Assembly: GCA_019638675.1 (NCBI GenBank)
Contig: JAHBTE010000001.1
Coordinates: 1,148,605-1,212,604, forward strand
Origin: Fimbriimonadaceae bacterium
GTDB lineage: Bacteria; Armatimonadota; Fimbriimonadia; Fimbriimonadales; Fimbriimonadaceae
Direction of reading: 5' to 3'
Length of the DNA: 64,000 nucleotides
Shown one piece after another: positions 1 to 64,000 of this stretch. The translations under genes and the position numbers were made by a program. The notes under the pieces were generated by a model. It was not told the origin of the DNA, did no database searches, and saw only the letters and a program-made list of their open reading frames with translations. Positions within the stretch are counted from its first letter, which is position 1, and every line of letters begins with the position of its first letter.

Positions 1-2
1 AC

Positions 3-917
3 AATGTTCAAGACAACTTTGGCAATGCTCTTGATATGGGTAGTCCGCAGGTATTAAATGACTTCATTACTTGGGCGAAGACAAACTATCCTGCCGACCG
101 ATATGCGTTGATCCTTTGGAATCATGGCAATGGCTGGCAACGCGGATTGGAAGATGAACAGCCAACCCGAGCATTTAGCTACGACGACCAATACGGCACT
201 TCAATTAAAACTTGGCAAACCAACCAGGCACTCAACGGGCACCATTTCGACATCATCGGCTGGGATGCCAGCTTGATGCAGATGATTGAAGTGGCGTACG
301 AAGCTCGGAGCTATGCAGATTACATTGTTGGCAGCGAAGAAAGCCCGCCAGGAGAAGGGTATCCGTATCACTTGATCTTCGATAATTTCCGGGATACGCC
401 AGATGCTTCGACGTTGACGCTTGCACAGGCATTTGTAGACGGGATGCAAGAGCAGACTCTGCCCGGGAATATCTATCAGTTCCGCAAGATCACGCAAAGC
501 GTTTTGCAGACCAACCAGTTGTCAAATGTAACGGCAAAACTTTCGGTGCTTGCAGATGAACTCTCGGCTAATCGGCTTGGGATGGTCAGTCAGATTCAAA
601 ATATCCGAGCAACTGCACAAAGTTATTCTCCCAACAGCACGCGTTACTACCGAGATATCACAGACTTGTGCTTGAAATTTGAGGCAGATTCATCTGGCAA
701 TGTTCCGACTTCGGTGAAAACTGCTTGCGCCGATGTGCGAACAGCTTTAAGCCAAGCGGTGGTTTATGAATTCCATAACAGTCAGTCGCCGAACAGCAAT
801 GGCTTGTCCATTGACTTCTCACCTAATCTGACTTTTTCCACCTACCGATCAGACTACATTCAACTCAAATTTGCGATTGATTCGCAGTGGGATGAGTGGC
901 TTTCTCTGGCCCCATAA
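3..917 (+). CDS. C11 (clostripain-like) peptidase homologue, 5' end outside window, catalytic Cys replaced by Ser
   Basis: The frame is open to the left edge, so the start lies upstream; the first ATG in frame (36) is internal because the residues before it fit the family. The segment MGSPQVLNDFITWAK, then YPADRYALILWNHGNGW, is the C11 region carrying the catalytic His (HG). The second catalytic region, normally D-A-C-L-M, reads IGWDASLMQMIEVAYE, so the nucleophile Cys is Ser (codon agc). The conserved SEE..PGEGYPY segment follows. C11 enzymes are secreted or periplasmic cysteine peptidases that cut after Arg or Lys. With Ser in the nucleophile position this copy may be inactive or a binding protein. 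No neighbour explains its role. Family assignment is firm; activity is unknown. Confidence 0.8.
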   Translation, partial: NVQDNFGNALDMGSPQVLNDFITWAKTNYPADRYALILWNHGNGWQRGLEDEQPTRAFSYDDQYGTSIKTWQTNQALNGHHFDIIGWDASLMQMIEVAYEARSYADYIVGSEESPPGEGYPYHLIFDNFRDTPDASTLTLAQAFVDGMQEQTLPGNIYQFRKITQSVLQTNQLSNVTAKLSVLADELSANRLGMVSQIQNIRATAQSYSPNSTRYYRDITDLCLKFEADSSGNVPTSVKTACADVRTALSQAVVYEFHNSQSPNSNGLSIDFSPNLTFSTYRSDYIQLKFAIDSQWDEWLSLAP

Positions 918-924
918 AGAAATG

Positions 925-946
925 GGGCCGGCTGGGAAGCCGGCCC
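925..946 (+). terminator. GC-rich hairpin after the C11 gene
   Basis: A perfect 9-bp stem (GGGCCGGCT/AGCCGGCCC) with loop GGGA starts 7 nt after the stop codon. It has the position of a terminator but is not followed by a T run, so it could also be a 3'-end stabiliser. Confidence 0.5.
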
Positions 947-1248
947 TTGGGCTGGAGGGTTGCTTTGTCCGGTGAGGAGGGCGCCTGCACCGGTCTTTGG
1001 GCTGTCTGGCGTTGCTTGTGAGGATTCACTCGCAACTATGTAGGTCATTCCCCGCCCTCAGTTCATTTGTACTTGCTTTTTTGCTGGTATGAAGGTTCAA
1101 TCGGCAAAAGCTAGTTGTGTTGCCTGAGGGTTTTTGCTAGGGTTTTGTTAGGCCTCGTGCCTGGGCCGCGGGTCCTTGGGTGATTTGTTCTGGTTCAAGC
1201 TGTGTCATAATCCTTTTCCTTCCATCCAGGAATAGTTGAGTACGTTGA
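947..1248. other. Gene-free 300-bp stretch with further hairpins
   Basis: No convincing coding frame is present. Two more hairpins follow the one at 925-946. At 969-993 CCGGTG-AGG pairs with CCT-CACCGG around the loop AGGGCG, with one bulged G. At 1011-1036 GTTGC..GTGA pairs with TCAC..GCAAC around the loop GGAT, with a 2-nt internal loop. A T-rich tract (1076-1083) lies further on, and the end contains the promoter and leader of rpsR. It may be an elaborate 3' UTR or a small structured RNA. I recognise no known RNA family. Confidence 0.4.
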
Positions 1249-1677
1249 ATGAGCGAATTTGATCAAGAAAATTTTGACGGCGCCGCCGATAAGATGGCCG
1301 CGGATATGTCAGACGGTCGGAACGAGGGTCGTGGTAAGCCTCGCCGACGCCGAAAAGTCAGCTTTTTGACTGTAAATAAGATCGACACTGTCGATTACAA
1401 AGATGTTGCCACCCTGCAAAAGTTTATTACCGAGCGAGGCAAGATTCTTCCTAGCCGACAAACCGGTAATACCGCAAAGCAACAGCGAATGATTTCCAAT
1501 GCGATCAAGAGCGCACGAGAAATGGCTTTGTTACCGTTCGTGGTTCGAGATGCAGTTGATACCGGCCCACGCCGCCGAATGGTGAGCGACCGAGACCGCA
1601 CTGACCGAAACACAGGCAGTGAAAAAGCGGAAGATCAACAAACCAAAGAAACCGCAACTGCAGAAGCTGGCGAATAA
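1249..1677 (+). CDS. rpsR: 30S ribosomal protein S18 with N- and C-terminal extensions
   Basis: S18 binds 16S rRNA beside S6 in the platform of the small subunit. The core at about residues 37-100 is typical: [48 protein letters not shown]18 is usually 70-90 residues; this one is 142. It has an acidic then Arg-rich N-terminal 36 residues and a charged tail of about 40 residues ([19 protein letters not shown]) without predicted structure. No Cys is present, so it is the zinc-free form. The usual partners rpsF, ssb and rplI are not adjacent; the gene stands alone between its own leader and a terminator. AGGAA lies 15 nt before the ATG, a rather long spacing. Confidence 0.9.
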
Positions 1678-1700
1678 TCAAAGCTTCTCAGGATGGAATA

Positions 1701-1732
1701 AATCCCTTGCAGATTCTGCAAGGGATTTTCTT
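1701..1732. terminator. Bidirectional intrinsic terminator
   Basis: A perfect 12-bp stem AATCCCTTGCAG/CTGCAAGGGATT with loop ATT is followed by TTTTCTT. It sits between the convergent rpsR and DUF3187 genes and can serve both. Confidence 0.85.
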
Positions 1733-1741
1733 ATGCTTCGA

Positions 1742-2689
1742 TTACTTTTTTACCGTGAACCGAATTCCAAACGTTAGGTCAGCTCCTATAGTTGCCCCAC
1801 CATCGAATACTAGCCACGGGAAATCTCCGTCTTCGGTGATCCAATAAGTCCAGTTTCCGGCTTTTGTCACCTGCGTGTATCCAAAGCTAATGACTCGATG
1901 GGTGCGGTCAAGTTCTCGGTCGCCGTGACGAACCGGAGCTTCTTCACTTGTCCACTGCACATGAAAAGTGTGGTTATCCCATGGGGTGTAAACCAATGCG
2001 AGAGTGGCGGCGGGAATCCATGGTCGAGTATCTGACCAGAGAGTGCTCGGCGATTGGTAAGTCAGGCTAAACCGAGTAGCGAAATCGAGTCTTGGCGCGA
2101 GACGCCACGATTCGCCAGCGGAAATACCCGCATCAAACCCGCCACTGCCGAGAAAGTAATTCGGGTTGCCGGTTGGGATTTTTACGAAGACTCTCGGAGT
2201 GCCGGGGGCACGAAATCCGTAGCCCAGTGTGATGTCTCCGAGCCCAGTCCCCGGTTCAACCCGCGTGCCGTCGTGGAGCCGAACAAATGTGCCTCCGAAT
2301 GGTGCCGCTTCGCGGTCAGGAACATCGAAATTGATGATAGAGTTATGCCAGAAGCTGATAAAGGGATCAAAGATCCCTCCCCCGCGGTGAATCAGTGGTA
2401 CGGAAACTAGCCATTCGCCAAGTGGCGTCCCTCGACGGTATAGGTAACGGAGCCGCCAGGTTTCTCCGTCTTCTAGAGTCGCGAATTGCGTACGAAATTC
2501 ATTGGCGACGGTCAAAGACCATGCGGTCTGGTTCTCGCCATTGCCGAGTACGCCGATCAAGGGAAGAGGGCGCAGATAGGTTTCGGCTAGGCCCCTTGTG
2601 TTTTGAACGGGTAGAAACTCTGTTGTCTGCGCAACGATACTTGCGGCGCATACGAATAAGAATGAGAAGAGCGGAGCTCGCAGGGCCAT
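1742..2689 (-). CDS. DUF3187-like outer-membrane beta-barrel protein
   Basis: A signal peptide (residues 1-20, ending ASIVAQ) leads into alternating amphipathic strands rich in aromatic residues. It ends in a barrel-like strand (GADLTFGIRFTVKK). Segments such as VSVPLIHRGGGIFDPFI, the turn after it with FWHNS, GTGLGDITLGYGFRAPG and LGSGGFDAGIS match what I recall of the DUF3187 family, uncharacterised barrel-like proteins of Gram-negative bacteria. It is divergent from the efflux operon, with 89 bp between start codons, so both could share an operator. Function is unknown. Family call is from memory. Confidence 0.6.
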   Translation of the reverse strand: MALRAPLFSFLFVCAASIVAQTTEFLPVQNTRGLAETYLRPLPLIGVLGNGENQTAWSLTVANEFRTQFATLEDGETWRLRYLYRRGTPLGEWLVSVPLIHRGGGIFDPFISFWHNSIINFDVPDREAAPFGGTFVRLHDGTRVEPGTGLGDITLGYGFRAPGTPRVFVKIPTGNPNYFLGSGGFDAGISAGESWRLAPRLDFATRFSLTYQSPSTLWSDTRPWIPAATLALVYTPWDNHTFHVQWTSEEAPVRHGDRELDRTHRVISFGYTQVTKAGNWTYWITEDGDFPWLVFDGGATIGADLTFGIRFTVKK

Positions 2690-2703
2690 ATTGCTTATTG
2701 TCT

Positions 2704-2755
2704 CACTTTTTTACCGGGTCTTAACCCAGAAAGTGAAAAGTATGAATGGTATGAT
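2704..2755. promoter_or_regulatory. Inverted repeat and -10-like box in the DUF3187/efflux divergent region
   Basis: CACTTT (2704-2709) and AAAGTG (2730-2735) are inverted around a smaller GGGT/ACCC repeat (2716-2719 and 2724-2727). TATGAT (2750-2755) is a good -10 box for the plus-strand operon, 23 nt before the ATG of the AbrB-like gene; no clear -35 is seen. The repeat lies just upstream of the -10, where a self-regulating AbrB-type protein could bind. The operator role is inferred. Confidence 0.35.
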
Positions 2756-2778
2756 TTTTTCGGCATAGTGGTTGAATC

Positions 2779-3042
2779 ATGGGAAATATGAATTTTGACG
2801 AGTGCTTCTACGGCTCAGTAACGGTAGGCGAACGCGGACAAATCGTGATTCCTGCAGAAGCCAGGGCCGAGTTAGGAATCTCGGCGGGAGATAAGTTACT
2901 TGTGATGCGTGATCCGGTTCACCCCGGATTGATGATTTGCTCTTTTGGGGTTATGAACGAATTTTTGGAAGAAATTAAGTCGCGGCTAGCGAAGTTGGAA
3001 GCGGAAAGTGTGCCGTTTGCGGCACCGGAGGAAGAAAAATGA
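2779..3042 (+). CDS. AbrB/MazE/SpoVT-type DNA-binding regulator
   Basis: An 87-residue protein with a swapped-hairpin AbrB fold at residues 8-45: YGSVTVGERGQIVIPAEAR, ELGISAGDKLLV. A short C-terminal helix (EFLEEIKSRLAKLEAES) probably dimerises. Such proteins are transition-state regulators or antitoxin-like dimers. No toxin gene is adjacent. Its stop overlaps the TolC start by 4 nt (ATGA), so it is the first gene of the efflux operon and probably its own regulator. This is inferred from position. Confidence 0.8.
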   Translation: MGNMNFDECFYGSVTVGERGQIVIPAEARAELGISAGDKLLVMRDPVHPGLMICSFGVMNEFLEEIKSRLAKLEAESVPFAAPEEEK

Positions 3043-4382
3043 CAGGGATCTTTTTGATATTTGCGGCGGTAGCACTTTCACAGGATGTGCCTCAACTCAC
3101 TTTAGGCGAAGCCTTGGCGCAAGCGGAAGCTTCTGCCTTTACCGTTCGCGTTGCAGAAAGCAATATTCGGGAGGCTGATGCTCAGGAGACCATCGCTCGG
3201 GCCGCTCTCGGGCCATCGGCAACTTTAAATGGTACGTCGCAATATTCGGACACTCACACGAGTGGTGGATTTGGTCAGAACGGTTCAAACTTTTCAACTT
3301 CAGTCAACTTGACCGTCCGGCAAATCATCGATATTTCCCGAACGGCTTCTTTGCGAGTGGATGCGGCGGAATACAACACTGATGCTTTGCGAGCGGCGAG
3401 GGATGCCGAACTAAATACAGTCCGCGGGTTAGTCAAGCAAAAGTTTTTTGCCGCACTTCAAGCCAAGGAACTGGTAGGTGTTCGAGAAGCTGCGGTTGCA
3501 TCAACCAAAGAAAGACTTGAAAAAATCAAAATCCGCTTCGAAGAAAAAGTCGTTGCGAAGTTCGACGTTCTTCGGGTTGAAAGCGAACTGAAAAAGGCGG
3601 AGCAGGATCTGATTCAGGCAGAAGGCAACTACAAAGTTGCAAAGCAAGACTTGAACAACTTGCTGGCGCGACCAATTGATACTGAGTTTGAGCCAGTCGG
3701 CTCACCGACTTTTGAAACGGAACTCCGTGATCCGCTGGTTTACGTGAGGGGTTCTCTCAACGAGCGACCGGAAATTCGCCAAGCCAACCTATCTATTCTT
3801 GCATTGACCAAGTTGCGCGAAGTTGAACAGCGTGCAGGATTGCCAACCATGAACGTTCAAGCAGGCTACGGTCAAAACATTGATCCTGGTTTTGGTCAGC
3901 CAGATCGCCAAACAACAGCTTCAGCCACTATTTCGATTCCAATCGTGACCAGTGGGGCGATCAAGGCGAATACCCAACGTGCACGTGAAAACGAAGAACG
4001 AGCAAAAATCCTGCTTGAGCAACTGCAACTTGCAGTCACTTTTGAAGTCAGAGTGGCCCTCACACAGTGGGCAACTGCGAAAGCCGCTTACGATGCAGCG
4101 GTTCAAAATCGCATTTTCGCAGAAGAGGCTTATCGGCTAGCAGTTTTGCGTTACGACGAACAGGTGGGAATTCTGCTGGATGTCACCGTCGCTCAAGCTG
4201 ACTTAACCGCCGCCCGAGCGAACGAAGTGGTCGCAGCCTACCAACTGAGAACCGCTTACGCCGCATTGCAAAAAGCAGTGGGAACAGATGATTTGAACAA
4301 TCTCAACTATCCGGAGCCGCAAGCTCCCGCGACCAAAACAGAAGAAAAACCGGAAGAAACAAAAAACGGAGGGGATAAATGA
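3039..4382 (+). CDS. TolC-family outer-membrane efflux protein
   Basis: Outer-membrane channel that spans the periplasm and connects to an RND pump. A short signal peptide (residues 1-15, MTGIFLIFAAVALSQ) precedes two OEP repeats. Each starts with long coiled-coil helices (LTLGEALAQAEASAF; RAGLPTMNVQAGYG) and contains Ser/Thr-rich barrel strands (TSVNLTVRQIIDISR; TASATISIPI). The length of 447 residues is normal. The C-terminus is charged and Lys/Glu rich. It overlaps the regulator before it and the adaptor after it by 4 nt each, giving coupled translation of the full tripartite pump. Confidence 0.92.
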   Translation: MTGIFLIFAAVALSQDVPQLTLGEALAQAEASAFTVRVAESNIREADAQETIARAALGPSATLNGTSQYSDTHTSGGFGQNGSNFSTSVNLTVRQIIDISRTASLRVDAAEYNTDALRAARDAELNTVRGLVKQKFFAALQAKELVGVREAAVASTKERLEKIKIRFEEKVVAKFDVLRVESELKKAEQDLIQAEGNYKVAKQDLNNLLARPIDTEFEPVGSPTFETELRDPLVYVRGSLNERPEIRQANLSILALTKLREVEQRAGLPTMNVQAGYGQNIDPGFGQPDRQTTASATISIPIVTSGAIKANTQRARENEERAKILLEQLQLAVTFEVRVALTQWATAKAAYDAAVQNRIFAEEAYRLAVLRYDEQVGILLDVTVAQADLTAARANEVVAAYQLRTAYAALQKAVGTDDLNNLNYPEPQAPATKTEEKPEETKNGGDK

Positions 4383-5878
4383 AACTGAATCGAATAGGAG
4401 TTTGGGCAAGTGCTGGGGTTCTTGCCCTGACGCTTGTGGGCTGTGTCAATCGAGAAGCCCAAAAGCAGGCAAAAGATGTTGAGGCAATTGTTACTGATCC
4501 AGCAACAGTTGTTACAACGATGGGAGTTCAGTCGGCATCTGTTGATCAAGTGCTTGAACTTACTGGGCAAATCGTCACCGATGACGACGTTTCGGTTTCT
4601 GTGAAAGCCCCCGGCAGACTTTCTGCTGTTTATGTACAAGAAGGTTCGATTGTCAAGGCTGGTCAGGTGATCGCAGTTCAAGAAGGACGCGAAGCCTATG
4701 CGAGGCTTTCACAAGCAAGCGCGAATCTTTCTTCCGCGAGAGCAACTCTTCGGCAAACTGAGATTGATGCTCGGCAAGCTCCGGAAAGAAGCTCAGCCGC
4801 CGTCCGGGCCAGCGAATCGCGAGTTCGACAAGCAAAAGCCGCTTTAAGCAAAGCACTGGCGGGTGCGCGAACTGAGGAAAAAGCTCAAGCCAAAGCGAAC
4901 GTTGATCGAGCGAAATCTGATCTCGATTTAGCCAAGCGCAACTTGGAACGCTCCAAGCGATTGGAAAAAGAAGGTGCGATTTCTACGGCTCAGTTAGAGG
5001 CTGATCAAAACCGCTACGACAACGCTCAAGCGGCTTACACCAATGCGGTCGAACAGTACAACATCATTTTGGAAGCTACTCGACCGGAAGATGTTGAGCA
5101 GGCAAGAGAGGCGGTTCGACAAGCCGAAGAACAACTAAAAGTCGATAAAGCGAATCAGAAGCTAGATCCAGTTGCTCAAGAACGAGTGAACGGTGCCCGT
5201 GCTCAAGTGCAAGCCGCACAAGAAGCAGTGGAACTCGCGAGAATCGCAGTTGACGATCTTTCTGTTCGTGCGCCGATGGGAGGCAAAGTTTCTGGCAAGC
5301 CTTTGCAAGCAGGAACTCTGGTGTCGCCTGGAGTGGCAGTTGCTCGACTCATCGGAACTGGTGGGGTCTTCTTTGAAGCTGAAGTAGCGGAAACCGAGGT
5401 TTCCAACATTTCTCCGGGGATGGCAGTGGATGCTTCTATCGCATCGCTGGGAGATGTGATGTTCTCGGGGCAAGTCGTTTCGGTCAGCCCGATAGCTAGC
5501 AATTTAGGAAGGCTTTACACAGTGCGGGTTGCGATTAACGAAAGCTTAGGCAAAGTCAAGCCTGGAATGTTCGTTAAAAGCCAAGTCGTCATCGGACGAA
5601 ACGAGGATGTTTTCGTTATTCCTGCGAGCACGGTCATTCGGGATGGCGATCAAAACTATGTTTTCACGACTGCAACCGCAGATGGCAAGCTGGTCGCAAA
5701 AAAGAGGGATGTCAAATTGATTCGATCACAAGGCGAGAATGCGATTGTTGATGGGCTCAATGATGGTGATCAGTTGGTTGTAAAGGGTCATACAACTTTG
5801 GTGGATGGGGCACTGATCCGATTGGAGGAAGAAAAACCAGTCGATGAATCTCCTGAGAACACTGAAAAAGGAGAATAG
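4379..5878 (+). CDS. RND efflux periplasmic adaptor, lipoprotein (HlyD/MFP family)
   Basis: The adaptor links the inner-membrane pump to TolC. A lipobox (LVGC, Cys22) marks it as a lipoprotein. Residues 50-100 hold a biotinyl-lipoyl half (VSVKAPGRLSAVYVQEG, VKAGQVIAVQ). Next comes a very long alpha-helical hairpin, about residues 105-300, rich in Ala, Gln, Lys and Glu. The second lipoyl half (VRAPMGGKVSGKPLQAGTLV) and beta-barrel and membrane-proximal domains follow (GMFVKSQVVIG, FVIPASTVI). At 499 residues it is longer than AcrA (about 400) because of the helical hairpin, which suggests a deep reach to TolC. Confidence 0.92.
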   Translation: MKLNRIGVWASAGVLALTLVGCVNREAQKQAKDVEAIVTDPATVVTTMGVQSASVDQVLELTGQIVTDDDVSVSVKAPGRLSAVYVQEGSIVKAGQVIAVQEGREAYARLSQASANLSSARATLRQTEIDARQAPERSSAAVRASESRVRQAKAALSKALAGARTEEKAQAKANVDRAKSDLDLAKRNLERSKRLEKEGAISTAQLEADQNRYDNAQAAYTNAVEQYNIILEATRPEDVEQAREAVRQAEEQLKVDKANQKLDPVAQERVNGARAQVQAAQEAVELARIAVDDLSVRAPMGGKVSGKPLQAGTLVSPGVAVARLIGTGGVFFEAEVAETEVSNISPGMAVDASIASLGDVMFSGQVVSVSPIASNLGRLYTVRVAINESLGKVKPGMFVKSQVVIGRNEDVFVIPASTVIRDGDQNYVFTTATADGKLVAKKRDVKLIRSQGENAIVDGLNDGDQLVVKGHTTLVDGALIRLEEEKPVDESPENTEKGE

Positions 5879-5881
5879 TAA

Positions 5882-8800
5882 GTGGGTTTAACTAAAGCCG
5901 CGATTCTGCGACCAGTCTTCATCTTTATGCTGATGGCAGCCGCCATCATGATGGGGATGGTCGCGTACAAAAGCATGCGGGTTGAATTGAACCCGGATGT
6001 GAGCTTTGGCGTTGTCACCGTCACGACAGTTTATCCCGGTGCCGGGCCAGACGAAATCAACTCGCTCATCAGCAAGAAAATAGAAGACGCTGTTACTGGC
6101 ATTGCTAATGTCCGTGAGGTCACTTCTACGAGTCAGGAAGGCGTTTCTTCGGTTGTCATTAACTTTGAAATCGGTAGCGACATCAACGTTGGTTCAAACG
6201 ACGTGCGTTCAAAGGTCGATGCAATTGTTGGTGAGCTTCCAGATGGTGCTGAGCGTCCGATTATCGATAAGCTCGATACGGGCAGTGAACCAGTTCTTAC
6301 GCTTGCGGTTAAAAGTGAAGGACTCAGCAACCGGCAGTTGCGTGATCTCTCAGAAAATGTTCTGAAAGATAAGTTTGCGCGGGTCAAGGGTGTTGCGGCG
6401 GTATTCGTTTCTGGGGGTGATGTCCGTGAGATTCAAGTAAGACTAAAACGAGACGCACTGCTGAGTTCGGGCCTCGGCATTGCCGATGTTCAGAGCGCAG
6501 TCAATCGGGCGGCTCTCAATATTCCAGCGGGACGCTTGAAATCGGGTCAAGAAGAATTCACCGTTCGTGTTAAGGGTGAATTTGAAACGGTTGAAGAGAT
6601 TTCGGATATGTATCTCACGATCTCTGACCAAGCGCAACGTGGAGTCAATAAAAAGATTCGCCTTGGTGACATCGCGGATGTTAAAGATTCCAATGTCGAG
6701 CGGCGCAGGTTTAGCCGCGTTGATGGGCTTGAATCAGTTGTAATCATCATTCAAAAAGCGCAAGCGGGTAACGCCGTTGAAATTTCTAAAGCGATTGCTC
6801 GGCCCAACGATCTTTATAAACTTCCAGATCCAACACCTGCAAATCCGCAGAATATGAAGACGGTTAGCTATTTGGATCAACTTGGCGCCCAATATGGCGT
6901 TGACTTCGTTGTTACTCAAGACACATCCAAAACCATCGAAGAAAGTTTGCTTGACTTGAATATCGCAATCTTCTTTGGAATCTTCCTTGTTGGTTTGGTC
7001 ATCTGGACGTTCTTGCACAACCTGCGCGGGACGCTCATTGTCAGCATTGCGATTCCGGTTTGTTTGTTTGCAACTCTTATTGCCCTATGGATGTTTGGTT
7101 TCACGATCAACAACATGTCCATGTTGGCACTGAGCCTCGCTATCGGGGTTCTGGTTGATGACTCGATCGTTGTTATTGAGAACATTTACCGCCACTTGAC
7201 GATGGGTGAAGACCCGGTTGAAGCGGCGATCAATGGCCGGGCGGAAATCGGGCTAGCGGCACTGGCAATTACAGCGGCTGACGTTGTTGTCTTCCTTCCC
7301 ATTGGTTTTATGGGCGGGATTGTTGGTCAGTTCTTCCGACCACTCGGGATCGGATACGCCATCGCAGTTCTGTTCTCCCTGTTCGTTTCGTTCACAGTCA
7401 CGCCGATGCTTGCTTCGCGATGGTATCGAAAAGGCGAGGATTGGGAGCATCCGAAAGGTCGCTTCGCTCAATGGTTTGAAGGTGCGTTCCACCGATTTGC
7501 CAACGGCTATCGCAAAGTGTTGAGAGCGAGTCTCAATCACAAGTGGTACTTCTTTGGTGGCGGATTTGGAATCTTGTTTGCCCTGTTCATGTTCATTGGC
7601 GGAAGTTTCGCGCCGGATATTCCTGGGGCGATCAAAACTGGAATGGGCTTAGTTCCGCAGATCGTGATTTTGGGCGTGCTGATTTTTGCAGGCAACTGGA
7701 TAGTCACAAGAAAGCCTAAGTTCTCCATCTTCTTGGGAATGGCCGCATTTTGCGGATTGATGATTGCCGCGCCCGTTGTTGGCAACATGTATCGCCAATG
7801 GAAGGGCGAAGATGTTTTCAAATTCTCGTTCGCTCCACCAAGCGATGGCGGGATTGTGAACATCAACGTGGAAATGCCTCCAGGGGCAAGCGTTGAATCA
7901 ACTGAGGAAGTTGTCAAACGGCTTGAAAAGATCGTGATGGCGCATCCCGAAGCTGATTACGTTGTTTCCGACGTTGGAAGGCAATCCGGCGGTTTTGGTG
8001 CTAGTTCACAAGGGGTGCAGTTCGCCCAGATTACGGTCACCTTGCGTGAGAAAGACGCGTTGCTTGACAAGATGATGTTCTGGAAGAAACACGAAAAAGA
8101 GCTTCGTCCGCTGGACGTAACGGCTCAAGACGTAGCTTCCGAACTTACAGAGCAAATCGACCGAGTACCGGGAGCCAAGATCACGGTTACCGCGGCGGGT
8201 GGTTTTGGGTTCGGTGCGGCGATCCAGCTTGCTTTTAAATCAGATGATCGAGAGTTGCTCCAACAGACTGCGATCAAAGTGCGGGATGCTTTGGCTAGCG
8301 GTGCAATTGAAGGGGTTATTACTCCGGAAATCACTTCAAAACCAGGAAAACCCGAACTCGTTGCGATCCCAGATCGGGCGCGCATGGCCGCAAGCAACGT
8401 GACCGTGCAGGAACTCGGTGGAGCAATGCGAACCCTTTACGAAGGCGATAACTCAGCTAAGTTCCGAGTGAACGGTCAAGAGTACGACATCCGCGTGATG
8501 ATGGACTTGCAGGATAGGAACAATCCAGAAATTCTAGGCGCAGTACCGATAACGTTCCGCGAAGGCAATCCTATCTACCTCAGCGAAGTTGCACGAGTCG
8601 AACGTGGAGTCGGGGTTGATAAAATCGAACGTCGCGACCGGGAAGAAGTCATCCAAGTCAATGCCGGCTTGCTGCCTGGTTTTGCTGCAGGTTCTGTCCA
8701 GGCAAAAATTGATGCTTGGTTGGAGCAAGAAAAAATGATTCCGGAAGGGGTCAGTATTCGTGCTCTGGGTGAAGCTGATGCCCAAGCCCGGGAAAGCGTT

Positions 8801-9394
8801 TACCTGATGGGTGCGCTAGGCCTTGGTTTGATCCTGGTTTACATGATCCTTGCATCGCTGTTTAACAACCTGATCTACCCAATGATCATTCAGTTAGCTC
8901 AGCCGCAGGCGATGATTGGAGCGTTACTTGCTCTTGTTATCACCGATAAAACCTTCAACATTGTTGGATTTATCGGGGTCATCGCGCTGGTTGGTCTGGT
9001 TGGTAAAAACGCGATCCTTCTGGTGGACTATGCCAATACTCTGCGGGAGCGAGGGATGGAACGGTTCGAGGCGATTGTGGAATCGGGTGGGACACGTTTA
9101 CGCCCGATTATGATGACCACTTTTGCCTTGCTCGCGGGGATGCTTCCGGTTGCGCTTGCGATTGGGCGAGGTTCAGAATTCCGGGAAACTATCGGGATCA
9201 CCATTATTGGTGGAACGCTCCTCTCAACAGTTCTGACTTTGCTGGTTATTCCGTGTTCGTACTTGCTGTTCGACGAGTTCTCGACTCGGCTCGGCAAGTT
9301 GATGAACCGAGTTTCTGGAAAGCAGCGTCCAGTGCCGGGAGAACCAGTTGACTTACAGGGTATGGACATCGGCGAACTGCCAGAAGAAAAGTAA
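5882..9394 (+). CDS. RND (AcrB/HAE1-type) efflux pump with two extra membrane helices
   Basis: Proton-driven inner-membrane exporter. GTG start; AGGAG lies about 9 nt upstream. The family pattern is intact: N-terminal TM (ILRPVFIFMLMAAAIMMG), first porter domain, TM4 with the proton-relay pair Asp426-Asp427 (VLVDDSIVVIEN), TM10 Lys1042 (GLVGKNAILLVDYAN), and the last TM segment. At 1170 residues it is about 130 longer than AcrB. Part of the excess is an insert at about residues 576-640, right after TM7, with two hydrophobic stretches (VPQIVILGVLIFAGNWIV; FSIFLGMAAFCGLMIAA). These would raise the helix count from 12 to 14 without changing topology. Another part is a longer loop around residue 310-330. 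Substrate unknown. Confidence 0.93.
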   Translation: MGLTKAAILRPVFIFMLMAAAIMMGMVAYKSMRVELNPDVSFGVVTVTTVYPGAGPDEINSLISKKIEDAVTGIANVREVTSTSQEGVSSVVINFEIGSDINVGSNDVRSKVDAIVGELPDGAERPIIDKLDTGSEPVLTLAVKSEGLSNRQLRDLSENVLKDKFARVKGVAAVFVSGGDVREIQVRLKRDALLSSGLGIADVQSAVNRAALNIPAGRLKSGQEEFTVRVKGEFETVEEISDMYLTISDQAQRGVNKKIRLGDIADVKDSNVERRRFSRVDGLESVVIIIQKAQAGNAVEISKAIARPNDLYKLPDPTPANPQNMKTVSYLDQLGAQYGVDFVVTQDTSKTIEESLLDLNIAIFFGIFLVGLVIWTFLHNLRGTLIVSIAIPVCLFATLIALWMFGFTINNMSMLALSLAIGVLVDDSIVVIENIYRHLTMGEDPVEAAINGRAEIGLAALAITAADVVVFLPIGFMGGIVGQFFRPLGIGYAIAVLFSLFVSFTVTPMLASRWYRKGEDWEHPKGRFAQWFEGAFHRFANGYRKVLRASLNHKWYFFGGGFGILFALFMFIGGSFAPDIPGAIKTGMGLVPQIVILGVLIFAGNWIVTRKPKFSIFLGMAAFCGLMIAAPVVGNMYRQWKGEDVFKFSFAPPSDGGIVNINVEMPPGASVESTEEVVKRLEKIVMAHPEADYVVSDVGRQSGGFGASSQGVQFAQITVTLREKDALLDKMMFWKKHEKELRPLDVTAQDVASELTEQIDRVPGAKITVTAAGGFGFGAAIQLAFKSDDRELLQQTAIKVRDALASGAIEGVITPEITSKPGKPELVAIPDRARMAASNVTVQELGGAMRTLYEGDNSAKFRVNGQEYDIRVMMDLQDRNNPEILGAVPITFREGNPIYLSEVARVERGVGVDKIERRDREEVIQVNAGLLPGFAAGSVQAKIDAWLEQEKMIPEGVSIRALGEADAQARESVYLMGALGLGLILVYMILASLFNNLIYPMIIQLAQPQAMIGALLALVITDKTFNIVGFIGVIALVGLVGKNAILLVDYANTLRERGMERFEAIVESGGTRLRPIMMTTFALLAGMLPVALAIGRGSEFRETIGITIIGGTLLSTVLTLLVIPCSYLLFDEFSTRLGKLMNRVSGKQRPVPGEPVDLQGMDIGELPEEK

Positions 9395-9397
9395 AGA

Positions 9398-9430
9398 AAT
9401 TGCCCGGATTTATCCGGGCAATTTTATTTT
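9398..9430. terminator. Bidirectional intrinsic terminator
   Basis: A 12-bp stem AATTGCCCGGAT/ATCCGGGCAATT, realistically with a 4-nt loop, is followed by TTTTATTTT. It closes the efflux operon, and in reverse the convergent gene at 9431. Confidence 0.9.
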
Positions 9431-10069
9431 CTAGTCTGCAAAAGTGAGATCAAGTTTTGGCTTGAATTCATTATCCGCATTACGCGAATAGATTTTATAG
9501 ATTCCCGATTGTCCGACTTCCGCCGGATCAATGGCGCTTGTCAGGGCCAGACCCAACTGCTTATCCTTCACGGCGGTTGAATCTTTGAAGTACTTGGCAA
9601 AAGTACTCTTGCCTGCCATCAAGTCAATTTCGATTTTGGTGGCCTTATCGTTGTTGTCATAAAGTTTGACTTTGCTGAGGCCAAAGATTGCGAGTTCGCT
9701 TGCGGGAGGAGTAACCTTAGCGGTTTGTCCCAGATCAAAAGTTTTTTCGGTGAACTGAGTGCTACCCATGCGGACTTCAATCGGGTACTTATCAGCAACA
9801 TCCTGAGTGATCGTTGAGCCTGGAATCAACCAGATGGTCAGCTTCGCTGATTTCAATTCTTTGCTTGGTGCCTTGGAAAGATCAAACTTCAAGCAAGACC
9901 AAGCCCCGGAAAAATCGAAGTTTGGATCGGGCAGACTGGCTCCTTCACTGCCCCAAAAGCGCAGATAGGGGTCGGTCTGGTCGCTTGCATGGGGGTAAAT
10001 CCAAATGTCATCGGTTGGGGTCAGGGCAAGGGTTGATCCCGCAACGAGAAACGCAAGTGAAGTCAGCAT
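9431..10069 (-). CDS. Secreted DNRLRE-like beta-sandwich protein
   Basis: A 212-residue protein with a signal peptide (MLTSLAFLVAGSTLAL). The pattern 'YLRFWG...GAWSCLKFDLSKAP..ELKSAKLTIWLIPG' and the late 'IYSRNADNEFKPKLDLTF' resemble DNRLRE/CBM96-like modules, in which a constant 'F..S.....I..A.L.L' segment begins a jelly-roll sandwich. Such modules are often found in large surface or carbohydrate-binding proteins; here the module is the whole protein. No catalytic motif is visible. It may bind a polymer or act as a surface structural protein. The family call is tentative. Confidence 0.5.
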   Translation of the reverse strand: MLTSLAFLVAGSTLALTPTDDIWIYPHASDQTDPYLRFWGSEGASLPDPNFDFSGAWSCLKFDLSKAPSKELKSAKLTIWLIPGSTITQDVADKYPIEVRMGSTQFTEKTFDLGQTAKVTPPASELAIFGLSKVKLYDNNDKATKIEIDLMAGKSTFAKYFKDSTAVKDKQLGLALTSAIDPAEVGQSGIYKIYSRNADNEFKPKLDLTFAD

Positions 10070-10149
10070 ATAGCTAGTTTAACGCTTCGGGGAGACGTAC
10101 GGTTTTAGCTTGCCTGATGATGGGTTGACTGGCCTGTCAAAATAGACGT

Positions 10150-12498
10150 GTGCAGCACGCCCTTCGCGTATTGGAATGGGATCAAGTGCGCCAACTGCTG
10201 GCTGGTCATTGCGAATCGGCCCTCGGAGAACAGTTGGCGGGCGATTTGCTACCCAGCTTCCATGCGCCGGAGGTTAAGAGTCTCCAAGCGTTGCTCCAAG
10301 AATGCGACCGCTTAAGTGATTCGGGATTGCCTTCCCTCAAAGGACTTCACCCGGTCGGTGATGAAGTCAACCTGTGTAGCAAAGGGGCTGTTTTAGAAGG
10401 TTCGCAACTTGCGAAGATTGGCCAAAGCCTTCGGGCGATGGATGGCGTGCGGAAGGTCATTCTTGGCTCGAACTTGGAGCAACCGATTCTCCGATCAAAA
10501 GCCGATTACTTGCCGGAATTAAACCGCTTAGGCGCGCGCCTCGCGGAGAGCCTGGATGGCGACGGATATGTTTTGGATTCGGCAAGCCAAGCTCTTGCGA
10601 CGGCGAGGTCGAACAAAGCGAAAGCCAATAAGCGTATTCTCGAACGGATTCAAGCCTATACAAGCGGCTCCACGCGGGAGTACCTCAGCGATACGGTTTA
10701 CACCCAGCGAAATGGCAGGTATGTAATTCCGTTAAAGAGTGAGCACAAAGGCAAAATTCGCGGCATTGTTCACGATACAAGTGCAAGTGGTCAAACAATT
10801 TTTGTTGAGCCAGAACCAGTGGTTGAACTTGGTAACCAATTGCGAGCCGCCGAAGCCGCCGAAATCGCAGAAGTTAAACGCATTCTCAAAGAACTGTCAG
10901 CCGAAGTTGGTCAACACTCGCAGGAAATCCGCCTCGGCCTAGATACTGCGGCTGAACTGGATTTAGTTTTTGCAAAAGTGCGATATGGTCATCTAATTGA
11001 TGGGTGTGTCGCTGAACTCAGCGAAGAATCAGGCATCCAAATTTCTAGCGGCAGACATCCGCTTCTTAGTAAAGAAATCGCGGTACCGCTCAGCCTCAAA
11101 CTTGGGATGGGGTCGCCCAGTATTCTTATAACTGGACCGAATACTGGCGGAAAGACTATCGCTATCAAAACGGTTGGGCTGTTCGCGACGATGATTCAAT
11201 CGGGGATGATGGTGCCCGCGCTCAGCGTGAAATTCGGTTGCTTCAGCCAGTTGTGGGCAGATATCGGCGATGAACAGTCGCTTGAGCAATCGCTTTCCAC
11301 GTTCAGCGGACATATTAAAAATATTTCAGAAGCTTTGAAGGGTTTGAGAAAAGATGCGCTGGTTCTCCTTGATGAGATCGGGGCGGGAACTGATCCAGGC
11401 GAAGGGGCGGCGCTTGCATCGGCTCTGATTGAAGAGTTCCTCTCCGGCGGGGCTATCCTGATGGCGAGTACCCACTACGGCGAGCTCAAGTTACTGGCGA
11501 GTAATCATCCTCAGCTTGCCAACGCTTCGATGGAATTTGATCTCAAGTCACTCCGCCCAACCTATCGCTTTTTGGAGGGAACGCCGGGGAGTAGCCATGC
11601 CCTGAAGATAGCGTCTCGATATGGTGTGCCGCCGACCGTTTTGGCAAGCGCGGAAAAAGGGTTCAGCGAACAAGAAAAAGATATTTCGCAAATGATTGAG
11701 CAACTTGAAAACGCTCAGCGGCGAGCACAAAAGGCTCAATCGGAAGCTGACCGCTTGAGCGCGCGGCTTCGAAAGGTTGAAGAAGAAGCCGAGCGGAAAA
11801 TCGAACAAGCCGAAGCTGCTCGGCGCAGAGTGGGAGAACGAGCGAGCAACGAGCTTGACGAACTCTTGCGGCAAATTCGGATCGAGGCAGAGTCGGTGTT
11901 TACTCAGGTTAAACAAGGCGGAACGCAAAAGGACATTGACGAGGCCAGAAACAAACTCCGCTCATTGCAGGAAGCCGGGTCAGGACTAAGCCGCGAGGTT
12001 CGCCCAGTCGAAAAGCAAGTTGAAACTGGCGTTCAGATCAAGGTCGGCACTAAAGTGAAGGTCAAGAACCTAAACATGATAGGAATCGTTACTGAATGTT
12101 CTAAGCCCACTAAGATCACCATTCAAGCGGGAGCAATGAAAATGGATGTTGACCGCGCTCAGGTCGTCGCTTTAGAGGCACCAGCCCCCGTGGTAACGAA
12201 ACGTGCCTCGGGCGCGGCGGGGATGACTAAAACCAAACTGAGCAAAGCCCAATCCATCAAATCAGAACTGCATCTGCGGCAAATGAGGGCTGAAGAAGCG
12301 GAAGCGACATTAGATAAATTTGTCGATGACGCTCTCACTGCCGGACTGGATTTTATTCGTATAGTCCATGGCAAAGGCGAAGGGATTCTGCGCAAAATGA
12401 CCCATGATTTTCTGCGTCGTCACTCTCAAGTCGTCTCATTTAACGATGCGGATGCCGAAGAAGGCGGGCAAGGTGCTACCATTGCACGTCTAAAATAG
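10150..12498 (+). CDS. mutS2: Endonuclease MutS2 with an altered Smr motif
   Basis: MutS2 acts on branched DNA to limit recombination and, in some bacteria, on collided ribosomes. The order is normal: core/lever helices, ATPase with Walker A (GPNTGGKT, about residue 328) and Walker B (ALVLLDEIGAGTDPGEG, about 402), a coiled coil at 510-600, a KOW-like strand region (VGTKVKVKNLNMIGIV, about 630-675) and a C-terminal Smr nuclease domain (704-782). The Smr domain keeps HGKGEG and the GGQGATIA end, but the first motif, normally LDLRGxR, reads LHLRQMR, so its Asp is His. GTG start; no clear ribosome-binding site. It begins 80 bp from the divergent DNRLRE-like gene. Length 782 is normal. Confidence 0.93.
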   Translation: MQHALRVLEWDQVRQLLAGHCESALGEQLAGDLLPSFHAPEVKSLQALLQECDRLSDSGLPSLKGLHPVGDEVNLCSKGAVLEGSQLAKIGQSLRAMDGVRKVILGSNLEQPILRSKADYLPELNRLGARLAESLDGDGYVLDSASQALATARSNKAKANKRILERIQAYTSGSTREYLSDTVYTQRNGRYVIPLKSEHKGKIRGIVHDTSASGQTIFVEPEPVVELGNQLRAAEAAEIAEVKRILKELSAEVGQHSQEIRLGLDTAAELDLVFAKVRYGHLIDGCVAELSEESGIQISSGRHPLLSKEIAVPLSLKLGMGSPSILITGPNTGGKTIAIKTVGLFATMIQSGMMVPALSVKFGCFSQLWADIGDEQSLEQSLSTFSGHIKNISEALKGLRKDALVLLDEIGAGTDPGEGAALASALIEEFLSGGAILMASTHYGELKLLASNHPQLANASMEFDLKSLRPTYRFLEGTPGSSHALKIASRYGVPPTVLASAEKGFSEQEKDISQMIEQLENAQRRAQKAQSEADRLSARLRKVEEEAERKIEQAEAARRRVGERASNELDELLRQIRIEAESVFTQVKQGGTQKDIDEARNKLRSLQEAGSGLSREVRPVEKQVETGVQIKVGTKVKVKNLNMIGIVTECSKPTKITIQAGAMKMDVDRAQVVALEAPAPVVTKRASGAAGMTKTKLSKAQSIKSELHLRQMRAEEAEATLDKFVDDALTAGLDFIRIVHGKGEGILRKMTHDFLRRHSQVVSFNDADAEEGGQGATIARLK

Positions 12499-12513
12499 TG
12501 CAGGATAGTGCGA

Positions 12514-12921
12514 TTGACTGATCAGCAACGAGATTCTTTGGTACAAGCGGCAGGCAGAGTGAGAACGAACGCCTACGCACCGTACAGCGTCTACAAAGTG
12601 GGCGCGGCAGTGCTCGGATCAGATGGCGAAATCTACGTTGGTTGCAATGTTGAAAACGTCAGCTTTGGTTTAACCGTTTGTGCAGAACGAACAGCGATTG
12701 GAACAATGGTTGCAAGTGGCTGTAAACGTATGGTTGCGGCCGCAATCGTGACCGATGAAGGTGCAACACCTTGCGGGATGTGCCGGCAGACATTTGCAGA
12801 GTTTGCAGATGATGCCACCAAAGTGGAAATTATTACGGCAAGTGAAACTGGAGAGAGAAAGAGCTACTGGCTCTCAGACTTGATTCCCGCTAGCTTCCGC
12901 ACTGAATTGAAGATAGATTGA
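12514..12921 (+). CDS. cdd: Cytidine deaminase, small zinc type
   Basis: Deaminates cytidine and deoxycytidine to uridine in pyrimidine salvage. The zinc site is complete: Cys-Ala-Glu (TVCAERTAI) and Pro-Cys-x-x-Cys (TPCGMCRQ), with GCNVENVSFG for substrate. The about 135-residue length is that of the homotetrameric class. I chose the TTG at 12514 because AGGA (12502-12505) is 8 nt from it; the GTG at 12508 is only 2 nt from AGGA. The start follows the mutS2 stop by 15 nt, so the two are probably co-transcribed, and a lipoprotein gene follows 7 nt after the stop. Confidence 0.93.
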   Translation: MTDQQRDSLVQAAGRVRTNAYAPYSVYKVGAAVLGSDGEIYVGCNVENVSFGLTVCAERTAIGTMVASGCKRMVAAAIVTDEGATPCGMCRQTFAEFADDATKVEIITASETGERKSYWLSDLIPASFRTELKID

Positions 12922-12928
12922 GATAAGC

Positions 12929-13744
12929 ATGAAAGCGCAAAAGACGAACAAATTTGTGATTTGGGGAGCAGCCATTTTAGCTCTCCTTATTGTTCTTGGC
13001 TGTGGCGGCGGCGGTGGCGGAACTGGCGGCGGAGGCGGCGGTGGTGGCGGAGGAGTTAATCCTTCGACTGCGGCTAAGCCAGCGGGTCAGTATCTTGAAT
13101 TTTTCCGAGGGCCAACCTTGGTTGATCCAATGAACTTGGTTGTTGGCGATTCGATCGTAATTCAGTTCGTTAACTACGATATCGTCGGCAATCGAACGGT
13201 TTTAACTGCTTCTGGCTGGTCATTGAGCGGCCCAGGAGCGGGAACGGTAATGACCATCAACTCGGGCGGTTTGCTTTCGATCAACAGCCAGCCTTCGGGT
13301 TATATCACGGTCTCGGCTTCGGCTACGGTTAGTGGACAGCCAAAAACCTTGATGCAAGATATCTTCGTTCCAACGGCAGTCGGAACTCGGATTTCAGGTC
13401 GGCTAAAGGCAACGACCACTCAAGTTCCAGTAACCGGGGTGCAGATTGAGTTCATCAACAGTGGCGGCGACGTTGTAGGTGGGGCAGTTTCGGATGCAGT
13501 TGGAAACTTCAACGGTCTGACCCTCAATACAGCGGTCAGCTTACGCTTGAAACCGAGTACTGTTCCAGCGGCATACTTCGCGGCAATTAAGTACCAAAAC
13601 GTGAACTATGCGGTCACAGGGACAGCGTGCTTGTTGCCGGTGCCGACGATTATTCCAGGCTCAACCGTCAGCTTTGCAAGTACGATCTTCATCCCTCGAC
13701 AAGCAGATGGGCCACCCCCACCACCTAGTGGATGTAGCAACTAG
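12929..13744 (+). CDS. Lipoprotein with poly-Gly linker and Ig-like/CNA-B-like domains
   Basis: A signal sequence with lipobox (IVLGC, Cys25) is followed at once by about 16 Gly broken by a single Thr, then a flexible Ser/Thr/Pro stretch. Residues 50-150 look like a bacterial Ig-like beta domain (NLVVGDSIVIQFVNYD, TASGWSLSGPG). Residues 150-255 fit a carboxypeptidase regulatory/CNA-B-like fold (GTRISGRLKATT, DAVGNFNGLTLN). The C-terminus is PPPPPSGCSN. The gene is likely a surface lipoprotein held away from the membrane by the Gly linker. Function is unknown. It lies 7 nt after cdd and ends at a strong terminator. Confidence 0.7.
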   Translation: MKAQKTNKFVIWGAAILALLIVLGCGGGGGGTGGGGGGGGGGVNPSTAAKPAGQYLEFFRGPTLVDPMNLVVGDSIVIQFVNYDIVGNRTVLTASGWSLSGPGAGTVMTINSGGLLSINSQPSGYITVSASATVSGQPKTLMQDIFVPTAVGTRISGRLKATTTQVPVTGVQIEFINSGGDVVGGAVSDAVGNFNGLTLNTAVSLRLKPSTVPAAYFAAIKYQNVNYAVTGTACLLPVPTIIPGSTVSFASTIFIPRQADGPPPPPSGCSN

Positions 13745-13768
13745 AATCTAGAGGCTATTCATTGAGTG

Positions 13769-13799
13769 AGCGGGGTCAAGCAAATTGACCCCGCTTTTA
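13769..13799 (+). terminator. Intrinsic terminator after the mutS2-cdd-lipoprotein unit
   Basis: An 11-bp perfect stem AGCGGGGTCAA/TTGACCCCGCT with loop GCAAA is followed by TTTAT. Confidence 0.9.
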
Positions 13800-13847
13800 T
13801 TTACAGTTTCCCAGCTTGACTGGGAATATCATTACAAGGAAAAACGA

Positions 13848-15011
13848 ATGAAACTATACGAAGGAATCCCTGTATTCGGGGACTTACAAAGCGGCGTTCT
13901 TGAGCAAATTAAGAATGCCGAAAAAACGGGAGCAGTCCGCCTCGCGCTGATGGGTGACCATCACGTTGGATACGGAGTGCCAATTGGTGGGGTAGTTGCC
14001 TACCATGAACTGATTTCGCCAAGCGGAGTTGGTTACGACATTGCGTGCGGCAACAAGGCAATTCTCACCGATGCGCGAGCCGAAGATGTCCGCCAAAAAA
14101 TTCGCGGCATCATGGACGACGTCTTCAAAAAGATCAGTTTCGGCGTCGGTCGCGTGAACGATGAAGAAGTTGACCACGAGTTGTTTGATGATCCGCTTTG
14201 GAACGAAAACTCAGTCATGAAATCTCTGAAGGATAAGGCTAGGGCTCAACTTGGCACCGTCGGAAGTGGCAACCACTATGTGAACATCATGGTTGACGAA
14301 CTGGATCGAGTTTGGGTAGGTGTTCACTTTGGATCGCGTGGGCTTGGACACGGAATTGCCAGCTACTACATGGATCAGGCCAAACGAATTGGCAATGAGC
14401 ACAATCACATCACTTGGTTGCACGAACGATCTGAGTTGGGTGCCGAATACATTGCCTGTATGGAACTGGCGGGACGCTACGCTTACGCTGGGCGAGATTG
14501 GGTTTGCCAAAGGGTTGCTAAGATTCTGGGGGCAAAAACCTTAGAGTCCATCCATAACCATCACAACTTTGCATGGCGAGAAACCCATGATGGTGAAGAA
14601 ATGTGGGTCGTGCGAAAAGGTGCGACACCTGCATTTCCTGGTCAGCGCGGATTCGTCGGGGCAACAATGGCGGAACCTAGCGTCATCCTTGAAGGAGTGG
14701 AGTCAGAACGCTCGCGACAAGCTCTGTACTCAACGGTACACGGCGCGGGTCGCGTGATGAGCCGCACGAAAGCCAAGGGCCACAAAAAGAGCGGAACCCC
14801 AGGATTGGTTACACAAGCTTCGATGCGAAAGTGGCTTCGCAACGCAAAAGTTGAACTTCGCGGAGCGGATGTAGATGAAGCACCTGATTGCTACAAACGC
14901 TTGGATGAAGTTCTTGAGCATCATGCTGGAACCGTTAAAGTTCTCCATCACCTTGCGCCAATTGGAGTTGCTATGGCGGGTGGAAACGTGTTTGATCCTT
15001 ACAAAGATTGA
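13848..15011 (+). CDS. RtcB-type RNA ligase, short form
   Basis: RtcB enzymes join 2',3'-cyclic phosphate (or 3'-phosphate) and 5'-OH RNA ends using GTP and Mn2+. Recognisable elements are PSGVGYDIACGNKA (metal-binding Cys), GTVGSGNHYVNI, GVHFGSRGLGH (metal His), HNHHNFA, and STVHGAGRVMSR, a segment conserved at the active site. At 387 residues it belongs to the shorter RtcB group; E. coli RtcB has about 410. I chose the ATG at 13848, which has AAGGAA 7 nt upstream; a TTG at 13785 lies inside the terminator stem. No RtcA or archease is adjacent, so repair rather than tRNA splicing is likely. Confidence 0.88.
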   Translation: MKLYEGIPVFGDLQSGVLEQIKNAEKTGAVRLALMGDHHVGYGVPIGGVVAYHELISPSGVGYDIACGNKAILTDARAEDVRQKIRGIMDDVFKKISFGVGRVNDEEVDHELFDDPLWNENSVMKSLKDKARAQLGTVGSGNHYVNIMVDELDRVWVGVHFGSRGLGHGIASYYMDQAKRIGNEHNHITWLHERSELGAEYIACMELAGRYAYAGRDWVCQRVAKILGAKTLESIHNHHNFAWRETHDGEEMWVVRKGATPAFPGQRGFVGATMAEPSVILEGVESERSRQALYSTVHGAGRVMSRTKAKGHKKSGTPGLVTQASMRKWLRNAKVELRGADVDEAPDCYKRLDEVLEHHAGTVKVLHHLAPIGVAMAGGNVFDPYKD

Positions 15012-15063
15012 ACGATCTCGGGCCCGGATTTGCAACCAACATCCTGGGTTCCAGTAGAATCGC

Positions 15064-16347
15064 ATGAAAGTGGATCACGATCAACTGGAAAACCTGATGC
15101 CAGAAGAAAAATCTGTGCATCGAGTAGATGGGTCTCTGAGTGAAGAAGAGATTCAACAGATGATCGTACTTGCGGGACGACTGCGGGAGCAATCGGGTGG
15201 CGAACTCGACGATGATGCAATCATTGCGGTTTCGGAAGCCACTGGTGCTCCCGTTGATTACATCCGCTTGGCGATGCGAAGTGTCCCCGAGCGAATGCAA
15301 AAGCGTTCGTTCTTAGAGCAAGTCAAGAATTCATTTTTAGCGTTTGACCCAGACACTCGAAGACTTGTCGCCGGGGGAGTTTTAGGGTTGGGTGCAGGAT
15401 TTGCCCAATTTTGGTCGGCGGCCTTGTTCCGAGGGGACGGCGGATTCTTCGTGATTCTCATGATGATCTTGCTCGGCGCCGGGATTTGGAATGCAACCGT
15501 TTCACGAAAACTCAAGACGGCGATATTTGCTGGCGCACTCCTTTCAATCGCAACGAACTTAACCTACGGCCTATTTAGCTTGTTGGATGGATTACTCACT
15601 CCAGTTGGCGCGGTGGGGCCACGACCAGAAGGATTTATCGCATCAGTACTTCTTTGCAGTGTGTTGGGCGGGGCCGGATTTGCTCTATTCCAGAAATATC
15701 GAAAGCAACTTGGGTTCTCTGATCCCGCTGAAGATCGCCACGCGCTTTTATCACAATTGCTAGAAATCCAAACGAAGCTCCGGCAAGACGAAAAGTACGT
15801 CACGTTTATCAGCGTTGACCTCGTCGGCTCGACCAAGATTAAGACCGAGAACGACGACTTGGCGGTCGAGTTCACATTGAACGAATATCATAAGTTTATT
15901 GAGAGTGTCGTTGCCAAACACGGAGGGAAAATCCACTCCACCGCTGGCGATGGTGTGACTTGCGTGTTCGACGAAGCCCCGGCTGCAATCGCAGCCGGCA
16001 AAGCGATGCAGGCGGGATTATTTGAATTCAATGCGTTCCGAAACAAACTCAAAGATCCAGTTTCAATGCGAGCGGCAGTTCATACAGGAAACGTGCTTGC
16101 GCCAGGTCGGGAATCTACAGCCGTGAACTTCGCCCACGTGATAGATGTCGCGGCTCACTTGCAGAAAATCGCAGAGCCAGGCACGTTAGCAGTCAGTGCG
16201 GCCACCGCAATGCACGTGGGTGGGTTGCATACGATTGGAACCGAGCGCATTTCTGCGGAAGATATCGAAGCGGCGATTTGGCGACCAACCATGCGGTTGA
16301 ACGTGAAAGATCTCTCTACTCTCGTTCCTCCAGGATTGCCTGGTTAA
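15064..16347 (+). CDS. Membrane protein with a degenerate class III adenylate/guanylate cyclase domain
   Basis: Residues 1-80 are acidic and helical. Residues 101-210 contain four hydrophobic segments (LVAGGVLGLGAGFAQF; FFVILMMILLGAGIW; AIFAGALLSIATNLTYGLF; FIASVLLCSVLGGAGFALF). The cytoplasmic domain from residue 246 begins FISVDLVGSTKI. Both metal Asp are present (Asp252, Asp296 in TAGDGVTCVF). The helix that normally carries the transition-state Asn and Arg (VN.AARL) reads VIDVAAHLQK, so Asn is Asp361 and Arg is His365. Such changes usually weaken or abolish cyclase activity, so it may act as a nucleotide-binding sensor. The stop abuts the convergent lipoprotein gene. Confidence 0.8.
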   Translation: MKVDHDQLENLMPEEKSVHRVDGSLSEEEIQQMIVLAGRLREQSGGELDDDAIIAVSEATGAPVDYIRLAMRSVPERMQKRSFLEQVKNSFLAFDPDTRRLVAGGVLGLGAGFAQFWSAALFRGDGGFFVILMMILLGAGIWNATVSRKLKTAIFAGALLSIATNLTYGLFSLLDGLLTPVGAVGPRPEGFIASVLLCSVLGGAGFALFQKYRKQLGFSDPAEDRHALLSQLLEIQTKLRQDEKYVTFISVDLVGSTKIKTENDDLAVEFTLNEYHKFIESVVAKHGGKIHSTAGDGVTCVFDEAPAAIAAGKAMQAGLFEFNAFRNKLKDPVSMRAAVHTGNVLAPGRESTAVNFAHVIDVAAHLQKIAEPGTLAVSAATAMHVGGLHTIGTERISAEDIEAAIWRPTMRLNVKDLSTLVPPGLPG

Positions 16348-17589
16348 TCACTTTCTCGCTGGTTCTAGCAGCAAGTCGGGCTCTCGGTTTTCACTGTTTG
16401 AATCCCCACCATCATCACGCCCATCAATTCCTACACTATAAATCCTGAACTCGCGGTTGGCTACGCGGTAGGGGAACGGTTTGCCGCTGTAAGGGTCAGT
16501 GTCTGCGTTCGCCGGTAGGTTCTTAAAGACTAATGGAGCTGAACCCTGGGCTTTCCCTCCGGCGAGGGCTAAGCAAGTCAGGGCAAACAACCGCGATCGG
16601 GCAATGTGCAGATCGCGTTCAATGAGAAATGTATCAAGCGGAGTAAATAGGTGAGTCGCGAACCGCTTCCAGGGTCGGTCTGCGCCTTGATCAATTTGGA
16701 ACGCTTTTCGCTCGATCACCGGGATATCAGCCGTTTGCCGGGCATGTTCAATTCGGTTTTTGGCTTCTTGCGAGAACCCTCGGAAATATTCAACGCGATC
16801 TTTTTCTTTAAGTTTTTTCAAAAAGTCAATCGCCGGGTCAGCTTGTTTGTATAGAGCAGTTTCAAGCAGTCCGTACTCTTTTTTCTGGTGGACATCGGAA
16901 ATAAACTGCACTCCTGCAAGCATGGATTTCAGTTCGTTGTCCAGAGTGGTGCTCAGCGGTGGAGCTTTATCGAGCGATGCGAGAATCGAATTCCCAAGAT
17001 TTGTGAGAGCACCTGCGCTCATACGTTGAATTAGGGCTACAGAAGATCGCCTGGCTTCGGAAGCAATCCAGTAGCCAAGCAAAGCATCTTGAGCATCACC
17101 GCCGGACAAGTGGTTTGCCATGCGGTGTGCCGCAACAATGTATTGCGCGGAGCCATCGGCGGCTCCTTCTTCGTCTAGCGTCTGAATTTTGAGTTCAAGA
17201 CCTCGTCCGATGGCACTGAGGCCGGAGTGTGAACGCCTGGGCAAAAACGGGTCTTGGGCAACAAATTGAGGCGTACAGTTCATTCCTCCTGCCCGAATAG
17301 CCATAGAGAGTGCAGTATCAATACGACTGAGATATTCAGTTTGTTGGTTGCCTCGCAGGTCGGCTTGATCTTTGAATTTCTCAGTTGCTTTATCCGCAAG
17401 GTTAGCGGCTAACAGATATTGATCCCACGCATTACCAGAGCCAGCTTGAGCTTTGTAAGGAGCTTGGTTAAGGTCAGCGAAGGTCTCCCACGGCTCGGGC
17501 TTTTCAGGTTGACACCCGGCAACGGCTAACACGATCAATCCAAGGCATGCCCATCTTGGGCATAACTGACCGAATGAAATCCTTTTCAT
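16348..17589 (-). CDS. Lipoprotein of unknown function, mostly helical
   Basis: The lipobox VAGC (Cys26) follows a normal signal sequence. The remaining 385 residues are largely alpha-helical without repeats that I can name. The last 50 residues contain DPYSGKPFPYRV and FRIYSVGIDGRDDGGD, similar to the C-terminal 'D.F.GKP..Y....Y.VYSVGPDG.DDGG' segment that I recall in planctomycete-type secreted proteins and type II pseudopilins, where it binds Ca2+. I do not recognise the family. It is divergent from the nucleotidyltransferase gene and convergent with the cyclase gene. Confidence 0.65.
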   Translation of the reverse strand: MKRISFGQLCPRWACLGLIVLAVAGCQPEKPEPWETFADLNQAPYKAQAGSGNAWDQYLLAANLADKATEKFKDQADLRGNQQTEYLSRIDTALSMAIRAGGMNCTPQFVAQDPFLPRRSHSGLSAIGRGLELKIQTLDEEGAADGSAQYIVAAHRMANHLSGGDAQDALLGYWIASEARRSSVALIQRMSAGALTNLGNSILASLDKAPPLSTTLDNELKSMLAGVQFISDVHQKKEYGLLETALYKQADPAIDFLKKLKEKDRVEYFRGFSQEAKNRIEHARQTADIPVIERKAFQIDQGADRPWKRFATHLFTPLDTFLIERDLHIARSRLFALTCLALAGGKAQGSAPLVFKNLPANADTDPYSGKPFPYRVANREFRIYSVGIDGRDDGGDSNSENREPDLLLEPARK

Positions 17590-17646
17590 GTTTGATACTG
17601 TACCGCCGTGCTAACCTTTTTGCAGTCGAAGGATTGGAGAAGGTAA

Positions 17647-18579
17647 ATGATGAAAGGCGTAATTTTAGCGGCAGGTAAGGGGAGTCGGCTTTATCCGGTC
17701 ACGAAGGTGATACCTAAACCGTTACTGCCAATTCTCAATCGCCCAACATTAGATTACGCCTTTGACCAAATGAAAGCCTGCGGAATCACCGATGTCTGCA
17801 TAGTTGTCGGTGAGAATGAACAACTCATGCGCGAGGAGTTAGGAGACGGCACAGAAGTTGGACTCTATCTCAGTTATGTCCGGCAAACCGATCCTCAGGG
17901 ATTAGCTCATGCAGTAGGGTTCGCGGAAAAATTTGTTGATGGGGATGACTTCGTTCTGTATCTTGGAGACGCCATTTACGACCAGTCGTTAGCTCCGTTT
18001 GTAGAGCAGTTCAATGCGAGCGGGGCCGCTAACCTTAACTTGGTGAAAGAAGTGGAAGACCCTCGTAGGTTCGGCGTCGCTAATGTTGAAAACGGGCGCA
18101 TTGTCAAGCTTGTTGAAAAACCTGCCGAACCGGAATCCAATTTGGCAATGGCGGGAATGTACGTTTTTGGGCCAGAGATTTGGTCGGTGCTTCCGCAACT
18201 CAAACCAAGTGCACGAGGCGAGTACGAGATCACTGATGCGATTCAATTACTTGTAGATAAAGGGGAACTCGTTGTGCCTGGAATCTATGAGGGCAACTGG
18301 TTTGATACAGGCACACTCGATTCGTTTTTAGAAACGAGTTCCTTCCTTGCCAAAGGAGGATGGGTTGTGGATGATTCAGCATCCGTCAACGCAGAAATGA
18401 GCGGAATGGTTGTGATCGGAGCGAAAGCTGAAGTAAACGCTAGGTCAATTAGAAACAGTGTGATTCTGCCGGGAGCAAAAATTAATGTACTGGGCGAAAT
18501 TGATGGGTGCCTTCTCGGCGGAGAAGTAACCAGCGAGCAGTCACTTTCCGCCGAGATTCGGCACGGTCGAGTTCAGTAA
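17647..18579 (+). CDS. Sugar nucleotidyltransferase, glucose-1-phosphate thymidylyltransferase-like
   Basis: Makes an NDP-sugar from sugar-1-phosphate and NTP, feeding surface polysaccharide. The start MKGVILAAGKGSRLYPVT with the IPKPLLPI segment is the NTP-binding loop; DDFVLYLGDAIYD holds the metal Asp. VEKPAEPESN and GEYEITDAIQLLVDKG, then NWFDTGTLDSFLE, are typical of RmlA/RfbA-like enzymes. Residues 245-310 form a short left-handed beta-helix tail (VVIGAKAEVN, SVILPGAKI), as in the long thymidylyltransferase group. GGAGAAGG sits before two consecutive ATG codons. No other rhamnose genes are adjacent, so the substrate is not fixed. Confidence 0.83.
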   Translation: MMKGVILAAGKGSRLYPVTKVIPKPLLPILNRPTLDYAFDQMKACGITDVCIVVGENEQLMREELGDGTEVGLYLSYVRQTDPQGLAHAVGFAEKFVDGDDFVLYLGDAIYDQSLAPFVEQFNASGAANLNLVKEVEDPRRFGVANVENGRIVKLVEKPAEPESNLAMAGMYVFGPEIWSVLPQLKPSARGEYEITDAIQLLVDKGELVVPGIYEGNWFDTGTLDSFLETSSFLAKGGWVVDDSASVNAEMSGMVVIGAKAEVNARSIRNSVILPGAKINVLGEIDGCLLGGEVTSEQSLSAEIRHGRVQ

Positions 18580-18582
18580 GGC

Positions 18583-18735
18583 TTATTCGCCGTCTTCTTT
18601 CGGAGTTTCCGTGGTTCCGGTAGTTCCGGTAGCATTTGAATCTGTTCCAGCATCTGCGGCAGGAGCGCAAGCTACGAGCACGCCGGACAAGATAGGAAGG
18701 ACGAGGAGGCACAGAATCAACAGTGTTCGTTTCAT
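18583..18735 (-). CDS. Small lipoprotein, 50 residues
   Basis: Reading the minus strand from the ATG at 18735 gives MKRTLLILCLLVLPILSG followed by VLVACAPAADAG. This is a normal signal sequence with lipobox LVAC (Cys23). A 27-residue mature part follows, rich in Thr, Gly and Asp (TGTTGTTETPKEDGE). The stop is 3 bp past the end of the convergent nucleotidyltransferase gene. Its DNA holds a small direct repeat (GGTTCCGGTA-like). It is probably a surface-tethered peptide of unknown function. Short length limits certainty, but signal, lipobox, start and stop all agree. Confidence 0.65.
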   Translation of the reverse strand: MKRTLLILCLLVLPILSGVLVACAPAADAGTDSNATGTTGTTETPKEDGE

Positions 18736-18783
18736 CAATTGCCAGTATGCCCGTATTTATACAAAAAATGTACATATTTGAAA

Positions 18784-18829
18784 CCTAACTTAGGGTTGAA
18801 TCTGTTAGGTATTCCAAGAGGTGAGCTAG
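18784..18829 (+). promoter_or_regulatory. Leader of the ABC/MoxR operon: inverted repeat and strong Shine-Dalgarno
   Basis: CCTAAC (18784-18789) and GTTAGG (18804-18809) are a perfect inverted pair with a 14-nt spacer. Within the left side CCTAA-C-TTAGG (18784-18794) is a smaller palindrome. GAGGTGA (18818-18824) matches the 16S anti-Shine-Dalgarno exactly and lies 5 nt before ATT at 18830. TTGAAA (18778-18783) could be a -35 but no good -10 is seen. Confidence 0.4.
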
Positions 18830-20674
18830 ATTAGGGCAAACAGTTTTTTCAGAGCCGCATTACTGCTTGTTTCTGGTGCCCTATCAGTTTGCTCTTTCAG
18901 CCAGCAAGCCGATACACTTAGCTACGCTTATGCGCCTATTTGGCAGGGCAACTACTCTAGTCTTCCAGTGTTGCCAATTCGTGTTGAAATTTCAAACGAT
19001 GGGAAGCCCGAATTAGTTGAGATTATCTCCAAATTTGGCGATACACAGGTTTCGGCATTTATGGAAATGCCAACAGGTGCAACTAAACAGCGCGAATTTT
19101 ATGTATCTGCCCCCAATTATTGGAGTACGCCGACCCTTATTGTTAAACGTGGGTTGCTAGAAAGTGAAATCCCAATAGAAATTCGGAACGGGTCATCTTA
19201 CAGCCGGGAGGAGTCAATTCGAGTTGCTCAAATATCAGATGGTCTAGGCAACCTCGCTATGCTTCGGGTCACGGATTTAAAGCAATTCCAGAACAAGCCT
19301 TGGTCGAGTGGATTTGAAGATTTTTCTGCTAAACCCGGTTTGGCGCCTACCCGCTCAATTGGATATAAGAGTTTTGACATCCTGTTTTTGGGTGAGGGCA
19401 GTGAACGACTGACCGACGTAGAAGTTAACGCCATCAAAGGTGCAGTTCTCGCCGGAATGCATCTTGTTTTTGTTGGGGGTGCTTTTAATCCGGTGATCGC
19501 AGATCCGCGTTGGCAGGGCATTGTTCCAGTTGTTCGGACTGACGGCGTTCAACAGGGGCGGGCTCTGGAATGGGGCAAGGCACTTAGTAACGTTGCATTT
19601 CCATCACTCACACTGCTGAAAACTGAGGCGAGAGCTTCAGCCTTCGTTAAACGTGAAGGTGGAATCAATATGCTGGTCAGTCAAGAAATGGGGGCGGGCA
19701 GAGTCAGTTTTATTGCCTTTAATCCATTTGATGCTAACTTCCGAAACTGGGGTGGTCGGTTTGCTTTTATGTATGATCTAGCTCGAAATCTGCCAACAGA
19801 ATCGACAGCAGAGCGAACTCAAGAAATTATTGATAATGTGATGAATCCCTATTACTACGGTTATTCTGAGTCAAACGGAATTTTTGGCATTCAGATGCCG
19901 AGCTGGAACCGGGTCGCATTTGTCCTGCTCGCCTACTTAATGATTGTTGTCCCTATCAACTTTTTGGTGCTCCGAAAGCTCAAACGGGGTGAATTAGCTT
20001 GGATAACAGCTCCGTTAATAGCACTGGGGTTTGCCGGGATTCTATTTGGATTTGCTGGACAACTGTATCAGGCGGAAGCTTCTCGTTCAGCGAGCGGTGT
20101 AGTTATTGCCCATCCTAACGTGCCCGAACTGCAGGTAATTGCAAATCAGCAACTGTTCTTCCCGGGGAGTGGAGTTTACGATTTGAAGTTCAACGGTGTG
20201 GAGCACGTTGGTTCTAATAATTCCAGCGATGAAGGCCCCTTTGGAATGGCCAAGGTGAGTAATCAGTTTCAAGATTTCGACAGCATTACGGCGACTCGAT
20301 ACTCAGTAAGTAATCTGGCTTTTCGCGAGTTCTGGCTTTACCAGCGGCTTCCTATTAACAGCCCGGATATGATTGTGTACACCACTCGGAAAGCGGGAGA
20401 TGATTTGATTCTTGAAGGTTCTGTTATCAACACTATGCCATTTGAGCTTAATTCGGTTACATTGACGGGGCCAGGAATTTCAAAGATATTTAAAACAATT
20501 CCACCGGGTGGATCGGAAAAGTTCCAGGTGCGAACTAATGGGCCGCTCAATGTAGGAAGTGGATTAGTTATCGAAGCTTATTGTTCACCCCAAGCGTTTG
20601 GTGCCCAGTTTGGAACAGACGTTTCTACTGCCGGTCTGGACTTTTACTACGATGAACCTTTGGAGGGTCTATGA
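18830..20674 (+). CDS. Membrane-anchored protein with ThuA/GATase1-like domain, apparent ATT start
   Basis: The frame is open from a TAG at 18827. Codons from 18830 encode an evident signal peptide (RANSFFRAALLLVSGALS, then a cleavage region near CSFSQQA), but no ATG, GTG or TTG occurs before GTG 18968, which would remove it. ATT at 18830 has a perfect Shine-Dalgarno 5 nt upstream, so I take it as the start (614 residues). The exported part has a beta domain, then a glutamine-amidotransferase-like fold (FDILFLGEGSERLTD; GMHLVFVGGAF) without an obvious Cys-His pair. Two or three TM segments (RVAFVLLAYLMIVVPINFLV; APLIALGFAGILFGFAG) and a C-terminal beta domain follow. It heads a nine-gene operon and probably serves the ABC exporter next to it. 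Confidence 0.72.
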   Translation: MRANSFFRAALLLVSGALSVCSFSQQADTLSYAYAPIWQGNYSSLPVLPIRVEISNDGKPELVEIISKFGDTQVSAFMEMPTGATKQREFYVSAPNYWSTPTLIVKRGLLESEIPIEIRNGSSYSREESIRVAQISDGLGNLAMLRVTDLKQFQNKPWSSGFEDFSAKPGLAPTRSIGYKSFDILFLGEGSERLTDVEVNAIKGAVLAGMHLVFVGGAFNPVIADPRWQGIVPVVRTDGVQQGRALEWGKALSNVAFPSLTLLKTEARASAFVKREGGINMLVSQEMGAGRVSFIAFNPFDANFRNWGGRFAFMYDLARNLPTESTAERTQEIIDNVMNPYYYGYSESNGIFGIQMPSWNRVAFVLLAYLMIVVPINFLVLRKLKRGELAWITAPLIALGFAGILFGFAGQLYQAEASRSASGVVIAHPNVPELQVIANQQLFFPGSGVYDLKFNGVEHVGSNNSSDEGPFGMAKVSNQFQDFDSITATRYSVSNLAFREFWLYQRLPINSPDMIVYTTRKAGDDLILEGSVINTMPFELNSVTLTGPGISKIFKTIPPGGSEKFQVRTNGPLNVGSGLVIEAYCSPQAFGAQFGTDVSTAGLDFYYDEPLEGL

Positions 20675-21534
20675 GCTTCATCGAAAACATTGTCAATCGT
20701 ATTCCCAATAAGCCGGTCTTTTTTGAAGTAAGGCAACAGTTGAGGAGGTCTTCCATTGAGTCAGCCACTGGAGGCAATAGCAAGATTGGAAGCATTATTG
20801 GGGTTATCGTCATTCTCTTGATTGTGGGGAGCAATCTGATCATGGCCGCAAGATACATCCAGGTTGGGTATTTGATGTTTATCTTGCCTGTGCTAGCAAC
20901 TTTCTTACTACCAGCAATGGTTAGCCCAGTTATCGCGGGTGAGTTTCAGCGGCGCAGTCTAGAACAATTACTAGCGGCTCCAATCAGCACAGTAGATATT
21001 GTTAAAGGCAAGGCTCTAAGGGCAATAATTCCGGTGCTAATGATGCTCACTATAGTGTTGTTTATGATCTTGCTCATCGGAATTGGCAAGATATTCCAGG
21101 GGCATGAACAAGATTTTGACGTGTTCTCACCTTTTATCAGTTTGCCTGTCTGCAGCCTTTTGTTTTTTGTGTGGTCATTTTTTGTTACTGGATTATCGGT
21201 TTTCGTTTCATCGGTGACGAAATCTACGAGTGCGGCCCTCCTAGCCAGTATTGGAATTTTAGTAGGGCTTGTTTTCGTGGTGCCGGCGATTATCGTCCCG
21301 CTCAGTGCGGTGGCTATCGGGCCAACTGCAATAGGCTACTTAGCCGCCATGCATCCTGCGGGAATGATGGTGATTGCCGTTGCGCGGGATACTTCAGCTG
21401 AGCCGATGCATCTTCCCGCGGCAGTTATGATCTTATTGGTCTCTAACTGTCTTTACTTGGCGTTTGGTGCGTTCTTTTTGAACCTAGCTGCAAGAAAGTT
21501 GGCCACCTACCGAAAAACAGGATTTGAAAACTAG
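20671..21534 (+). CDS. ABC-2 type transporter permease
   Basis: 287 residues with six hydrophobic segments: IIGVIVILLIVGSNLIMAAR, VGYLMFILPVLATFLLPAMV, IPVLMMLTIVLFMILLIG, LPVCSLLFFVWSFFVTGLSV, LLASIGILVGLVFVVP and LLVSNCLYLAFGAFF. The cytoplasmic start of the second (GEFQRRSLEQLLAAPIS) is the coupling helix typical of ABC-2 permeases. The start overlaps the preceding stop (ATGA). It pairs with the ATPase that follows and the second permease beyond, forming one exporter with two different membrane subunits. The substrate is unknown. Confidence 0.85.
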   Translation: MSFIENIVNRIPNKPVFFEVRQQLRRSSIESATGGNSKIGSIIGVIVILLIVGSNLIMAARYIQVGYLMFILPVLATFLLPAMVSPVIAGEFQRRSLEQLLAAPISTVDIVKGKALRAIIPVLMMLTIVLFMILLIGIGKIFQGHEQDFDVFSPFISLPVCSLLFFVWSFFVTGLSVFVSSVTKSTSAALLASIGILVGLVFVVPAIIVPLSAVAIGPTAIGYLAAMHPAGMMVIAVARDTSAEPMHLPAAVMILLVSNCLYLAFGAFFLNLAARKLATYRKTGFEN

Positions 21535-21542
21535 GAATTAAT

Positions 21543-22472
21543 ATGCTTGAAGTCAAAAGCTTAACCAAAAGATACGGTCAATTTGAAGCAGTAACGAGCG
21601 TTGATTTCGCTTTAGAACCTGGCGAAATCATGGGATTTATCGGCTCAAACGGAGCGGGAAAAACGACAACGATCAAAATGTTGGCGACACTGCTTGAGCC
21701 GACAAACGGTTCGGCTTCTTTGAACGGTCGGCCGCTTGATGGAAACGATTTGGAAATCCGTAAGCAAATTGGTTATATGCCGGACTTTTTTGGCCTTTAC
21801 GAAGACATTAAAGTTTGGGAGTACTTGGATATGTTTGCCACCCTTTACGGCGTTGAGGTCAATGACCGTCCCCGAGTGATTGACGAGGTTCTTGAACTCA
21901 CTGACTTAGGATTTAAAAAGCAAGCGTTTGCCCGGTCACTTTCACGGGGAATGCAACAACGCCTCTGCTTAGCGAGATGCTTGGTGCATAACCCGACGAT
22001 GCTCCTACTGGATGAACCAGCGAGTGGGCTTGACCCGCGGGCTCGAGCCGAACTTAAGGATCTCATTGGGGAACTGGGAAGGATGGGCAAGATCGTGATC
22101 GTCAGCAGCCATATCTTGCCCGAACTCGCGGATTTTTCTACCGTAGTTGGAATTATCGAACGCGGTCAAATGCTAGCTTTTGGCAAAGTCAACGATGTTG
22201 TCCGCAGTCTCACTCCAGCTAAGAAAATCCAAGTCAAACTTTTGGATCGCGGGGCTGAAGCCAGTATGTTCCTGCACAGCAAAGAGCACGTATCTGCAAC
22301 ACAATTTTTGAATCCGAACGAGTTTAGATTTGATTTCACGGGCACGATGGAAGATCAGCACCTGCTACTTAAGGCGATGGTAGATGCAGGATTTCCGATC
22401 GTGGAATTTATGGACGAGGAAGCCGATCTTGAAGATTTGTTCATGCAGGTAACAAAAGGGGCATTGAACTAA
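21543..22472 (+). CDS. ABC transporter ATP-binding protein
   Basis: Nucleotide-binding subunit of the exporter. Walker A GSNGAGKT (residues 34-41), Q-loop region (RKQIGYMPDFFGLYED), signature LSRGMQQRL (133), Walker B MLLLDEPASGLD (about 152) and the switch His (IVIVSSHIL) are all intact, so it should hydrolyse ATP. A C-terminal domain of about 90 residues resembles that of the CcmA/YhaQ/NatA group used with ABC-2 permeases. It sits between the two permease genes, 8 nt after the first and overlapping the second by 1 nt. Confidence 0.94.
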   Translation: MLEVKSLTKRYGQFEAVTSVDFALEPGEIMGFIGSNGAGKTTTIKMLATLLEPTNGSASLNGRPLDGNDLEIRKQIGYMPDFFGLYEDIKVWEYLDMFATLYGVEVNDRPRVIDEVLELTDLGFKKQAFARSLSRGMQQRLCLARCLVHNPTMLLLDEPASGLDPRARAELKDLIGELGRMGKIVIVSSHILPELADFSTVVGIIERGQMLAFGKVNDVVRSLTPAKKIQVKLLDRGAEASMFLHSKEHVSATQFLNPNEFRFDFTGTMEDQHLLLKAMVDAGFPIVEFMDEEADLEDLFMQVTKGALN

Positions 22473-24025
22473 TGCAGACTTGGTTGAAGGAGCAAGTTCG
22501 AATTTACCGGGGGAATGCGGCTTCTATTAAGGAGTACCGCATCCAGCTTCGTTCAACCAAAACGATTTGGTATTGGGGAATCTATCTTTCCATTCTCGTG
22601 ATCGTGGCAATGGCCAACTATGGTTCGATTGTTTCAAGCGCAAGCAATTCTCCTTCTAGTCTGCAATCAAGCCTGCAAACTTATTATCAAATCGTCGTAG
22701 GCTTTCTTCAAGGAATGATTTTGCTGATCGCACCGATGCTGGGAGCATCGGCGATTGTCAGCGAATACGATCTACGTTCAATTGAGCTAGTCTTTTCTTC
22801 ACCTGCTTCAACCAAATACCTTTTGGTTGGTAAGTATTTGGCGGCATTGCGGCAGTTAGCATTGCTCCTCTTTTTGAGCCTTCCGATCACAGCGGTTGGG
22901 GTTACGCTAGGTGGAGCTACGTGGCAGCAGGTTATTGAGCAATATCTTTATTTGATGATGCATGGTGCTATCGTTTTGGCGGTTGCCATGCCAATTGCCA
23001 TCAATACACAGTCCATGGTTCGCACAATTTCTGGCGTTGTAGCGGTTCTTATTCTAGGCGGGTTTTTTGCAGGCGTGGCATCTGCATCTTCAATGCCGAT
23101 GATGTTTGGTGCGATGGGGGGCAGTTCTACTTCAATTCCTCCATTGGTTGGATTAGTGCCGTTTTTGACACCGTTCACTTTGGGTTACTCAACCCCTATT
23201 GGTTCGGTGGTCATCCCTAACTGGATTTTTGCAGGCATCGCGACATTAGCGATAGTCAAGGTTTTGCTACTTGGAGCTGGATCAGCTCTTACGAAAGTTG
23301 GTTCGCGCGAAACTCGAAGCTTGCGGGTACACGGCTTAATTTTGGTTGCTCTTTATTGCTTTTCGGTTTATGCAACGATCAATTCAATACCTTGGTCGTC
23401 CGCTCCACAAAGGCAGGGAATAGCGATGATGGCCGTAAACATGCCGCTCATCCCCATCTTTTTCATATTGATGTTTTTGGCGGCTTCTGGACGAGCGGAA
23501 GATCGGAAGTTCCTTGCCGATAAGCTATTTAGCTGGAAAGAAATACTAGGTGGAAGACCAAGTGGTTCACTGGGCTACGGAATTATTCTTATTGCCATGG
23601 TTGCGTTTACAAATGCACTCACTTTGTATTCGGTGTCTTTTATACGCAAGTTAGAAATTTTAATGTTGCCCGCATGGGGGCTTGCTTTCGGTTTAATGAT
23701 ATTGGGAATTGGCTGGTGGGTCAGCCCAGGATTCGATCAAGTGGTCGGATCTCGGCGAACAGTGGTCGCCGTAGTCATGGGATTGGTCATATTGAGCCAT
23801 GTTGGCCTAATGTTTTTGGATATCGGCATGAACCAAGTCGTCACTGAGTTTTTAGTCTTAGCTAATCCATTTATTCCTTGGGCCGATTCCCTCCTGGTTG
23901 TCGTGATGAAAACGGCGATATTGCTTACTATTGCAGGACTAGCGTATTACTTTGGAGAAAAGAAAAGGCGTCTTATGTTTAACAAGTACTACGGGCAAAC
24001 GAAACCAATTGAGGCTGCAACATGA
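22472..24025 (+). CDS. Second ABC-2 type permease, large form
   Basis: 517 residues with about 11-12 hydrophobic segments, twice the size of the first permease. The N-terminal half has the ABC-2 arrangement: TM1 (TIWYWGIYLSILVIVAMANY), a second TM (VVGFLQGMILLIAPMLGASA) and the coupling helix DLRSIELVFSSPASTKYLL. The C-terminal half adds further TM helices. The start ATG shares its A with the stop of the ATPase gene (TAATG). It probably forms a heterodimer with the 287-residue permease. Confidence 0.85.
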   Translation: MQTWLKEQVRIYRGNAASIKEYRIQLRSTKTIWYWGIYLSILVIVAMANYGSIVSSASNSPSSLQSSLQTYYQIVVGFLQGMILLIAPMLGASAIVSEYDLRSIELVFSSPASTKYLLVGKYLAALRQLALLLFLSLPITAVGVTLGGATWQQVIEQYLYLMMHGAIVLAVAMPIAINTQSMVRTISGVVAVLILGGFFAGVASASSMPMMFGAMGGSSTSIPPLVGLVPFLTPFTLGYSTPIGSVVIPNWIFAGIATLAIVKVLLLGAGSALTKVGSRETRSLRVHGLILVALYCFSVYATINSIPWSSAPQRQGIAMMAVNMPLIPIFFILMFLAASGRAEDRKFLADKLFSWKEILGGRPSGSLGYGIILIAMVAFTNALTLYSVSFIRKLEILMLPAWGLAFGLMILGIGWWVSPGFDQVVGSRRTVVAVVMGLVILSHVGLMFLDIGMNQVVTEFLVLANPFIPWADSLLVVVMKTAILLTIAGLAYYFGEKKRRLMFNKYYGQTKPIEAAT

Positions 24026-25791
24026 AATTCACAAGTGATCTTAAAAAATTTGGACTGAGAGTGAGATTTTTGCGCCTCTGGCGATTTGCGGCAATTGGTT
24101 TGCTGGCAGGCGTGGTTGCGGCTTTGCTCTTGATAGGAGCCGATTACCTTTTGCTCGTAGATTTTCCGATTCTAAACTCCATTTATGTCGTTGCCGCTGG
24201 TTTAGTGCTAGGCGCGGTCACTGGATTCTTTTTGCCAATGAGCGAACTTGCATTAGCGCGGAGCGTTGACCGAAGATCTGGCAATCAAGACCGGCTAGCA
24301 ACCGCATTGCAAAAACAGGATGCCGACGAACTCTTCACCGAAGCTCAGCATCAAGATGCTGCCGAAAGCTTACAGCAGATCACTCCAAAGTCGGTCTATC
24401 CGTTTTCATTCGGTCGTTGGCAAATGGCCGCATGTGCGAGTTGTTTTGCTCTTGCGGCGGTGGTTTGGGTTGTTCAATCGGAAATTCTGCTATCAACAGA
24501 TCAGAAAGCTCAAAAATCTAAGATGGAGCAAGTTCAAGCCGCTGTTGAACGAATCGTCAAGCAGCTTGAGGTCGAAGATCAAACGGGTGACCGAGCAGCA
24601 GAGAAAAAATTGGCCGCAGAACTTCGTAAGTTCAGCCGCGAAATGGAGCGAGGCAAGCTGAATCAAGAGCAGGCGATGCAAAAAGCGCAGAAACTCGCTG
24701 AGGAAGCAAAAAAGCTTACGGAGCAACGCCTTGAAAAGACTGCAGAAAGAATGGAGCAGATTCAGGCGAAAGTTCTGCAAGAAAAGTTTGAAGAAGCGGG
24801 TGGCAAGCTCGGTGATTTGCAGAATTTAAAGCTGGACAAGATGCAGATGGAGGCCATGCGCGACCTGATGCAGAAGTCCGGTGCAGACAAAATGCCGAGC
24901 AATAACCTGGATTCCAAAACAATGGAAGCGCTGGGGCTGGATAACTCAGCCAGCGAAATGATGCGCATGAGCGAACAGCAAAAGGATGCTCTCGCTAAAG
25001 CCATTGCCCAAGAACAAAAGAGTATTCAGGATCAGATGCAAAGTGGCAATCTGACGCCCGAGCAAATGAAGGCCTTACAAGAACGCCAAGAAATGCTCAA
25101 CGAGCTTTCTAAGCAACTTCAGCTATCGGAAGATGTAATGAAGGCACTCCGCGAACTTCAAGAAATGAAGGAGTACAAGGAGTTGCAGGAGATGCTTCAA
25201 AAGCTCCAAAAAGCCACAGATCAGATTCAAAATGGCGAACCATTGACAGAGGAGCAGATAAAAGAAATGCAGCGGCAAATGGAGGAGCTTGCCGAGCAAA
25301 TGAAAGATCCGAAAGCTCGGGAGGCGCTCCGCCAAGCAATGAAAGAGATGCTTGAGCAACTCAAAAACGGTGAGCTCGATGCGGAAGCAATGCGTCAACT
25401 CATGGGCATGATGGGTGCGGGAATGTCGGGTGGGCTCGGTATGAGTGGGATGCAAGGCGGCGGAGGTCGCGATGGTGGAGCGTTTCAAGGCGAGGGCGAA
25501 AACCAAAAAGGTGACCCAATGACTCTGGATGGCAAGGGCAATCCTACGGCGGTAAGAGGTTCGCGGGATGAAAACCGAGGCACTGATGCTTACACGGAAA
25601 TCAAAGCACCAACCATGGTCGGTAGCCGAACCAGTGTTCCGTACAAAGAAGTTTTGCCGCAGTACAAAAAAAGTGCGGAATCGGCAGTCAATAACAATCA
25701 GGTGAAGCCAAAGCACAGGCAAAGAGTCAAGGAGTACTTTGAATCGCTGAGCAGTGGCGGCAGTTCCAGTGGAGGCAAAGGCGGGAAATGA
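24022..25791 (+). CDS. DUF4175-like membrane protein with long Gln/Glu/Met-rich coiled coil
   Basis: Two TM segments at residues 19-76 (LWRFAAIGLLAGVVAALLLI; SIYVVAAGLVLGAVTGFFLP) precede 'ARSVDRRSGNQDRLATALQ', and a third TM lies at about 135-152. Residues 160-465 are an almost unbroken coiled coil, very rich in Gln, Glu, Lys and Met, with runs such as LQEMKEYKELQEMLQKLQ. A Gly/Met-rich region (MGMMGAGMSGGLGMSGM) and a conserved-looking end with VPYKEVLPQYKKSAE follow. The N-terminus recalls DUF4175. It probably holds a periplasmic or cytoplasmic scaffold for the ATPase and vWA proteins that follow. Overlaps both neighbours by 4 nt. Confidence 0.65.
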   Translation: MKFTSDLKKFGLRVRFLRLWRFAAIGLLAGVVAALLLIGADYLLLVDFPILNSIYVVAAGLVLGAVTGFFLPMSELALARSVDRRSGNQDRLATALQKQDADELFTEAQHQDAAESLQQITPKSVYPFSFGRWQMAACASCFALAAVVWVVQSEILLSTDQKAQKSKMEQVQAAVERIVKQLEVEDQTGDRAAEKKLAAELRKFSREMERGKLNQEQAMQKAQKLAEEAKKLTEQRLEKTAERMEQIQAKVLQEKFEEAGGKLGDLQNLKLDKMQMEAMRDLMQKSGADKMPSNNLDSKTMEALGLDNSASEMMRMSEQQKDALAKAIAQEQKSIQDQMQSGNLTPEQMKALQERQEMLNELSKQLQLSEDVMKALRELQEMKEYKELQEMLQKLQKATDQIQNGEPLTEEQIKEMQRQMEELAEQMKDPKAREALRQAMKEMLEQLKNGELDAEAMRQLMGMMGAGMSGGLGMSGMQGGGGRDGGAFQGEGENQKGDPMTLDGKGNPTAVRGSRDENRGTDAYTEIKAPTMVGSRTSVPYKEVLPQYKKSAESAVNNNQVKPKHRQRVKEYFESLSSGGSSSGGKGGK

Positions 25792-26780
25792 AAGGTTTAG
25801 AAGCAGCAGAGTGGTTTAGAAATACCTGGGGAGCAATCCGCCAGGAAATTGGTAAGGTCGTCGTCGGGCAAGAAGAAGTCGTTGAAGGTGTTTTAGTTGC
25901 GCTTGCGGCAAACGGACACGTTTTATTGGAAGGGATGCCTGGCCTTGGAAAAACACTGTTGATTCGTAGCTTGGCAGAAGCGGTTGACCTGGAATTCAGC
26001 CGAATCCAGTTCACGCCCGACATGATGCCAGCCGATGTGACCGGTACAAACGTATTCACTCAGTCAGGTGGATTTGAATTTCGACGCGGCCCCATATTTG
26101 CGAATTTTGTACTTGCCGACGAAATCAACCGGGCGACGCCGAAAACCCAAAGCTCACTCTTGGAAGCGATGCAAGAAAGGCAAGTCACAGTCGGCGGAAA
26201 GCAGTACTCGCTAGAAGAGCCGTTCATGGTGATGGCGACCCAAAACCCAGTAGAGCAAGAAGGAACCTATCCGCTACCCGAAGCCCAGCTTGACCGATTC
26301 TTCTTCAAGGTGCTGGTGGAATATCCAAGCAAGCAAGTTTTGGCGGATATTGTGACTCGAACTACCGCAGGTGAAATGCCAACGATCAAGCGTGTTGCAA
26401 CTGGAGCCGACTTAATTCAGGCCAGGCAGATCACGCGGGAGGTAACAATCAGCCCCGATGTGCTGGATTTCGCTCTTTCTCTGGTGGTGGCCAGTCACCC
26501 AGAAGGGCCGGACGCAGCAAAAATCAGCCAGCGGTATGTTCGGTACGGTTCTTCACCGCGAGGAGCGCAATCTCTAGTGACCGCGGGCAAAGTTTATGCC
26601 TTGCTGGGTGGTCGGTTTAACGTGAGCAAGGATGACCTGAAACGAGCCGCTAAGGGTGTGCTTCGCCACCGGTTGATCCTTAATTACGAATCAGAAGCAG
26701 ATGGCATCACTGCTGACCAAGTGGTGGACGGCATTGTTGAATCGGTTGAACAAAAGGATCAAGACCCGGTTAGAGTGTGA
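25788..26780 (+). CDS. MoxR-family AAA+ ATPase
   Basis: MoxR ATPases act with vWA proteins as chaperone-like remodelling machines. Walker A GMPGLGKTLLI (about residue 48-58), Walker B VLADEINRATPKTQSS (about 108), sensor 1 MATQNPVEQEGTYPLPEAQ and the arginine-finger region LDRFFFKV are present. The lid domain (ISPDVLDFALSLVVASHP; YGSSPRGAQSLVTAGKVYAL) is typical. Length 330 is normal. It overlaps the coiled-coil gene and the DUF58 gene by 4 nt each. This gene order is that of Bat/MoxR clusters. Confidence 0.95.
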   Translation: MKGLEAAEWFRNTWGAIRQEIGKVVVGQEEVVEGVLVALAANGHVLLEGMPGLGKTLLIRSLAEAVDLEFSRIQFTPDMMPADVTGTNVFTQSGGFEFRRGPIFANFVLADEINRATPKTQSSLLEAMQERQVTVGGKQYSLEEPFMVMATQNPVEQEGTYPLPEAQLDRFFFKVLVEYPSKQVLADIVTRTTAGEMPTIKRVATGADLIQARQITREVTISPDVLDFALSLVVASHPEGPDAAKISQRYVRYGSSPRGAQSLVTAGKVYALLGGRFNVSKDDLKRAAKGVLRHRLILNYESEADGITADQVVDGIVESVEQKDQDPVRV

Positions 26781-27664
26781 AAGAATCCGCGACACTCCCG
26801 CTCTTGGACGTTCGGGAACTCCGAATGTTGGAGCGTTTGCGCCTCAACCCTCGCAAGAGTTTTGGCGGTCGAGTGCGTGGCGAGCGACTTTCGCGTGAGA
26901 AAGGGATTTCGCTAGAATTCAAGGACTATCGTGATTACAGCGACGGCGATGACCTCCGGCACATTGACTGGAACGTTTTAGCCCGCTTGGGTCAGCCAAT
27001 CATCAAAACTTACCAAGACGAAGAAGATTTACCTGTCACCCTTTTGGTGGATTGCTCGCTGAGTATGGATTATGGTGAGCCCAACAAACTGCAGGCTGCT
27101 AAGCGATTCGTAGCTGCGTTCGGAGCGATGGCAATGCGAGGGGGTGATTCAGTACAAGCAATCAGCTTAACCGATTCACCTACCAGAACAAGAAATCTGC
27201 GAGGCCGCAAGGGGCTGGTTTCGCTTGGTGCTTGGTGTGAATCGCTATCGGCGAATGGAAAACTGGGCGTGGGGGCACACCTGCGCCAGCAAGCCAAAAG
27301 TATGAATCGCCTTGGCCTGGTGGTTTTGCTCACGGATGGAATGGATCCCGAAGTCACACGTGGGATCAGTCAGATCACTAGCACTGGGCACGAGGTTTGG
27401 GTTGTTCAAATCCTTTCGCCCTTTGAACTTGACCCAGCACTAGAAGGCGATTTGCGGTTGATTGATGCAGAAACTGGAGCCGCCGTCGAAATAACCGCCA
27501 ACTCTCCGACCCTGACCGCTTACGCAAAAAACCTTGCGGAACATAACCGAATGGTTGAATCAGCCTGCGCCAAGTACGGTGGTCGTTACGCGCTGGTGTC
27601 GTCTGCAGATTCTCTAAGTAAAGTTGTAACTGATACTTTTAAGAAAAAGGGGTGGGTGGTTTGA
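26777..27664 (+). CDS. DUF58 protein with vWA-like domain
   Basis: DUF58 proteins accompany MoxR ATPases. GTG start overlapping the moxR stop (GTGA). The DUF58 core is clear: GERLSREKGISLEFKDYRDY, DDLRHIDWNVLARLGQPIIK. It runs into a vWA fold with a MIDAS motif DCSLS (about residues 92-96) followed by a threonine/aspartate region (LVVLLTDGMDPEV). It has no TM segment and so is probably cytoplasmic, contacting the ATPase. Confidence 0.9.
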   Translation: MKESATLPLLDVRELRMLERLRLNPRKSFGGRVRGERLSREKGISLEFKDYRDYSDGDDLRHIDWNVLARLGQPIIKTYQDEEDLPVTLLVDCSLSMDYGEPNKLQAAKRFVAAFGAMAMRGGDSVQAISLTDSPTRTRNLRGRKGLVSLGAWCESLSANGKLGVGAHLRQQAKSMNRLGLVVLLTDGMDPEVTRGISQITSTGHEVWVVQILSPFELDPALEGDLRLIDAETGAAVEITANSPTLTAYAKNLAEHNRMVESACAKYGGRYALVSSADSLSKVVTDTFKKKGWVV

Positions 27665-29487
27665 ATTTTCAATCGCCGGCGAGTCTGCTTTGGTTTTTGC
27701 CAGTCGGTGGATTTATCCTGGCGCTTTATCTGCTTCGTATGCGGCGGCGCGACTTTGTGGTTCCAGCCAGCTTTTTGTGGCCCGAGCGCCAAGATGAAGT
27801 TCGCGCTAATTCGCTGTTTCAAAGATTGAGATTCAACTGGCTCTGGGTGTTGCAGTTGCTGGCCCTGGCATTTTTGGTCGGCGGTCTTGCCCGATGGCAA
27901 GTCCGGCAAGAAAATCTAAAAGGGCAAGTCACAGTTCTTGTGGTTGATGCCTCGGCGAGCATGCTCGCCAGCGACGTTTCACCGAGCCGATTTGCTGAAG
28001 CTCAAAAGCGCGCGCAGGCATACGCGCAGTCCATGCAAGCAGGCGACCAAATGGCCATAATCGAAGCTGGTTCGACTCCTCGGGTTCTCACTGGACTGGA
28101 TAACGAATCAGCCAAGGTGCAGAACGCGATTAGCAACCTCAAAAGTGGTGAAGCCCCTTCGGATATCGGCGAAGCTTTGAGGCTGGCAATGGCCTTGGTC
28201 GGTCAAACCGAAGAAGCACGGATCATCCTGCTGAGTGATGGATGCTTTGAACCAGTAAATAACATTCGCCAAGGCAAAGCGACCCTCCTATACGAAGCGA
28301 TTGGTGAATCAGATGAAAACTTGGCCGTACAAGCATTGGGTACGGCGCAGACACCAAAAGGATTGGAAGCCTACGTTGGGATCAAGAACTTTGGCAGTCG
28401 CCCAGGGAATACGGCAGTCAGCATTTATGCCGATGACCGGCTAGTGTTTTCCGAGCAACTCACCATTCAGCCAGGGCAGATCACCGGAAAAACTGTTCAA
28501 CTTCCATCCGACGCTCAGATTGTCAAAGCCTCGTTGAGCGAGGGTGGTTTTCTGAAGTCTGATGATGTCCGTTATGTGCCAGGCAACCCCAGTGGTGCGA
28601 TCAGAGTGTTGGTGATTACCAAGGGCAATATCTTTTTGGAAACTGGCTTATCACTTGATTCAAGGGTGGTGGTTGATAAAGCACTGGCGGTACCCGCCAG
28701 CGAAGTTGCCACTGCTTCTGGGCAGGGAACCTACGATCTTGTGATCTTTGATTCGATGCCCGAAGTTCCTGTGAAAGCTCCCGTAGTCTGCACGTTTGGG
28801 GAAGGAGGAGCATCTTCAATTGTGACCATTGGTGGCAAGTCACGTTCACCCAATATTGTGACGACTTCATCGGCAGGCGTTCTGGACGGCGTGAGCTTTC
28901 AAGATGTTTACCTAGATGATGTTTACACCGCTCAAGTGAAATCAGGTACGAGGGCGTTGAGCAAAACTCGGCAAGGCGTTCTGGTTGCCGAACGCACTTC
29001 ACCCAAGCGACAAATTTATTTTGCATTCGATTTGCTCAACGGAGACTTCCCACTCTCTGTTTCGTTTCCGGTTCTGCTCGGCAACCTGGTTGATCTTGCG
29101 GTTGGGGAGGAAGCTAGTGGACTATCCCTCATATCAACTGGGCAAATGGTTGGTTTGGCGGCAAGGTCGCAGACTCCGTTGGAACTGGTTGATCCTACTG
29201 GAAAAAAAACTTCAGTGCCGCCGCTGAACGGGCGATACGTACTCCGGAATTTTGATCAAACAGGTTTGTACCAAGTGGGATCAGGTGAGGAAACAAAGCG
29301 TTTCTTGGTCAACCTTATTTCCGAGCGGGAATCAAATATCGCACCTGAATCCGAGATCGCTCTTTCCGGTGGCAAAACTGCTGGAACCCGAGTCTTGGAA
29401 CGGTTTTCTGACCTTTGGAAGCCACTCGTCGCATTAATGCTGGCAGTGCTTGCATTTGAATGGTTTGTCTTTATGAGGAGGTCATAG
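27661..29487 (+). CDS. BatA-type membrane protein with vWA domain
   Basis: The N-terminus NFQSPASLLWFLPVGGFILALYLLR is the BatA N-terminal membrane domain. A second TM (WVLQLLALAFLVGGLA) precedes a vWA domain with MIDAS motif DASAS (about residues 96-100). The rest is beta-rich, probably periplasmic, and a C-terminal TM (LVALMLAVLAFEWFVFM) ends the protein. I use the TTG at 27661, which overlaps the preceding stop (TTGA) and lies about 6 nt after AAGGGGTG; a GTG nine nt earlier is less likely. With the next gene it forms the vWA pair usual in BatA/BatB clusters. Confidence 0.85.
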   Translation: MNFQSPASLLWFLPVGGFILALYLLRMRRRDFVVPASFLWPERQDEVRANSLFQRLRFNWLWVLQLLALAFLVGGLARWQVRQENLKGQVTVLVVDASASMLASDVSPSRFAEAQKRAQAYAQSMQAGDQMAIIEAGSTPRVLTGLDNESAKVQNAISNLKSGEAPSDIGEALRLAMALVGQTEEARIILLSDGCFEPVNNIRQGKATLLYEAIGESDENLAVQALGTAQTPKGLEAYVGIKNFGSRPGNTAVSIYADDRLVFSEQLTIQPGQITGKTVQLPSDAQIVKASLSEGGFLKSDDVRYVPGNPSGAIRVLVITKGNIFLETGLSLDSRVVVDKALAVPASEVATASGQGTYDLVIFDSMPEVPVKAPVVCTFGEGGASSIVTIGGKSRSPNIVTTSSAGVLDGVSFQDVYLDDVYTAQVKSGTRALSKTRQGVLVAERTSPKRQIYFAFDLLNGDFPLSVSFPVLLGNLVDLAVGEEASGLSLISTGQMVGLAARSQTPLELVDPTGKKTSVPPLNGRYVLRNFDQTGLYQVGSGEETKRFLVNLISERESNIAPESEIALSGGKTAGTRVLERFSDLWKPLVALMLAVLAFEWFVFMRRS

Positions 29488-32253
29488 GTGCGTTTTCTAG
29501 AACCTCTTTACGGATTGCTCCTCGTTCCGCTCATCATCGGTTTAGTAATCACTTGGCCCCGCGTTCACGGGATGACCAAGGGGCGAAAGCTCGTATCATT
29601 TATCTTGCGTGGGTTGCTTTTTGCTTCGCTAGTTGTAGCGTTAATGGGGCCTCAAGCGGTTCAGCAAAACAGAGGGCTAACAACCATTTTTGTCGTCGAT
29701 CGTTCAGATAGCGTGAGTGAAGCGGATCGAAAACTCTCACTCGATTTTGTGAACCAGGCGGTTGCCTCAATGGGCGAAAACGACCAAATTGGTTTGGTCG
29801 CGTTCGGTAGTCAACCAGTCATGGAAGCTTCGCCCGGTGGTCGTAGAGGGTTTTCAAAAATTGAATCCGTGATCGAAGCTTCGGCGAGTAATTTAGCCGC
29901 GGCATTGCGGTTGGCAATGGCGAGTTTTCCGGCGGGGAAAGGGCGGCGAATTGTTGTTCTTAGTGATGGCAACGAAACTCAAGGTGATGCGCTCGGCGCA
30001 GTGGAAAGCATCGCCGCTGAAGGAGTTGCCGTGGATATTGTTCCCTTGGGCTCGGATGCAGTCAAGGCCGAAGCCACGGTGCTAGACCTTCAAGCCCCTA
30101 GTGAGCAATCGGCGGATCAGCCATTTGAATTACGGGCGATTGTGGATTCGACAGTTGCCCAATCTGGGCAATTAGTCATTGAGCGGAATGGAACGGCGGT
30201 CGCCCAGGTTCCGGTTTCCATCCCAGCGGGAACAAGTGCGATCGTTGTCAACCAAGAAATAAAGTCGGCGGGATTTTATCGGTATCGCGCATATTTGCAG
30301 GTCGCACAAGATAGCGACAACCGAAACAATTTAGGAGCCGCCTTTGTTGCGGTAAAAGGGCGCCCCAAGGTTCTAATGGTGCAAGGGAATCCAGCCAAAC
30401 GCGAATTAGCCGCCGCGCTTGCGGAACAAGGCGTGACAGTTGAGCTTGGGGGTGCAGGCAGCATGCCGATCAAAGCCGAAGACTTGCAAGCATACGATGC
30501 GGTGATTCTCAACGATTTCAATGCTTCCCTCACCAGCGAACTGCAAATGAAAATGGTTCGCAATGCGATTCGTGACTCCGGAATCGGATTCTTGATGGTA
30601 GGCGGCGAGGATAGCTTTCTCCCTGGTGGCTGGTATGGAACCCCCGTCGCAGAAGCCCTCCCCGTTGACCTCAACGTACGCCAAAGAAAAGTCTTTCCGA
30701 GCACATCCGTGCTGATCGTTGTGGATACCTCCGGCAGCATGATGGAAGATGTCGGGGGACAGACAAAGCTCCAGATCGCGGCGAACGCGGCGGTTTTGTC
30801 GGTTGACCTGCTTGGACGCAATGACCGCTTAGGTGTCGCGGGGAGCGGCAATATGTTTGAGATGATCGCGCCGATCCAGCCATTAATCGATAAGAGTGCG
30901 GTGAAGAGTCAGGTGAAGAAACTTGCCCCCGGAGGCGGCGGAATTTTTGCCGAGCCATCCGTTGTTGCGGCTGAAAAAGCTCTCAAAAATGAGAACTCCC
31001 GCGTTCGGCACTTTATTCTGGTTGCTGATGGTGCCGATTGCGATCAGCATGGGATTTCACTTGCAGTTAGTTCGCGGATGAAAACAGACAAGATCACAAC
31101 TTCTACGGTGGCAATTGGCGAAGGGAAAGACGTTGAGTTTCTGCGGCAGATGGCAGCGGTCGGTGGCGGTCGTTTTTATTTGGTGAAAGATGCCAGCAAG
31201 CTGCCGCAGATTTTCACCCAAGACGTTTCTCTCATGTCGCGTTCGGCGATTGAAGAGGGCGTATTTGTCCCTAAGGTGATGGCGGGCGAAGAAGCGGCAA
31301 GAGGGATTGATGGTTTCCCTGCGCTCAAAGCTTATTGTTTGACCGATGCTCGTCCATTAGCCCGAGTTGGAATGCGTACTGGGAAAGATGATCCCCTCTT
31401 GGCAACTTGGCAATACGGATTAGGCAAGTCAATGGCGTTCACTAGCGATGCACAAAACCGCTGGGCATCGGAATGGATGAGTTGGGGCGACTTCGGAAAA
31501 TTCTGGGCGCAGGCAGTTCGGAGCCTGACACGCAAAAGTGCGCTGAACAACTACGATTTGCAGGTCACGCCCGAAGGTGGTAAGGGCCGGATTGACCTCA
31601 AGGCGACTGATCGTAGCGGAAATCCATTAAATCTTTCAACAATTGAAGTACGGGTCAGCGATCCTGAAGGCAATTCGCAAAAAGCAACTCTCACGCAAGA
31701 AGCACCAGGCGTGTTTTCTGGTGCATTCGCGGCGGAAGATGTTGGTAGTTATATTGTCTCGGTTGTAGAACCTACTGCGACCGGAGAAACCCGAGTTGCC
31801 GCCAACGGATTTTCGATTCCGTATCCGCCGGAATACAGAAGCTCGCGTCCAAACTTGCCACTTCTAGAAGGTTTGGCGAGTCAGAGTGGGGGGCTTAAAC
31901 TCAGCAAAGCAAGCGAAGCTCTTAGGCCATTGGCAATTCGCGGAGAATCGGTCAGCGACTTATGGCGCACGTTTCTGTTTATTGCTTTAGTTCTGTTACC
32001 GCTGGACGTTTTGGTACGGCGGGTAGTTGTTCCACTGCCAAAATTTGGTCGCAGAACAGTTGAAGAAGAACAGCCAATTCGCGCCGAAGCCCGCCAGCCT
32101 CAGACTCCGAATGAACCAAAGCAGAAAGTTGCCAGAGCAAGGAAACAAAAGAAAGCTGCTCCTAGTAACGAACCGATTTCTACGGCTGGAAGCTTGCTTG
32201 CAGCTAAGAAAAAGCGCCAATCGGAAGAAGACGATTCTGAGAAAAAAACTTAG
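29488..32253 (+). CDS. Membrane protein with two vWA domains around a GATase1-like domain
   Basis: GTG start directly after the previous stop. Two TM segments (residues 8-24 and 36-52) precede a first vWA domain with MIDAS DRSDS (71-75). An Ig-like domain and a GATase1-like fold at about 290-395 follow (RPKVLMVQGNPAKRELAAAL; FLMVGGEDSFLPGGWYG), without a catalytic Cys. A second vWA domain carries MIDAS DTSGS (413-417). A further beta domain, one TM (LWRTFLFIALVLLPLDVLVR) and a basic, unordered C-terminal tail (ARARKQKKAA) come last. It ends the operon. The architecture resembles the large vWA proteins of MoxR clusters; function is not known. Confidence 0.8.
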   Translation: MRFLEPLYGLLLVPLIIGLVITWPRVHGMTKGRKLVSFILRGLLFASLVVALMGPQAVQQNRGLTTIFVVDRSDSVSEADRKLSLDFVNQAVASMGENDQIGLVAFGSQPVMEASPGGRRGFSKIESVIEASASNLAAALRLAMASFPAGKGRRIVVLSDGNETQGDALGAVESIAAEGVAVDIVPLGSDAVKAEATVLDLQAPSEQSADQPFELRAIVDSTVAQSGQLVIERNGTAVAQVPVSIPAGTSAIVVNQEIKSAGFYRYRAYLQVAQDSDNRNNLGAAFVAVKGRPKVLMVQGNPAKRELAAALAEQGVTVELGGAGSMPIKAEDLQAYDAVILNDFNASLTSELQMKMVRNAIRDSGIGFLMVGGEDSFLPGGWYGTPVAEALPVDLNVRQRKVFPSTSVLIVVDTSGSMMEDVGGQTKLQIAANAAVLSVDLLGRNDRLGVAGSGNMFEMIAPIQPLIDKSAVKSQVKKLAPGGGGIFAEPSVVAAEKALKNENSRVRHFILVADGADCDQHGISLAVSSRMKTDKITTSTVAIGEGKDVEFLRQMAAVGGGRFYLVKDASKLPQIFTQDVSLMSRSAIEEGVFVPKVMAGEEAARGIDGFPALKAYCLTDARPLARVGMRTGKDDPLLATWQYGLGKSMAFTSDAQNRWASEWMSWGDFGKFWAQAVRSLTRKSALNNYDLQVTPEGGKGRIDLKATDRSGNPLNLSTIEVRVSDPEGNSQKATLTQEAPGVFSGAFAAEDVGSYIVSVVEPTATGETRVAANGFSIPYPPEYRSSRPNLPLLEGLASQSGGLKLSKASEALRPLAIRGESVSDLWRTFLFIALVLLPLDVLVRRVVVPLPKFGRRTVEEEQPIRAEARQPQTPNEPKQKVARARKQKKAAPSNEPISTAGSLLAAKKKRQSEEDDSEKKT

Positions 32254-32315
32254 TCTAGAGGATTAGGTTTTTACGCCGACAATCTTGAGTAGGTTCTTTA
32301 GGTTTTGAACCTGTA

Positions 32316-33734
32316 GTGATCATGGCGGCACGAAAAAAAGCAGACGCTGCAACCACCGAAGCAAAGGTGCCAGCAGCAAAACGAGTGAAAAGGGCTCCAA
32401 CAGCGGTTCCTGCTGATGCGGTGACGCCTGAGCTTTTGAGCCAACTCCTTGCTCAAGTTCAGCAACTCACTCAAGAGGTCACAGAACTACGTACGAAGTC
32501 GAATTCTCCCGAACCGGCGCATGAAAAGGTTGCGACGAAAGAGGTTCTCACAGATGTAATTGAAGATGTAGTTTCAGAAAGTGAGCACATTGAAGAGCCT
32601 GAAGTTGAAGAAGCCGAGGCTGATGCCATCACTCCTGAGGAGGCAAATGCGTTGCTCAAAGGTTTTGATGAGGTCATGACTGAGTCACCCGCTGTTGAAC
32701 AAGAATCCACCGAGAGTGATGTAGTCGCTACTGAAACTGAAGTTGATGAAGATGCTCCGATGAGTGACGACCAAATCGCGGCATTGTTAAGTCAAGCGCA
32801 GCATTTGAGCGATCCTGTGCAGGAAGATCATCAGGTTGCTCCTCAGGTTACGGAAGAACCAAGCTCTTTGCAAATTGAATCAATCGACGATCTCACAGAC
32901 GATGACATCGCCGCTGCTCTTGATCAAGGGGCAGAGTATTCCGAACCAGCATCAATAAGCATTGCCGCCGAAGAAACGGTTGACGAGGAAGACGATTTTG
33001 ACTTCGCTAGTTTAACGGAAGAAGATTTGGCGGCGATGGTTCGACAGAGTATTGAAAGTCAGTCGGAGGAACGTGAGCAGCTTGCCACTCAATCTGGAAC
33101 GGATGCGTCGCAACTCGAAGCCATGCTAGCCGAATCGAGTTCCGATGTCATGAGCGTAGATCATATTGCATCTCTGCTCGAACAACCTGATCCTGAGGGA
33201 GAAATCATCCCCAGTGAATCGGTTGCCATGGATGATGATGAGATTTCGCGTTTATTAGCGGAAGCAAATGCGCTTGGCGGTGCACCAGCAAATCCGGTGA
33301 CGGCCGATGATTTAGGTAGCTTATTGCAAGCCGCCCAAACCACTCAGCAACCTGCTGAACCAGTTCATCCAGCCGCCGTCGCACAATCTGTTCAACAGCG
33401 TTCTAGTAGCAACGAATTTGATTTAGGGGCAGTGAAAGCGATTCCTTCCCATCTTGCGATTCGTGCTCTTGCTTTGCCAGTTTGCTTCCAAGAAGGAAAG
33501 ATTTTGTGCCGGGTAGCGGAGCCAGTAGATCGGGTCGCCGTTGACCGAATGTCGAAGGCAGTCGGCCTCGGAATTGTGATCGAACCAGCCTCGGTTGCCG
33601 AGGTTGTGAACGGGCTTCGAGAAGTTTATGCAGAAGTCAGTGAGGTTCACGCTCGCTTTGCAATGATGTCTGGCGCCCAAAAAAGGGTGGGTAGCTGGGA
33701 AAAATTCTCGCATCTATGGAAAAAAGGTGCTTAG
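32316..33734 (+). CDS. Acidic protein with nine EIDALL-like repeats and a C-terminal half MshEN domain
   Basis: The first 30 residues are basic. Residues 36-340 carry nine spaced copies of a motif of the form [MLVI][ST]x[DE][DE][IL]xxLL, separated by acidic linkers. Copies start near residues 36, 105, 149 (MSDDQIAALLSQA), 193 (LTDDDIAAALDQG), 233, 263, 279 (MSVDHIASLLEQP), 305 (MDDDEISRLLAEA) and 328 (VTADDLGSLLQAA). This resembles the FliM N-terminal motif LSQxEIDALL. Residues 367-445 match only the second half of an MshEN (GspE N-terminal) domain (AEPVDRVAVDRMSKAVG); the c-di-GMP-binding first half is absent. GTG start; an ATG two codons later is equally possible. The FlhG-like ATPase gene follows after 3 nt. 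Confidence 0.72.
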   Translation: MIMAARKKADAATTEAKVPAAKRVKRAPTAVPADAVTPELLSQLLAQVQQLTQEVTELRTKSNSPEPAHEKVATKEVLTDVIEDVVSESEHIEEPEVEEAEADAITPEEANALLKGFDEVMTESPAVEQESTESDVVATETEVDEDAPMSDDQIAALLSQAQHLSDPVQEDHQVAPQVTEEPSSLQIESIDDLTDDDIAAALDQGAEYSEPASISIAAEETVDEEDDFDFASLTEEDLAAMVRQSIESQSEEREQLATQSGTDASQLEAMLAESSSDVMSVDHIASLLEQPDPEGEIIPSESVAMDDDEISRLLAEANALGGAPANPVTADDLGSLLQAAQTTQQPAEPVHPAAVAQSVQQRSSSNEFDLGAVKAIPSHLAIRALALPVCFQEGKILCRVAEPVDRVAVDRMSKAVGLGIVIEPASVAEVVNGLREVYAEVSEVHARFAMMSGAQKRVGSWEKFSHLWKKGA

Positions 33735-33737
33735 AGA

Positions 33738-34565
33738 ATGAAAACAGTTGCGGTTTGTAGTGGAAAGGGAGGGGTTGGCAAAAGTGCGCTTGCTTGTAGC
33801 TTAGCGACCATCATTGCCAAAGATGAAAAGAAGGTTCTTCTTTTCGATGCCAACCTTGCGCTGCCCAACTGCGATATGTATTTCGGTTTAGAACTGGGCT
33901 GCACTATCGGGCACGTTGTTCGCGATCATCGTGAACTGCGAGATGCCGTGATGACCACTGCGAGCGGTGTTGATCTCATTTCTGGCGGAAGCGGTTGGAA
34001 GGAAATTGCGCTCATGTCCGAGCAAGACATTGAGAGCCTCATTCTCCAAGTGATCGAATTCGGCAGAAGTTATGACTATGTTATTTTTGATTGCGCTCCC
34101 GGATTAGGGTCGCGCGTGTTTCCATTTCTCCAGCAAAGTGATTCGTGCATGCTTGTTACTACAGGTGATGCGACGAGCCTTATGGATTCTTATGCGTTGC
34201 TGAAAAGTGCGTGGGAGTTAAAGCCGACCCTTAATGCTGGGCTCGTTGTCAACCACGTAGCAAATGCCGCTCAAGGTCGTCAGCTAGCTAAAGAAGTACA
34301 AACAATCGTCGGCCAATTTTTAAGTCGAGAGCTAGATTTCTGGGGTTCAGTCCGACATGATGTAACGGTGGCCAAATGCTGTGCCGAGCGAAAGGCGTTT
34401 GCTGAATCAAACCCGCTTTGCCATGCTTCACAAGATCTTGTCGATACGGCAAATGCGGTTATGGGAGAAGCGGTAAACGAGACTATTGAGCTTTCGATGC
34501 TGGATCGCCTTAAGAATCGGTTCTCAAAATCATCGGAACCAGAAGAAGAAACGGCTGCGGCTTAG
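33738..34565 (+). CDS. FlhG/MinD-type P-loop ATPase with C-terminal amphipathic helix
   Basis: MinD/ParA family ATPases dimerise on ATP and position protein complexes. The deviant Walker A SGKGGVGKSA (signature Lys10, Lys15) and the switch region YVIFDCAPGLGSRVF are present. The DANLALPNCDMYFGL segment is typical of the FlhG (YlxH) group, which sets flagellar or pilus number and place. A C-terminal segment (LSMLDRLKNRFSK, about residues 250-264) is amphipathic and could be a membrane-targeting helix, as in MinD. The repeat protein just upstream is the likely partner. The stop overlaps that of the convergent PAS gene by 3 nt. A second related ATPase lies at 56452-57210. Confidence 0.88.
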   Translation: MKTVAVCSGKGGVGKSALACSLATIIAKDEKKVLLFDANLALPNCDMYFGLELGCTIGHVVRDHRELRDAVMTTASGVDLISGGSGWKEIALMSEQDIESLILQVIEFGRSYDYVIFDCAPGLGSRVFPFLQQSDSCMLVTTGDATSLMDSYALLKSAWELKPTLNAGLVVNHVANAAQGRQLAKEVQTIVGQFLSRELDFWGSVRHDVTVAKCCAERKAFAESNPLCHASQDLVDTANAVMGEAVNETIELSMLDRLKNRFSKSSEPEEETAAA

Positions 34566-35185
34566 GTTCGCGCTTCAACATCATCGTCGAAGCGGGGCAG
34601 TATTCCAATCGTATTCAGCGCACCAACTACTTGACCAGAGCTGTTTCTAATTGGTGAGGCAAACCAGCGCACGGTTCGAGTACTGCCATCTATCATATCG
34701 AGTTCTATCTCTGCTGGTTTTGGCTGAACGCCCATAAACACTAAGTAGATCATTCCCTCGGCGTCATTGCGAAAAATCTTGCTACCGAGAATATCGGAAA
34801 TTGGGTGATCAATCACTTCTGGTTCTGTTCGACCAAAAAAGCTGGTTGCGGCTAGATTCCACTCCATCACGTGCCCCAGATCGTTCACCGTAAAAGCGGG
34901 GAGGGGCAATTCGTAAAAAGTAGTTCGAAATCGTTCTAGTGTCGCGGCTTGGATGGAAGTGGTTTGCTTCATAGTCCAGCGCAAGTTGTCACATTCTGAA
35001 TGAGCATCGGAAAGCGCAGTTTTGAGTGCAACGACTTCTGCCTCAAGGTCTGCTTTTGAACTTGCCTTTGCCGAAGTTTTGTTGAGGCTTTTGCGAGCGC
35101 TGAAAAAAGGAATCGAGAGTCCGAGCGCAACTGGGATTAACGAACTGAGTTCGCCAATTACATCCCGGAGCGTCATACCTGCCAT
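34562..35185 (-). CDS. Membrane-anchored PAS-domain protein
   Basis: A single N-terminal TM (VIGELSSLIPVALGLSIPFF) is followed by a coiled coil (LEAEVVALKTALSDAHSE) and one PAS domain at about residues 90-195 (FYELPLPAFTVNDLGHVMEW, ISDILGS). The last part is a PAC-like segment (RTVRWFASPIRNSSGQVVGAL). There is no histidine kinase, GGDEF or other output domain, so it probably acts through partners. I use the ATG at 35185; GGAAGG lies about 8 nt upstream of it, but only 2 nt from a TTG at 35191. Confidence 0.75.
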   Translation of the reverse strand: MAGMTLRDVIGELSSLIPVALGLSIPFFSARKSLNKTSAKASSKADLEAEVVALKTALSDAHSECDNLRWTMKQTTSIQAATLERFRTTFYELPLPAFTVNDLGHVMEWNLAATSFFGRTEPEVIDHPISDILGSKIFRNDAEGMIYLVFMGVQPKPAEIELDMIDGSTRTVRWFASPIRNSSGQVVGALNTIGILPRFDDDVEART

Positions 35186-35434
35186 TCCCAATACCTTCCC
35201 TGTTAGATTTATCGGTACAAAGTTAAAGCGGCTTCATAGAGATAAAGCAAAAATAACGATATTGTCACCCAATTGTTGCGGAATTAGCAATAAAACGAGG
35301 GTCAAAGCTACAGCAACTATTTTTGCCAGATATTTTTCTCCCCTGAACTGAATCCTGGTCAATTTGCCCAGTTGCTTTCACTTAGGCCAGCACGAAATCT
35401 CTGAACCTTGTAAACTCAATCTGTGGGGATCAAC

Positions 35435-36412
35435 GTGGATCAATACAGACACTTAGACTTTTTGCGAGTGACTGAGTCAGCGGCATTAGCTGCATCGAAG
35501 TGGGTAGGTAAGGGTAAGCATGACGAAGCTGACCAGGCCGCTTGCGAAGCCATGCGAAACGAACTGAATAGCATGGAAATGGATGCAACCATCGTTATCG
35601 GTGAGGGCGAACGCGACGAAGCACCTATGCTCTTTATTGGCGAAAAGCTTGGCCGCCCGGGCGGGCCAGAAATTCAAATTGCTGTAGACCCATTAGAAGG
35701 TACCAATCTTTGTGCGAACGGAACGCCTAACGCGATTGCCGTTTTAGCGGCGGCGGTGGAAGGAGAAGGCTACTTAATGCATGCCCCCGACTGCTACATG
35801 GAAAAGCTAGTTGTCGGCCCCGAATGCGCTGGTGTTGTTGACATTACTGTTCCTGCGCGCATCAACGTTCGGTTGATGGCAAAAGCACTTGGCAAGGATG
35901 TGGATGAGTGCATTATTGGGATTCTAGATCGTCCCCGGCACCAAGAGTTAATTGCCGAACTCCGCGATGCTGGTTGCCGCGTACACCTTGTTCCAGATGG
36001 CGATCTTTCGGTTGCGATTGCAGCTCTTGATCCAGATAGCGGGGTTGATGGCTTGATGGGAATTGGTGGTGCTCCTGAGGGAGTTATAACAGCGGCGGCA
36101 GTTCTTTGTACTGGTGGCGAAATGCAGGCTCGGCTTAAATTTACGATTGATGGTCAGCGAGAACGGGCAGAAAAAATGGTGGAAGGCGACGTTGATCGCG
36201 TTTTCCGAACTCAAGATTTGGCTCGAGGGAACGTCACTTTTGCTGCGACGGGAATCACTCCTGGTGACCTCTTGAAAGGTGTTCGGTTCCGGCATGGTAG
36301 TGCATACACAGAATCGATCGTGATGCGGTCAAGCAATCACACGATTCGGCGGATAGAAACCACTCATCGTCTGGCAATCAACCCTCTATTGGATCGGCGA
36401 AAGCGGCATTAA
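35435..36412 (+). CDS. glpX: Class II fructose-1,6-bisphosphatase
   Basis: Hydrolyses fructose-1,6-bisphosphate in gluconeogenesis. Family segments: VTESAALAASKWVGKG, GEGERDEAPMLFIGEKLG (metal site), DPLEGTNLCANG, GIGGAPEGVITAAAV and MRSSNHTIRRIETTH near the end. Length is about 325 residues, as usual. I use GTG 35435 (start MDQYRHLDFLRVTE), with GGGGATC a few nt upstream; a GTG at 35423 has no ribosome-binding site. The gene stands alone; the upstream 237 bp hold no other gene. It precedes the TetR operator without a visible strong terminator. Confidence 0.93.
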   Translation: MDQYRHLDFLRVTESAALAASKWVGKGKHDEADQAACEAMRNELNSMEMDATIVIGEGERDEAPMLFIGEKLGRPGGPEIQIAVDPLEGTNLCANGTPNAIAVLAAAVEGEGYLMHAPDCYMEKLVVGPECAGVVDITVPARINVRLMAKALGKDVDECIIGILDRPRHQELIAELRDAGCRVHLVPDGDLSVAIAALDPDSGVDGLMGIGGAPEGVITAAAVLCTGGEMQARLKFTIDGQRERAEKMVEGDVDRVFRTQDLARGNVTFAATGITPGDLLKGVRFRHGSAYTESIVMRSSNHTIRRIETTHRLAINPLLDRRKRH

Positions 36413-36427
36413 AGCCTAAAGACTTTG

Positions 36428-36459
36428 CACAATTACACAAAATTGTGGTTTTTGTGTAA
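36428..36459. promoter_or_regulatory. Two overlapping palindromes, likely TetR operator
   Basis: TTACACAAAA (36433-36442) and TTTTGTGTAA (36450-36459) are perfect 10-bp inverted arms with a 7-nt spacer. CACAATT (36428-36434) and AATTGTG (36441-36447) are a second perfect inverted pair of 7-bp arms. The sites end 9 nt before the GTG of the TetR gene. A possible -10 (TAAAAT, 36457-36462) overlaps the right arm, so binding would block the promoter, and transcription would begin at or near the start codon. Confidence 0.7.
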
Positions 36460-36468
36460 AATATAGGT

Positions 36469-37092
36469 GTGGTTCCTTCGCCAGTAGATGCTCTCAATAC
36501 GGCTCAGGCAATTTTAGATGCCTGTGATAGCTTGATGGCGCGTTACGGCTTTCGCAAGATGACGATGGACGACGTTGCCCGCGAGGCGGGCGTCAGCCGA
36601 CGAACCATTTACCACCACTTTGTTAACAAGGAAGATTTAGGCTTGAGCTCTATCGGTCGCGTCGTTGATCAAGTTTATGCGGAAATGGAGAAGTACGCGA
36701 GCTCAGAAGAAACTTCTCAGCGCCGGCTTGAAGATGTGCTTGCTGTTCGGGTGATTGGCCGCCTTGACCGAGTTCGTGCATATGCGATGAGCCTAGATGA
36801 ACTGTTTGAAGCGGTTCGCCCTCAATATTTACTTCGCAGAAACGCATTTTTTGCCCGAGAGAAAGAACTTCTCGCCCGCGTAATTGAATCGGGAATCCTC
36901 GCTGGAGAATTCCGCAAGTGCGATGCGAATGCAGTTGCCGATTCGATGCTTTTAGCGACAAACGCCTTTATCCCCTATTCACTGAGTCCTGATGAAATGG
37001 GTTCGCCCGTTGAAGTCGGCACTCGACTCGCCGCTATGGTTGACCTTTTAGTGGCGGCCATCTTGAAATACGAAAAACGAGAATCCAGATGA
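36469..37092 (+). CDS. TetR/AcrR-family transcriptional regulator
   Basis: The N-terminal helix-turn-helix (MTMDDVAREAGVSRRTIYHHFVNKEDL, about residues 30-56, shown here in family form) is typical. The rest is the helical ligand-binding and dimer domain, including DRVRAYAMSLDELFEAVRPQ. GTG start with no Shine-Dalgarno and the -10 directly upstream, which suggests a leaderless or very short-leader mRNA. The strong palindromes just upstream indicate self-repression. The S41 peptidase gene overlaps its stop (ATGA), so it is the target most directly under control. Ligand unknown. Confidence 0.9.
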   Translation: MVPSPVDALNTAQAILDACDSLMARYGFRKMTMDDVAREAGVSRRTIYHHFVNKEDLGLSSIGRVVDQVYAEMEKYASSEETSQRRLEDVLAVRVIGRLDRVRAYAMSLDELFEAVRPQYLLRRNAFFAREKELLARVIESGILAGEFRKCDANAVADSMLLATNAFIPYSLSPDEMGSPVEVGTRLAAMVDLLVAAILKYEKRESR

Positions 37093-38186
37093 TCTATTCC
37101 ATTGCCCTTGCATCCGTCATTTTGCAGACTAACATGAGCCCGCAAATCCCTGTATCGACGGAACTTTCCGCGAATTACGCCCGTGAAGCACTGGCCGAAA
37201 AACTTACGCTTGAAATGCGGAAGAGCACTCTGAATACCCTCATCTCACAAATGAATGAAGTGTATGTGGATGTAACTGCCGCTTCCAAAATTGAGCGGGA
37301 ACTGAAGAAGTGGATGGAAACTGAAGAGTTCAAAAAGCTTGATGATGCAGTGGAATTCACAACAAAAGTTAACGACATCCTGAAGTCACAAGTCACTGAT
37401 GCCCATTTACGATTCCGCTATTCAAGCAATCCATTGCCTCCTCGTCAAGATCCGCGAGAACCTTCAGAAGCCGAAATCAAAGAGTATGAAAACTGGATTC
37501 GTCGACAGAATGCCAACTTCCAAAAAGTTGAACGACTTGAAGGCAACATTGGCTACTTTTCGTTCAACCAGTTCCAGGGTCACGAAGAAGTCGCGCGACC
37601 GATGGGAGCGGTGATGAACTTTTTGAGTAATACGGACGCAATGATTATTGATCTGCGGCAAAACGGCGGAGGCGATCCTGCTGGAGTGCAAATGGTCTGC
37701 AGTTATTTCTTTAGCGAAAAGCCAGTTCACCTTAACAGCATCTATTTCCGACGAGACGACCAAATGATTGACTTTTGGACACTCGATCAAGTCAATGCAC
37801 CTCGGTTTGTCGATAAACCTGTCTACGTTTTGGTGAGTAAGCGTACTGGTTCGGGCGCAGAAGAGTGTGCATACAACTTGCAGCAACTCAAACGCGCAAC
37901 GATTATCGGTGAACCAACTTGGGGTGGAGCAAACCCCGGTGGCAACGTTCGATTGAACGACCACTTCCAATGCTTTATCCCGGTTGGCAGAGCAATCAAT
38001 CCTTATACAAAAACGAACTGGGAAGGCAAGGGCGTAATCCCAGATGTTGCGGCGGATCCTGCTAACGCCCTGAAAGTCGCTCAGCAAATGGCGGTTCAAG
38101 CCTTGATGAGCAAAGAATCGGATGAAGATTATCGAAATGCTTTGGGCGATTTGCTCAAACGCCTTTCGGCAGAATCAGGAAAGTAA
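37089..38186 (+). CDS. S41-family peptidase (IRBP/C-terminal-processing type)
   Basis: A helical N-terminal domain (residues 30-110, 'LEMRKSTLNTLISQMNEVYVD') is followed by the core fold: GNIGYFSFNQF, DAMIIDLRQNGGG, VYVLVSKRTGSGAEECAYNL (nucleophile Ser in SGAE), IIGEPTWGGANPGG. The first 13-17 residues could be a weak signal sequence. Members degrade exported proteins or peptides. It is translationally coupled to the TetR gene before it and ends at a large hairpin. Confidence 0.87.
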   Translation: MIYSIALASVILQTNMSPQIPVSTELSANYAREALAEKLTLEMRKSTLNTLISQMNEVYVDVTAASKIERELKKWMETEEFKKLDDAVEFTTKVNDILKSQVTDAHLRFRYSSNPLPPRQDPREPSEAEIKEYENWIRRQNANFQKVERLEGNIGYFSFNQFQGHEEVARPMGAVMNFLSNTDAMIIDLRQNGGGDPAGVQMVCSYFFSEKPVHLNSIYFRRDDQMIDFWTLDQVNAPRFVDKPVYVLVSKRTGSGAEECAYNLQQLKRATIIGEPTWGGANPGGNVRLNDHFQCFIPVGRAINPYTKTNWEGKGVIPDVAADPANALKVAQQMAVQALMSKESDEDYRNALGDLLKRLSAESGK

Positions 38187-38194
38187 TCCGCAAA

Positions 38195-38227
38195 AATTGT
38201 CGCCTACACAAATTGTAGGCGACAATT
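38195..38227. terminator. Perfect 14-bp hairpin after the TetR-S41 operon
   Basis: AATTGTCGCCTACA (38195-38208) and TGTAGGCGACAATT (38214-38227) pair fully around the loop CAAAT. No T run follows on the plus strand; an A run precedes, so the poly-U would exist only in minus-strand transcripts. It may stop transcription without a U tract or stabilise the mRNA. Confidence 0.5.
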
Positions 38228-38294
38228 CTAAAAAGGGTGCCCATTAGGCGCGCACTTATGGAACGATGCGTTCTATAATCGCATTGAAGATATT

Positions 38295-38861
38295 GTGGAA
38301 AGGGCCACTTTTGAACGGGAGTTGGAAAAAATACTCGGCCTCGCTTATGGCTATGCGGTTCGATTACATGGGGGTGATCGGGATGCGGCTGAGGATCTAT
38401 TGCAAGAAGCTAGTGTTTCTGCCTTTCGAGGTCGTGACAACTTTATGCCAGGAACCAATTTTAAGGCATGGTTCTTTAAGATTTTAACAAACGCTTTTTA
38501 CCGACAAGGCGGAAAGAAAGAGTTGGAGACAGTTTCACTAGACGCAGACCCTGAGCCTTATCTTTATCTTCAAGCGAAAGAAGCAGGAATAAGTGCTTCG
38601 GATGATCCCGCTGAAGTGCTGTTCAATAAAATTGATGTCGTTGAAGTTAAAAACGCACTCGACAATCTGCCGTCGGAATTCAGAGAAGTGAGCGCTTTGT
38701 ACTTTACAGGAGAAATGAGTTACGAAGAGATTTCCGAAACGCTGGATATTCCTGTAGGAACTGTTCGTTCTCGACTGCATAGAGCAAGAAAACTCCTTCA
38801 AGTCGCCTTATGGGATTTGGCAGTGAGTCGAGGAATCGTGGAGGCCGTTTCTTATGCATGA
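38295..38861 (+). CDS. ECF-type RNA polymerase sigma factor
   Basis: Region 2 spans about residues 12-80 (LAYGYAVRLHGGDRDAAEDL, FKAWFFKILTNAFY) and region 4 about 115-175 (ALDNLPSEFREVSALYF, MSYEEISETLDIPVGTVRSR). The linker between them is about 45 residues. Length 188 is usual. GTG start. The anti-sigma gene overlaps by 8 nt, giving a coupled pair as in SigR-RsrA-type systems. The promoter is probably autoregulated but I cannot identify it with confidence. Confidence 0.92.
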   Translation: MERATFERELEKILGLAYGYAVRLHGGDRDAAEDLLQEASVSAFRGRDNFMPGTNFKAWFFKILTNAFYRQGGKKELETVSLDADPEPYLYLQAKEAGISASDDPAEVLFNKIDVVEVKNALDNLPSEFREVSALYFTGEMSYEEISETLDIPVGTVRSRLHRARKLLQVALWDLAVSRGIVEAVSYA

Positions 38862-39087
38862 TATGGATTGCCGTGAAGTGATTAAGCACATGGCTCAGTA
38901 CTTGGATCGAGAACTCTCATCAGAAGAACAACAAGAGGTTCAGAAGCATTTGGGCGAATGCGGCAGTTGCGCAAACGCGTTTCGATGGGAGAATTCAATG
39001 TTGGTTCTCGTCAAGAATTGTGCAGGTGAAGAGCTGCCTCAGGGCCTCACAACTAGGATTTTTGAGAGTTTTGATTGCTGTGAGTAA
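38854..39087 (+). CDS. Zinc-finger anti-sigma factor (RsrA-like)
   Basis: 77 residues with the ZAS motif: a Cys near the start (MDCREVI), then the His-x3-Cys-x2-Cys pattern in KHLGECGSCANAFR. This is the pattern of RsrA-type anti-sigma factors, which bind Zn and release sigma on thiol oxidation. There is no membrane segment, so it is cytoplasmic. Extra cysteines at the end (SFDCCE) are unusual. It overlaps the sigma factor gene by 8 nt and is the obvious regulator of that protein. Confidence 0.85.
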   Translation: MHDMDCREVIKHMAQYLDRELSSEEQQEVQKHLGECGSCANAFRWENSMLVLVKNCAGEELPQGLTTRIFESFDCCE

Positions 39088-39201
39088 CTTTTCCCCAGTG
39101 AAACTACCAGTTCTTTACACCCTCTTATTTGCTATGCCGTAAACTAAGCTCATTGTTCTTGGGTTGCCAAGACTAGATTTGCCTTGGAGGGCACTAAATT
39201 A

Positions 39202-40041
39202 ATGAAGAAAGGTTTTGTCGCATTTGCGGTAGGTGTAGTTGCGGTTGTTCCTGTCATGAGCCAAGCGATAGTTTGGCGCGATGGACGAACCGATGCAGAA
39301 ATGCAAGCTTTCGGCGCAACTTCTCGATTTTTGGGAGTTGGGAAAGTCAACGTCGGCGGTGGTTTTGGAACGGGAACCTTCCTCGGAATTGGAACTGGTG
39401 GTCAAGCGTGGGGCATCTCGGCCAAGCACGTAATCACTACAGGAAACACTGGAACGTTCACATTTGGGGATGGCGGCAGCTATTCAATTACTCAGGCAAT
39501 CGGATTTGCTGGAGTTGATGTCTCTATTTTCAAAATCAGTGGTTGGAATAGAAGCGTGTTTACGCCAGGTCTAAACACAAGCGGCGTGTACACGCTCGGC
39601 ACCGAACTTGATTCTGCAGGTTATGGTGGGCATGGTCAAGTAGGAACGCTTGGCGGTAACTGGCAATACGATAACAATCGCCGAGGTATGCAAACAGTAT
39701 TGAACAGCACCCAAACACGAACCTTTGCCGGTGAAACGCAGTTCATGTTGATTGACGAATTCACATCACCTGCAAATGGTGCTCGATTCTACGAAGGTTT
39801 TGGTGCTCCTGGAGACAGTGGCAGCATGCTCTTGGATAACAGTGGCAACATTTGGGGTGTTCTTTCTGGCGGTGAATTTGAGCAGTACGGAGCTAAAAAC
39901 TGGTACGCCACAATTACGCCGACTATCGCGAACCAGATCTATCAAACCACCGGAATCAATCCAGTACCTGAACCAGCTAGCATGATGGTTCTCGGCGCTG
40001 GAATTGCGGCGTTGGTTGCTCGCAAGCGAAAGAATTCGTAA
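39202..40041 (+). CDS. PEP-CTERM trypsin-like serine protease
   Basis: 279 residues. Signal peptide (MKKGFVAFAVGVVAVVPVMSQA). The triad is readable: His76 (GISAKHVIT), Asp106 (GVDVSIFKI) and Ser206 (GAPGDSGSMLL). The C-terminal sorting tail has VPEPASM, a hydrophobic stretch and ARKRKNS, a PEP-CTERM signal recognised by an exosortase, so it is probably released into, or held at, the cell surface. I use the ATG at 39202; GGAGG (39186-39190) is 11 nt upstream. The sigma/anti-sigma pair lies just before but appears separate. Confidence 0.85.
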   Translation: MKKGFVAFAVGVVAVVPVMSQAIVWRDGRTDAEMQAFGATSRFLGVGKVNVGGGFGTGTFLGIGTGGQAWGISAKHVITTGNTGTFTFGDGGSYSITQAIGFAGVDVSIFKISGWNRSVFTPGLNTSGVYTLGTELDSAGYGGHGQVGTLGGNWQYDNNRRGMQTVLNSTQTRTFAGETQFMLIDEFTSPANGARFYEGFGAPGDSGSMLLDNSGNIWGVLSGGEFEQYGAKNWYATITPTIANQIYQTTGINPVPEPASMMVLGAGIAALVARKRKNS

Positions 40042-40056
40042 GAGCCCAGGTCCTTA

Positions 40057-40098
40057 AAATCGGGTTCAGCTTTTCTACGGAATAGCTGGATCCGATTT
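40057..40098. terminator. Imperfect hairpin between convergent genes
   Basis: AAATCGG (40057-40063) pairs with CCGATTT (40092-40098), with CAGCT/AGCTG (40067-40071, 40084-40088) inside; a T/A-rich tail (ATTATTTAT) follows. It lies between the convergent PEP-CTERM and TPR-S41 genes. Confidence 0.5.
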
Positions 40099-40099
40099 A

Positions 40100-41794
40100 T
40101 TATTTATCCGGCTTTTTGGATGTTTGAATAAACGCCTTGATTGCTTCCATTGCTGGATCTTTACCACTAGCAAAAGCTTGGAAACTCGGTGTAGCAGGCA
40201 GATCAGGCGCTATCCAGATTCGGTCGTCCATGGGCCACGAGCGCTGCCAATAAAGGTCAGAAACTGTTCCAGACATTTTGCTGTACGGCAAAGAGTAAGG
40301 AATTGACTCCCCAATAAAGTTTGGACTTGAACCAGTTGGTTCACCAACATAGATAGGTTGGCATGCCCGTCCGATATCAGTGGTAAAGTTTTGGGCTGCG
40401 GAATAGGTGTTGCGTCCAATAATCACAAAAAGATTTGGAGAAGATTTTAGCGATCGTCGTTCTAGCAGCCCATTGATGAAAGGCTGGCTCAGAAACGTAT
40501 TGCCGCCGCCGTTCCACCTGACGTCAATAATGAGTCGCTGTATCTTATTGTCATCAATAAATTTGTACATACTCTCAGCAAACTGTGGTAGCGGATTTTG
40601 TGGATTGCTCCGCACTGAATTGTATTGGAAGTAAACCGCGTTCAATTCTGGAATGTGTTCAAACCAATAGGGATCAATCCGATTCTTCAAAGTGAGAATT
40701 TGTGAATTTGTTGAAAGTAATTCCCAATCTGGTTTTACTTGAAAATCCGCACTTAAGGGCAAATGCACGCTCTTTATATTGCCAAGCTGAGTTTCAACCG
40801 TTAGGTTGACTTCTCCATTCTTTGGGTTTAGACCCAAACCTTTAAGTACGGTCGTGTTTGTAATAACATTCGGTACTTGAGCCTTTATGAGCTGAGGGTT
40901 TTCGTGACAAATTAGCGGCTCTGCCATGGTAGCAAGTTCTTCAACTGGTTTGCCTTCAACCGCGATAATCCTTGCTCCGAGAATTTCTTTGTGTTCCGAT
41001 GAGGCAGCGGTAATGTAGATTCCTTCCTTAAACCAAAAGAGCTGTATTTTTGGCCGTTGCAAGGAGGGAATCCGAATATTGGTATGTCCGTCCCCAAAGC
41101 TGGCAACGTACTTCATCAGCTCTACTTGAATTTTTTCGTCGCTCCAAGTTGGAATCCCCGAATTAATAATGCTAATCCACCCGTCACGTTGCTCTGGAGT
41201 CACTCGCAAATAAGGGTTAAAGTGAATGCGGCGAAGTTCTCGATCCAAGAGCCAGGTGTCGTATCGCCAGCCTTCATCCCTGGTCATTTTAGTGACATCT
41301 TTGGTTGCAGCTAAATCTTCCCATTTAGGGTTGCTGTGTAGGAGTTCAAGCCGGCTGTCAGTCTGAACCGTTTTGAGGTCACGATAACCCGCCTGCATCG
41401 CAAGTTCTAGGTTTTTCCAAGCATTAGATTCATCTTTTAACTTGCAGTATCCGGCAGCGATTTCAAAGTATGCGGTTGCTTTGACCTTTGCTCCGAATGA
41501 CCCTAGTTCTATAACCTTTTTTCCTGCCTCAATTCCTTCTGCGGTGCGGTCACTACGCAAGCAGGCTTGAGCGTACGTCATCCACACTTGGCCATCTTCA
41601 GGGAAAAGATCAAGTGCTTTTTTAAATGAATCGGCGGATTCGGAAAACTTGCCTTCTCCGTAAAGAGAATAAGCCTTATCAGTCAAAGCAGAATACGTTT
41701 GGCTTGGCGGTTCTTGCTGGCCAAGCAGGAGAGCAAGGATGAAGGAGGCTGTCATAAGAGATAAATACCTGGCAAAAGGCTCCTGGAGTTGCAC
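40100..41794 (-). CDS. Secreted TPR-S41 family peptidase
   Basis: An N-terminal hydrophobic segment (LMTASFILALLLGQ) is the signal. Residues 35-140 hold TPR-like helical repeats (AYSLYGEGKFSESADSFKKA; VWMTYAQACLRSDRTAEGIE). From about 175 on is the S41 peptidase: FGDGHTNIRI, a PDZ-like part (ILGARIIAVEGKPVEELA), AVYFQYN, RLIIDVRWNGGGN and IGRNTYSAAQNFTTDIG with the nucleophile Ser. GTG start at 41794; an ATG 39 nt later (41755) also leaves a signal peptide and could be the true start. It is the second S41 enzyme in the window, quite different from the first. Confidence 0.83.
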   Translation of the reverse strand: MQLQEPFARYLSLMTASFILALLLGQQEPPSQTYSALTDKAYSLYGEGKFSESADSFKKALDLFPEDGQVWMTYAQACLRSDRTAEGIEAGKKVIELGSFGAKVKATAYFEIAAGYCKLKDESNAWKNLELAMQAGYRDLKTVQTDSRLELLHSNPKWEDLAATKDVTKMTRDEGWRYDTWLLDRELRRIHFNPYLRVTPEQRDGWISIINSGIPTWSDEKIQVELMKYVASFGDGHTNIRIPSLQRPKIQLFWFKEGIYITAASSEHKEILGARIIAVEGKPVEELATMAEPLICHENPQLIKAQVPNVITNTTVLKGLGLNPKNGEVNLTVETQLGNIKSVHLPLSADFQVKPDWELLSTNSQILTLKNRIDPYWFEHIPELNAVYFQYNSVRSNPQNPLPQFAESMYKFIDDNKIQRLIIDVRWNGGGNTFLSQPFINGLLERRSLKSSPNLFVIIGRNTYSAAQNFTTDIGRACQPIYVGEPTGSSPNFIGESIPYSLPYSKMSGTVSDLYWQRSWPMDDRIWIAPDLPATPSFQAFASGKDPAMEAIKAFIQTSKKPDK

Positions 41795-41825
41795 AGTAAT
41801 AAGAAATCGTGCAGTTCGGTTGTCC

Positions 41826-41855
41826 TTTGCGCAATGGTTTGGCGTAGGGTATCGT
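41826..41855 (+). promoter_or_regulatory. Possible promoter of the tRNA-Val gene
   Basis: TTTGCG (41826-41831) and TATCGT (41850-41855) with an 18-nt spacer lie 12 nt upstream of the mature tRNA. Both boxes are imperfect. Confidence 0.35.
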
Positions 41856-41867
41856 TTTGAGTCCGGC

Positions 41868-41942
41868 GCGCGATTAGCTCAGTGGTAGAGCACTTCGTTC
41901 ACACCGAAGGGGTCGTTGGTTCAAATCCAATATCGCGCACCA
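41868..41942 (+). tRNA. tRNA-Val (anticodon CAC)
   Basis: A full cloverleaf can be drawn. The acceptor stem GCGCGAT/ATCGCGC is perfect. The D arm is GCTC..GAGC. The anticodon arm CTTCG/CGAAG has the loop TTCACAC, giving anticodon CAC, which reads GUG (Val). The T arm has the loop TTCAAAT. The discriminator A and the CCA end are encoded. Length is 75 with CCA. Confidence 0.95.
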
Positions 41943-42100
41943 ATACTGTTTATTGGAGTTTAGTTAGTGTTGCTTTATTGAAGCTCATTGCTAATTTGGT
42001 GCCGATATATATGATGCTGGTGACCATTCGGGGTAGAAGGTAGTTTGCTTGCTCATTCTAATCGAATGCCACTGGATTTTGAGCGCACCTGAAAGTCAAT

Positions 42101-43285
42101 ATGCTCTCGCTTGAACGAATTGAAGTTTTGCTGATTATCGCAGCGATCGTTGCATTGATTGCACGTCGCGTTCGACTACCTTATACAGTTGGGCTTGTTG
42201 TAGCAGGCGGCGTGATGGGCTGGATCGGTGTACTTAAGGGATATCCCCTTACCAAAGAACTCATCTTCAGCGTACTTTTGCCTCCTCTGGTTTTTGAAGC
42301 AGCTTTCTTTTTGCGATGGAATGAACTAAAAAAGAACGCCGTTCCAATACTGGTGCTGGCCTCAATAGGGGTTGGAATTTCTGCGTTAGTTGTTGGATTC
42401 AGTATGTCGGCCCTGGTGGGTTGGACATTGCCCGCCGCGCTAATCTTTGGCGCACTTATCGCCGCTACCGACCCGGTCTCCGTGATCGCCATGTTCAAAG
42501 AACTCAAGGTAGAAGGTCGCCTCAGAACTTTGGTAGAAGCGGAAAGCTTGTTCAATGATGGCTTTGCCGCTGTTCTTTTCAGCATCTTAGGAATTTGGGC
42601 AAGCGGAATTCATATAGATGCTGGATACATTGGTTTTGCTCTTCTCCGCGAGATCGGGGGAGGTGTACTCTGTGGAGCCGCCGTAGCTGGCCTGGCACTG
42701 TATCTTGCTGGTCGTACTGAAGATCACTTGATCGAACTCACATTCGCGGCGGTCGCGGCATTTGGGTCGTTTCTGCTCGCGGAGCATTTTCATTGCTCGG
42801 GAGTTTTAGCCGTTTTAGTGGCCGGATTGATGATCGGGAACTTAGGTCATATTGGGGCAATTACCGATGCAGGCAGGGAAGCAGTCGGCGCATTTTGGGA
42901 ATTCGCAGCTTTTCTTTCTAACTCGATCATCTTCCTATTGATAGGTGTTCAAGAAGAAGCTCTTGCCCGCGGATTGATTGAACACTTGGACGTGATCGGA
43001 TTGGCGATCTTGACTTCGCTGATTGGTCGGGCGATTTCGGTATATATCATTTCAGCTTGCTTTTCAAAGTCGCAACACAAAATTGAAGGTCGTCACCAGC
43101 ACGTTTTGTTCTGGGGAGGATTAAAAGGCGCCCTTGCGTTGGCCCTTGCGTACGGGTTGCCAAGCGATCTCGCTCGTAGAGATGAGATCATTGCCGTCGC
43201 TTTTGGCGTCGTCGCGTTTTCTGTGCTGGTGCAAGGGCTTTCGATGATGTCGCTAATGAAAAAGCTAAAGCTCATTGCTGGATAG
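42101..43285 (+). CDS. Na+/H+ antiporter, CPA1 type
   Basis: About 12 TM segments across 394 residues. The CPA1 ion site is clear: ALIAATDPVSVIAMF (discontinuous helix with Asp) and VEAESLFNDGFAAVLF (second Asp). Near the start is LPYTVGLVVAGGVMG and LLPPLVFEAAFFL. A conserved Arg-containing segment (LIGRAISVYIISACF) lies late. There is no large cytoplasmic tail. It probably maintains pH and sodium. It begins 158 bp after the tRNA gene with no strong terminator between. Confidence 0.92.
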   Translation: MLSLERIEVLLIIAAIVALIARRVRLPYTVGLVVAGGVMGWIGVLKGYPLTKELIFSVLLPPLVFEAAFFLRWNELKKNAVPILVLASIGVGISALVVGFSMSALVGWTLPAALIFGALIAATDPVSVIAMFKELKVEGRLRTLVEAESLFNDGFAAVLFSILGIWASGIHIDAGYIGFALLREIGGGVLCGAAVAGLALYLAGRTEDHLIELTFAAVAAFGSFLLAEHFHCSGVLAVLVAGLMIGNLGHIGAITDAGREAVGAFWEFAAFLSNSIIFLLIGVQEEALARGLIEHLDVIGLAILTSLIGRAISVYIISACFSKSQHKIEGRHQHVLFWGGLKGALALALAYGLPSDLARRDEIIAVAFGVVAFSVLVQGLSMMSLMKKLKLIAG

Positions 43286-43337
43286 GGTTCACATTTGAAT
43301 GTGCAACTAGCCATCAGTAACGAGTAGGCTCTGCACG

Positions 43338-45233
43338 ATGAACCTAATTCTGCCTTTGGTTTTATTGACTACTCACTGGCAAGATACAGCCGACCTTGAT
43401 CGCGATGGTTTGCTTGATTCCTGGGAAAGAGATGGTTTTGGCCCGATTGATCCAAAGGCTCACGGTTGCAAACCAGATCGTCCTGATCTATTTATTGTGT
43501 TCAAGCGCCGGAGCGGGGTTACAGACGAAAAGTTTAAGCCAACCGTCGAGAGAATTATCAGATTCTATGCTGATTTGCCGTATATGAATGCAGACGGCTC
43601 AACAGGAGTTCATGTGATTCCAATAATTCCCGATGCTCTTGATGCTAAGGACGATGATAAAGGATATCAGTCGCTCTATGAAACTGGGATGCCGAAGGAG
43701 TGGCGAGGATTGGCACATGGCGTCTTGGTAGAGGTTGGCACGGGAGGAGGAGGTCAGACGAATCGCCCGGATTGGTGTGGGAGCAGCAATCGTTGGCACA
43801 CTATTGTTCATGAACTCGGTCATCAATTAGGGTTAGATCACGAACCAAAAGATGGACGGATCGGCTCGCCATTCTTTACCAGCCTTATGAACTACGATTA
43901 TTCCTATCAATTCAACGATAGTGGAGAGGCCGTTCATTACAGTACGGGGAAGTTTGTTGGGATTCGAATGCAGGAATCTGATTTGTGGGAGTGGGTTCCG
44001 TTCCCGGTAAAGGAAATGGAATTCTTGACTAAACGGCCCTACTATTTTAAGATTCGACCAGATGGTGAAGATGCTTGTGAGATTGATTGGAACAGAAATG
44101 GGATTTTTGGTGAACGTCATGTGCGAGCAGACGTAAACGATGGATACTCTACCGATTTTCGCGCGAACAGCACTCTTGATTTTGCGGCTGGAGCACCATG
44201 TCTAGTTTCCATAGGCGAAGATTTGGCTCTGATTACTCCGACGTTGCAGGAAGGCAAGGCTTACGATAAGAATATTTGGCGGTTAGGTTCTGATAATCCT
44301 GGAGAAATCACCGTTCAAATAATAAAAGCCGGAAAGATAATTTCTACTGAAGTTGTCGCTACATCAGCCATTTTTCCTGTAGTTGGTGACGCCTCTGCAA
44401 TCTATCGAGATGGAAAACTTTTGCTCGCATACCCTGATGAAGTGGGAGTCGTTTTGACCGAACTCAAACGAGAAGATGATAAATTTGTTTCAGGCAAAAT
44501 GCGTCGATATATTGCTCAACAAGGTGAAGTAACAGTAGTTGATACACCAAATGGTGTGGAGGTTTTGCATTGGAACCGCGAGTCAAAATCGATAACTTTC
44601 ACTGAGTGGGAGCCTAAGCGAACTCGCGTGATCCCTTCTCTCAGTAGTGAACAGCCAGTCGCCGCAGTTTGGAATGACAAATTAGGAGCCTTAGCGGTGG
44701 TTGAGGTTATTAACCAGGAAAAGAAGCCAGGACGAATGAGGATTTCTCATTTGAAATATGGAGCTTCTGGTTGGAAGGTAAATGATCAGGTTTGGGTAGA
44801 AGGCGAAAAAGGAAATGCCGCAACTTCATCTCGTCCTGTGATCCTCTTTGATGGAAGTCGCGACCGGGGGCCAAATGGAGGCTATAACATCTACTGCAAA
44901 GGCCGGACAGATAAGCCAGACGCGCAAGCAGTGGGCTACGTTTGCCGGCAAATTGAAGACCCCACGCTGGGGGATGGTTGGCGAGTGCGAATGATGGGCA
45001 ACGAATGGGCGTTCAGCATGAATTCTCCAACTGCGGTTTTACACGGCGGCGACATTGCTTACGCTTATCGACTTGCGTTTGGCGATGGCAAGCAAAAGAT
45101 TTTTCTCAGCCAGAAAGCATCTGGGATAGATGATCGCTGGCTGACCGATTTTGACGAAGTCGCGTACGTTTTCCAACACGGTTTGCAGGATTCTCTGCGG
45201 AGAGTCCAACGTGAGGTGGGATTGATCAAGTAG
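43338..45233 (+). CDS. Secreted metzincin-like zinc metalloprotease
   Basis: A signal peptide (residues 1-12 or so) leads straight to a Ca2+-binding TSP3-like loop (DTADLDRDGLLDSWERDGFG). The protease segment contains HELGHQLGLDHE, the metzincin zinc motif (HExxHxxGxxH), followed by a Met-turn-like SLMNYDYSY. The C-terminal 350 residues are beta-strand repeats, perhaps a propeller or sugar-binding part, without a name that I know. Length is 631. It ends 1 nt before the stop of the convergent SRPBCC gene. Likely acts outside the cell. Confidence 0.82.
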   Translation: MNLILPLVLLTTHWQDTADLDRDGLLDSWERDGFGPIDPKAHGCKPDRPDLFIVFKRRSGVTDEKFKPTVERIIRFYADLPYMNADGSTGVHVIPIIPDALDAKDDDKGYQSLYETGMPKEWRGLAHGVLVEVGTGGGGQTNRPDWCGSSNRWHTIVHELGHQLGLDHEPKDGRIGSPFFTSLMNYDYSYQFNDSGEAVHYSTGKFVGIRMQESDLWEWVPFPVKEMEFLTKRPYYFKIRPDGEDACEIDWNRNGIFGERHVRADVNDGYSTDFRANSTLDFAAGAPCLVSIGEDLALITPTLQEGKAYDKNIWRLGSDNPGEITVQIIKAGKIISTEVVATSAIFPVVGDASAIYRDGKLLLAYPDEVGVVLTELKREDDKFVSGKMRRYIAQQGEVTVVDTPNGVEVLHWNRESKSITFTEWEPKRTRVIPSLSSEQPVAAVWNDKLGALAVVEVINQEKKPGRMRISHLKYGASGWKVNDQVWVEGEKGNAATSSRPVILFDGSRDRGPNGGYNIYCKGRTDKPDAQAVGYVCRQIEDPTLGDGWRVRMMGNEWAFSMNSPTAVLHGGDIAYAYRLAFGDGKQKIFLSQKASGIDDRWLTDFDEVAYVFQHGLQDSLRRVQREVGLIK

Positions 45234-45234
45234 A

Positions 45235-45684
45235 TTAGTTACCCGACTCTGCGTAACTTTTGAACGCATTGAGCAAGTAGTTCCAGCCTTCAGTTACCAT
45301 CTGTTCACCTTCATCCGAGCAGTTGCCCAAAATCGCATTCGTGAACTGCAGGGACGTAGTGGATTCGTCCACCAGAGAAATCTCGTACCGCCCCATATTG
45401 AGAGATGGTCCGCCAAATTGGGGTGTGGAATGCCCGATAAATTCCAAGGTCTTGTTCGGGTGGATGTTTACCAGCGTTCCCCACAGTAAGGATTTTCCAT
45501 CGGACGTTTCTTCGTAAATCCGTCCGCCAACAAACGGCTCCATTTTGAGTTCTTTTGATCCTTCATGGCATAAAAAGTCTTTCGGCCACCAATCTGAAGT
45601 TCGATTCAGGAGAATGTCCCACACCTTGGCTAAAGGAGCATTGATTTGAATTTCGATAGCAATTTGCTTGATTGTTGAGTTCAT
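45235..45684 (-). CDS. SRPBCC/AHSA1-type domain protein
   Basis: 149 residues. The fold shows IAIEIQINAPLAKVWDILLN at the start, a beta region (GGRIYEETSDGKSLLWGTLV) and a C-terminal helix (MVTEGWNYLLNAFKSYAE). Such proteins bind hydrophobic ligands and often are encoded with ArsR-type regulators. The start overlaps the stop of the ArsR gene (ATGA), so the pair is one operon. The ligand is unknown. Confidence 0.85.
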   Translation of the reverse strand: MNSTIKQIAIEIQINAPLAKVWDILLNRTSDWWPKDFLCHEGSKELKMEPFVGGRIYEETSDGKSLLWGTLVNIHPNKTLEFIGHSTPQFGGPSLNMGRYEISLVDESTTSLQFTNAILGNCSDEGEQMVTEGWNYLLNAFKSYAESGN

Positions 45685-45998
45685 GTACTGGTTTCCTCAC
45701 TGAGAATTTTGATTTTCTGTGCGGTTAATGCAAGTTGAGCAGTATGACCGGAAATCCACTTCTCCACTATTTGGTGAAGAGGTAATGGATTGAGGTGGTT
45801 GATTCTAGATCTACCTCGTCGCTCGACTGTGACCAGGTGTGACTGTACGAGTATTTCGAGATGTTTCATCACCGTACACCGATCCAGTTTGGGGCAGGCT
45901 TCACACAATGCGCCAGTGCTTCTTGGTTCTGCTTTTAGTAGGTCAAGAAGGTGACGCCTAGTTGGATCAGCCAAAGCCCGCCAAACTTCGTCATGCAT
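45681..45998 (-). CDS. ArsR-family transcriptional regulator
   Basis: A winged helix-turn-helix: MHDEVWRALADPTRRHLLDL, then CPKLDRCTVMKHLEILVQSH, LVTVERRGRSRINHLNPLPL. It has no metal-binding Cys pair of the ArsR/SmtB type (Cys residues lie in CEACPKLDRC). I use ATG 45998, because an upstream start would add a non-family extension across a perfect palindrome. There are only 3 nt between the palindrome and the ATG and no Shine-Dalgarno, so its mRNA is probably leaderless. Operon with the SRPBCC gene. Confidence 0.87.
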   Translation of the reverse strand: MHDEVWRALADPTRRHLLDLLKAEPRSTGALCEACPKLDRCTVMKHLEILVQSHLVTVERRGRSRINHLNPLPLHQIVEKWISGHTAQLALTAQKIKILSEETST

Positions 45999-46001
45999 TG
46001 A

Positions 46002-46029
46002 ATATATGTTACTGTATAGTAACATATAT
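46002..46029. promoter_or_regulatory. Perfect 28-bp palindrome, likely ArsR operator
   Basis: ATATATGTTACT (46002-46013) and AGTAACATATAT (46018-46029) are fully complementary arms around GTAT. It is between the divergent ArsR and cupin genes, touching the ArsR start. Minus-strand TATAC at its centre could be the -10. Binding would shut off the ArsR-SRPBCC unit and perhaps the cupin gene. Confidence 0.8.
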
Positions 46030-46074
46030 TTGCAAATGGAACTTAGAAAATGTGTTTGAGAGTATCGTCTCATC

Positions 46075-46437
46075 ATGGAAGCAACTATCACGCCCTGGTC
46101 ACAATCTAAATTTGATCAACCGATTCCTCTACTTGATCGGAACACTATCGAGGGTGAGCAAATGCTCATAGCTAAAGTGGTTCTTCACCCTGGTTGCGAA
46201 GTAGCTGTTCATAACCATGTGAGTGAGCAGATTGCAATTATTGTTTCAGGCAAGGTTAAGTGGATTCTAGGTGAGGAGCGGCGGGAAGTGATTGTTGAAG
46301 GCGGGAATTTTGTTCATCTGCCGTCTAACTATCCCCATGGGGTAGTAGCTATGGAAGAAACCCACATCTTTGATATTCTGAGCCCAAAAGGGGCAATGGG
46401 CGTAGATAGCCAGCGGGGTAATTGCAATTTAGTCTAA
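46075..46437 (+). CDS. Cupin-domain protein
   Basis: 120 residues with a single cupin barrel: motif 1 GCEVAVHNHVSEQIAIIVSG (His residues, probably metal-binding) and motif 2 GGNFVHLPSNYPHGVVA. It probably binds a small ligand or metal; substrate unknown. It is divergent from ArsR across the palindrome, and its stop overlaps that of the convergent GNAT gene. Confidence 0.82.
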   Translation: MEATITPWSQSKFDQPIPLLDRNTIEGEQMLIAKVVLHPGCEVAVHNHVSEQIAIIVSGKVKWILGEERREVIVEGGNFVHLPSNYPHGVVAMEETHIFDILSPKGAMGVDSQRGNCNLV

Positions 46438-46994
46438 AGCTTAAAGTGTGGATTAACTAAGCCGTACATTTCGGAATCACTGATGATCCCGTTTACGATC
46501 CATCTTGAAGGAAAGTAACCCTCCTTTTTGAATCCTAACCGGATGAGAGCTTTTGCTGAGGCGACATTGTTGGGTTCGATATCGGCTTCGATTCGTAACA
46601 AATTGGCTTCATCAAATGCATAACCGATAAGTGCAATGAGTGCTTCGTGCATAAGGCCCTGCCCCCAAAAATTTGGATGAAGTGCGTAACCTAATTCTGC
46701 TCTCGAACATTGTGTTTGAATGGCATGGAGAGTCGCCGTTCCAATAAGCCGCTGGTCTTTTCTGTGCTCGATTCCAAGCTGAAGAAAACTTTTCTCTTTA
46801 TATCCTGTTTGAATATGGGCAATTAGCTGATCTGCCTGCTCAATTGAAGTGTACGGTACTGAACTCCAGTACTCCATAACTCTTTTATCAGAAAAAATCT
46901 CGTAGAGTGCAGATCGATCCTTATGAGCAATCGGACGTAGCAAAACCCTTTCCGCTTCAATTGTTGGAGGAGGGAACAGACTAGCTAAATGCAC
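46434..46994 (-). CDS. GNAT-family N-acetyltransferase (RimJ/RimL type)
   Basis: Acetyl-CoA-dependent transferase of the ribosomal-protein-acetyltransferase-like group. Segments: IEAERVLLRPIAHKDRSALY, LGIEHRKDQRLIGTATLH, AELGYALHPNFWGQGLMHEA (acetyl-CoA loop), NVASAKALIRLGFKKEGYF. Length 186 is normal. It begins 19 nt downstream of the terminator of the S8 peptidase gene, so its promoter must overlap or lie within that region. TATACA/CATAAT-like boxes occur there. Confidence 0.87.
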   Translation of the reverse strand: MHLASLFPPPTIEAERVLLRPIAHKDRSALYEIFSDKRVMEYWSSVPYTSIEQADQLIAHIQTGYKEKSFLQLGIEHRKDQRLIGTATLHAIQTQCSRAELGYALHPNFWGQGLMHEALIALIGYAFDEANLLRIEADIEPNNVASAKALIRLGFKKEGYFPSRWIVNGIISDSEMYGLVNPHFKL

Positions 46995-47012
46995 GTATCA
47001 CATTATGTATAA

Positions 47013-47043
47013 AAAAGCCCGGATGAAATTCATCCGGGCTTTT
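47013..47043 (-). terminator. Intrinsic terminator of the S8 peptidase gene
   Basis: A stem of up to 15 bp built on GCCCGGATG/CATCCGGGC, with flanking A and T runs, lies 7 nt after the minus-strand stop at 47050. Poly-T follows on the minus strand (TTTTTTATAC). Confidence 0.9.
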
Positions 47044-47049
47044 GGTGAA

Positions 47050-48873
47050 CTAGTTGGGTTCGGCTACGCCGACACCCAATTCGTCAACGCGGTACGTAAA
47101 TGCCGTTGAGCGCAAAAATGATCTGCGTACTGTTTGCGAAGCATTTAAGCGTACTCTGATTTGACCTGAGCCGTTAATGTAATGAGGCAACTTGTTGGTA
47201 GCAATGTCAAAGTCAACTTCTGTATCCGTTGTCTTCAGCCGAGAGTTACCCGCATTGTCCCAGGTGTTTGTAGTCCAGTTGAATACGTAAACGAACTGGC
47301 TAACACCATCAATGTTGGAATGAGATTCAACATGGATTCTCATCTTCCGGAGAGAACTAACTGGTGAATCGAATGTTGCATTAAACACTGCGTAGTCACC
47401 TTGAGTGCCCATGTTTTGAGATGTAATCAGGAATCTGTTGTCATCTGAATCCACTAGGCTAAAGTCGTTTCCGCCGGATGGAGTACCAAGTACGATCTCT
47501 GTGCTATCAAGCGTTGCTGGAATGAAGGCAGAGTCAACGGCAGCAAAGAAGTTAATTCTTCGACCGCCAGGGATCTTGGATGCAAGCTGTGGAATTGAAT
47601 CCGAAGTTTGAATCAAGATATCAAGGCATTGACGTGCAGTAAATGTTGGGTTTACAGCTCTGATTTGAGCTACAACACCAGCCGCAAGCGGGGTTGACAT
47701 TGATGTGCCTGAGTTAGGTACGTATCCATCATCTGGGAACAGAGACAGGATGTTAACGCCTGGGGCAGAAACATCAACCAAGGTTCCGTAGTTGGAGAAT
47801 CCAGCAAGATTATCTTTGTTGTCGTTCGCAGCAACAAAGATAACGTTGGTTGCCTGGTTGCGCAGAGCTTGTCGAGGTGGGTTGAGCTGACCATTGTTTC
47901 CAGCTGAGTTCACATAAGGAACATCTGCAGTTTCAGCCCGCTTAACAGCATTCAAAAACGTTTGATTGTAGCCATCTATGTTGTAGCTTGCGCTAATGAC
48001 ATCGGCACCATTTTCCCAAGCGTAATCAATTGCATTTGCGAAATCTGAGAAGTAGGAAGGGCCAGGGTAGAACCGAACAGGCATGATGATTATGTTCGAA
48101 CCACAACCTGAAACACCTATGCCGTTGTTGTGAGTTGCACCCGTGATACCAGCACAGTGGGTTCCGTGACTGTTAATCGCATCTCCATCTGGATCGTTAT
48201 CGCCGTCTGCGAAGTCCCAACCTCGAACGTCATCAACAAATCCGTTGCCATCATCGTCAATGCTGTTGCCAGGAATTTCGCCAGTGTTAGTCCAAATGCT
48301 TGCTGCAATGTCTTCGTGCTGCCAATCAACACCATCATCCAAGATTGCTACGATTACATTAGGAACAACTCCTAAAACATCCCATGCTTCAGGAGAGTCA
48401 ATGTCAGCATCAGGAGTACCGCCGCCCTGTCCTGTATTGTTGTGGTGATACTGGCCACCAAACTGAGGGTCGTTAGGAATGAAATCTGGGGTGACTACGC
48501 CATCAAGTTCTGCATAAGCGACTGCCGGGTTTGCTGCGAATTGATTGACAAGCATCTCTGGTTTAACACCAGATTGCAAAGCCGTGTTAGATAGCTTCAA
48601 AACTGTGAAGTACTTGCTTGTGCGTTTTTGGTCGATCGAAAGACCATATCGCTGCATGTACGAATTCATCAACGATGATGAAGTGCCAGGTTTGAATACC
48701 ACAATAAAGTGGTCATGAGCATATTCGGTGGCATTGGTTGGCGGAAGGAGATTCCCACCAAGGTTGCCTGATCCGCTCGGAATTTGAGCAAATGATGTCG
48801 CTGTCAGGGCAAGTGCAACCGCAAGCAAGCCCGTTTTCGCCATCAGTCGGGCGTTTTTGAGTGAATGGTTCAT
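47050..48873 (-). CDS. Secreted subtilisin-like serine peptidase (S8)
   Basis: 607 residues from the ATG at 48873; an upstream ATG at 48960 has no family support. Signal peptide (ends near TATSFAQ). Residues 50-125 form an inhibitor-like prodomain (HFIVVFKPGTSSSLM; VAYAELDGVV). The catalytic triad is Asp179 (AILDDGVD), His236 (NSHGTHCAG) and Ser391 (SGTSMSTP), with oxyanion Asn326 (NSAGNNG). A Ca2+-type insert (SIDDDGNGFVDD) lies between Asp and His. A C-terminal beta domain of about 170 residues follows. No PEP-CTERM tail is visible. Confidence 0.92.
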   Translation of the reverse strand: MNHSLKNARLMAKTGLLAVALALTATSFAQIPSGSGNLGGNLLPPTNATEYAHDHFIVVFKPGTSSSLMNSYMQRYGLSIDQKRTSKYFTVLKLSNTALQSGVKPEMLVNQFAANPAVAYAELDGVVTPDFIPNDPQFGGQYHHNNTGQGGGTPDADIDSPEAWDVLGVVPNVIVAILDDGVDWQHEDIAASIWTNTGEIPGNSIDDDGNGFVDDVRGWDFADGDNDPDGDAINSHGTHCAGITGATHNNGIGVSGCGSNIIIMPVRFYPGPSYFSDFANAIDYAWENGADVISASYNIDGYNQTFLNAVKRAETADVPYVNSAGNNGQLNPPRQALRNQATNVIFVAANDNKDNLAGFSNYGTLVDVSAPGVNILSLFPDDGYVPNSGTSMSTPLAAGVVAQIRAVNPTFTARQCLDILIQTSDSIPQLASKIPGGRRINFFAAVDSAFIPATLDSTEIVLGTPSGGNDFSLVDSDDNRFLITSQNMGTQGDYAVFNATFDSPVSSLRKMRIHVESHSNIDGVSQFVYVFNWTTNTWDNAGNSRLKTTDTEVDFDIATNKLPHYINGSGQIRVRLNASQTVRRSFLRSTAFTYRVDELGVGVAEPN

Positions 48874-49013
48874 TTTTTGGTACCGTTTGAAACCAGTTTT
48901 AGGCAATAGGCCAATTACTGCAGTATGGCGCATATTGCATATTGTAGAGTGTGGTTCCAATTGGCTGAAAGTTCAAATATTAGGTGAACTGGTAAAAAAA
49001 CTTGTAAAAGTTA

Positions 49014-49862
49014 CTATTTTCGTGATTGTTCGATGCATTCTGCTAGGCGTCGTGCGTGCGTCATGTGGGCCATCGGAGTCTCACCCGCGTAGTTCCAGAT
49101 ATACAGTCGCCCTTTCTCGAACCGACGCAAAAGTGGCTGAGTCGGATCGCTTTCAGCCGGGCCGGATTGATTGATTGGTATAGATGGAACGCTATTTTTT
49201 TCGGCGACAGCTTTGGATACTTCCCAGGTTCCGGCGTATGTTTCCGGCGTGATTTGGGATGTCGTAATGATGACGGTGGTTTTTCCGGATAACGCTTGAT
49301 CAACTAGGGGTTGCCAAATTTCTACATGAGTAGGCAAAACTTTGCGTTCCGGTTCAGTAGTTTCCAGCGAACCGTAAAAGGAATCTCCAAGAATGACAGT
49401 CTTGAGCAATTTGCGTATCGGCTCATCTTGAATAACATTCCGCACTGCTCCATATCCAGCGGAAAAACTGGTGAGGTGCAAAGCCTTCACTTCAGTCGGC
49501 GAGCCTGGCATAAGCTTGAGGGTTTCTTTTATCCACTTATCGAAAACTCCCTTATCAACAAATGGCTTGCCATACACAGTTGAACCCTGTCCAAGATTAA
49601 AAATAAGTAGCGGATCGTGGAATTCAGTTCTCTGGTATTCAGAAATCACATACCAATCTGCGGAATGAAAATGCGCCCAGAGGTCAATGCTCTTTGCTGG
49701 CTTAAAGTTGTCCGGAATGAATAATGTCGCGGTTGAACCTTCGATAGTAATGGAATGTACTTTGCCCCCTGCAATTGGAGTTGCTGGGCCAATGGAACGC
49801 TCCGCCATTACAACTGGCTGAGGGCCAGAAATGGCTACGGCAAACAGAAAAGCGGAGAACAT
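49014..49862 (-). CDS. Putative secreted alpha/beta-hydrolase
   Basis: 282 residues with an N-terminal signal (MFSAFLFAVAISG). A possible nucleophile elbow Ser-x-Gly is in LHLTSFSAGYGAVRNV, an Asp in KTVILGDSFYGS, and a late His in PMAHMTHARRL, in the order expected for an alpha/beta-hydrolase triad. Strands and loops such as IDLWAHFHSADWYV precede. I do not recognise a family more closely. Assignments of catalytic residues are tentative. Confidence 0.5.
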   Translation of the reverse strand: MFSAFLFAVAISGPQPVVMAERSIGPATPIAGGKVHSITIEGSTATLFIPDNFKPAKSIDLWAHFHSADWYVISEYQRTEFHDPLLIFNLGQGSTVYGKPFVDKGVFDKWIKETLKLMPGSPTEVKALHLTSFSAGYGAVRNVIQDEPIRKLLKTVILGDSFYGSLETTEPERKVLPTHVEIWQPLVDQALSGKTTVIITTSQITPETYAGTWEVSKAVAEKNSVPSIPINQSGPAESDPTQPLLRRFEKGRLYIWNYAGETPMAHMTHARRLAECIEQSRK

Positions 49863-49942
49863 TCATTCATCGTAATCTATCCGGCCCGAGAAACCTTACA
49901 TTTTCCTGAATTCTTCACGCAAATTGACTTGTACTACCAACA

Positions 49943-51289
49943 ATGACTCTAATGGTATTTCAACCTTCCAAAGCGGGGATTCTCGCTGCGCTCAGCTTGG
50001 CACTCGACTTAGTCGAGGGTCAGCCAGAAGGGCACTCAATCCGAAGCTGCGGAATCGCTCAAAAGATTGCTGATCAGCTAGGGTTATCCGAGCAACAACA
50101 TGAAGACCTTTATTACGCCGCATTGTTGAAGGATTCTGGTTGCTCGAATAACTCAGTTCGGATTCATAAAGTCTTTGGAGGTGATGAAATTCTAGTGAAG
50201 CGAGGCGTGAAATTCGTTGACTGGAGCTCTCCACTTGAGTCTGTAAAGTACGGCATAAGTGTTACCGAAATAGGCAACACCTTGGGGGCAAAGTTGCGGC
50301 GAGTCGCGGCAAACATCGGCCCACCCAACAAGGTGATGCACGAAGTCACGCAGGCCCGATGCACACGCGGCGCAGCAATTGCCAAAAAGCTTGGATTTTC
50401 TAATGAAGTGGCATCTGCAATCCATGGTCTGGATGAGCACTGGGATGGCAAAGGCTCTCCGTTTGGCGTCAAAGGCACAGAGATTCCCCTTTTGGCGAGA
50501 ATCCTTTGCATCGCTCAAACCATGGAAGTTTTTGTCGTTGCTTTTGGAGTGAACGAAACCTATGGAATGCTCCGAAAGCGCAAAGGCAAATGGTTTGATC
50601 CAGAGTTAGTCTCTGCCTGTGAATCGTTTGAAAATGATACAGAGTTTTGGGGCAACCTACTCTCATTGGATCACAAGTCAATTGAACCGAAATGGCTGGA
50701 TTCGAAGGCATTGGATGCAGATATAGATGCGATCTGCGAAGCGTTCGCGATGATTATTGACGCTAAATCCGCTTTCACTGCTGAGCATTCAACACGGGTG
50801 GCAGAATACGCCGTTTCGCTCGGACGCCATATGAGTTTGCCAGCCGAAGAATTGATTCTGCTCAAGCGGGCCGGGCTGATGCATGACATCGGAAAGCTAG
50901 CGGTCTCGTCTGGGATTCTGGAAAAGCCAGGCAAACTGGATGACCAAGAATTTGCTGCGATCAAAAGCCATCCTAAGCATTCATTCCAGATTTTGAACCG
51001 GATATCCTCATTTGAGGATATTGCCCAGATTGCGTCGGCGCACCATGAGCGTTTAGATGGACGGGGCTACTGGCAAGGACTTAGCGGCGACCAGCTAAGT
51101 TTGCACGTTCGATTGATGACAGTCAGCGATGTATTTGACGCTCTGACGGCCAACCGCCCGTACCGTGATGCGATGCCTCTGGACAAAGTATTCGCTATCA
51201 TGGATAGCGATATCGGTTCAGCGTTTTGTCCGGATTGCGTGCGGGCTTTACACGAAGTGTTTGGCTCATCTCAAACCCTGGCGGCATAA
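49943..51289 (+). CDS. Tandem HD/HD-GYP protein, probable c-di-GMP phosphodiesterase
   Basis: The C-terminal domain (about residues 255-440) is an HD-GYP domain: HSTRVAEYAVSLG, HDIGK (His314-Asp315), the His pair in SAHHERLDGRGY (His367-His368), and TANRPYRDAMPLD. The usual GYP reads GYW. The N-terminal half is a related HD-like domain (HSIRSCGIAQKIADQLGL; EHWDGKGSPFGV) whose HD is Lys-Asp (LLKDSGCS), so it lacks the metal His. HD-GYP enzymes cut c-di-GMP, the ligand expected for the MshEN protein at 57220-57840. There is no receiver or sensor domain. Confidence 0.85.
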   Translation: MTLMVFQPSKAGILAALSLALDLVEGQPEGHSIRSCGIAQKIADQLGLSEQQHEDLYYAALLKDSGCSNNSVRIHKVFGGDEILVKRGVKFVDWSSPLESVKYGISVTEIGNTLGAKLRRVAANIGPPNKVMHEVTQARCTRGAAIAKKLGFSNEVASAIHGLDEHWDGKGSPFGVKGTEIPLLARILCIAQTMEVFVVAFGVNETYGMLRKRKGKWFDPELVSACESFENDTEFWGNLLSLDHKSIEPKWLDSKALDADIDAICEAFAMIIDAKSAFTAEHSTRVAEYAVSLGRHMSLPAEELILLKRAGLMHDIGKLAVSSGILEKPGKLDDQEFAAIKSHPKHSFQILNRISSFEDIAQIASAHHERLDGRGYWQGLSGDQLSLHVRLMTVSDVFDALTANRPYRDAMPLDKVFAIMDSDIGSAFCPDCVRALHEVFGSSQTLAA

Positions 51290-51461
51290 CAAAGTCTTGT
51301 TCAGATATCCGTAAATATACGGGGGAAAATTGAATCTAAATGAGGCGATTCTGAATAGTTGCTGAATTGGGATAAACAGTTACTGACCAGGCCAATAAAT
51401 GTTTGCTTTCAATGTTAGAGTCTCCCTATGAGCGAGCTATTGGGCAGCTCTGGTGAGAATT

Positions 51462-52352
51462 ATGAAAAAACAAATTGCTATGGGAGGCATCGCCGTTCTG
51501 GCGATTATTGCTTCGAGCGCAGAAGCGGCCACTGTTTACGGTTTAACCACAAGAGATCAGCTCGTCACTTTCGATTCGAGTTCACCATGGATGTTCACGA
51601 ACTCGGTATTCATTTCCGGGTTAGCATCTAACGAAAGTTTGGTAGGAATTGATATCCGTGCTTCAAACAATATGCTTTATGGTGTGGGAAGCTTTGGCAA
51701 CATATACACGCTCAATCGTATGACCGGTGTTGCAACATTCTCTAGTTCGTTGTTTAATTCTGCGAACAACCAAGCTTTGCAACTCCAAGGTACGGAATTC
51801 GGAGTTGACTTTAATCCGGTTGCAGATCGGTTGAGAGTAACCAGTAATGCCAACATGAATCTTCGGATCAACGTTGACACGGGTGCAACGATCTTGGACG
51901 GGGCGATCAACGGGCCCGGTAATCCCTATATTGTTGGTTCGGCCTATACAAACAGCGATAACGACCCAAACACTGGCACCACGCTCTACAACATAGATTC
52001 GCTGTCGAATATGCTCAATATCCAAAACCCGCCGAACAACGGAACGCAAGTTGGGGTCGGTGCTTTAGGATTCGATATCACAGCGCTTGGTGACATTGAT
52101 ATCTTGACTGAAGGTCAAATAAACACCGCCTACGGTGCGTTCCAATTGAGCAATGTCACCGGCTCCCAGTTCGGCATGGTTAATTTGAATACAGGAGCGG
52201 TCACGCTCATTGGTTCGATTGGGCTAGAACAGACTGGAGATTCGGTCGCGGTTCGCGGCATTGCCGTCGAATCAGTACCTGAACCAGCTTCCATGTTGGC
52301 TCTCGGTGCAGGTATTGCAGCTTTGATAGCACGCAAAAAGAGAAAAGGTTAA
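51462..52352 (+). CDS. DUF4394 protein with PEP-CTERM sorting tail
   Basis: 296 residues: signal peptide (IAVLAIIASSAEA), then the DUF4394 beta-propeller-like repeat (LVGIDIRASNNMLYGVGSFG; GVDFNPVADRLRVTSNAN; NMNLRINVDTGAT), and a C-terminal VPEPASMLALGAGIAAL followed by basic ARKKRKG. This is the same sorting tail as in the protease at 39202-40041. ATG at 51462 has GGTGAG about 4 nt upstream. Function is unknown; surface location is inferred. Confidence 0.88.
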   Translation: MKKQIAMGGIAVLAIIASSAEAATVYGLTTRDQLVTFDSSSPWMFTNSVFISGLASNESLVGIDIRASNNMLYGVGSFGNIYTLNRMTGVATFSSSLFNSANNQALQLQGTEFGVDFNPVADRLRVTSNANMNLRINVDTGATILDGAINGPGNPYIVGSAYTNSDNDPNTGTTLYNIDSLSNMLNIQNPPNNGTQVGVGALGFDITALGDIDILTEGQINTAYGAFQLSNVTGSQFGMVNLNTGAVTLIGSIGLEQTGDSVAVRGIAVESVPEPASMLALGAGIAALIARKKRKG

Positions 52353-52373
52353 TCTACTTTCCGGTTCTTGGTC

Positions 52374-52405
52374 TTGGCGGAGAATTTATTCTCCGCCAAT
52401 TTTTT
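52374..52405. terminator. Bidirectional intrinsic terminator
   Basis: TTGGCGGAGAAT (52374-52385) and ATTCTCCGCCAA (52388-52399) form a 12-bp perfect stem, followed by TTTTTT. It lies between the convergent DUF4394 and S1/P1 nuclease genes. Confidence 0.92.
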
Positions 52406-52410
52406 ATGAG

Positions 52411-53340
52411 CTATTCTGCCAACATTTTTTTGAGGATTGCGCCAAGGCGATACCCTCCTAATGCGGCTTGCTTAAGTGCGATTTCGATTTTGCGTTCGCG
52501 GTAGCTGGCTGATTCAGAGCCGTCCTTGACAATATCTGCGTAGACCGCTTTTTCGGCTAGTGAAGCACCTTCATCAACCCACTTTTCGGGATTGAGCTCC
52601 TTTGCCGACGTTGGAAACTGAGTAGGTGGATGAAGTTCTTGAATCATTGCCGCTTTTTCGATCAAACCGCCACGCCAGCCTTCACGGTTGACCGCATCGC
52701 TGATCGCTCCATCCCAGAGAGAGTGGAGGTTCCTTGCATTGCCTTGCAGAGTGAATCCGTTTCCGCCCGCATCGCCCTTGGAGCTATGCATGAGGCTAGC
52801 GCAGCAGTGGAGCGGTTGATGAAGGTCGCCAACGATATGGGAAACCCAATACACCCAAAAACACTTCATGCGGTCAGTTCCTTCCTGGCTGAATTGCTTG
52901 ATGCTATAGTTCAATCCTTTGACCGCATTCCAAGGCGCATGATCGATTTCATCTCGGTTGCGGTTGGTATGGATCGGTTTATTGATGTAGTGCCAAACCC
53001 GCATTCGAGTGCCTTCGTTGTTGCTTGGGCTCCGTTGAGTGGCAGGGAACATCATGTCGTTAAACTTAGTAATCTCGGCTTCGTAGGCTGTGTTATTGTT
53101 TCCCTTCAGGTAGTCGGCAAAGGTGGCGGCTTTGCCTAAGCCTAGCCCAGGAGCGTTTTGAGGAACCTCAAATGTCGGTTCACCGGCATTCAGAATTTGG
53201 TTGAGTTTCGCTTGTTCCGCTGAGGTGAGTTGATCATAGGCGATGATTCCGATGATCTGATGGCCAGTGCCATCCCAAGCTAGAGCAGGGAGGGCAGTAA
53301 AGAACAGTCCAGCTAAGGCAAAGGAGCGCAATACTTTCAT
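52411..53340 (-). CDS. S1/P1-type zinc nuclease, secreted
   Basis: Signal peptide ending ALA; the mature protein starts with Trp22 (AWDGTGHQIIG), whose amino group is a zinc ligand in the family. Other ligands: VWHYINKP, FWVYWVSHIVGDLHQPLH, GDAGGNGF, and HSLWDGAI. All three zinc sites look complete, so it should be active on single-stranded nucleic acid as a secreted or periplasmic 3'-nucleotidase/nuclease. Length 309 is typical. Confidence 0.92.
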   Translation of the reverse strand: MKVLRSFALAGLFFTALPALAWDGTGHQIIGIIAYDQLTSAEQAKLNQILNAGEPTFEVPQNAPGLGLGKAATFADYLKGNNNTAYEAEITKFNDMMFPATQRSPSNNEGTRMRVWHYINKPIHTNRNRDEIDHAPWNAVKGLNYSIKQFSQEGTDRMKCFWVYWVSHIVGDLHQPLHCCASLMHSSKGDAGGNGFTLQGNARNLHSLWDGAISDAVNREGWRGGLIEKAAMIQELHPPTQFPTSAKELNPEKWVDEGASLAEKAVYADIVKDGSESASYRERKIEIALKQAALGGYRLGAILKKMLAE

Positions 53341-53489
53341 GAGAGGGATGTACTATTTTGGCAGGTTCTGAGACTAAGGATTTATTAAAAGTGAGACCTG
53401 ATTCGTATGTACTTGAGAACAATCTAGCAATCCTAACGTTCAGCCCGCCTGATTGATTCCAGTACACTAATAGCTCAGGTGGAACTATC

Positions 53490-54728
53490 TTGAACACGGA
53501 GCAGGAGCAAACTCAGCAATCGTGGTGGCTCTCTTTATTTACTTTAAGGAGAATTATTTCTCAGGGTTCATATGTTCCAGCAGTAGATGGCGTAAGAGCG
53601 ATCGCAATCATTTGTGTTCTGCTTGATCATGCTTGTTCACGCGTGCTCAGGCGTGTTACTGATATTTATCCATTTGCCATGGATGGAGCAATTTACAATT
53701 GGTTTAACTTTGGAGGAACGGGTGTGCTCTTGTTTTTTACTCTCAGCGGCTACATTCTCCATGCTGGCATCCGACGGGCTATTGAACGAGATGGGAAGTT
53801 GAAGGGCTCATTTCTGAAAAAGTACTTTTTGAGGCGGTTAACTCGACTTGAACCCCCTTACCTGATTCTCCTAACTGTCATTTTTGTTTTCCTTAGCGTG
53901 ACTGGCTACAGTTCGGGCTTTGGAGCGAACTCGGCAACTCAAGTGACGTCATTGATAAACAGTTATTGGGCGAGTTTCTTTTATGTTCATCAAGCTGTAT
54001 TTAATCAAGCACCGATGATTAATCCACCGCTTTGGTCGCTTGAAATTGAAGTTCAGTTTTATATTATTGCTCCAGCGATTAGTTTAGTGTTATACGCGTT
54101 GTTTGCCAGGTGGACAAAGAAAGCAATTGGAATCGCAATTTTATTAGCGGCAGTCTGGGTTGGATTTTTCTATTCAATGACTGCGTTTCCGATCATTAAT
54201 CAGGTGTTTCTGATCATCAGGTTCCTACCTGTGTTTTTTGTCGGAATCATTTTTGGCGAAATTTCTAGTCGCAATCTTTTGCAAATGCGTCCTCAGACGG
54301 CGGATTTCTTGGCTTGGACTGGATTATTGACAATTCTGGCGATCCAGCTCTTTGATGTCCATACTTGGTACTTAGAGTTAATATTTATTCTGCCAGCCCA
54401 CTATTTCATTCTCAACGGCGCAATCCATGGAGGCGGCTTTAAGCGATTATTGAGCGTTAACGGAATTGCTACTTTTGGAGGAATGTGTTATTCCATCTAC
54501 TTGATTCACTTGCCAGCGATGGAATTTATTGCTAGCCCAGTTGGACGGCTTCTTAGAGGAGCACCATTTGAATTGTATTTGCCGGTGCAAATAGTTTTGA
54601 TGATTTGCTTGGCAATGGTGCCCTCTTTAATTTATTACGTGCTCATCGAGCGCCCATGCATGAACCCTAGCTGGCCTCAAGATTTATACAATTTCGCATT
54701 TCGAAAACGCATAGTTAAATCAACCTGA
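53490..54728 (+). CDS. Membrane acyltransferase (OafA/acyltransferase 3 family)
   Basis: Ten or so TM segments. Family landmarks: VDGVRAIAIICVLLDHA (catalytic-type His), FGGTGVLLFFTLSGYILHAG, and late GGMCYSIYLIHLPAMEFIA. Adds acyl groups to surface sugars. TTG start; AGGTGG lies 8-13 nt upstream. The gene stands alone after a 149-bp spacer from the divergent nuclease gene. Confidence 0.9.
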   Translation: MNTEQEQTQQSWWLSLFTLRRIISQGSYVPAVDGVRAIAIICVLLDHACSRVLRRVTDIYPFAMDGAIYNWFNFGGTGVLLFFTLSGYILHAGIRRAIERDGKLKGSFLKKYFLRRLTRLEPPYLILLTVIFVFLSVTGYSSGFGANSATQVTSLINSYWASFFYVHQAVFNQAPMINPPLWSLEIEVQFYIIAPAISLVLYALFARWTKKAIGIAILLAAVWVGFFYSMTAFPIINQVFLIIRFLPVFFVGIIFGEISSRNLLQMRPQTADFLAWTGLLTILAIQLFDVHTWYLELIFILPAHYFILNGAIHGGGFKRLLSVNGIATFGGMCYSIYLIHLPAMEFIASPVGRLLRGAPFELYLPVQIVLMICLAMVPSLIYYVLIERPCMNPSWPQDLYNFAFRKRIVKST

Positions 54729-54802
54729 GCTTAGTATCTGACCGAACTGCAATATTTTCACACCCGGTAATAACACCTTTTAAGAGAAGGTGGAAGTGGG
54801 GA

Positions 54803-55564
54803 ATGAATCCATCGATGAAAAGTTTAGTGAGCCTAATCGTCTTCGGCATTGCCGCAGTCTCGGCGCAAGCAGCAGGAATTGCCATCGGACCAATCGGTGG
54901 CGGCGGTGGAGACACCTCAACAACCACAGTCGTTATGACCGGAGACCAAGTGACGATGGAATCACAAGTCTACAACGGGGCTGATTCAGTTCACTACGAA
55001 ATCAAGACACTTGATGGAGCGGTGATCTATTCTGGAAACGACACGCCTGACGGATCAGGGCTAGTCGAATTCTCTTGGTTCCCATTATTTGATGGCACCT
55101 ATGTCATCACAGCAGAAAGTTTTAGCGGCGGAGTTTCACTTGGCACCCAACTGCTCGATATTTCGACTTCCGTACGACCTGAAGCAACTGGATTTATCAC
55201 AGGTGGTGGCTGGTTCAACGTTGGAAACCAAAAAGATAACTTTGGCTTCAATGCTCAAGTTCTCGGCAACGGAAACGTAAAGGGCAACTTGGAATTCCAA
55301 GATCGTTCGCTCGGCAAAAATATTAAGTCAACCTGTGTTGATTGGGTTTATGCTCCCAACTGCACAAAGGGATACTTCAGCGGTTGGTGCAAGATCAACA
55401 ACTCTGGCAACTACCGATTCATGGTTGAAGTAGATGATCTTGGTGAACCGGGCACTTGGGATCGCATGAACCTTTGGGTTTACGATGCGAACACCGGATC
55501 ATTGTTGTACAGTTATTCGGGTCAGTTGAACGGCGGAAACATTCAAATCCACTGCCGACTGTAA
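54803..55564 (+). CDS. Secreted post-COAP-1 domain protein
   Basis: Signal peptide (SLVSLIVFGIAAVSAQA), then a short linker with IGGGGGDTS, an Ig-like domain (residues 45-125) and a C-terminal domain matching the post-COAP-1 pattern: GFITGGGWF, NFGFNAQ, VDWVYAP, GNYRFMVEVDDLGEPG, RMNLWVYDANTG. These occur on secreted or surface proteins of unknown role. It ends at a very strong terminator. Purines GGAAGTGGGG lead to the ATG. Confidence 0.8.
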   Translation: MNPSMKSLVSLIVFGIAAVSAQAAGIAIGPIGGGGGDTSTTTVVMTGDQVTMESQVYNGADSVHYEIKTLDGAVIYSGNDTPDGSGLVEFSWFPLFDGTYVITAESFSGGVSLGTQLLDISTSVRPEATGFITGGGWFNVGNQKDNFGFNAQVLGNGNVKGNLEFQDRSLGKNIKSTCVDWVYAPNCTKGYFSGWCKINNSGNYRFMVEVDDLGEPGTWDRMNLWVYDANTGSLLYSYSGQLNGGNIQIHCRL

Positions 55565-55580
55565 TAAATCTTGTATTCTA

Positions 55581-55618
55581 AAGAACGGGGCACTTGAAAA
55601 GTGCCCCGTTCTTTTTTA
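55581..55618 (+). terminator. Strong intrinsic terminator
   Basis: AAGAACGGGGCACTT (55581-55595) pairs perfectly with AAGTGCCCCGTTCTT (55599-55613) around GAA, followed by a T run (TTTTTT counted from the end of the stem). Confidence 0.95.
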
Positions 55619-55696
55619 ATTTGTTACTGCTCAGGATAAGTGCTGGGGTTTTATGCTCTTTTATTCCAAAGCTCAGTTCAAGTAGCCTGTTCTGCA

Positions 55697-56455
55697 ATGC
55701 GCTTTTCAGCCGACCTGAATCTAATCCTCGGAGTGTTGATGATGCTTGTGGGATTCCTTGCGGCATTGTTGCAGACTTGGTTATGGACATTTCCTATGGT
55801 TCCTGATCCCAGTGGAAGTGATCCGAATGGAGTGACTACTGCTCCCAGGCTTTGGCGAATAGTGCATCGAGGTATGGGATATGTTTTTGCTCTTATTTAT
55901 CTGGTGCTTGCAACCCAAATGATTCCAAGAATCTGGAACTATGAATCAGTGGCTTGGTCGGCTACAACATTGATGCACTCTTTGTTTGGCTTGGGCGTTG
56001 GAGGGTTACTTGGGATCAAGATATGGATATTGAGGCGCGCTCAACGGCACGGCAAGAAGTTGCCCTACTTTGGGTGGGGAATTGTATTGCTTTCTACCAT
56101 AGTGGTCTCTCTTGTGTATCAGCCAGTAAGACAAGGGATTGTCCGGCCGGGGGTTTCAGATGGTGTTATGACCCAACAAGATGCTGAAAAAGCTCGACAA
56201 ATTGTGTTCAAAAATTGTATTCAGTGCCATGGCCTTAGCGTAGTGGCAGGCCCACGCGACGACGATTGGATGCACATCCTTGAAGAAATGGCTGAGAACG
56301 CCGAAAAGCGTGGTATTCCAGACCCTAGTGAGGGGAAACAGGCTTTGATCGCAAACTACCTTGAGGCAGCTTATGGCGCTGGCGCTGAATCAGACGAAGG
56401 TTCAGAACATGGGCGCGGTCGGGGCCGCGGTCGCAATCGTGGAGACGACGATTAG
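55697..56455 (+). CDS. Four-TM membrane protein with a C-terminal cytochrome c motif and Arg-Gly tail
   Basis: Four TM segments: ILGVLMMLVGFLAALLQTWL, HRGMGYVFALIYLVLATQMI, TTLMHSLFGLGVGGLLGIK, and GWGIVLLSTIVVSLVY. His residues in the second and third (IVHRGMG; TLMHSLF) could ligate a b-type heme. A heme c motif CIQCHG (codons at 56216-56233) follows outside the membrane. The C-terminus is HGRGRGRGRNRGDDD. ATG 55697 is my choice; a GTG at 55640 extends it by 19 residues. Its stop overlaps the stop of the convergent ATPase gene. Possible electron carrier. Confidence 0.75.
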   Translation: MRFSADLNLILGVLMMLVGFLAALLQTWLWTFPMVPDPSGSDPNGVTTAPRLWRIVHRGMGYVFALIYLVLATQMIPRIWNYESVAWSATTLMHSLFGLGVGGLLGIKIWILRRAQRHGKKLPYFGWGIVLLSTIVVSLVYQPVRQGIVRPGVSDGVMTQQDAEKARQIVFKNCIQCHGLSVVAGPRDDDWMHILEEMAENAEKRGIPDPSEGKQALIANYLEAAYGAGAESDEGSEHGRGRGRGRNRGDDD

Positions 56456-57210
56456 CTCGCCTGCCGAAGTGGGCTTTCTTTCCACTGCCGAACTGTTTGC
56501 GCAACTGCGCGGATATCACGAGCGGCTTTGCCATCAGGATCGGTGACAACGAAAAGCTCTCGCTTACGTGTAGCCAATGCGGCGCGGCGATCGTATTCGA
56601 CACTGCCAAGATAATCCACTTTTCGCTTGAGGTAAGTCCAGCAGATTTTTTCGAACATTGCGAATAGCTTTTGACCTTCGTCGAAGTTTGCCATGTTGAA
56701 CAAAACTTTTATCCGAGCATCGGGTGATCTGCGAACAATGGTTTTCACCGTTGCATAAGCATCGGTGATGCTCGTTGGATCAGGACTGGCAACGATGATA
56801 ATCTCTTCGCTCAGCTTCAAGAACGAGACGACGCGGTTATCAAGACCAGCGGCACAATCAAAAATCAAAATGTCGGTCGAGTTCTTGAGGTCGGCAAGCT
56901 GACTAAAGAATAAACCGAGTTTCTTTGGGCCGGCGCGCATCAGGCTGGGAACTGCCGAAGCTCCGGTAATTGCCTGAACTCCTCCTGGCCCCTTGGTAAC
57001 GATTTCCGCAAGGGTTTTTTCTTCTGCTACTACGTGCTGAAGGTTGAATTCGGGATTGATGCCAAGTGCGATATCGAGATTGGCAAGCTGCAAATCCGCA
57101 TCAAAAACTGTGGTTCGTTCGCCAGCGGCTACAAGAGCTGCGGCAAGGTTTGCGGAGAATGACGTTTTTCCAACGCCGCCTTTTCCAGAAGTGATTGCAA
57201 TGGTGAGCAT
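56452..57210 (-). CDS. FlhG/MinD-type P-loop ATPase, second copy
   Basis: 252 residues. Deviant Walker A SGKGGVGKTS (Lys10, Lys15), DADLQLANLDIALGI, the switch region ILIFDCAAGLDNRVV, and ASPDPTSITDAYATVKT. These match the ATPase at 33738-34565 in family and in partner type. The C-terminus has no obvious membrane-targeting helix. It starts 9 nt after the MshEN gene in the same operon. It probably works with that protein in localisation or switching. Confidence 0.88.
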   Translation of the reverse strand: MLTIAITSGKGGVGKTSFSANLAAALVAAGERTTVFDADLQLANLDIALGINPEFNLQHVVAEEKTLAEIVTKGPGGVQAITGASAVPSLMRAGPKKLGLFFSQLADLKNSTDILIFDCAAGLDNRVVSFLKLSEEIIIVASPDPTSITDAYATVKTIVRRSPDARIKVLFNMANFDEGQKLFAMFEKICWTYLKRKVDYLGSVEYDRRAALATRKRELFVVTDPDGKAARDIRAVAQTVRQWKESPLRQAS

Positions 57211-57219
57211 GGTTCTAAA

Positions 57220-57840
57220 TTAGTCTCCGTAGGTGTCCCACAGTGAGTCGGTGCCAGTTCCGGCAATAGCGGCGAGAAGATCTTTTCGGTCCGGCTGTTC
57301 ATCCACCTTTGGAGTGCGAGCGACTCGAGGTTTTTTGGCGACCGGAGTTGCGGCTTTGGGAGGTTCTTGCGAGAGCAGGGGTGGTGGTGTTACGTTGGAA
57401 ACCACCGATGGAACCGCGTAGTTCTTGGTGATTGCTCGGTAAATCTCAGTTGTTCCGGCAAGCGAGATAATCAGCCGCTTGCCAAGGGCTTTGCTTAGGT
57501 AATCGGTGCCTTCGATATCAAGCGGATCTGCGATTGCACAATGAAATTCTAAGTCCGTTACCATGATCGGAAGGATTAAGCGAGACAAGGCAAAAGTAGG
57601 AGAAACGAGTCGCAGGGCAGTTTGCGTTGGCTCAATTTCCGCCATATTGGCGATTGGAAGGTCGTACTGCTCGGCTAAGCACGCAACAATCTGGCATTCG
57701 GTAACAATTCCCATCGAAACAAGAACTTCACCAAACCGGTTTTCGGTTTTCTTTTGTACGACCAGCGCCTCGTCGCGCTGAGCTTCGGTAATGATTCCCT
57801 TTTCAACCAGAAAATCTCCGACACGTTGATAACGACTCAT
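57220..57840 (-). CDS. Stand-alone MshEN (GspE N-terminal) domain protein, predicted c-di-GMP binder
   Basis: 206 residues from ATG 57840. Two consecutive 24-residue motifs of the MshEN c-di-GMP-binding type are visible: Arg6-Gln29 (RVGDFLVEKGIITEAQ..) and Arg35-Gln58 (RFGEVLVSMGIVTECQ..). They are followed by the second half of the domain (AIADPLDIEGTDYLSKALGK, to about residue 145). A Pro/Ala/Lys-rich linker and a C-terminal segment (KDLLAAIAGTG) come last. There is no ATPase domain, so it is not a GspE/PilB enzyme. The FlhG/MinD-type ATPase gene follows after 9 nt; the HDOD gene is 80 nt upstream. Confidence 0.85.
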   Translation of the reverse strand: MSRYQRVGDFLVEKGIITEAQRDEALVVQKKTENRFGEVLVSMGIVTECQIVACLAEQYDLPIANMAEIEPTQTALRLVSPTFALSRLILPIMVTDLEFHCAIADPLDIEGTDYLSKALGKRLIISLAGTTEIYRAITKNYAVPSVVSNVTPPPLLSQEPPKAATPVAKKPRVARTPKVDEQPDRKDLLAAIAGTGTDSLWDTYGD

Positions 57841-57920
57841 GAATCTGCCCCGGTGCAATTAACACCTGGTGAAATTATTGGCAAGCCAAGTCGCAAACCT
57901 TACAGAAATCTTGAAGTTTT

Positions 57921-58763
57921 TTACGCCGCCAATAAGCCTTGTCGCTGCGATGCTAGCGATGCCAGATCAGCCAAGTGATCTTCAGCAAATGGGCTACTGT
58001 CGGCAAGAGTGAATGTTGTGCTCCAAGGGGCCAAACCATGTCCAGTAGATTCCGCGTATTGCTTCGCAATTTGCAGACAGAGGTGAGAAGTCGTCTCGGG
58101 TTCTGTGGCATTGGATGCTACACAGACTTTTGTAAAAAATTCTGGCAATGCCAGTGCGAACGCCGCTCTTTCCGCGAGTTCACTGATCGGGTAGCCAAAC
58201 ATCATCGAAAATGTTTGATCTAGGGTCGCATTGTGGCTTTCGGCGAGCTTGTAAACGTCATTAAAAGCATCTGGTGCCACGTAGCTGAGCAATCCAAATA
58301 AGACGTTATGAAGCGCACCGGCCGCGAGTAGTTCTTCAGCCGACCATTCGCCATCAGTTGGGCTGATATGGAGCTCTGTCACCAATTGGCTGGCAAGTGA
58401 ACCAACGAAGTTGCCGTTTGAAGCAAAACGATGAATATCTAGCAAAGAACCAGGGCGTCCGCAACTCATCAGAGCATTTGTCCAAAGGGCAATGCTGAGC
58501 GACTTCAGCGATCGGAATCCAAGTACAGATACCGCCTCACGTACAGTAGTGACTTGCTTTTGACGAGCATAAAGCGCACTTGATGCGGCTCGAATTAGAC
58601 CGGCCGTCAGGGCTGGATCGTTTAGAACGATATCATCAATTTTTGCGGGCGACGGATCGCCGGAATCCAAAAGCTCCGCAAGCCGCAAAGGAGAATCGGC
58701 TATTTGAGGCAGGGCGGTTGCGCTGCCAAACAAGTGTTGGAGTTCAGTAAAAGTCGCAGGCAT
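57921..58763 (-). CDS. HDOD-domain protein
   Basis: A 280-residue HDOD (HD-related output domain) protein: LPQIADSPLRLAELLDSG, DIVLNDPALTAGLIRAASSA, VREAVSVLGFRSLKSLSIAL. The HD metal residues are absent, as is normal in HDOD. It has a single domain and a helical end. HDOD proteins commonly sit in signalling pathways for motility and c-di-GMP. Placed upstream of the MshEN/ATPase genes on the same strand, it is likely part of the same system. Confidence 0.85.
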   Translation of the reverse strand: MPATFTELQHLFGSATALPQIADSPLRLAELLDSGDPSPAKIDDIVLNDPALTAGLIRAASSALYARQKQVTTVREAVSVLGFRSLKSLSIALWTNALMSCGRPGSLLDIHRFASNGNFVGSLASQLVTELHISPTDGEWSAEELLAAGALHNVLFGLLSYVAPDAFNDVYKLAESHNATLDQTFSMMFGYPISELAERAAFALALPEFFTKVCVASNATEPETTSHLCLQIAKQYAESTGHGLAPWSTTFTLADSSPFAEDHLADLASLASQRQGLLAA

Positions 58764-58814
58764 TTTGTTGCTCGTGGAAATTATCGGCGAGCAATATCAA
58801 TTTGGTCAGGGCCA

Positions 58815-58845
58815 AAAAATCCCCGGAGACTTTCGACTCCGGGGA
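58815..58845 (-). terminator. Intrinsic terminator of mscL
   Basis: TCCCCGGAG (58820-58828) pairs with CTCCGGGGA (58837-58845) around an 8-nt loop, and on the minus strand the stem is followed by a T run (TTTTTTGG). Confidence 0.9.
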
Positions 58846-58864
58846 AAATTGGAGAGGACTTTTC

Positions 58865-59275
58865 TTACTTTTTGAGCAAATCTCGGATTTCGGTCAAGAG
58901 TTCTTCTTGAGTTGGGCCAGCTGGAGCCTCTTCTTTGGGTGCTTCGGGTTTGCGTAGCCGGTTCACAGCTTTCACCATCATAAAAATCACAAAGGCGATA
59001 ATCAGGAAGTTGATTACTGCCCCCAAGAAAGAACCATATTTGAGCGCAACTGCCGGAACTTCTTTACCAGCTGCGTCAACTGAAGCAGCCTTGAGGACGA
59101 TTGACAGATTTTCTAAGTTGACGCCCCCAAGGATTAATCCAATTGGCGGCATGATGACATCTTCAACTAAAGAACTTACGATTTTCCCAAAAGCACCGCC
59201 GATGATCACACCAACTGCGAGATCCATCACATTGCCCTTTGCGATAAATTCTTTGAACTCAGAAGCCATTGACAT
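58865..59275 (-). CDS. mscL: Large-conductance mechanosensitive channel
   Basis: Releases solutes on hypo-osmotic shock. The N-terminal amphipathic helix ([18 protein letters not shown]), TM1 with [18 protein letters not shown], the [12 protein letters not shown] segment and TM2 ([20 protein letters not shown]) with a cytoplasmic helix ([13 protein letters not shown]) are all present. Length 136 is normal. AGGATC lies about 7 nt before the ATG at 59275. Confidence 0.97.
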
Positions 59276-59350
59276 AAGTTTTGATCCTGTACCTTTCGGT
59301 ATTTCAAAGACGGCAAAGTTATTTCAGACGATTCTTATAGTTGAAAACGA

Positions 59351-59380
59351 AATAACCCTTCTCAATATGAGAAGGGTTGT
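59351..59380 (-). terminator. Hairpin after the DUF4332 gene
   Basis: AACCCTTCTCA (59354-59364) and TGAGAAGGGTT (59368-59378) form a perfect 11-bp stem with loop ATA, 17 nt past the minus-strand stop; a T-rich tail (ATTTCGTTTTC) follows. Confidence 0.8.
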
Positions 59381-59395
59381 TCAAGACACATTTGA

Positions 59396-59800
59396 TTAGT
59401 GAGTAACGACTCTGTCGAGACCCTTAGCTTGCTCGACCCAGCCCTCGACTTGCGATTCACTTGGCATGGAGCGAACAAGGCTCTTTGCATCATTGATTTC
59501 AGTCATTTTCGCATGCAGGTTTGCCGCATTGCGTTGAGCGAGTTCGGGCACCGAATCCACACCGGATTCTTCCAAAAGGTCAGCGTATTCGCTACCAATG
59601 CCTTTAATGCGAGCTAAATCCGCTCGGTTGACCCAGTTGAGGATCATGGTTTCGCTGATGCCAGTTTTTTCGGCGATTTCGCCGCGGCCCTTTTTACTTG
59701 CGCCCTGTTCAAGTAACGCGTTGTCGGTTTGTACTCCGGCTTCTTCTAACTTTGCCCCGTACACTGGCCCAATTCCTTCGATATCTTTTATGTTTGCCAT
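59396..59800 (-). CDS. DUF4332-like protein with helix-hairpin-helix repeats
   Basis: 134 residues with two HhH-type elements: IKDIEGIGPVYGAKLEEAGV and LARIKGIGSEYADLLEESGV, each ending in a motif that binds DNA in other proteins. The SEXPEL-like middle (DSVPELAQRNAANLHAKM) is typical of DUF4332. It probably binds nucleic acid; no partner is evident. Confidence 0.82.
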   Translation of the reverse strand: MANIKDIEGIGPVYGAKLEEAGVQTDNALLEQGASKKGRGEIAEKTGISETMILNWVNRADLARIKGIGSEYADLLEESGVDSVPELAQRNAANLHAKMTEINDAKSLVRSMPSESQVEGWVEQAKGLDRVVTH

Positions 59801-59856
59801 AACGATCTCCTCGTTCCGACTTAGTCTAACGGGTATCTGTTCCGATTAACCAGAGT

Positions 59857-60981
59857 TTAACGGGCCGTTTGGAGATAGTTTCTGAGGAAAAGATTGTAGA
59901 TGTCAGTAAGTTGGTTAAGGTCTTTGATCGCAACACATTCATTAGCAGCATGAATGGTCGCATTGATCGGCCCAAACTCGATAACAGGAATATTGTTGAG
60001 GGCAAAGAACCGGGCATCGGATGTTCCACCGGATGTGCTCGGAGTTGGGGTGACACCGGTGACTGATTGGATAGCGTCGGCGAGATGATCAGCAAGGGAG
60101 TTGTCAGAGTTTAGAAAACCCCGGGCGGAATCGTTCCAAACAATGTCAGCCTTAAGATGATGTTTTTTTACTAATGCTTCAACCGTTTGGATGATATATT
60201 CATGCGAGGTCGCCGGATTGTTGCGGCAATTGAATTGGAACTTGAGTTGACCAGGAGTGACGTTGGCGGTTCCATCACCTGCGGAGATATTAGCAATTTG
60301 GAGTGTGGTTGGTGGGAACGGCCCGTGGCCCTCGTCCCACTTAATGTTGGTGAGATCGGAAAGAAATGCTAGCGAATTATGGATTGGATTTTCGGCAAGG
60401 TGGGCGTAGGCGGTATGTCCTTGAACTCCGTTGATCGTGATGAACCCATTCAACGATCCACGTCTGCCGACTTTGAACTCATCACCCAAATGGTTGATAC
60501 TCGTTGGCTCTCCGACAAGAGCCGCATCAATTTGCCCACTGAGTTCCTGCAAGCAGTATGGTGTACCGTAAAGGCTGGAATCTTCTTCGTCGCTTGTAAA
60601 CAGCAGGGAAACTGTTCCCGGGTGGTTGGGATTTTCAGTAACGAATTGGATCGCGGCGTGGGTCATAGCGGCAACTCCTGCCTTCATGTCGGCGGTGCCA
60701 CGCCCGTAGAGAACTCCATCAATTTCGGTCGGTGTGAAGGGATCGGTATTCCAAGCTTCCCGAGGGCCGGGTGGTACTACATCAACGTGCCCAGAAAAAC
60801 AGATATTAGGCTTCTGGCTTCCGTGGGTCGCGTAAAGGGAGCGAAGATTGTTGTTCGTGAAAATTTGCGTGGTGAATCCGGCTTGCTTGAGGGTGGATTC
60901 CAGGAGGTCAATGCATCCAGCATCGCCAGGAGTTAGGCTGGGCTTGGAAATCAATTCGTGGAGAAGGGAGAGTGCGCTGAT
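59857..60981 (-). CDS. dapE: Succinyl-diaminopimelate desuccinylase, apparent ATC start
   Basis: Removes succinate from N-succinyl-LL-diaminopimelate in lysine and cell-wall synthesis. It is an M20-family di-zinc enzyme: SGHVDVVPPGP, GRGTADMKAGVAAM, SDEEDSS, VGEPTSINHLGD, SGGTSDARF, and FGPINATIHAANE. The usual N-terminal residues of the family (LLHELISKPSLTPGDAGC) extend upstream of the first TTG (60954). No ATG, GTG or TTG lies before that, back to the stop TGA. ATC at 60981 has GAGGGAG about 7 nt upstream and is 1 nt past the dapD stop, while TTG 60954 is preceded by pyrimidines. I therefore start at 60981 (374 residues). Confidence 0.9.
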   Translation of the reverse strand: MSALSLLHELISKPSLTPGDAGCIDLLESTLKQAGFTTQIFTNNNLRSLYATHGSQKPNICFSGHVDVVPPGPREAWNTDPFTPTEIDGVLYGRGTADMKAGVAAMTHAAIQFVTENPNHPGTVSLLFTSDEEDSSLYGTPYCLQELSGQIDAALVGEPTSINHLGDEFKVGRRGSLNGFITINGVQGHTAYAHLAENPIHNSLAFLSDLTNIKWDEGHGPFPPTTLQIANISAGDGTANVTPGQLKFQFNCRNNPATSHEYIIQTVEALVKKHHLKADIVWNDSARGFLNSDNSLADHLADAIQSVTGVTPTPSTSGGTSDARFFALNNIPVIEFGPINATIHAANECVAIKDLNQLTDIYNLFLRNYLQTAR

Positions 60982-60982
60982 A

Positions 60983-61801
60983 TTACGACTCCCTCAATAG
61001 CTCATTGATCGAAGTTTTGCTCCGCGTTTGTGCATCCACCTGCTTGACGATCACCGCACAAGCTAACGAATACTGACCATTTGGTGCAGGTAACGATCCA
61101 GGAACTACCACCGAACCTGCCGGAACCCGGCCGTAGGAAATCTCCCCGGTTGCGCGATTGTAAATCCGAGTGGATTGCCCAATGAACACGCCCATGGAAA
61201 TGACAGAGTTTTCTTCCACGATCACGCCTTCGACAATTTCGGATCGGGCACCGATAAAGCAGTTGTCTTCAATGATCGTTGGGTTAGCTTGAATCGGTTC
61301 CAATACTCCGCCAATACCGACCCCGCCACTGAGGTGAACATTTTTCCCGATTTGCGCGCAGGAACCAACGGTCGCCCAAGTGTCAACCATGGTGCCTTCA
61401 TCAATGTACGCACCGAGATTGACGTAGCTCGGCATAAGAACAACATTTTTCGCGATAAACGCCCCGTGCCGTGCAACTGCATTGGGAACTACTCGGAACC
61501 CAGCATTTTTGAAATCAGATTCAGAAAAGTTTTCAAACTTGAGCGGAACTTTATCGAAGTATTTCACTGGCCCGTGATTGACAACTTGGTTGTCGGCTAG
61601 ACGGAACGAAAGCAAGACCGCCTTCTTAATCCATTGATGCGTCACCCATTCGCCGTTGATTTTTTCCGCGACTCTGACTTTGCCGGCATCTAAATAGCTT
61701 AAAGTTTGCTGAATGGCGGCGGCAAGGTCGGCTGGGTGGCTGGCAGGTGAGAGATTTGCGCGGTTTTCCCAAGCGGAATCAATGAGGTTTTCAACAGACA
61801 T
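60983..61801 (-). CDS. dapD: Tetrahydrodipicolinate N-succinyltransferase
   Basis: Adds succinate to tetrahydrodipicolinate, the step before transamination to the DapE substrate. The hexapeptide beta-helix is clear: [75 protein letters not shown]. The N-terminal segment begins [21 protein letters not shown] use ATG 61801 (272 residues); upstream frame is not family. dapE follows at once, and the two are translated together. Divergent from the BtrH-like gene. Confidence 0.95.
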
Positions 61802-61901
61802 TAGATTCAGTTTGGCGGAGAATCTGACTTTGGCGGGGGGACGGGCCGCGACTATGTCGCATTTTTTTGACACCGCGCTTTCAGCCTGGAATACTGAAGG
61901 C

Positions 61902-63077
61902 ATGACTTCTGGACAAGACCAGAATTTTCTGGGCAAGCATTACGAAACGGGCACGATAGCCAATTGGCTGACTAACGAGGGCCACCCTATGAGCGAGGCA
62001 ACCGCCCTTGGGGCAAGCGGTGGAATCGCTTTTGGCTATTTCGTATTTGAATACACGGGTCATCTCCCGCATGTCGCCTTATTAACGCGCAACACGTTTT
62101 CGCCATTCGAAAGAGCCTTAGATAACCTTGGCATCCGGCGCGACACGATGGAAACGGTAAAGCCGGAGAAGGGGCTCGAAAACCTCAGACGCGAACTCGA
62201 CCTCGGACATTCTGTGGTGGTTTGGGCGGATATGTTCAGCGCATCTTGGAACTGCTTGAATGCCGCTCAAATGTGGGCGATGTTGCCGATGCTCGTGGTT
62301 GGATATGAAGACAACGGCTTTTGGGTAGCCGATCAAAGCCAGCGGGCGATTTTGGTTCCTGCGGAAGAACTTCAGGCGATGAGAGGGAGGGTCAAAAAAG
62401 ACCGCTTCAAGATCATGGTTTTGCAAGGGATTGATGAAGGTCGCTTGAAGCCTGGGCTGATTGAAGGAATCAAGACTTGCACTGCTCTTTATTTAGATAA
62501 ACCCCCGGCAGGCTCGGCAAATAATTTTGGAATCGCCGGCATGGAGCACTTTGTGAAAATGGTTCGCGATGACAAAACCGCACTTGGATGGGGCAAAAAA
62601 TTCCCGCCTGGAGATAAGTTCAAGCAAGCGGTTGCTGGAAAATTTGGCCAGCCAGGAATTTGGGATTGGATTGAGCGATGGGGCTCGAATCCGGGGGCTG
62701 ACCGGGGAACTTACGCACAGTTTTTGCGAGATTCCAGCACGGTTATTGGTAAGGACTTAAGCGGCGTAGCCGCGCAATTCGATAAGTCCGCTAACCACTG
62801 GCAAGAACTGGTGGAAGTAGCTCTGCCAGACTCAATCCCCGCACTAGCCGAATTGAAAAAGATCAAGCTCGACATGGCGCACCTTAGGTTCAGTGATCCC
62901 ATGGGCTCAATCGAGAAACGAACTCAGCTAGTGCAGCAATATGCGGAGGCATGGGAAAAGGCCGGTGACTTAGAGGCGGAGACAAAACAAATCAGAGAAT
63001 CTATCGCCTCGAAAATGGAAGAGATTATTCCGATCGAAAAGTCGGCAATAACAGAACTCCGAAGTCTCGTGGGTTGA
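61902..63077 (+). CDS. BtrH N-terminal domain (butirosin peptidase-like) protein, Cys replaced
   Basis: 391 residues. The segment [19 protein letters not shown] followed by [20 protein letters not shown] matches the BtrH N-terminal (PF14399) pattern. There the first residues read H-C-x-S/T and Cys is the likely nucleophile; here it is Tyr. [14 protein letters not shown] and the helical C-terminus follow (about 200 residues, [17 protein letters not shown]). BtrH is an acyltransferase of antibiotic synthesis, but most relatives have unknown function. An in-frame ATG at 61854 could also be the start; ATG 61902 has GAAGG too close, so both are weak. Confidence 0.7.
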
Positions 63078-63118
63078 CCAAGGAACCTGCCTCTAGGGCG
63101 TGAGGCAAGGTTCCTGGC
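63078..63118. terminator. Large hairpin between convergent genes
   Basis: CCAAGGAACC-TGCCTC pairs with GAGGCA-AGGTTCCTGG with one bulge, loop about 8 nt. No T run follows. It lies between the convergent BtrH-like and fasciclin genes. Confidence 0.6.
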
Positions 63119-63139
63119 CATGAGAGGAAATATGCCGAA

Positions 63140-63697
63140 CTACTTGGGCATCAAAACTTTGTTGACGACGTGGATCACACCGTTGCTTTGCATCACATCG
63201 TAAGTGGTGATGCTTGCAACCCCGCCTTTTTCATCCTTGAGGACGATGTTTCGGGGGCCGTTCCACATTGCCCAAAGCTTTCCGCCGCTGAGGGTTGTGT
63301 ATTCCGCATTGCCTTTTCCAGCTTTGATGTCTTTGCTCATGCTGTCGAAAGTCAGCTTCTTGCCGACGACGTGGTAAGTCAAGATTTTGGAAAGCATCGG
63401 CTTGTTTTCAGCCATCAAAAGCTTATCAACTGTTCCGGCAGGAAGCATATCGAAGGCGCTGTTGACTGGGGCGAATACGGTCATCGGCCCTTTGCCTTGA
63501 AGGGCGTTAACTAATCCAGCTGCTTTGACCGCCGCAACCAGAGTCGTGTGGTCAGGCGAGTTTACGGCGTTTTCAACAATGTTCTTGTTGGCGTACATTG
63601 CCATGCCGCCGACCATTGGGTTGCTGTTCGACATTTGCGCCTTGGGTGCGGGAGCCATTAAAGTGGCGGCGATTACTGCGGTTGTGAGAATGCTCAT
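63140..63697 (-). CDS. Secreted fasciclin-domain protein
   Basis: 185 residues from ATG 63697. Signal peptide (SILTTAVIAATLMAPAPKA), then one FAS1 domain: NIVENAVNSPDHTTLVAAVK, GPMTVFAPVNSAFDMLP (H1 motif), ILTYHVVGKKLTFDSM, and SNGVIHVVNKVLMPK (H2 motif). Such proteins mediate surface adhesion. The long intergenic part upstream (63698-63875) holds no other gene except the start of the next. Confidence 0.92.
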   Translation of the reverse strand: MSILTTAVIAATLMAPAPKAQMSNSNPMVGGMAMYANKNIVENAVNSPDHTTLVAAVKAAGLVNALQGKGPMTVFAPVNSAFDMLPAGTVDKLLMAENKPMLSKILTYHVVGKKLTFDSMSKDIKAGKGNAEYTTLSGGKLWAMWNGPRNIVLKDEKGGVASITTYDVMQSNGVIHVVNKVLMPK

Positions 63698-63875
63698 GTT
63701 GTTTTGTCCGTTTGCTTGTTTTGCTCGGAGCCTCACTTATCCCAAACGGGCGTAATCTGACGAGTCCCTGAACGGTAAATAAATGTTTCGATTTGCTGCC
63801 TTCAAAATCAGATGCGTTCAAACGTTTGAACTTGTTGATCAATGATTTACGGGAAATCTTCGCTACACTGCCACC

Positions 63876-64000
63876 ATGGTTCCTGGGCTAGTCGCTGGCG
63901 CGCTTTTGGTGAGCACGGAAATGAAAGTTATGTTTGTGGGAAACAGCCACACGCTCAAAAACAACGTTCCGGGCATGGTCTGCGATCTAATCAAAAGTGG
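63876..64000 (+). CDS. SGNH/GDSL-type hydrolase, 3' end outside window
   Basis: The first 41 codons are in the window from ATG 63876. After a short hydrophobic start (VPGLVAGALLVS) comes MKVMFVGNSHTLKNNVPG, where GNSHT carries the expected nucleophile Ser of an SGNH-type esterase/lipase-like enzyme. The rest lies beyond the window edge, so the other catalytic blocks cannot be seen. Confidence 0.6.
   Translation, partial: MVPGLVAGALLVSTEMKVMFVGNSHTLKNNVPGMVCDLIKS

Follow-up and report, generated by a model that had tools for sequence, protein, structure and literature searches.

FlhG-type ATPases (FlhG, FleN, and YlxH) interact with the N terminus of FliM or FliY (the EIDALL motif). The HubP/FimV landmarks are long acidic repeat proteins that recruit ATPases of the ParA/MinD family. 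HubP is reported to assist the polar localization of FlhG (title of Takekawa et al. 2016, as cited in PMC9061725). The residues K177, R207, and F215 of Geobacillus FlhG are crucial for FliY binding, and the substitutions tested, R207E among them, fully abolish it (PMC12327844). FlhG also has a non-flagellar partner near its FliY site in Bacillus subtilis, namely, the cell-cycle regulator GpsB, the C-terminal domain of which binds the ATP dimer of FlhG (PMC12327844). The EIDALL sequence of the FliM N terminus is the docking motif of CheY-P (PMC9126983). In MshEN domains that act as c-di-GMP receptors, the N-terminal subdomain carries a pair of 24-residue motifs (PMC11731258).

In the present study, we analyzed a 64,000-nucleotide stretch of a Fimbriimonadaceae (phylum Armatimonadota) genome (the window), in which a gene for a protein with a motif array (P) precedes that for an ATPase (A). 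The first-pass annotation had placed a 472-residue protein 3 nt ahead of an ATPase gene; both open reading frames (ORFs) were confirmed, and they share the same frame. The features are summarized in Table 1. Since the orthologues of P open with MAARKK or MPARKK, its real start is probably the ATG at 32322 rather than the GTG at 32316. P consists of a basic, coiled-coil-like N terminus, an acidic motif-bearing stretch, a half-MshEN domain, and a basic tail, in this order. The N-terminal region is kept across the genus wherever the N terminus is present, and the helical moment of the tail, taken alone, was not significant against shuffled sequences (p 0.12). P and A are neighbors both in their genus and in related ones. 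Most members of the genus share a gene order in which the pair has GlpX on one side and a MoxR/DUF58/VWA operon on the other, and it does not belong to a flagellar gene cluster.

The FlhG-FliM/FliY interaction and the HubP/FimV landmarks are nearest in function to P and A; P belongs to neither family. Unlike HubP and FimV, P gave no Pfam match to LysM, TPR, or FimV domains, and its repeat is a FliM-like helix. P was also rejected as a FliM/FliN protein: FliMN_C (PF01052) matches in the genome were found only at C1:1468404 and C1:1469283, outside P.

Table 1. Features of the P-A locus and of the second MshEN-ATPase pair in the window
Feature	Coordinates	Strand	Basis and remarks
P, motif-array protein with C-terminal half-MshEN	32316..33734	+	ORF, 472 aa, GTG start; orthologues in 13 related species
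P basic N terminus (MAARKK...) and helix of ~24 residues holding VTPELLSQLL	32322..32498	+	Sequence; model helix 36-59
Site 1, VTPELLSQLL, weakest, within N-terminal helix (residues 36-45)	32421..32450	+	Alignment to relatives
Motif 2, ITPEEANALL	32628..32657	+	FliM-profile score 17
Motif 3, MSDDQIAALL	32760..32789	+	FliM-profile score 23.5; helical in both models
Motif 4, LTDDDIAAAL	32892..32921	+	FliM-profile score 17.5
Motif 5, LTEEDLAAMV, opens 26-residue helix (233-258)	33012..33041	+	FliM-profile score 16; model
Motif 6, TDASQLEAML, degenerate	33099..33128	+	FliM-profile score 16
Motif 7, MSVDHIASLL	33150..33179	+	FliM-profile score 19.5; orthologous site in genus
Motif 8, MDDDEISRLL	33228..33257	+	FliM-profile score 20; orthologous site in genus
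Motif 9, VTADDLGSLL	33297..33326	+	FliM-profile score 15.5; sole fit to strict pattern
C-terminal half of MshEN domain	33438..33629	+	Pfam PF05157 positions 20-84 of 90, E 0.0048; Foldseek
P basic amphipathic tail, SWEKFSHLWKKGA	33693..33731	+	Kept across genus
A, FlhG/FleN-type ATPase without DQAxxLR helix	33738..34565	+	ORF, 275 aa, ATG start; profile against PDB
A deviant Walker A, GKGGVGKS	33762..33785	+	Signature Lys and P-loop Lys invariant
A Lys156, equivalent of Geobacillus FlhG K177	34203..34205	+	4rz2 alignment; PMC12327844
A Phe194, equivalent of Geobacillus FlhG F215	34317..34319	+	4rz2 alignment; PMC12327844
A C-terminal MLDRLKNRFSK, membrane-targeting-like	34497..34529	+	Helix 722-738 of fused model
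Paralogous FlhG-type ATPase, second pair	56452..57210	-	MshEN-ATPase locus search
MshEN protein, second pair, both c-di-GMP half-motifs recognizable by eye	57220..57858	-	Pfam MshEN 5.4e-12, above cut-off

The first-pass annotation described nine copies of [MLVI][ST]x[DE][DE][IL]xxLL in P and noted their resemblance to the EIDALL motif. The array is real; however, the strict pattern fits a single site, VTADDLGSLL, and the annotation's example motifs break its own pattern. A relaxed pattern matched six sites in P against a mean of 0.09 in shuffled sequences (p 0.0005, a generous value because the pattern was devised with the sequences in view). A profile constructed from the N termini of FliM from this order alone identified seven sites with a score of 16 or higher in the window's P, whereas the shuffled mean was 0.68. 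This result bears out the resemblance to FliM, and the best sites were the motifs named in the annotation. The N-terminal motif of the genome's own FliM is ILSQDEIESLLNSL, and the motifs of P are similar to it. As judged from sequence, P holds six to eight good motifs and one doubtful motif, which is well above chance. A DNA pattern for the EIDALL core, with which further motif-bearing proteins were sought, was too strict to detect the window's P; its matches in relatives were chiefly P and FliM, and those in the window's genome and in its nearest relative, G003, fell outside any ORF longer than 100 aa.

The array was found in 14 species with two to seven motif copies each, which is the variation in repeat number that the annotation proposed to look for (FliM-profile scores cover 12 of the 14 P proteins, with G017 and G006 left out). 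Between the window's P and that of G003, the motifs were 91% identical and gapless, whereas the linkers were 73% identical with 25 gap columns; the MshEN part and the tail were 100% identical. The arrays of G005 and G002 contain tandem units of 90 nt (2.6 copies) and 114 nt (2.3 copies), respectively, and, therefore, arrays grow via tandem duplication. With the motifs conserved above the linkers and recurring in relatives, the array is not the generic low-complexity sequence that the annotation had named as a refutation. In G006, the P gene (L067:6816-8611) is divided into two overlapping frames near its repeated unit, which may be due to an error in sequencing or to a genuine frameshift or broken gene; both translated pieces were joined solely for motif counting.

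The C-terminal part of P was examined with Pfam and Foldseek. The window's P scored 17.3 bits against PF05157, below the cut-off of 23.1, and eight of the nine other P genes scanned exceeded the cut-off of the MshEN family. The top Foldseek matches of the P model were MshEN/GSPII domains (MshE, the GSPII domain of PilF, PilB-N, and XpsE-N). By both Pfam family and fold, we assigned this part of P to the C-terminal half of the MshEN domain, in agreement with the annotation. P shares the C-terminal subdomain with PilB, MshE, PilF, and XpsE; unlike these proteins, it carries neither the N-terminal subdomain with the c-di-GMP motifs nor a traffic ATPase domain. The known mode of c-di-GMP reception was ruled out for P because the N-terminal subdomain, with both motifs, is absent.

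The half-MshEN domain is not confined to P. For each FlhG-type ATPase that was fetched from the order, the neighboring genes were searched with a half-MshEN profile; this profile was partly trained on the proteins found, and examples of every kind were confirmed with the Pfam model itself. An MshEN protein adjoined the ATPase or was fused to it in all of the order's loci tested except L061, which is cut by a contig end. In contrast, none of 80 control loci, nearly all of other phyla, had MshEN beside the ATPase. These loci came from a Walker-type pattern scan; most of its matches were FlhG and MinD genes from other phyla, which served as controls and as alignment rows but were of no use for gaining further P genes. 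The rule has exceptions because, in a phylum-wide draw, L228, a member of the family, had no MshEN alongside, while L214 and L227 had an MshEN gene downstream of the ATPase. FlhG elsewhere in the phylum was mostly without an MshEN gene in the stretch fetched; in G051, which belongs to another family of the phylum, an MshEN gene lies immediately downstream. The window's genome contains three MshEN-ATPase modules: P-A, the pair at 56452-57858, and a fused protein of 388 aa (L114:4252-5418, corresponding to G000:C1:2542251-2543417), in which a half-MshEN is joined to a MinD/FlhG-like part with the deviant P-loop GAKGGVGTTS. Such fusions were found in at least three genomes, including that of the window, and the fused paralogues exceed the Pfam MshEN cut-off. 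On the sequences compared, the half-MshEN is the constant partner and the array is the special feature of P. Because the half-MshEN is constant in all partner proteins and fusions of the order, we infer that it contacts the ATPase in all versions. A link between MshEN and FlhG was not described in the open-licence papers found.

A had been annotated as a FlhG/MinD-type ATPase. The profile of A and its relatives, searched against the PDB, matched FleN (1.8e-68) and FlhG (3.5e-60) ahead of archaeal MinD (8e-39) and E. coli MinD (2e-21). Furthermore, the predicted fold of A matched FleN first (Z 36.5) and FlhG next (35.0). Therefore, FlhG and FleN are closer to A than MinD and ParA are, and the FlhG side of the assignment stands. 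As a MinD, A was rejected, scoring 67.6 bits with NCBIfam minD_bact (TIGR01968) against a cut-off of 212.9. The MinD rows formed a separate starred clade in a quick tree, and the order's ATPases were placed apart from FlhG of other phyla; several forks of this tree are open, and the placement of three long-branched P-type rows is unsure. The N terminus of A, MKTVAVCSGKGG, lacks the FlhF-activating DQAxxLR helix, whereas most FlhG proteins from the phylum's other families carry it. The membrane-binding-like helix ascribed to A would correspond to the basic amphipathic segment MLDRLKNRFSK, which is helical in the model; however, its helical moment was only marginally above that of shuffled sequences (p 0.036). 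The ATPase following P in G022 (L073:7248-7909) is very divergent, with the sequence KGGVGRTT and Arg in place of the P-loop Lys, and is possibly inactive.

We mapped the FliY-binding residues of Geobacillus FlhG by aligning A to 4rz2 with an offset of 8. This offset was deduced from the residues themselves, as K, R, and F all coincide exactly with 4rz2 chain positions 185, 215, and 223. The equivalents of K177, R207, and F215 in A are K156, E186, and F194. The K177 equivalent was present in 10 of the 13 P-type ATPases and in one of the eight MinD rows, and the F215 equivalent in 11 of the 13 and in none of the eight, respectively. K156 is general to FlhG-type proteins and, thus, is no marker of P partners. 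Species with an ATPase retaining both K and F had two to seven motifs (median 6), whereas the four species that lost K, F, or both had two or three (p 0.007, from a small sample of related species with phylogeny uncorrected). At the R207 position, the P-type ATPases have Glu in five species (A and four others), Gln in two, and Arg or Lys in five, among them G001, G008, and G011. Since R207E abolishes FliY binding in Geobacillus FlhG, the Glu of A should, by analogy, weaken FliM-type docking unless neighboring residues compensate. This Glu is the strongest single point against the docking of the motifs on A.

The P-A chain was also modelled in AlphaFold as a fusion, with the single TAG between the ORFs read as Gln. 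Short helices were predicted at most motifs. From P alone to the fused chain, confidence increased from 65 to 81 in block 151-160, from 59 to 82 in block 251-260, and from 54 to 72 in block 311-320; the linkers remained near 30, and the confidence of the MshEN part decreased. The gain at the motifs lends weak support to the putative docking on A, with the alignment depth differing between the two runs.

Based on these results, we tentatively propose, with somewhat less than even confidence, that P and A together make up an FlhG-derived positioning module of two proteins, in which P would serve as a multivalent scaffold that mimics FliM and on which the ATPase may dock. P would be an elongated, acidic, and largely disordered chain, the short motif helices of which would mimic the FliM N terminus and each engage a single ATPase, at the face of A equivalent to the FliY/FliM-binding face of FlhG. 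The N-terminal helix of P may oligomerize the protein. The half-MshEN may fix one ATPase dimer, a role proposed because this element is common to all partners and fusions in the order, and recruitment of the complex to the membrane may involve the basic tails of both proteins. Many ATPases would then be collected at one site, or the ATPase would be kept off the FliM N terminus. A membrane machine, probably the C-ring of the flagellum, would thereby have its location or number fixed without the help of FlhF. We regard as rather doubtful the fuller version of this proposal, namely, that a landmark-type scaffold of repeated flagellar docking peptides gathers FlhG-derived ATPases, competes with FliM, and replaces FlhF in positioning, with the array being one version of an order-wide MshEN-FlhG system.

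The proposed module resembles the FlhG-FliM/FliY system in the kinship of A by sequence and predicted fold, the likeness of the P motifs to EIDALL, and the retention of two of the three docking residues. It differs from that system in the absence of DQAxxLR from A and of FlhF from the family, the Glu at the R207 position, the many motifs on one dedicated partner, and the MshEN partner. P may also be compared with GpsB, a non-flagellar partner that binds near the FliY site of FlhG; however, no motif array has been described for GpsB.

The Glu at the R207 position also speaks for an alternative in which the motif helices bind P itself, either other chains or its own half-MshEN, to produce an oligomer or condensate, while the ATPase binds the half-MshEN only. 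The coiled-coil-type N-terminal helix and the acidic linkers are in keeping with this alternative, as is the fact that all partners have just one element in common, the C-terminal MshEN half, which at least three genomes encode as a fusion with the ATPase. We consider it unlikely; it leaves unexplained the recovery of the motifs by a FliM N-terminal profile and the lower number of motifs where A lost its docking residues.

The docking proposal concerns flagella, and the flagellar gene content of the order was surveyed in 41 genomes. FlhA was present in 38, with three genomes lacking it, and FliM/FliN in 39. FlhF, defined as TIGR03499 above cut-off, was found in seven of the 41, none of them in the window's family. 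The first-pass annotation regarded the array as a form of MinD-type localization not tied to flagella. This part of its claim was unsupported: the genomes are flagellated, and the fused 388-aa paralogue is encoded directly upstream of a flagellin gene in the window's genome. We lean toward a flagellar role for P and A because flagellar genes are present, the motif is that of FliM, and a sister module lies beside the flagellin gene. It is improbable, in our view, that the ATPase-motif interaction is real but positions type IV pili, a secretion machine, or another non-flagellar target. Outside this order's modules, MshEN is a domain of pilus and type II secretion ATPases, P-A lies between the MoxR/VWA operon and GlpX away from the flagellar genes, and three genomes of the order lack FlhA, all of which fit such a target; the FliM character of the motif, the presence of FlhA in most of the order, and the fused paralogue adjoining the flagellin gene do not.

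We find it highly improbable that the repeats are an acidic spacer of ordinary capped helices with no specific ligand. The linkers are indeed acidic and of low complexity, and the motif alone is poorly specific because S/T-x-x-E/D helix caps are common. However, the motifs are more conserved than the linkers, occur in 14 species, and were gained through tandem duplication.

CheA (PF02895) is absent from the window's genome, which is 98% complete, and from G003, which is a single contig; it is present in the six other genus members tested. The single CheW-type match in each of these two genomes is not a CheA, and both keep flagellar genes and an EIDALL-type FliM motif. The FliM motif in the window's genome presumably has another ligand. 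An array for phosphorylated CheY-type response regulators, suggested by the role of EIDALL in CheY-P docking, is most unlikely here because the array and an unchanged FliM motif persist in both genomes without CheA, and no chemotaxis gene was seen near P.

The family examined here is flagellated yet lacks FlhF, and almost every one of its FlhG-type ATPases lies beside an MshEN protein. This bears on how flagella are placed and counted in the absence of FlhF. The MshEN-FlhG coupling in such a lineage would surprise a specialist, the array itself is unusual, and the order-wide coupling is a lead in its own right, whatever the motifs bind. If the proposed binding is true, the array represents a natural multivalent ligand for the FlhG class of ATPases, and a domain best known from pilus ATPases has been recruited to an FlhG-type ATPase.

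Several further observations were made on these loci. The first-pass annotation overlooked the order-wide coupling, the lack of DQAxxLR in A and of FlhF in the family, and the docking of CheY-P on EIDALL. Five genomes of family f2 in the same order (G029, G031, G035, G037, and G039) have FlhF above cut-off with no close FlhG-type ATPase found, which is the reverse of the situation in the window's family. The second pair in the window, with a full MshEN domain, adjoins an HDOD-domain gene (56452-58763, minus strand), and an HDOD gene is located approximately 3 kb upstream of the corresponding MshEN-ATPase pair in G001 (L079). The MshEN partner in G028 (L082:7023-8312) has 429 aa and a C-terminal part that appears kinase-like by eye, for which Pfam gives MshEN alone; other family f5 genomes encode MshEN partners of about this length.
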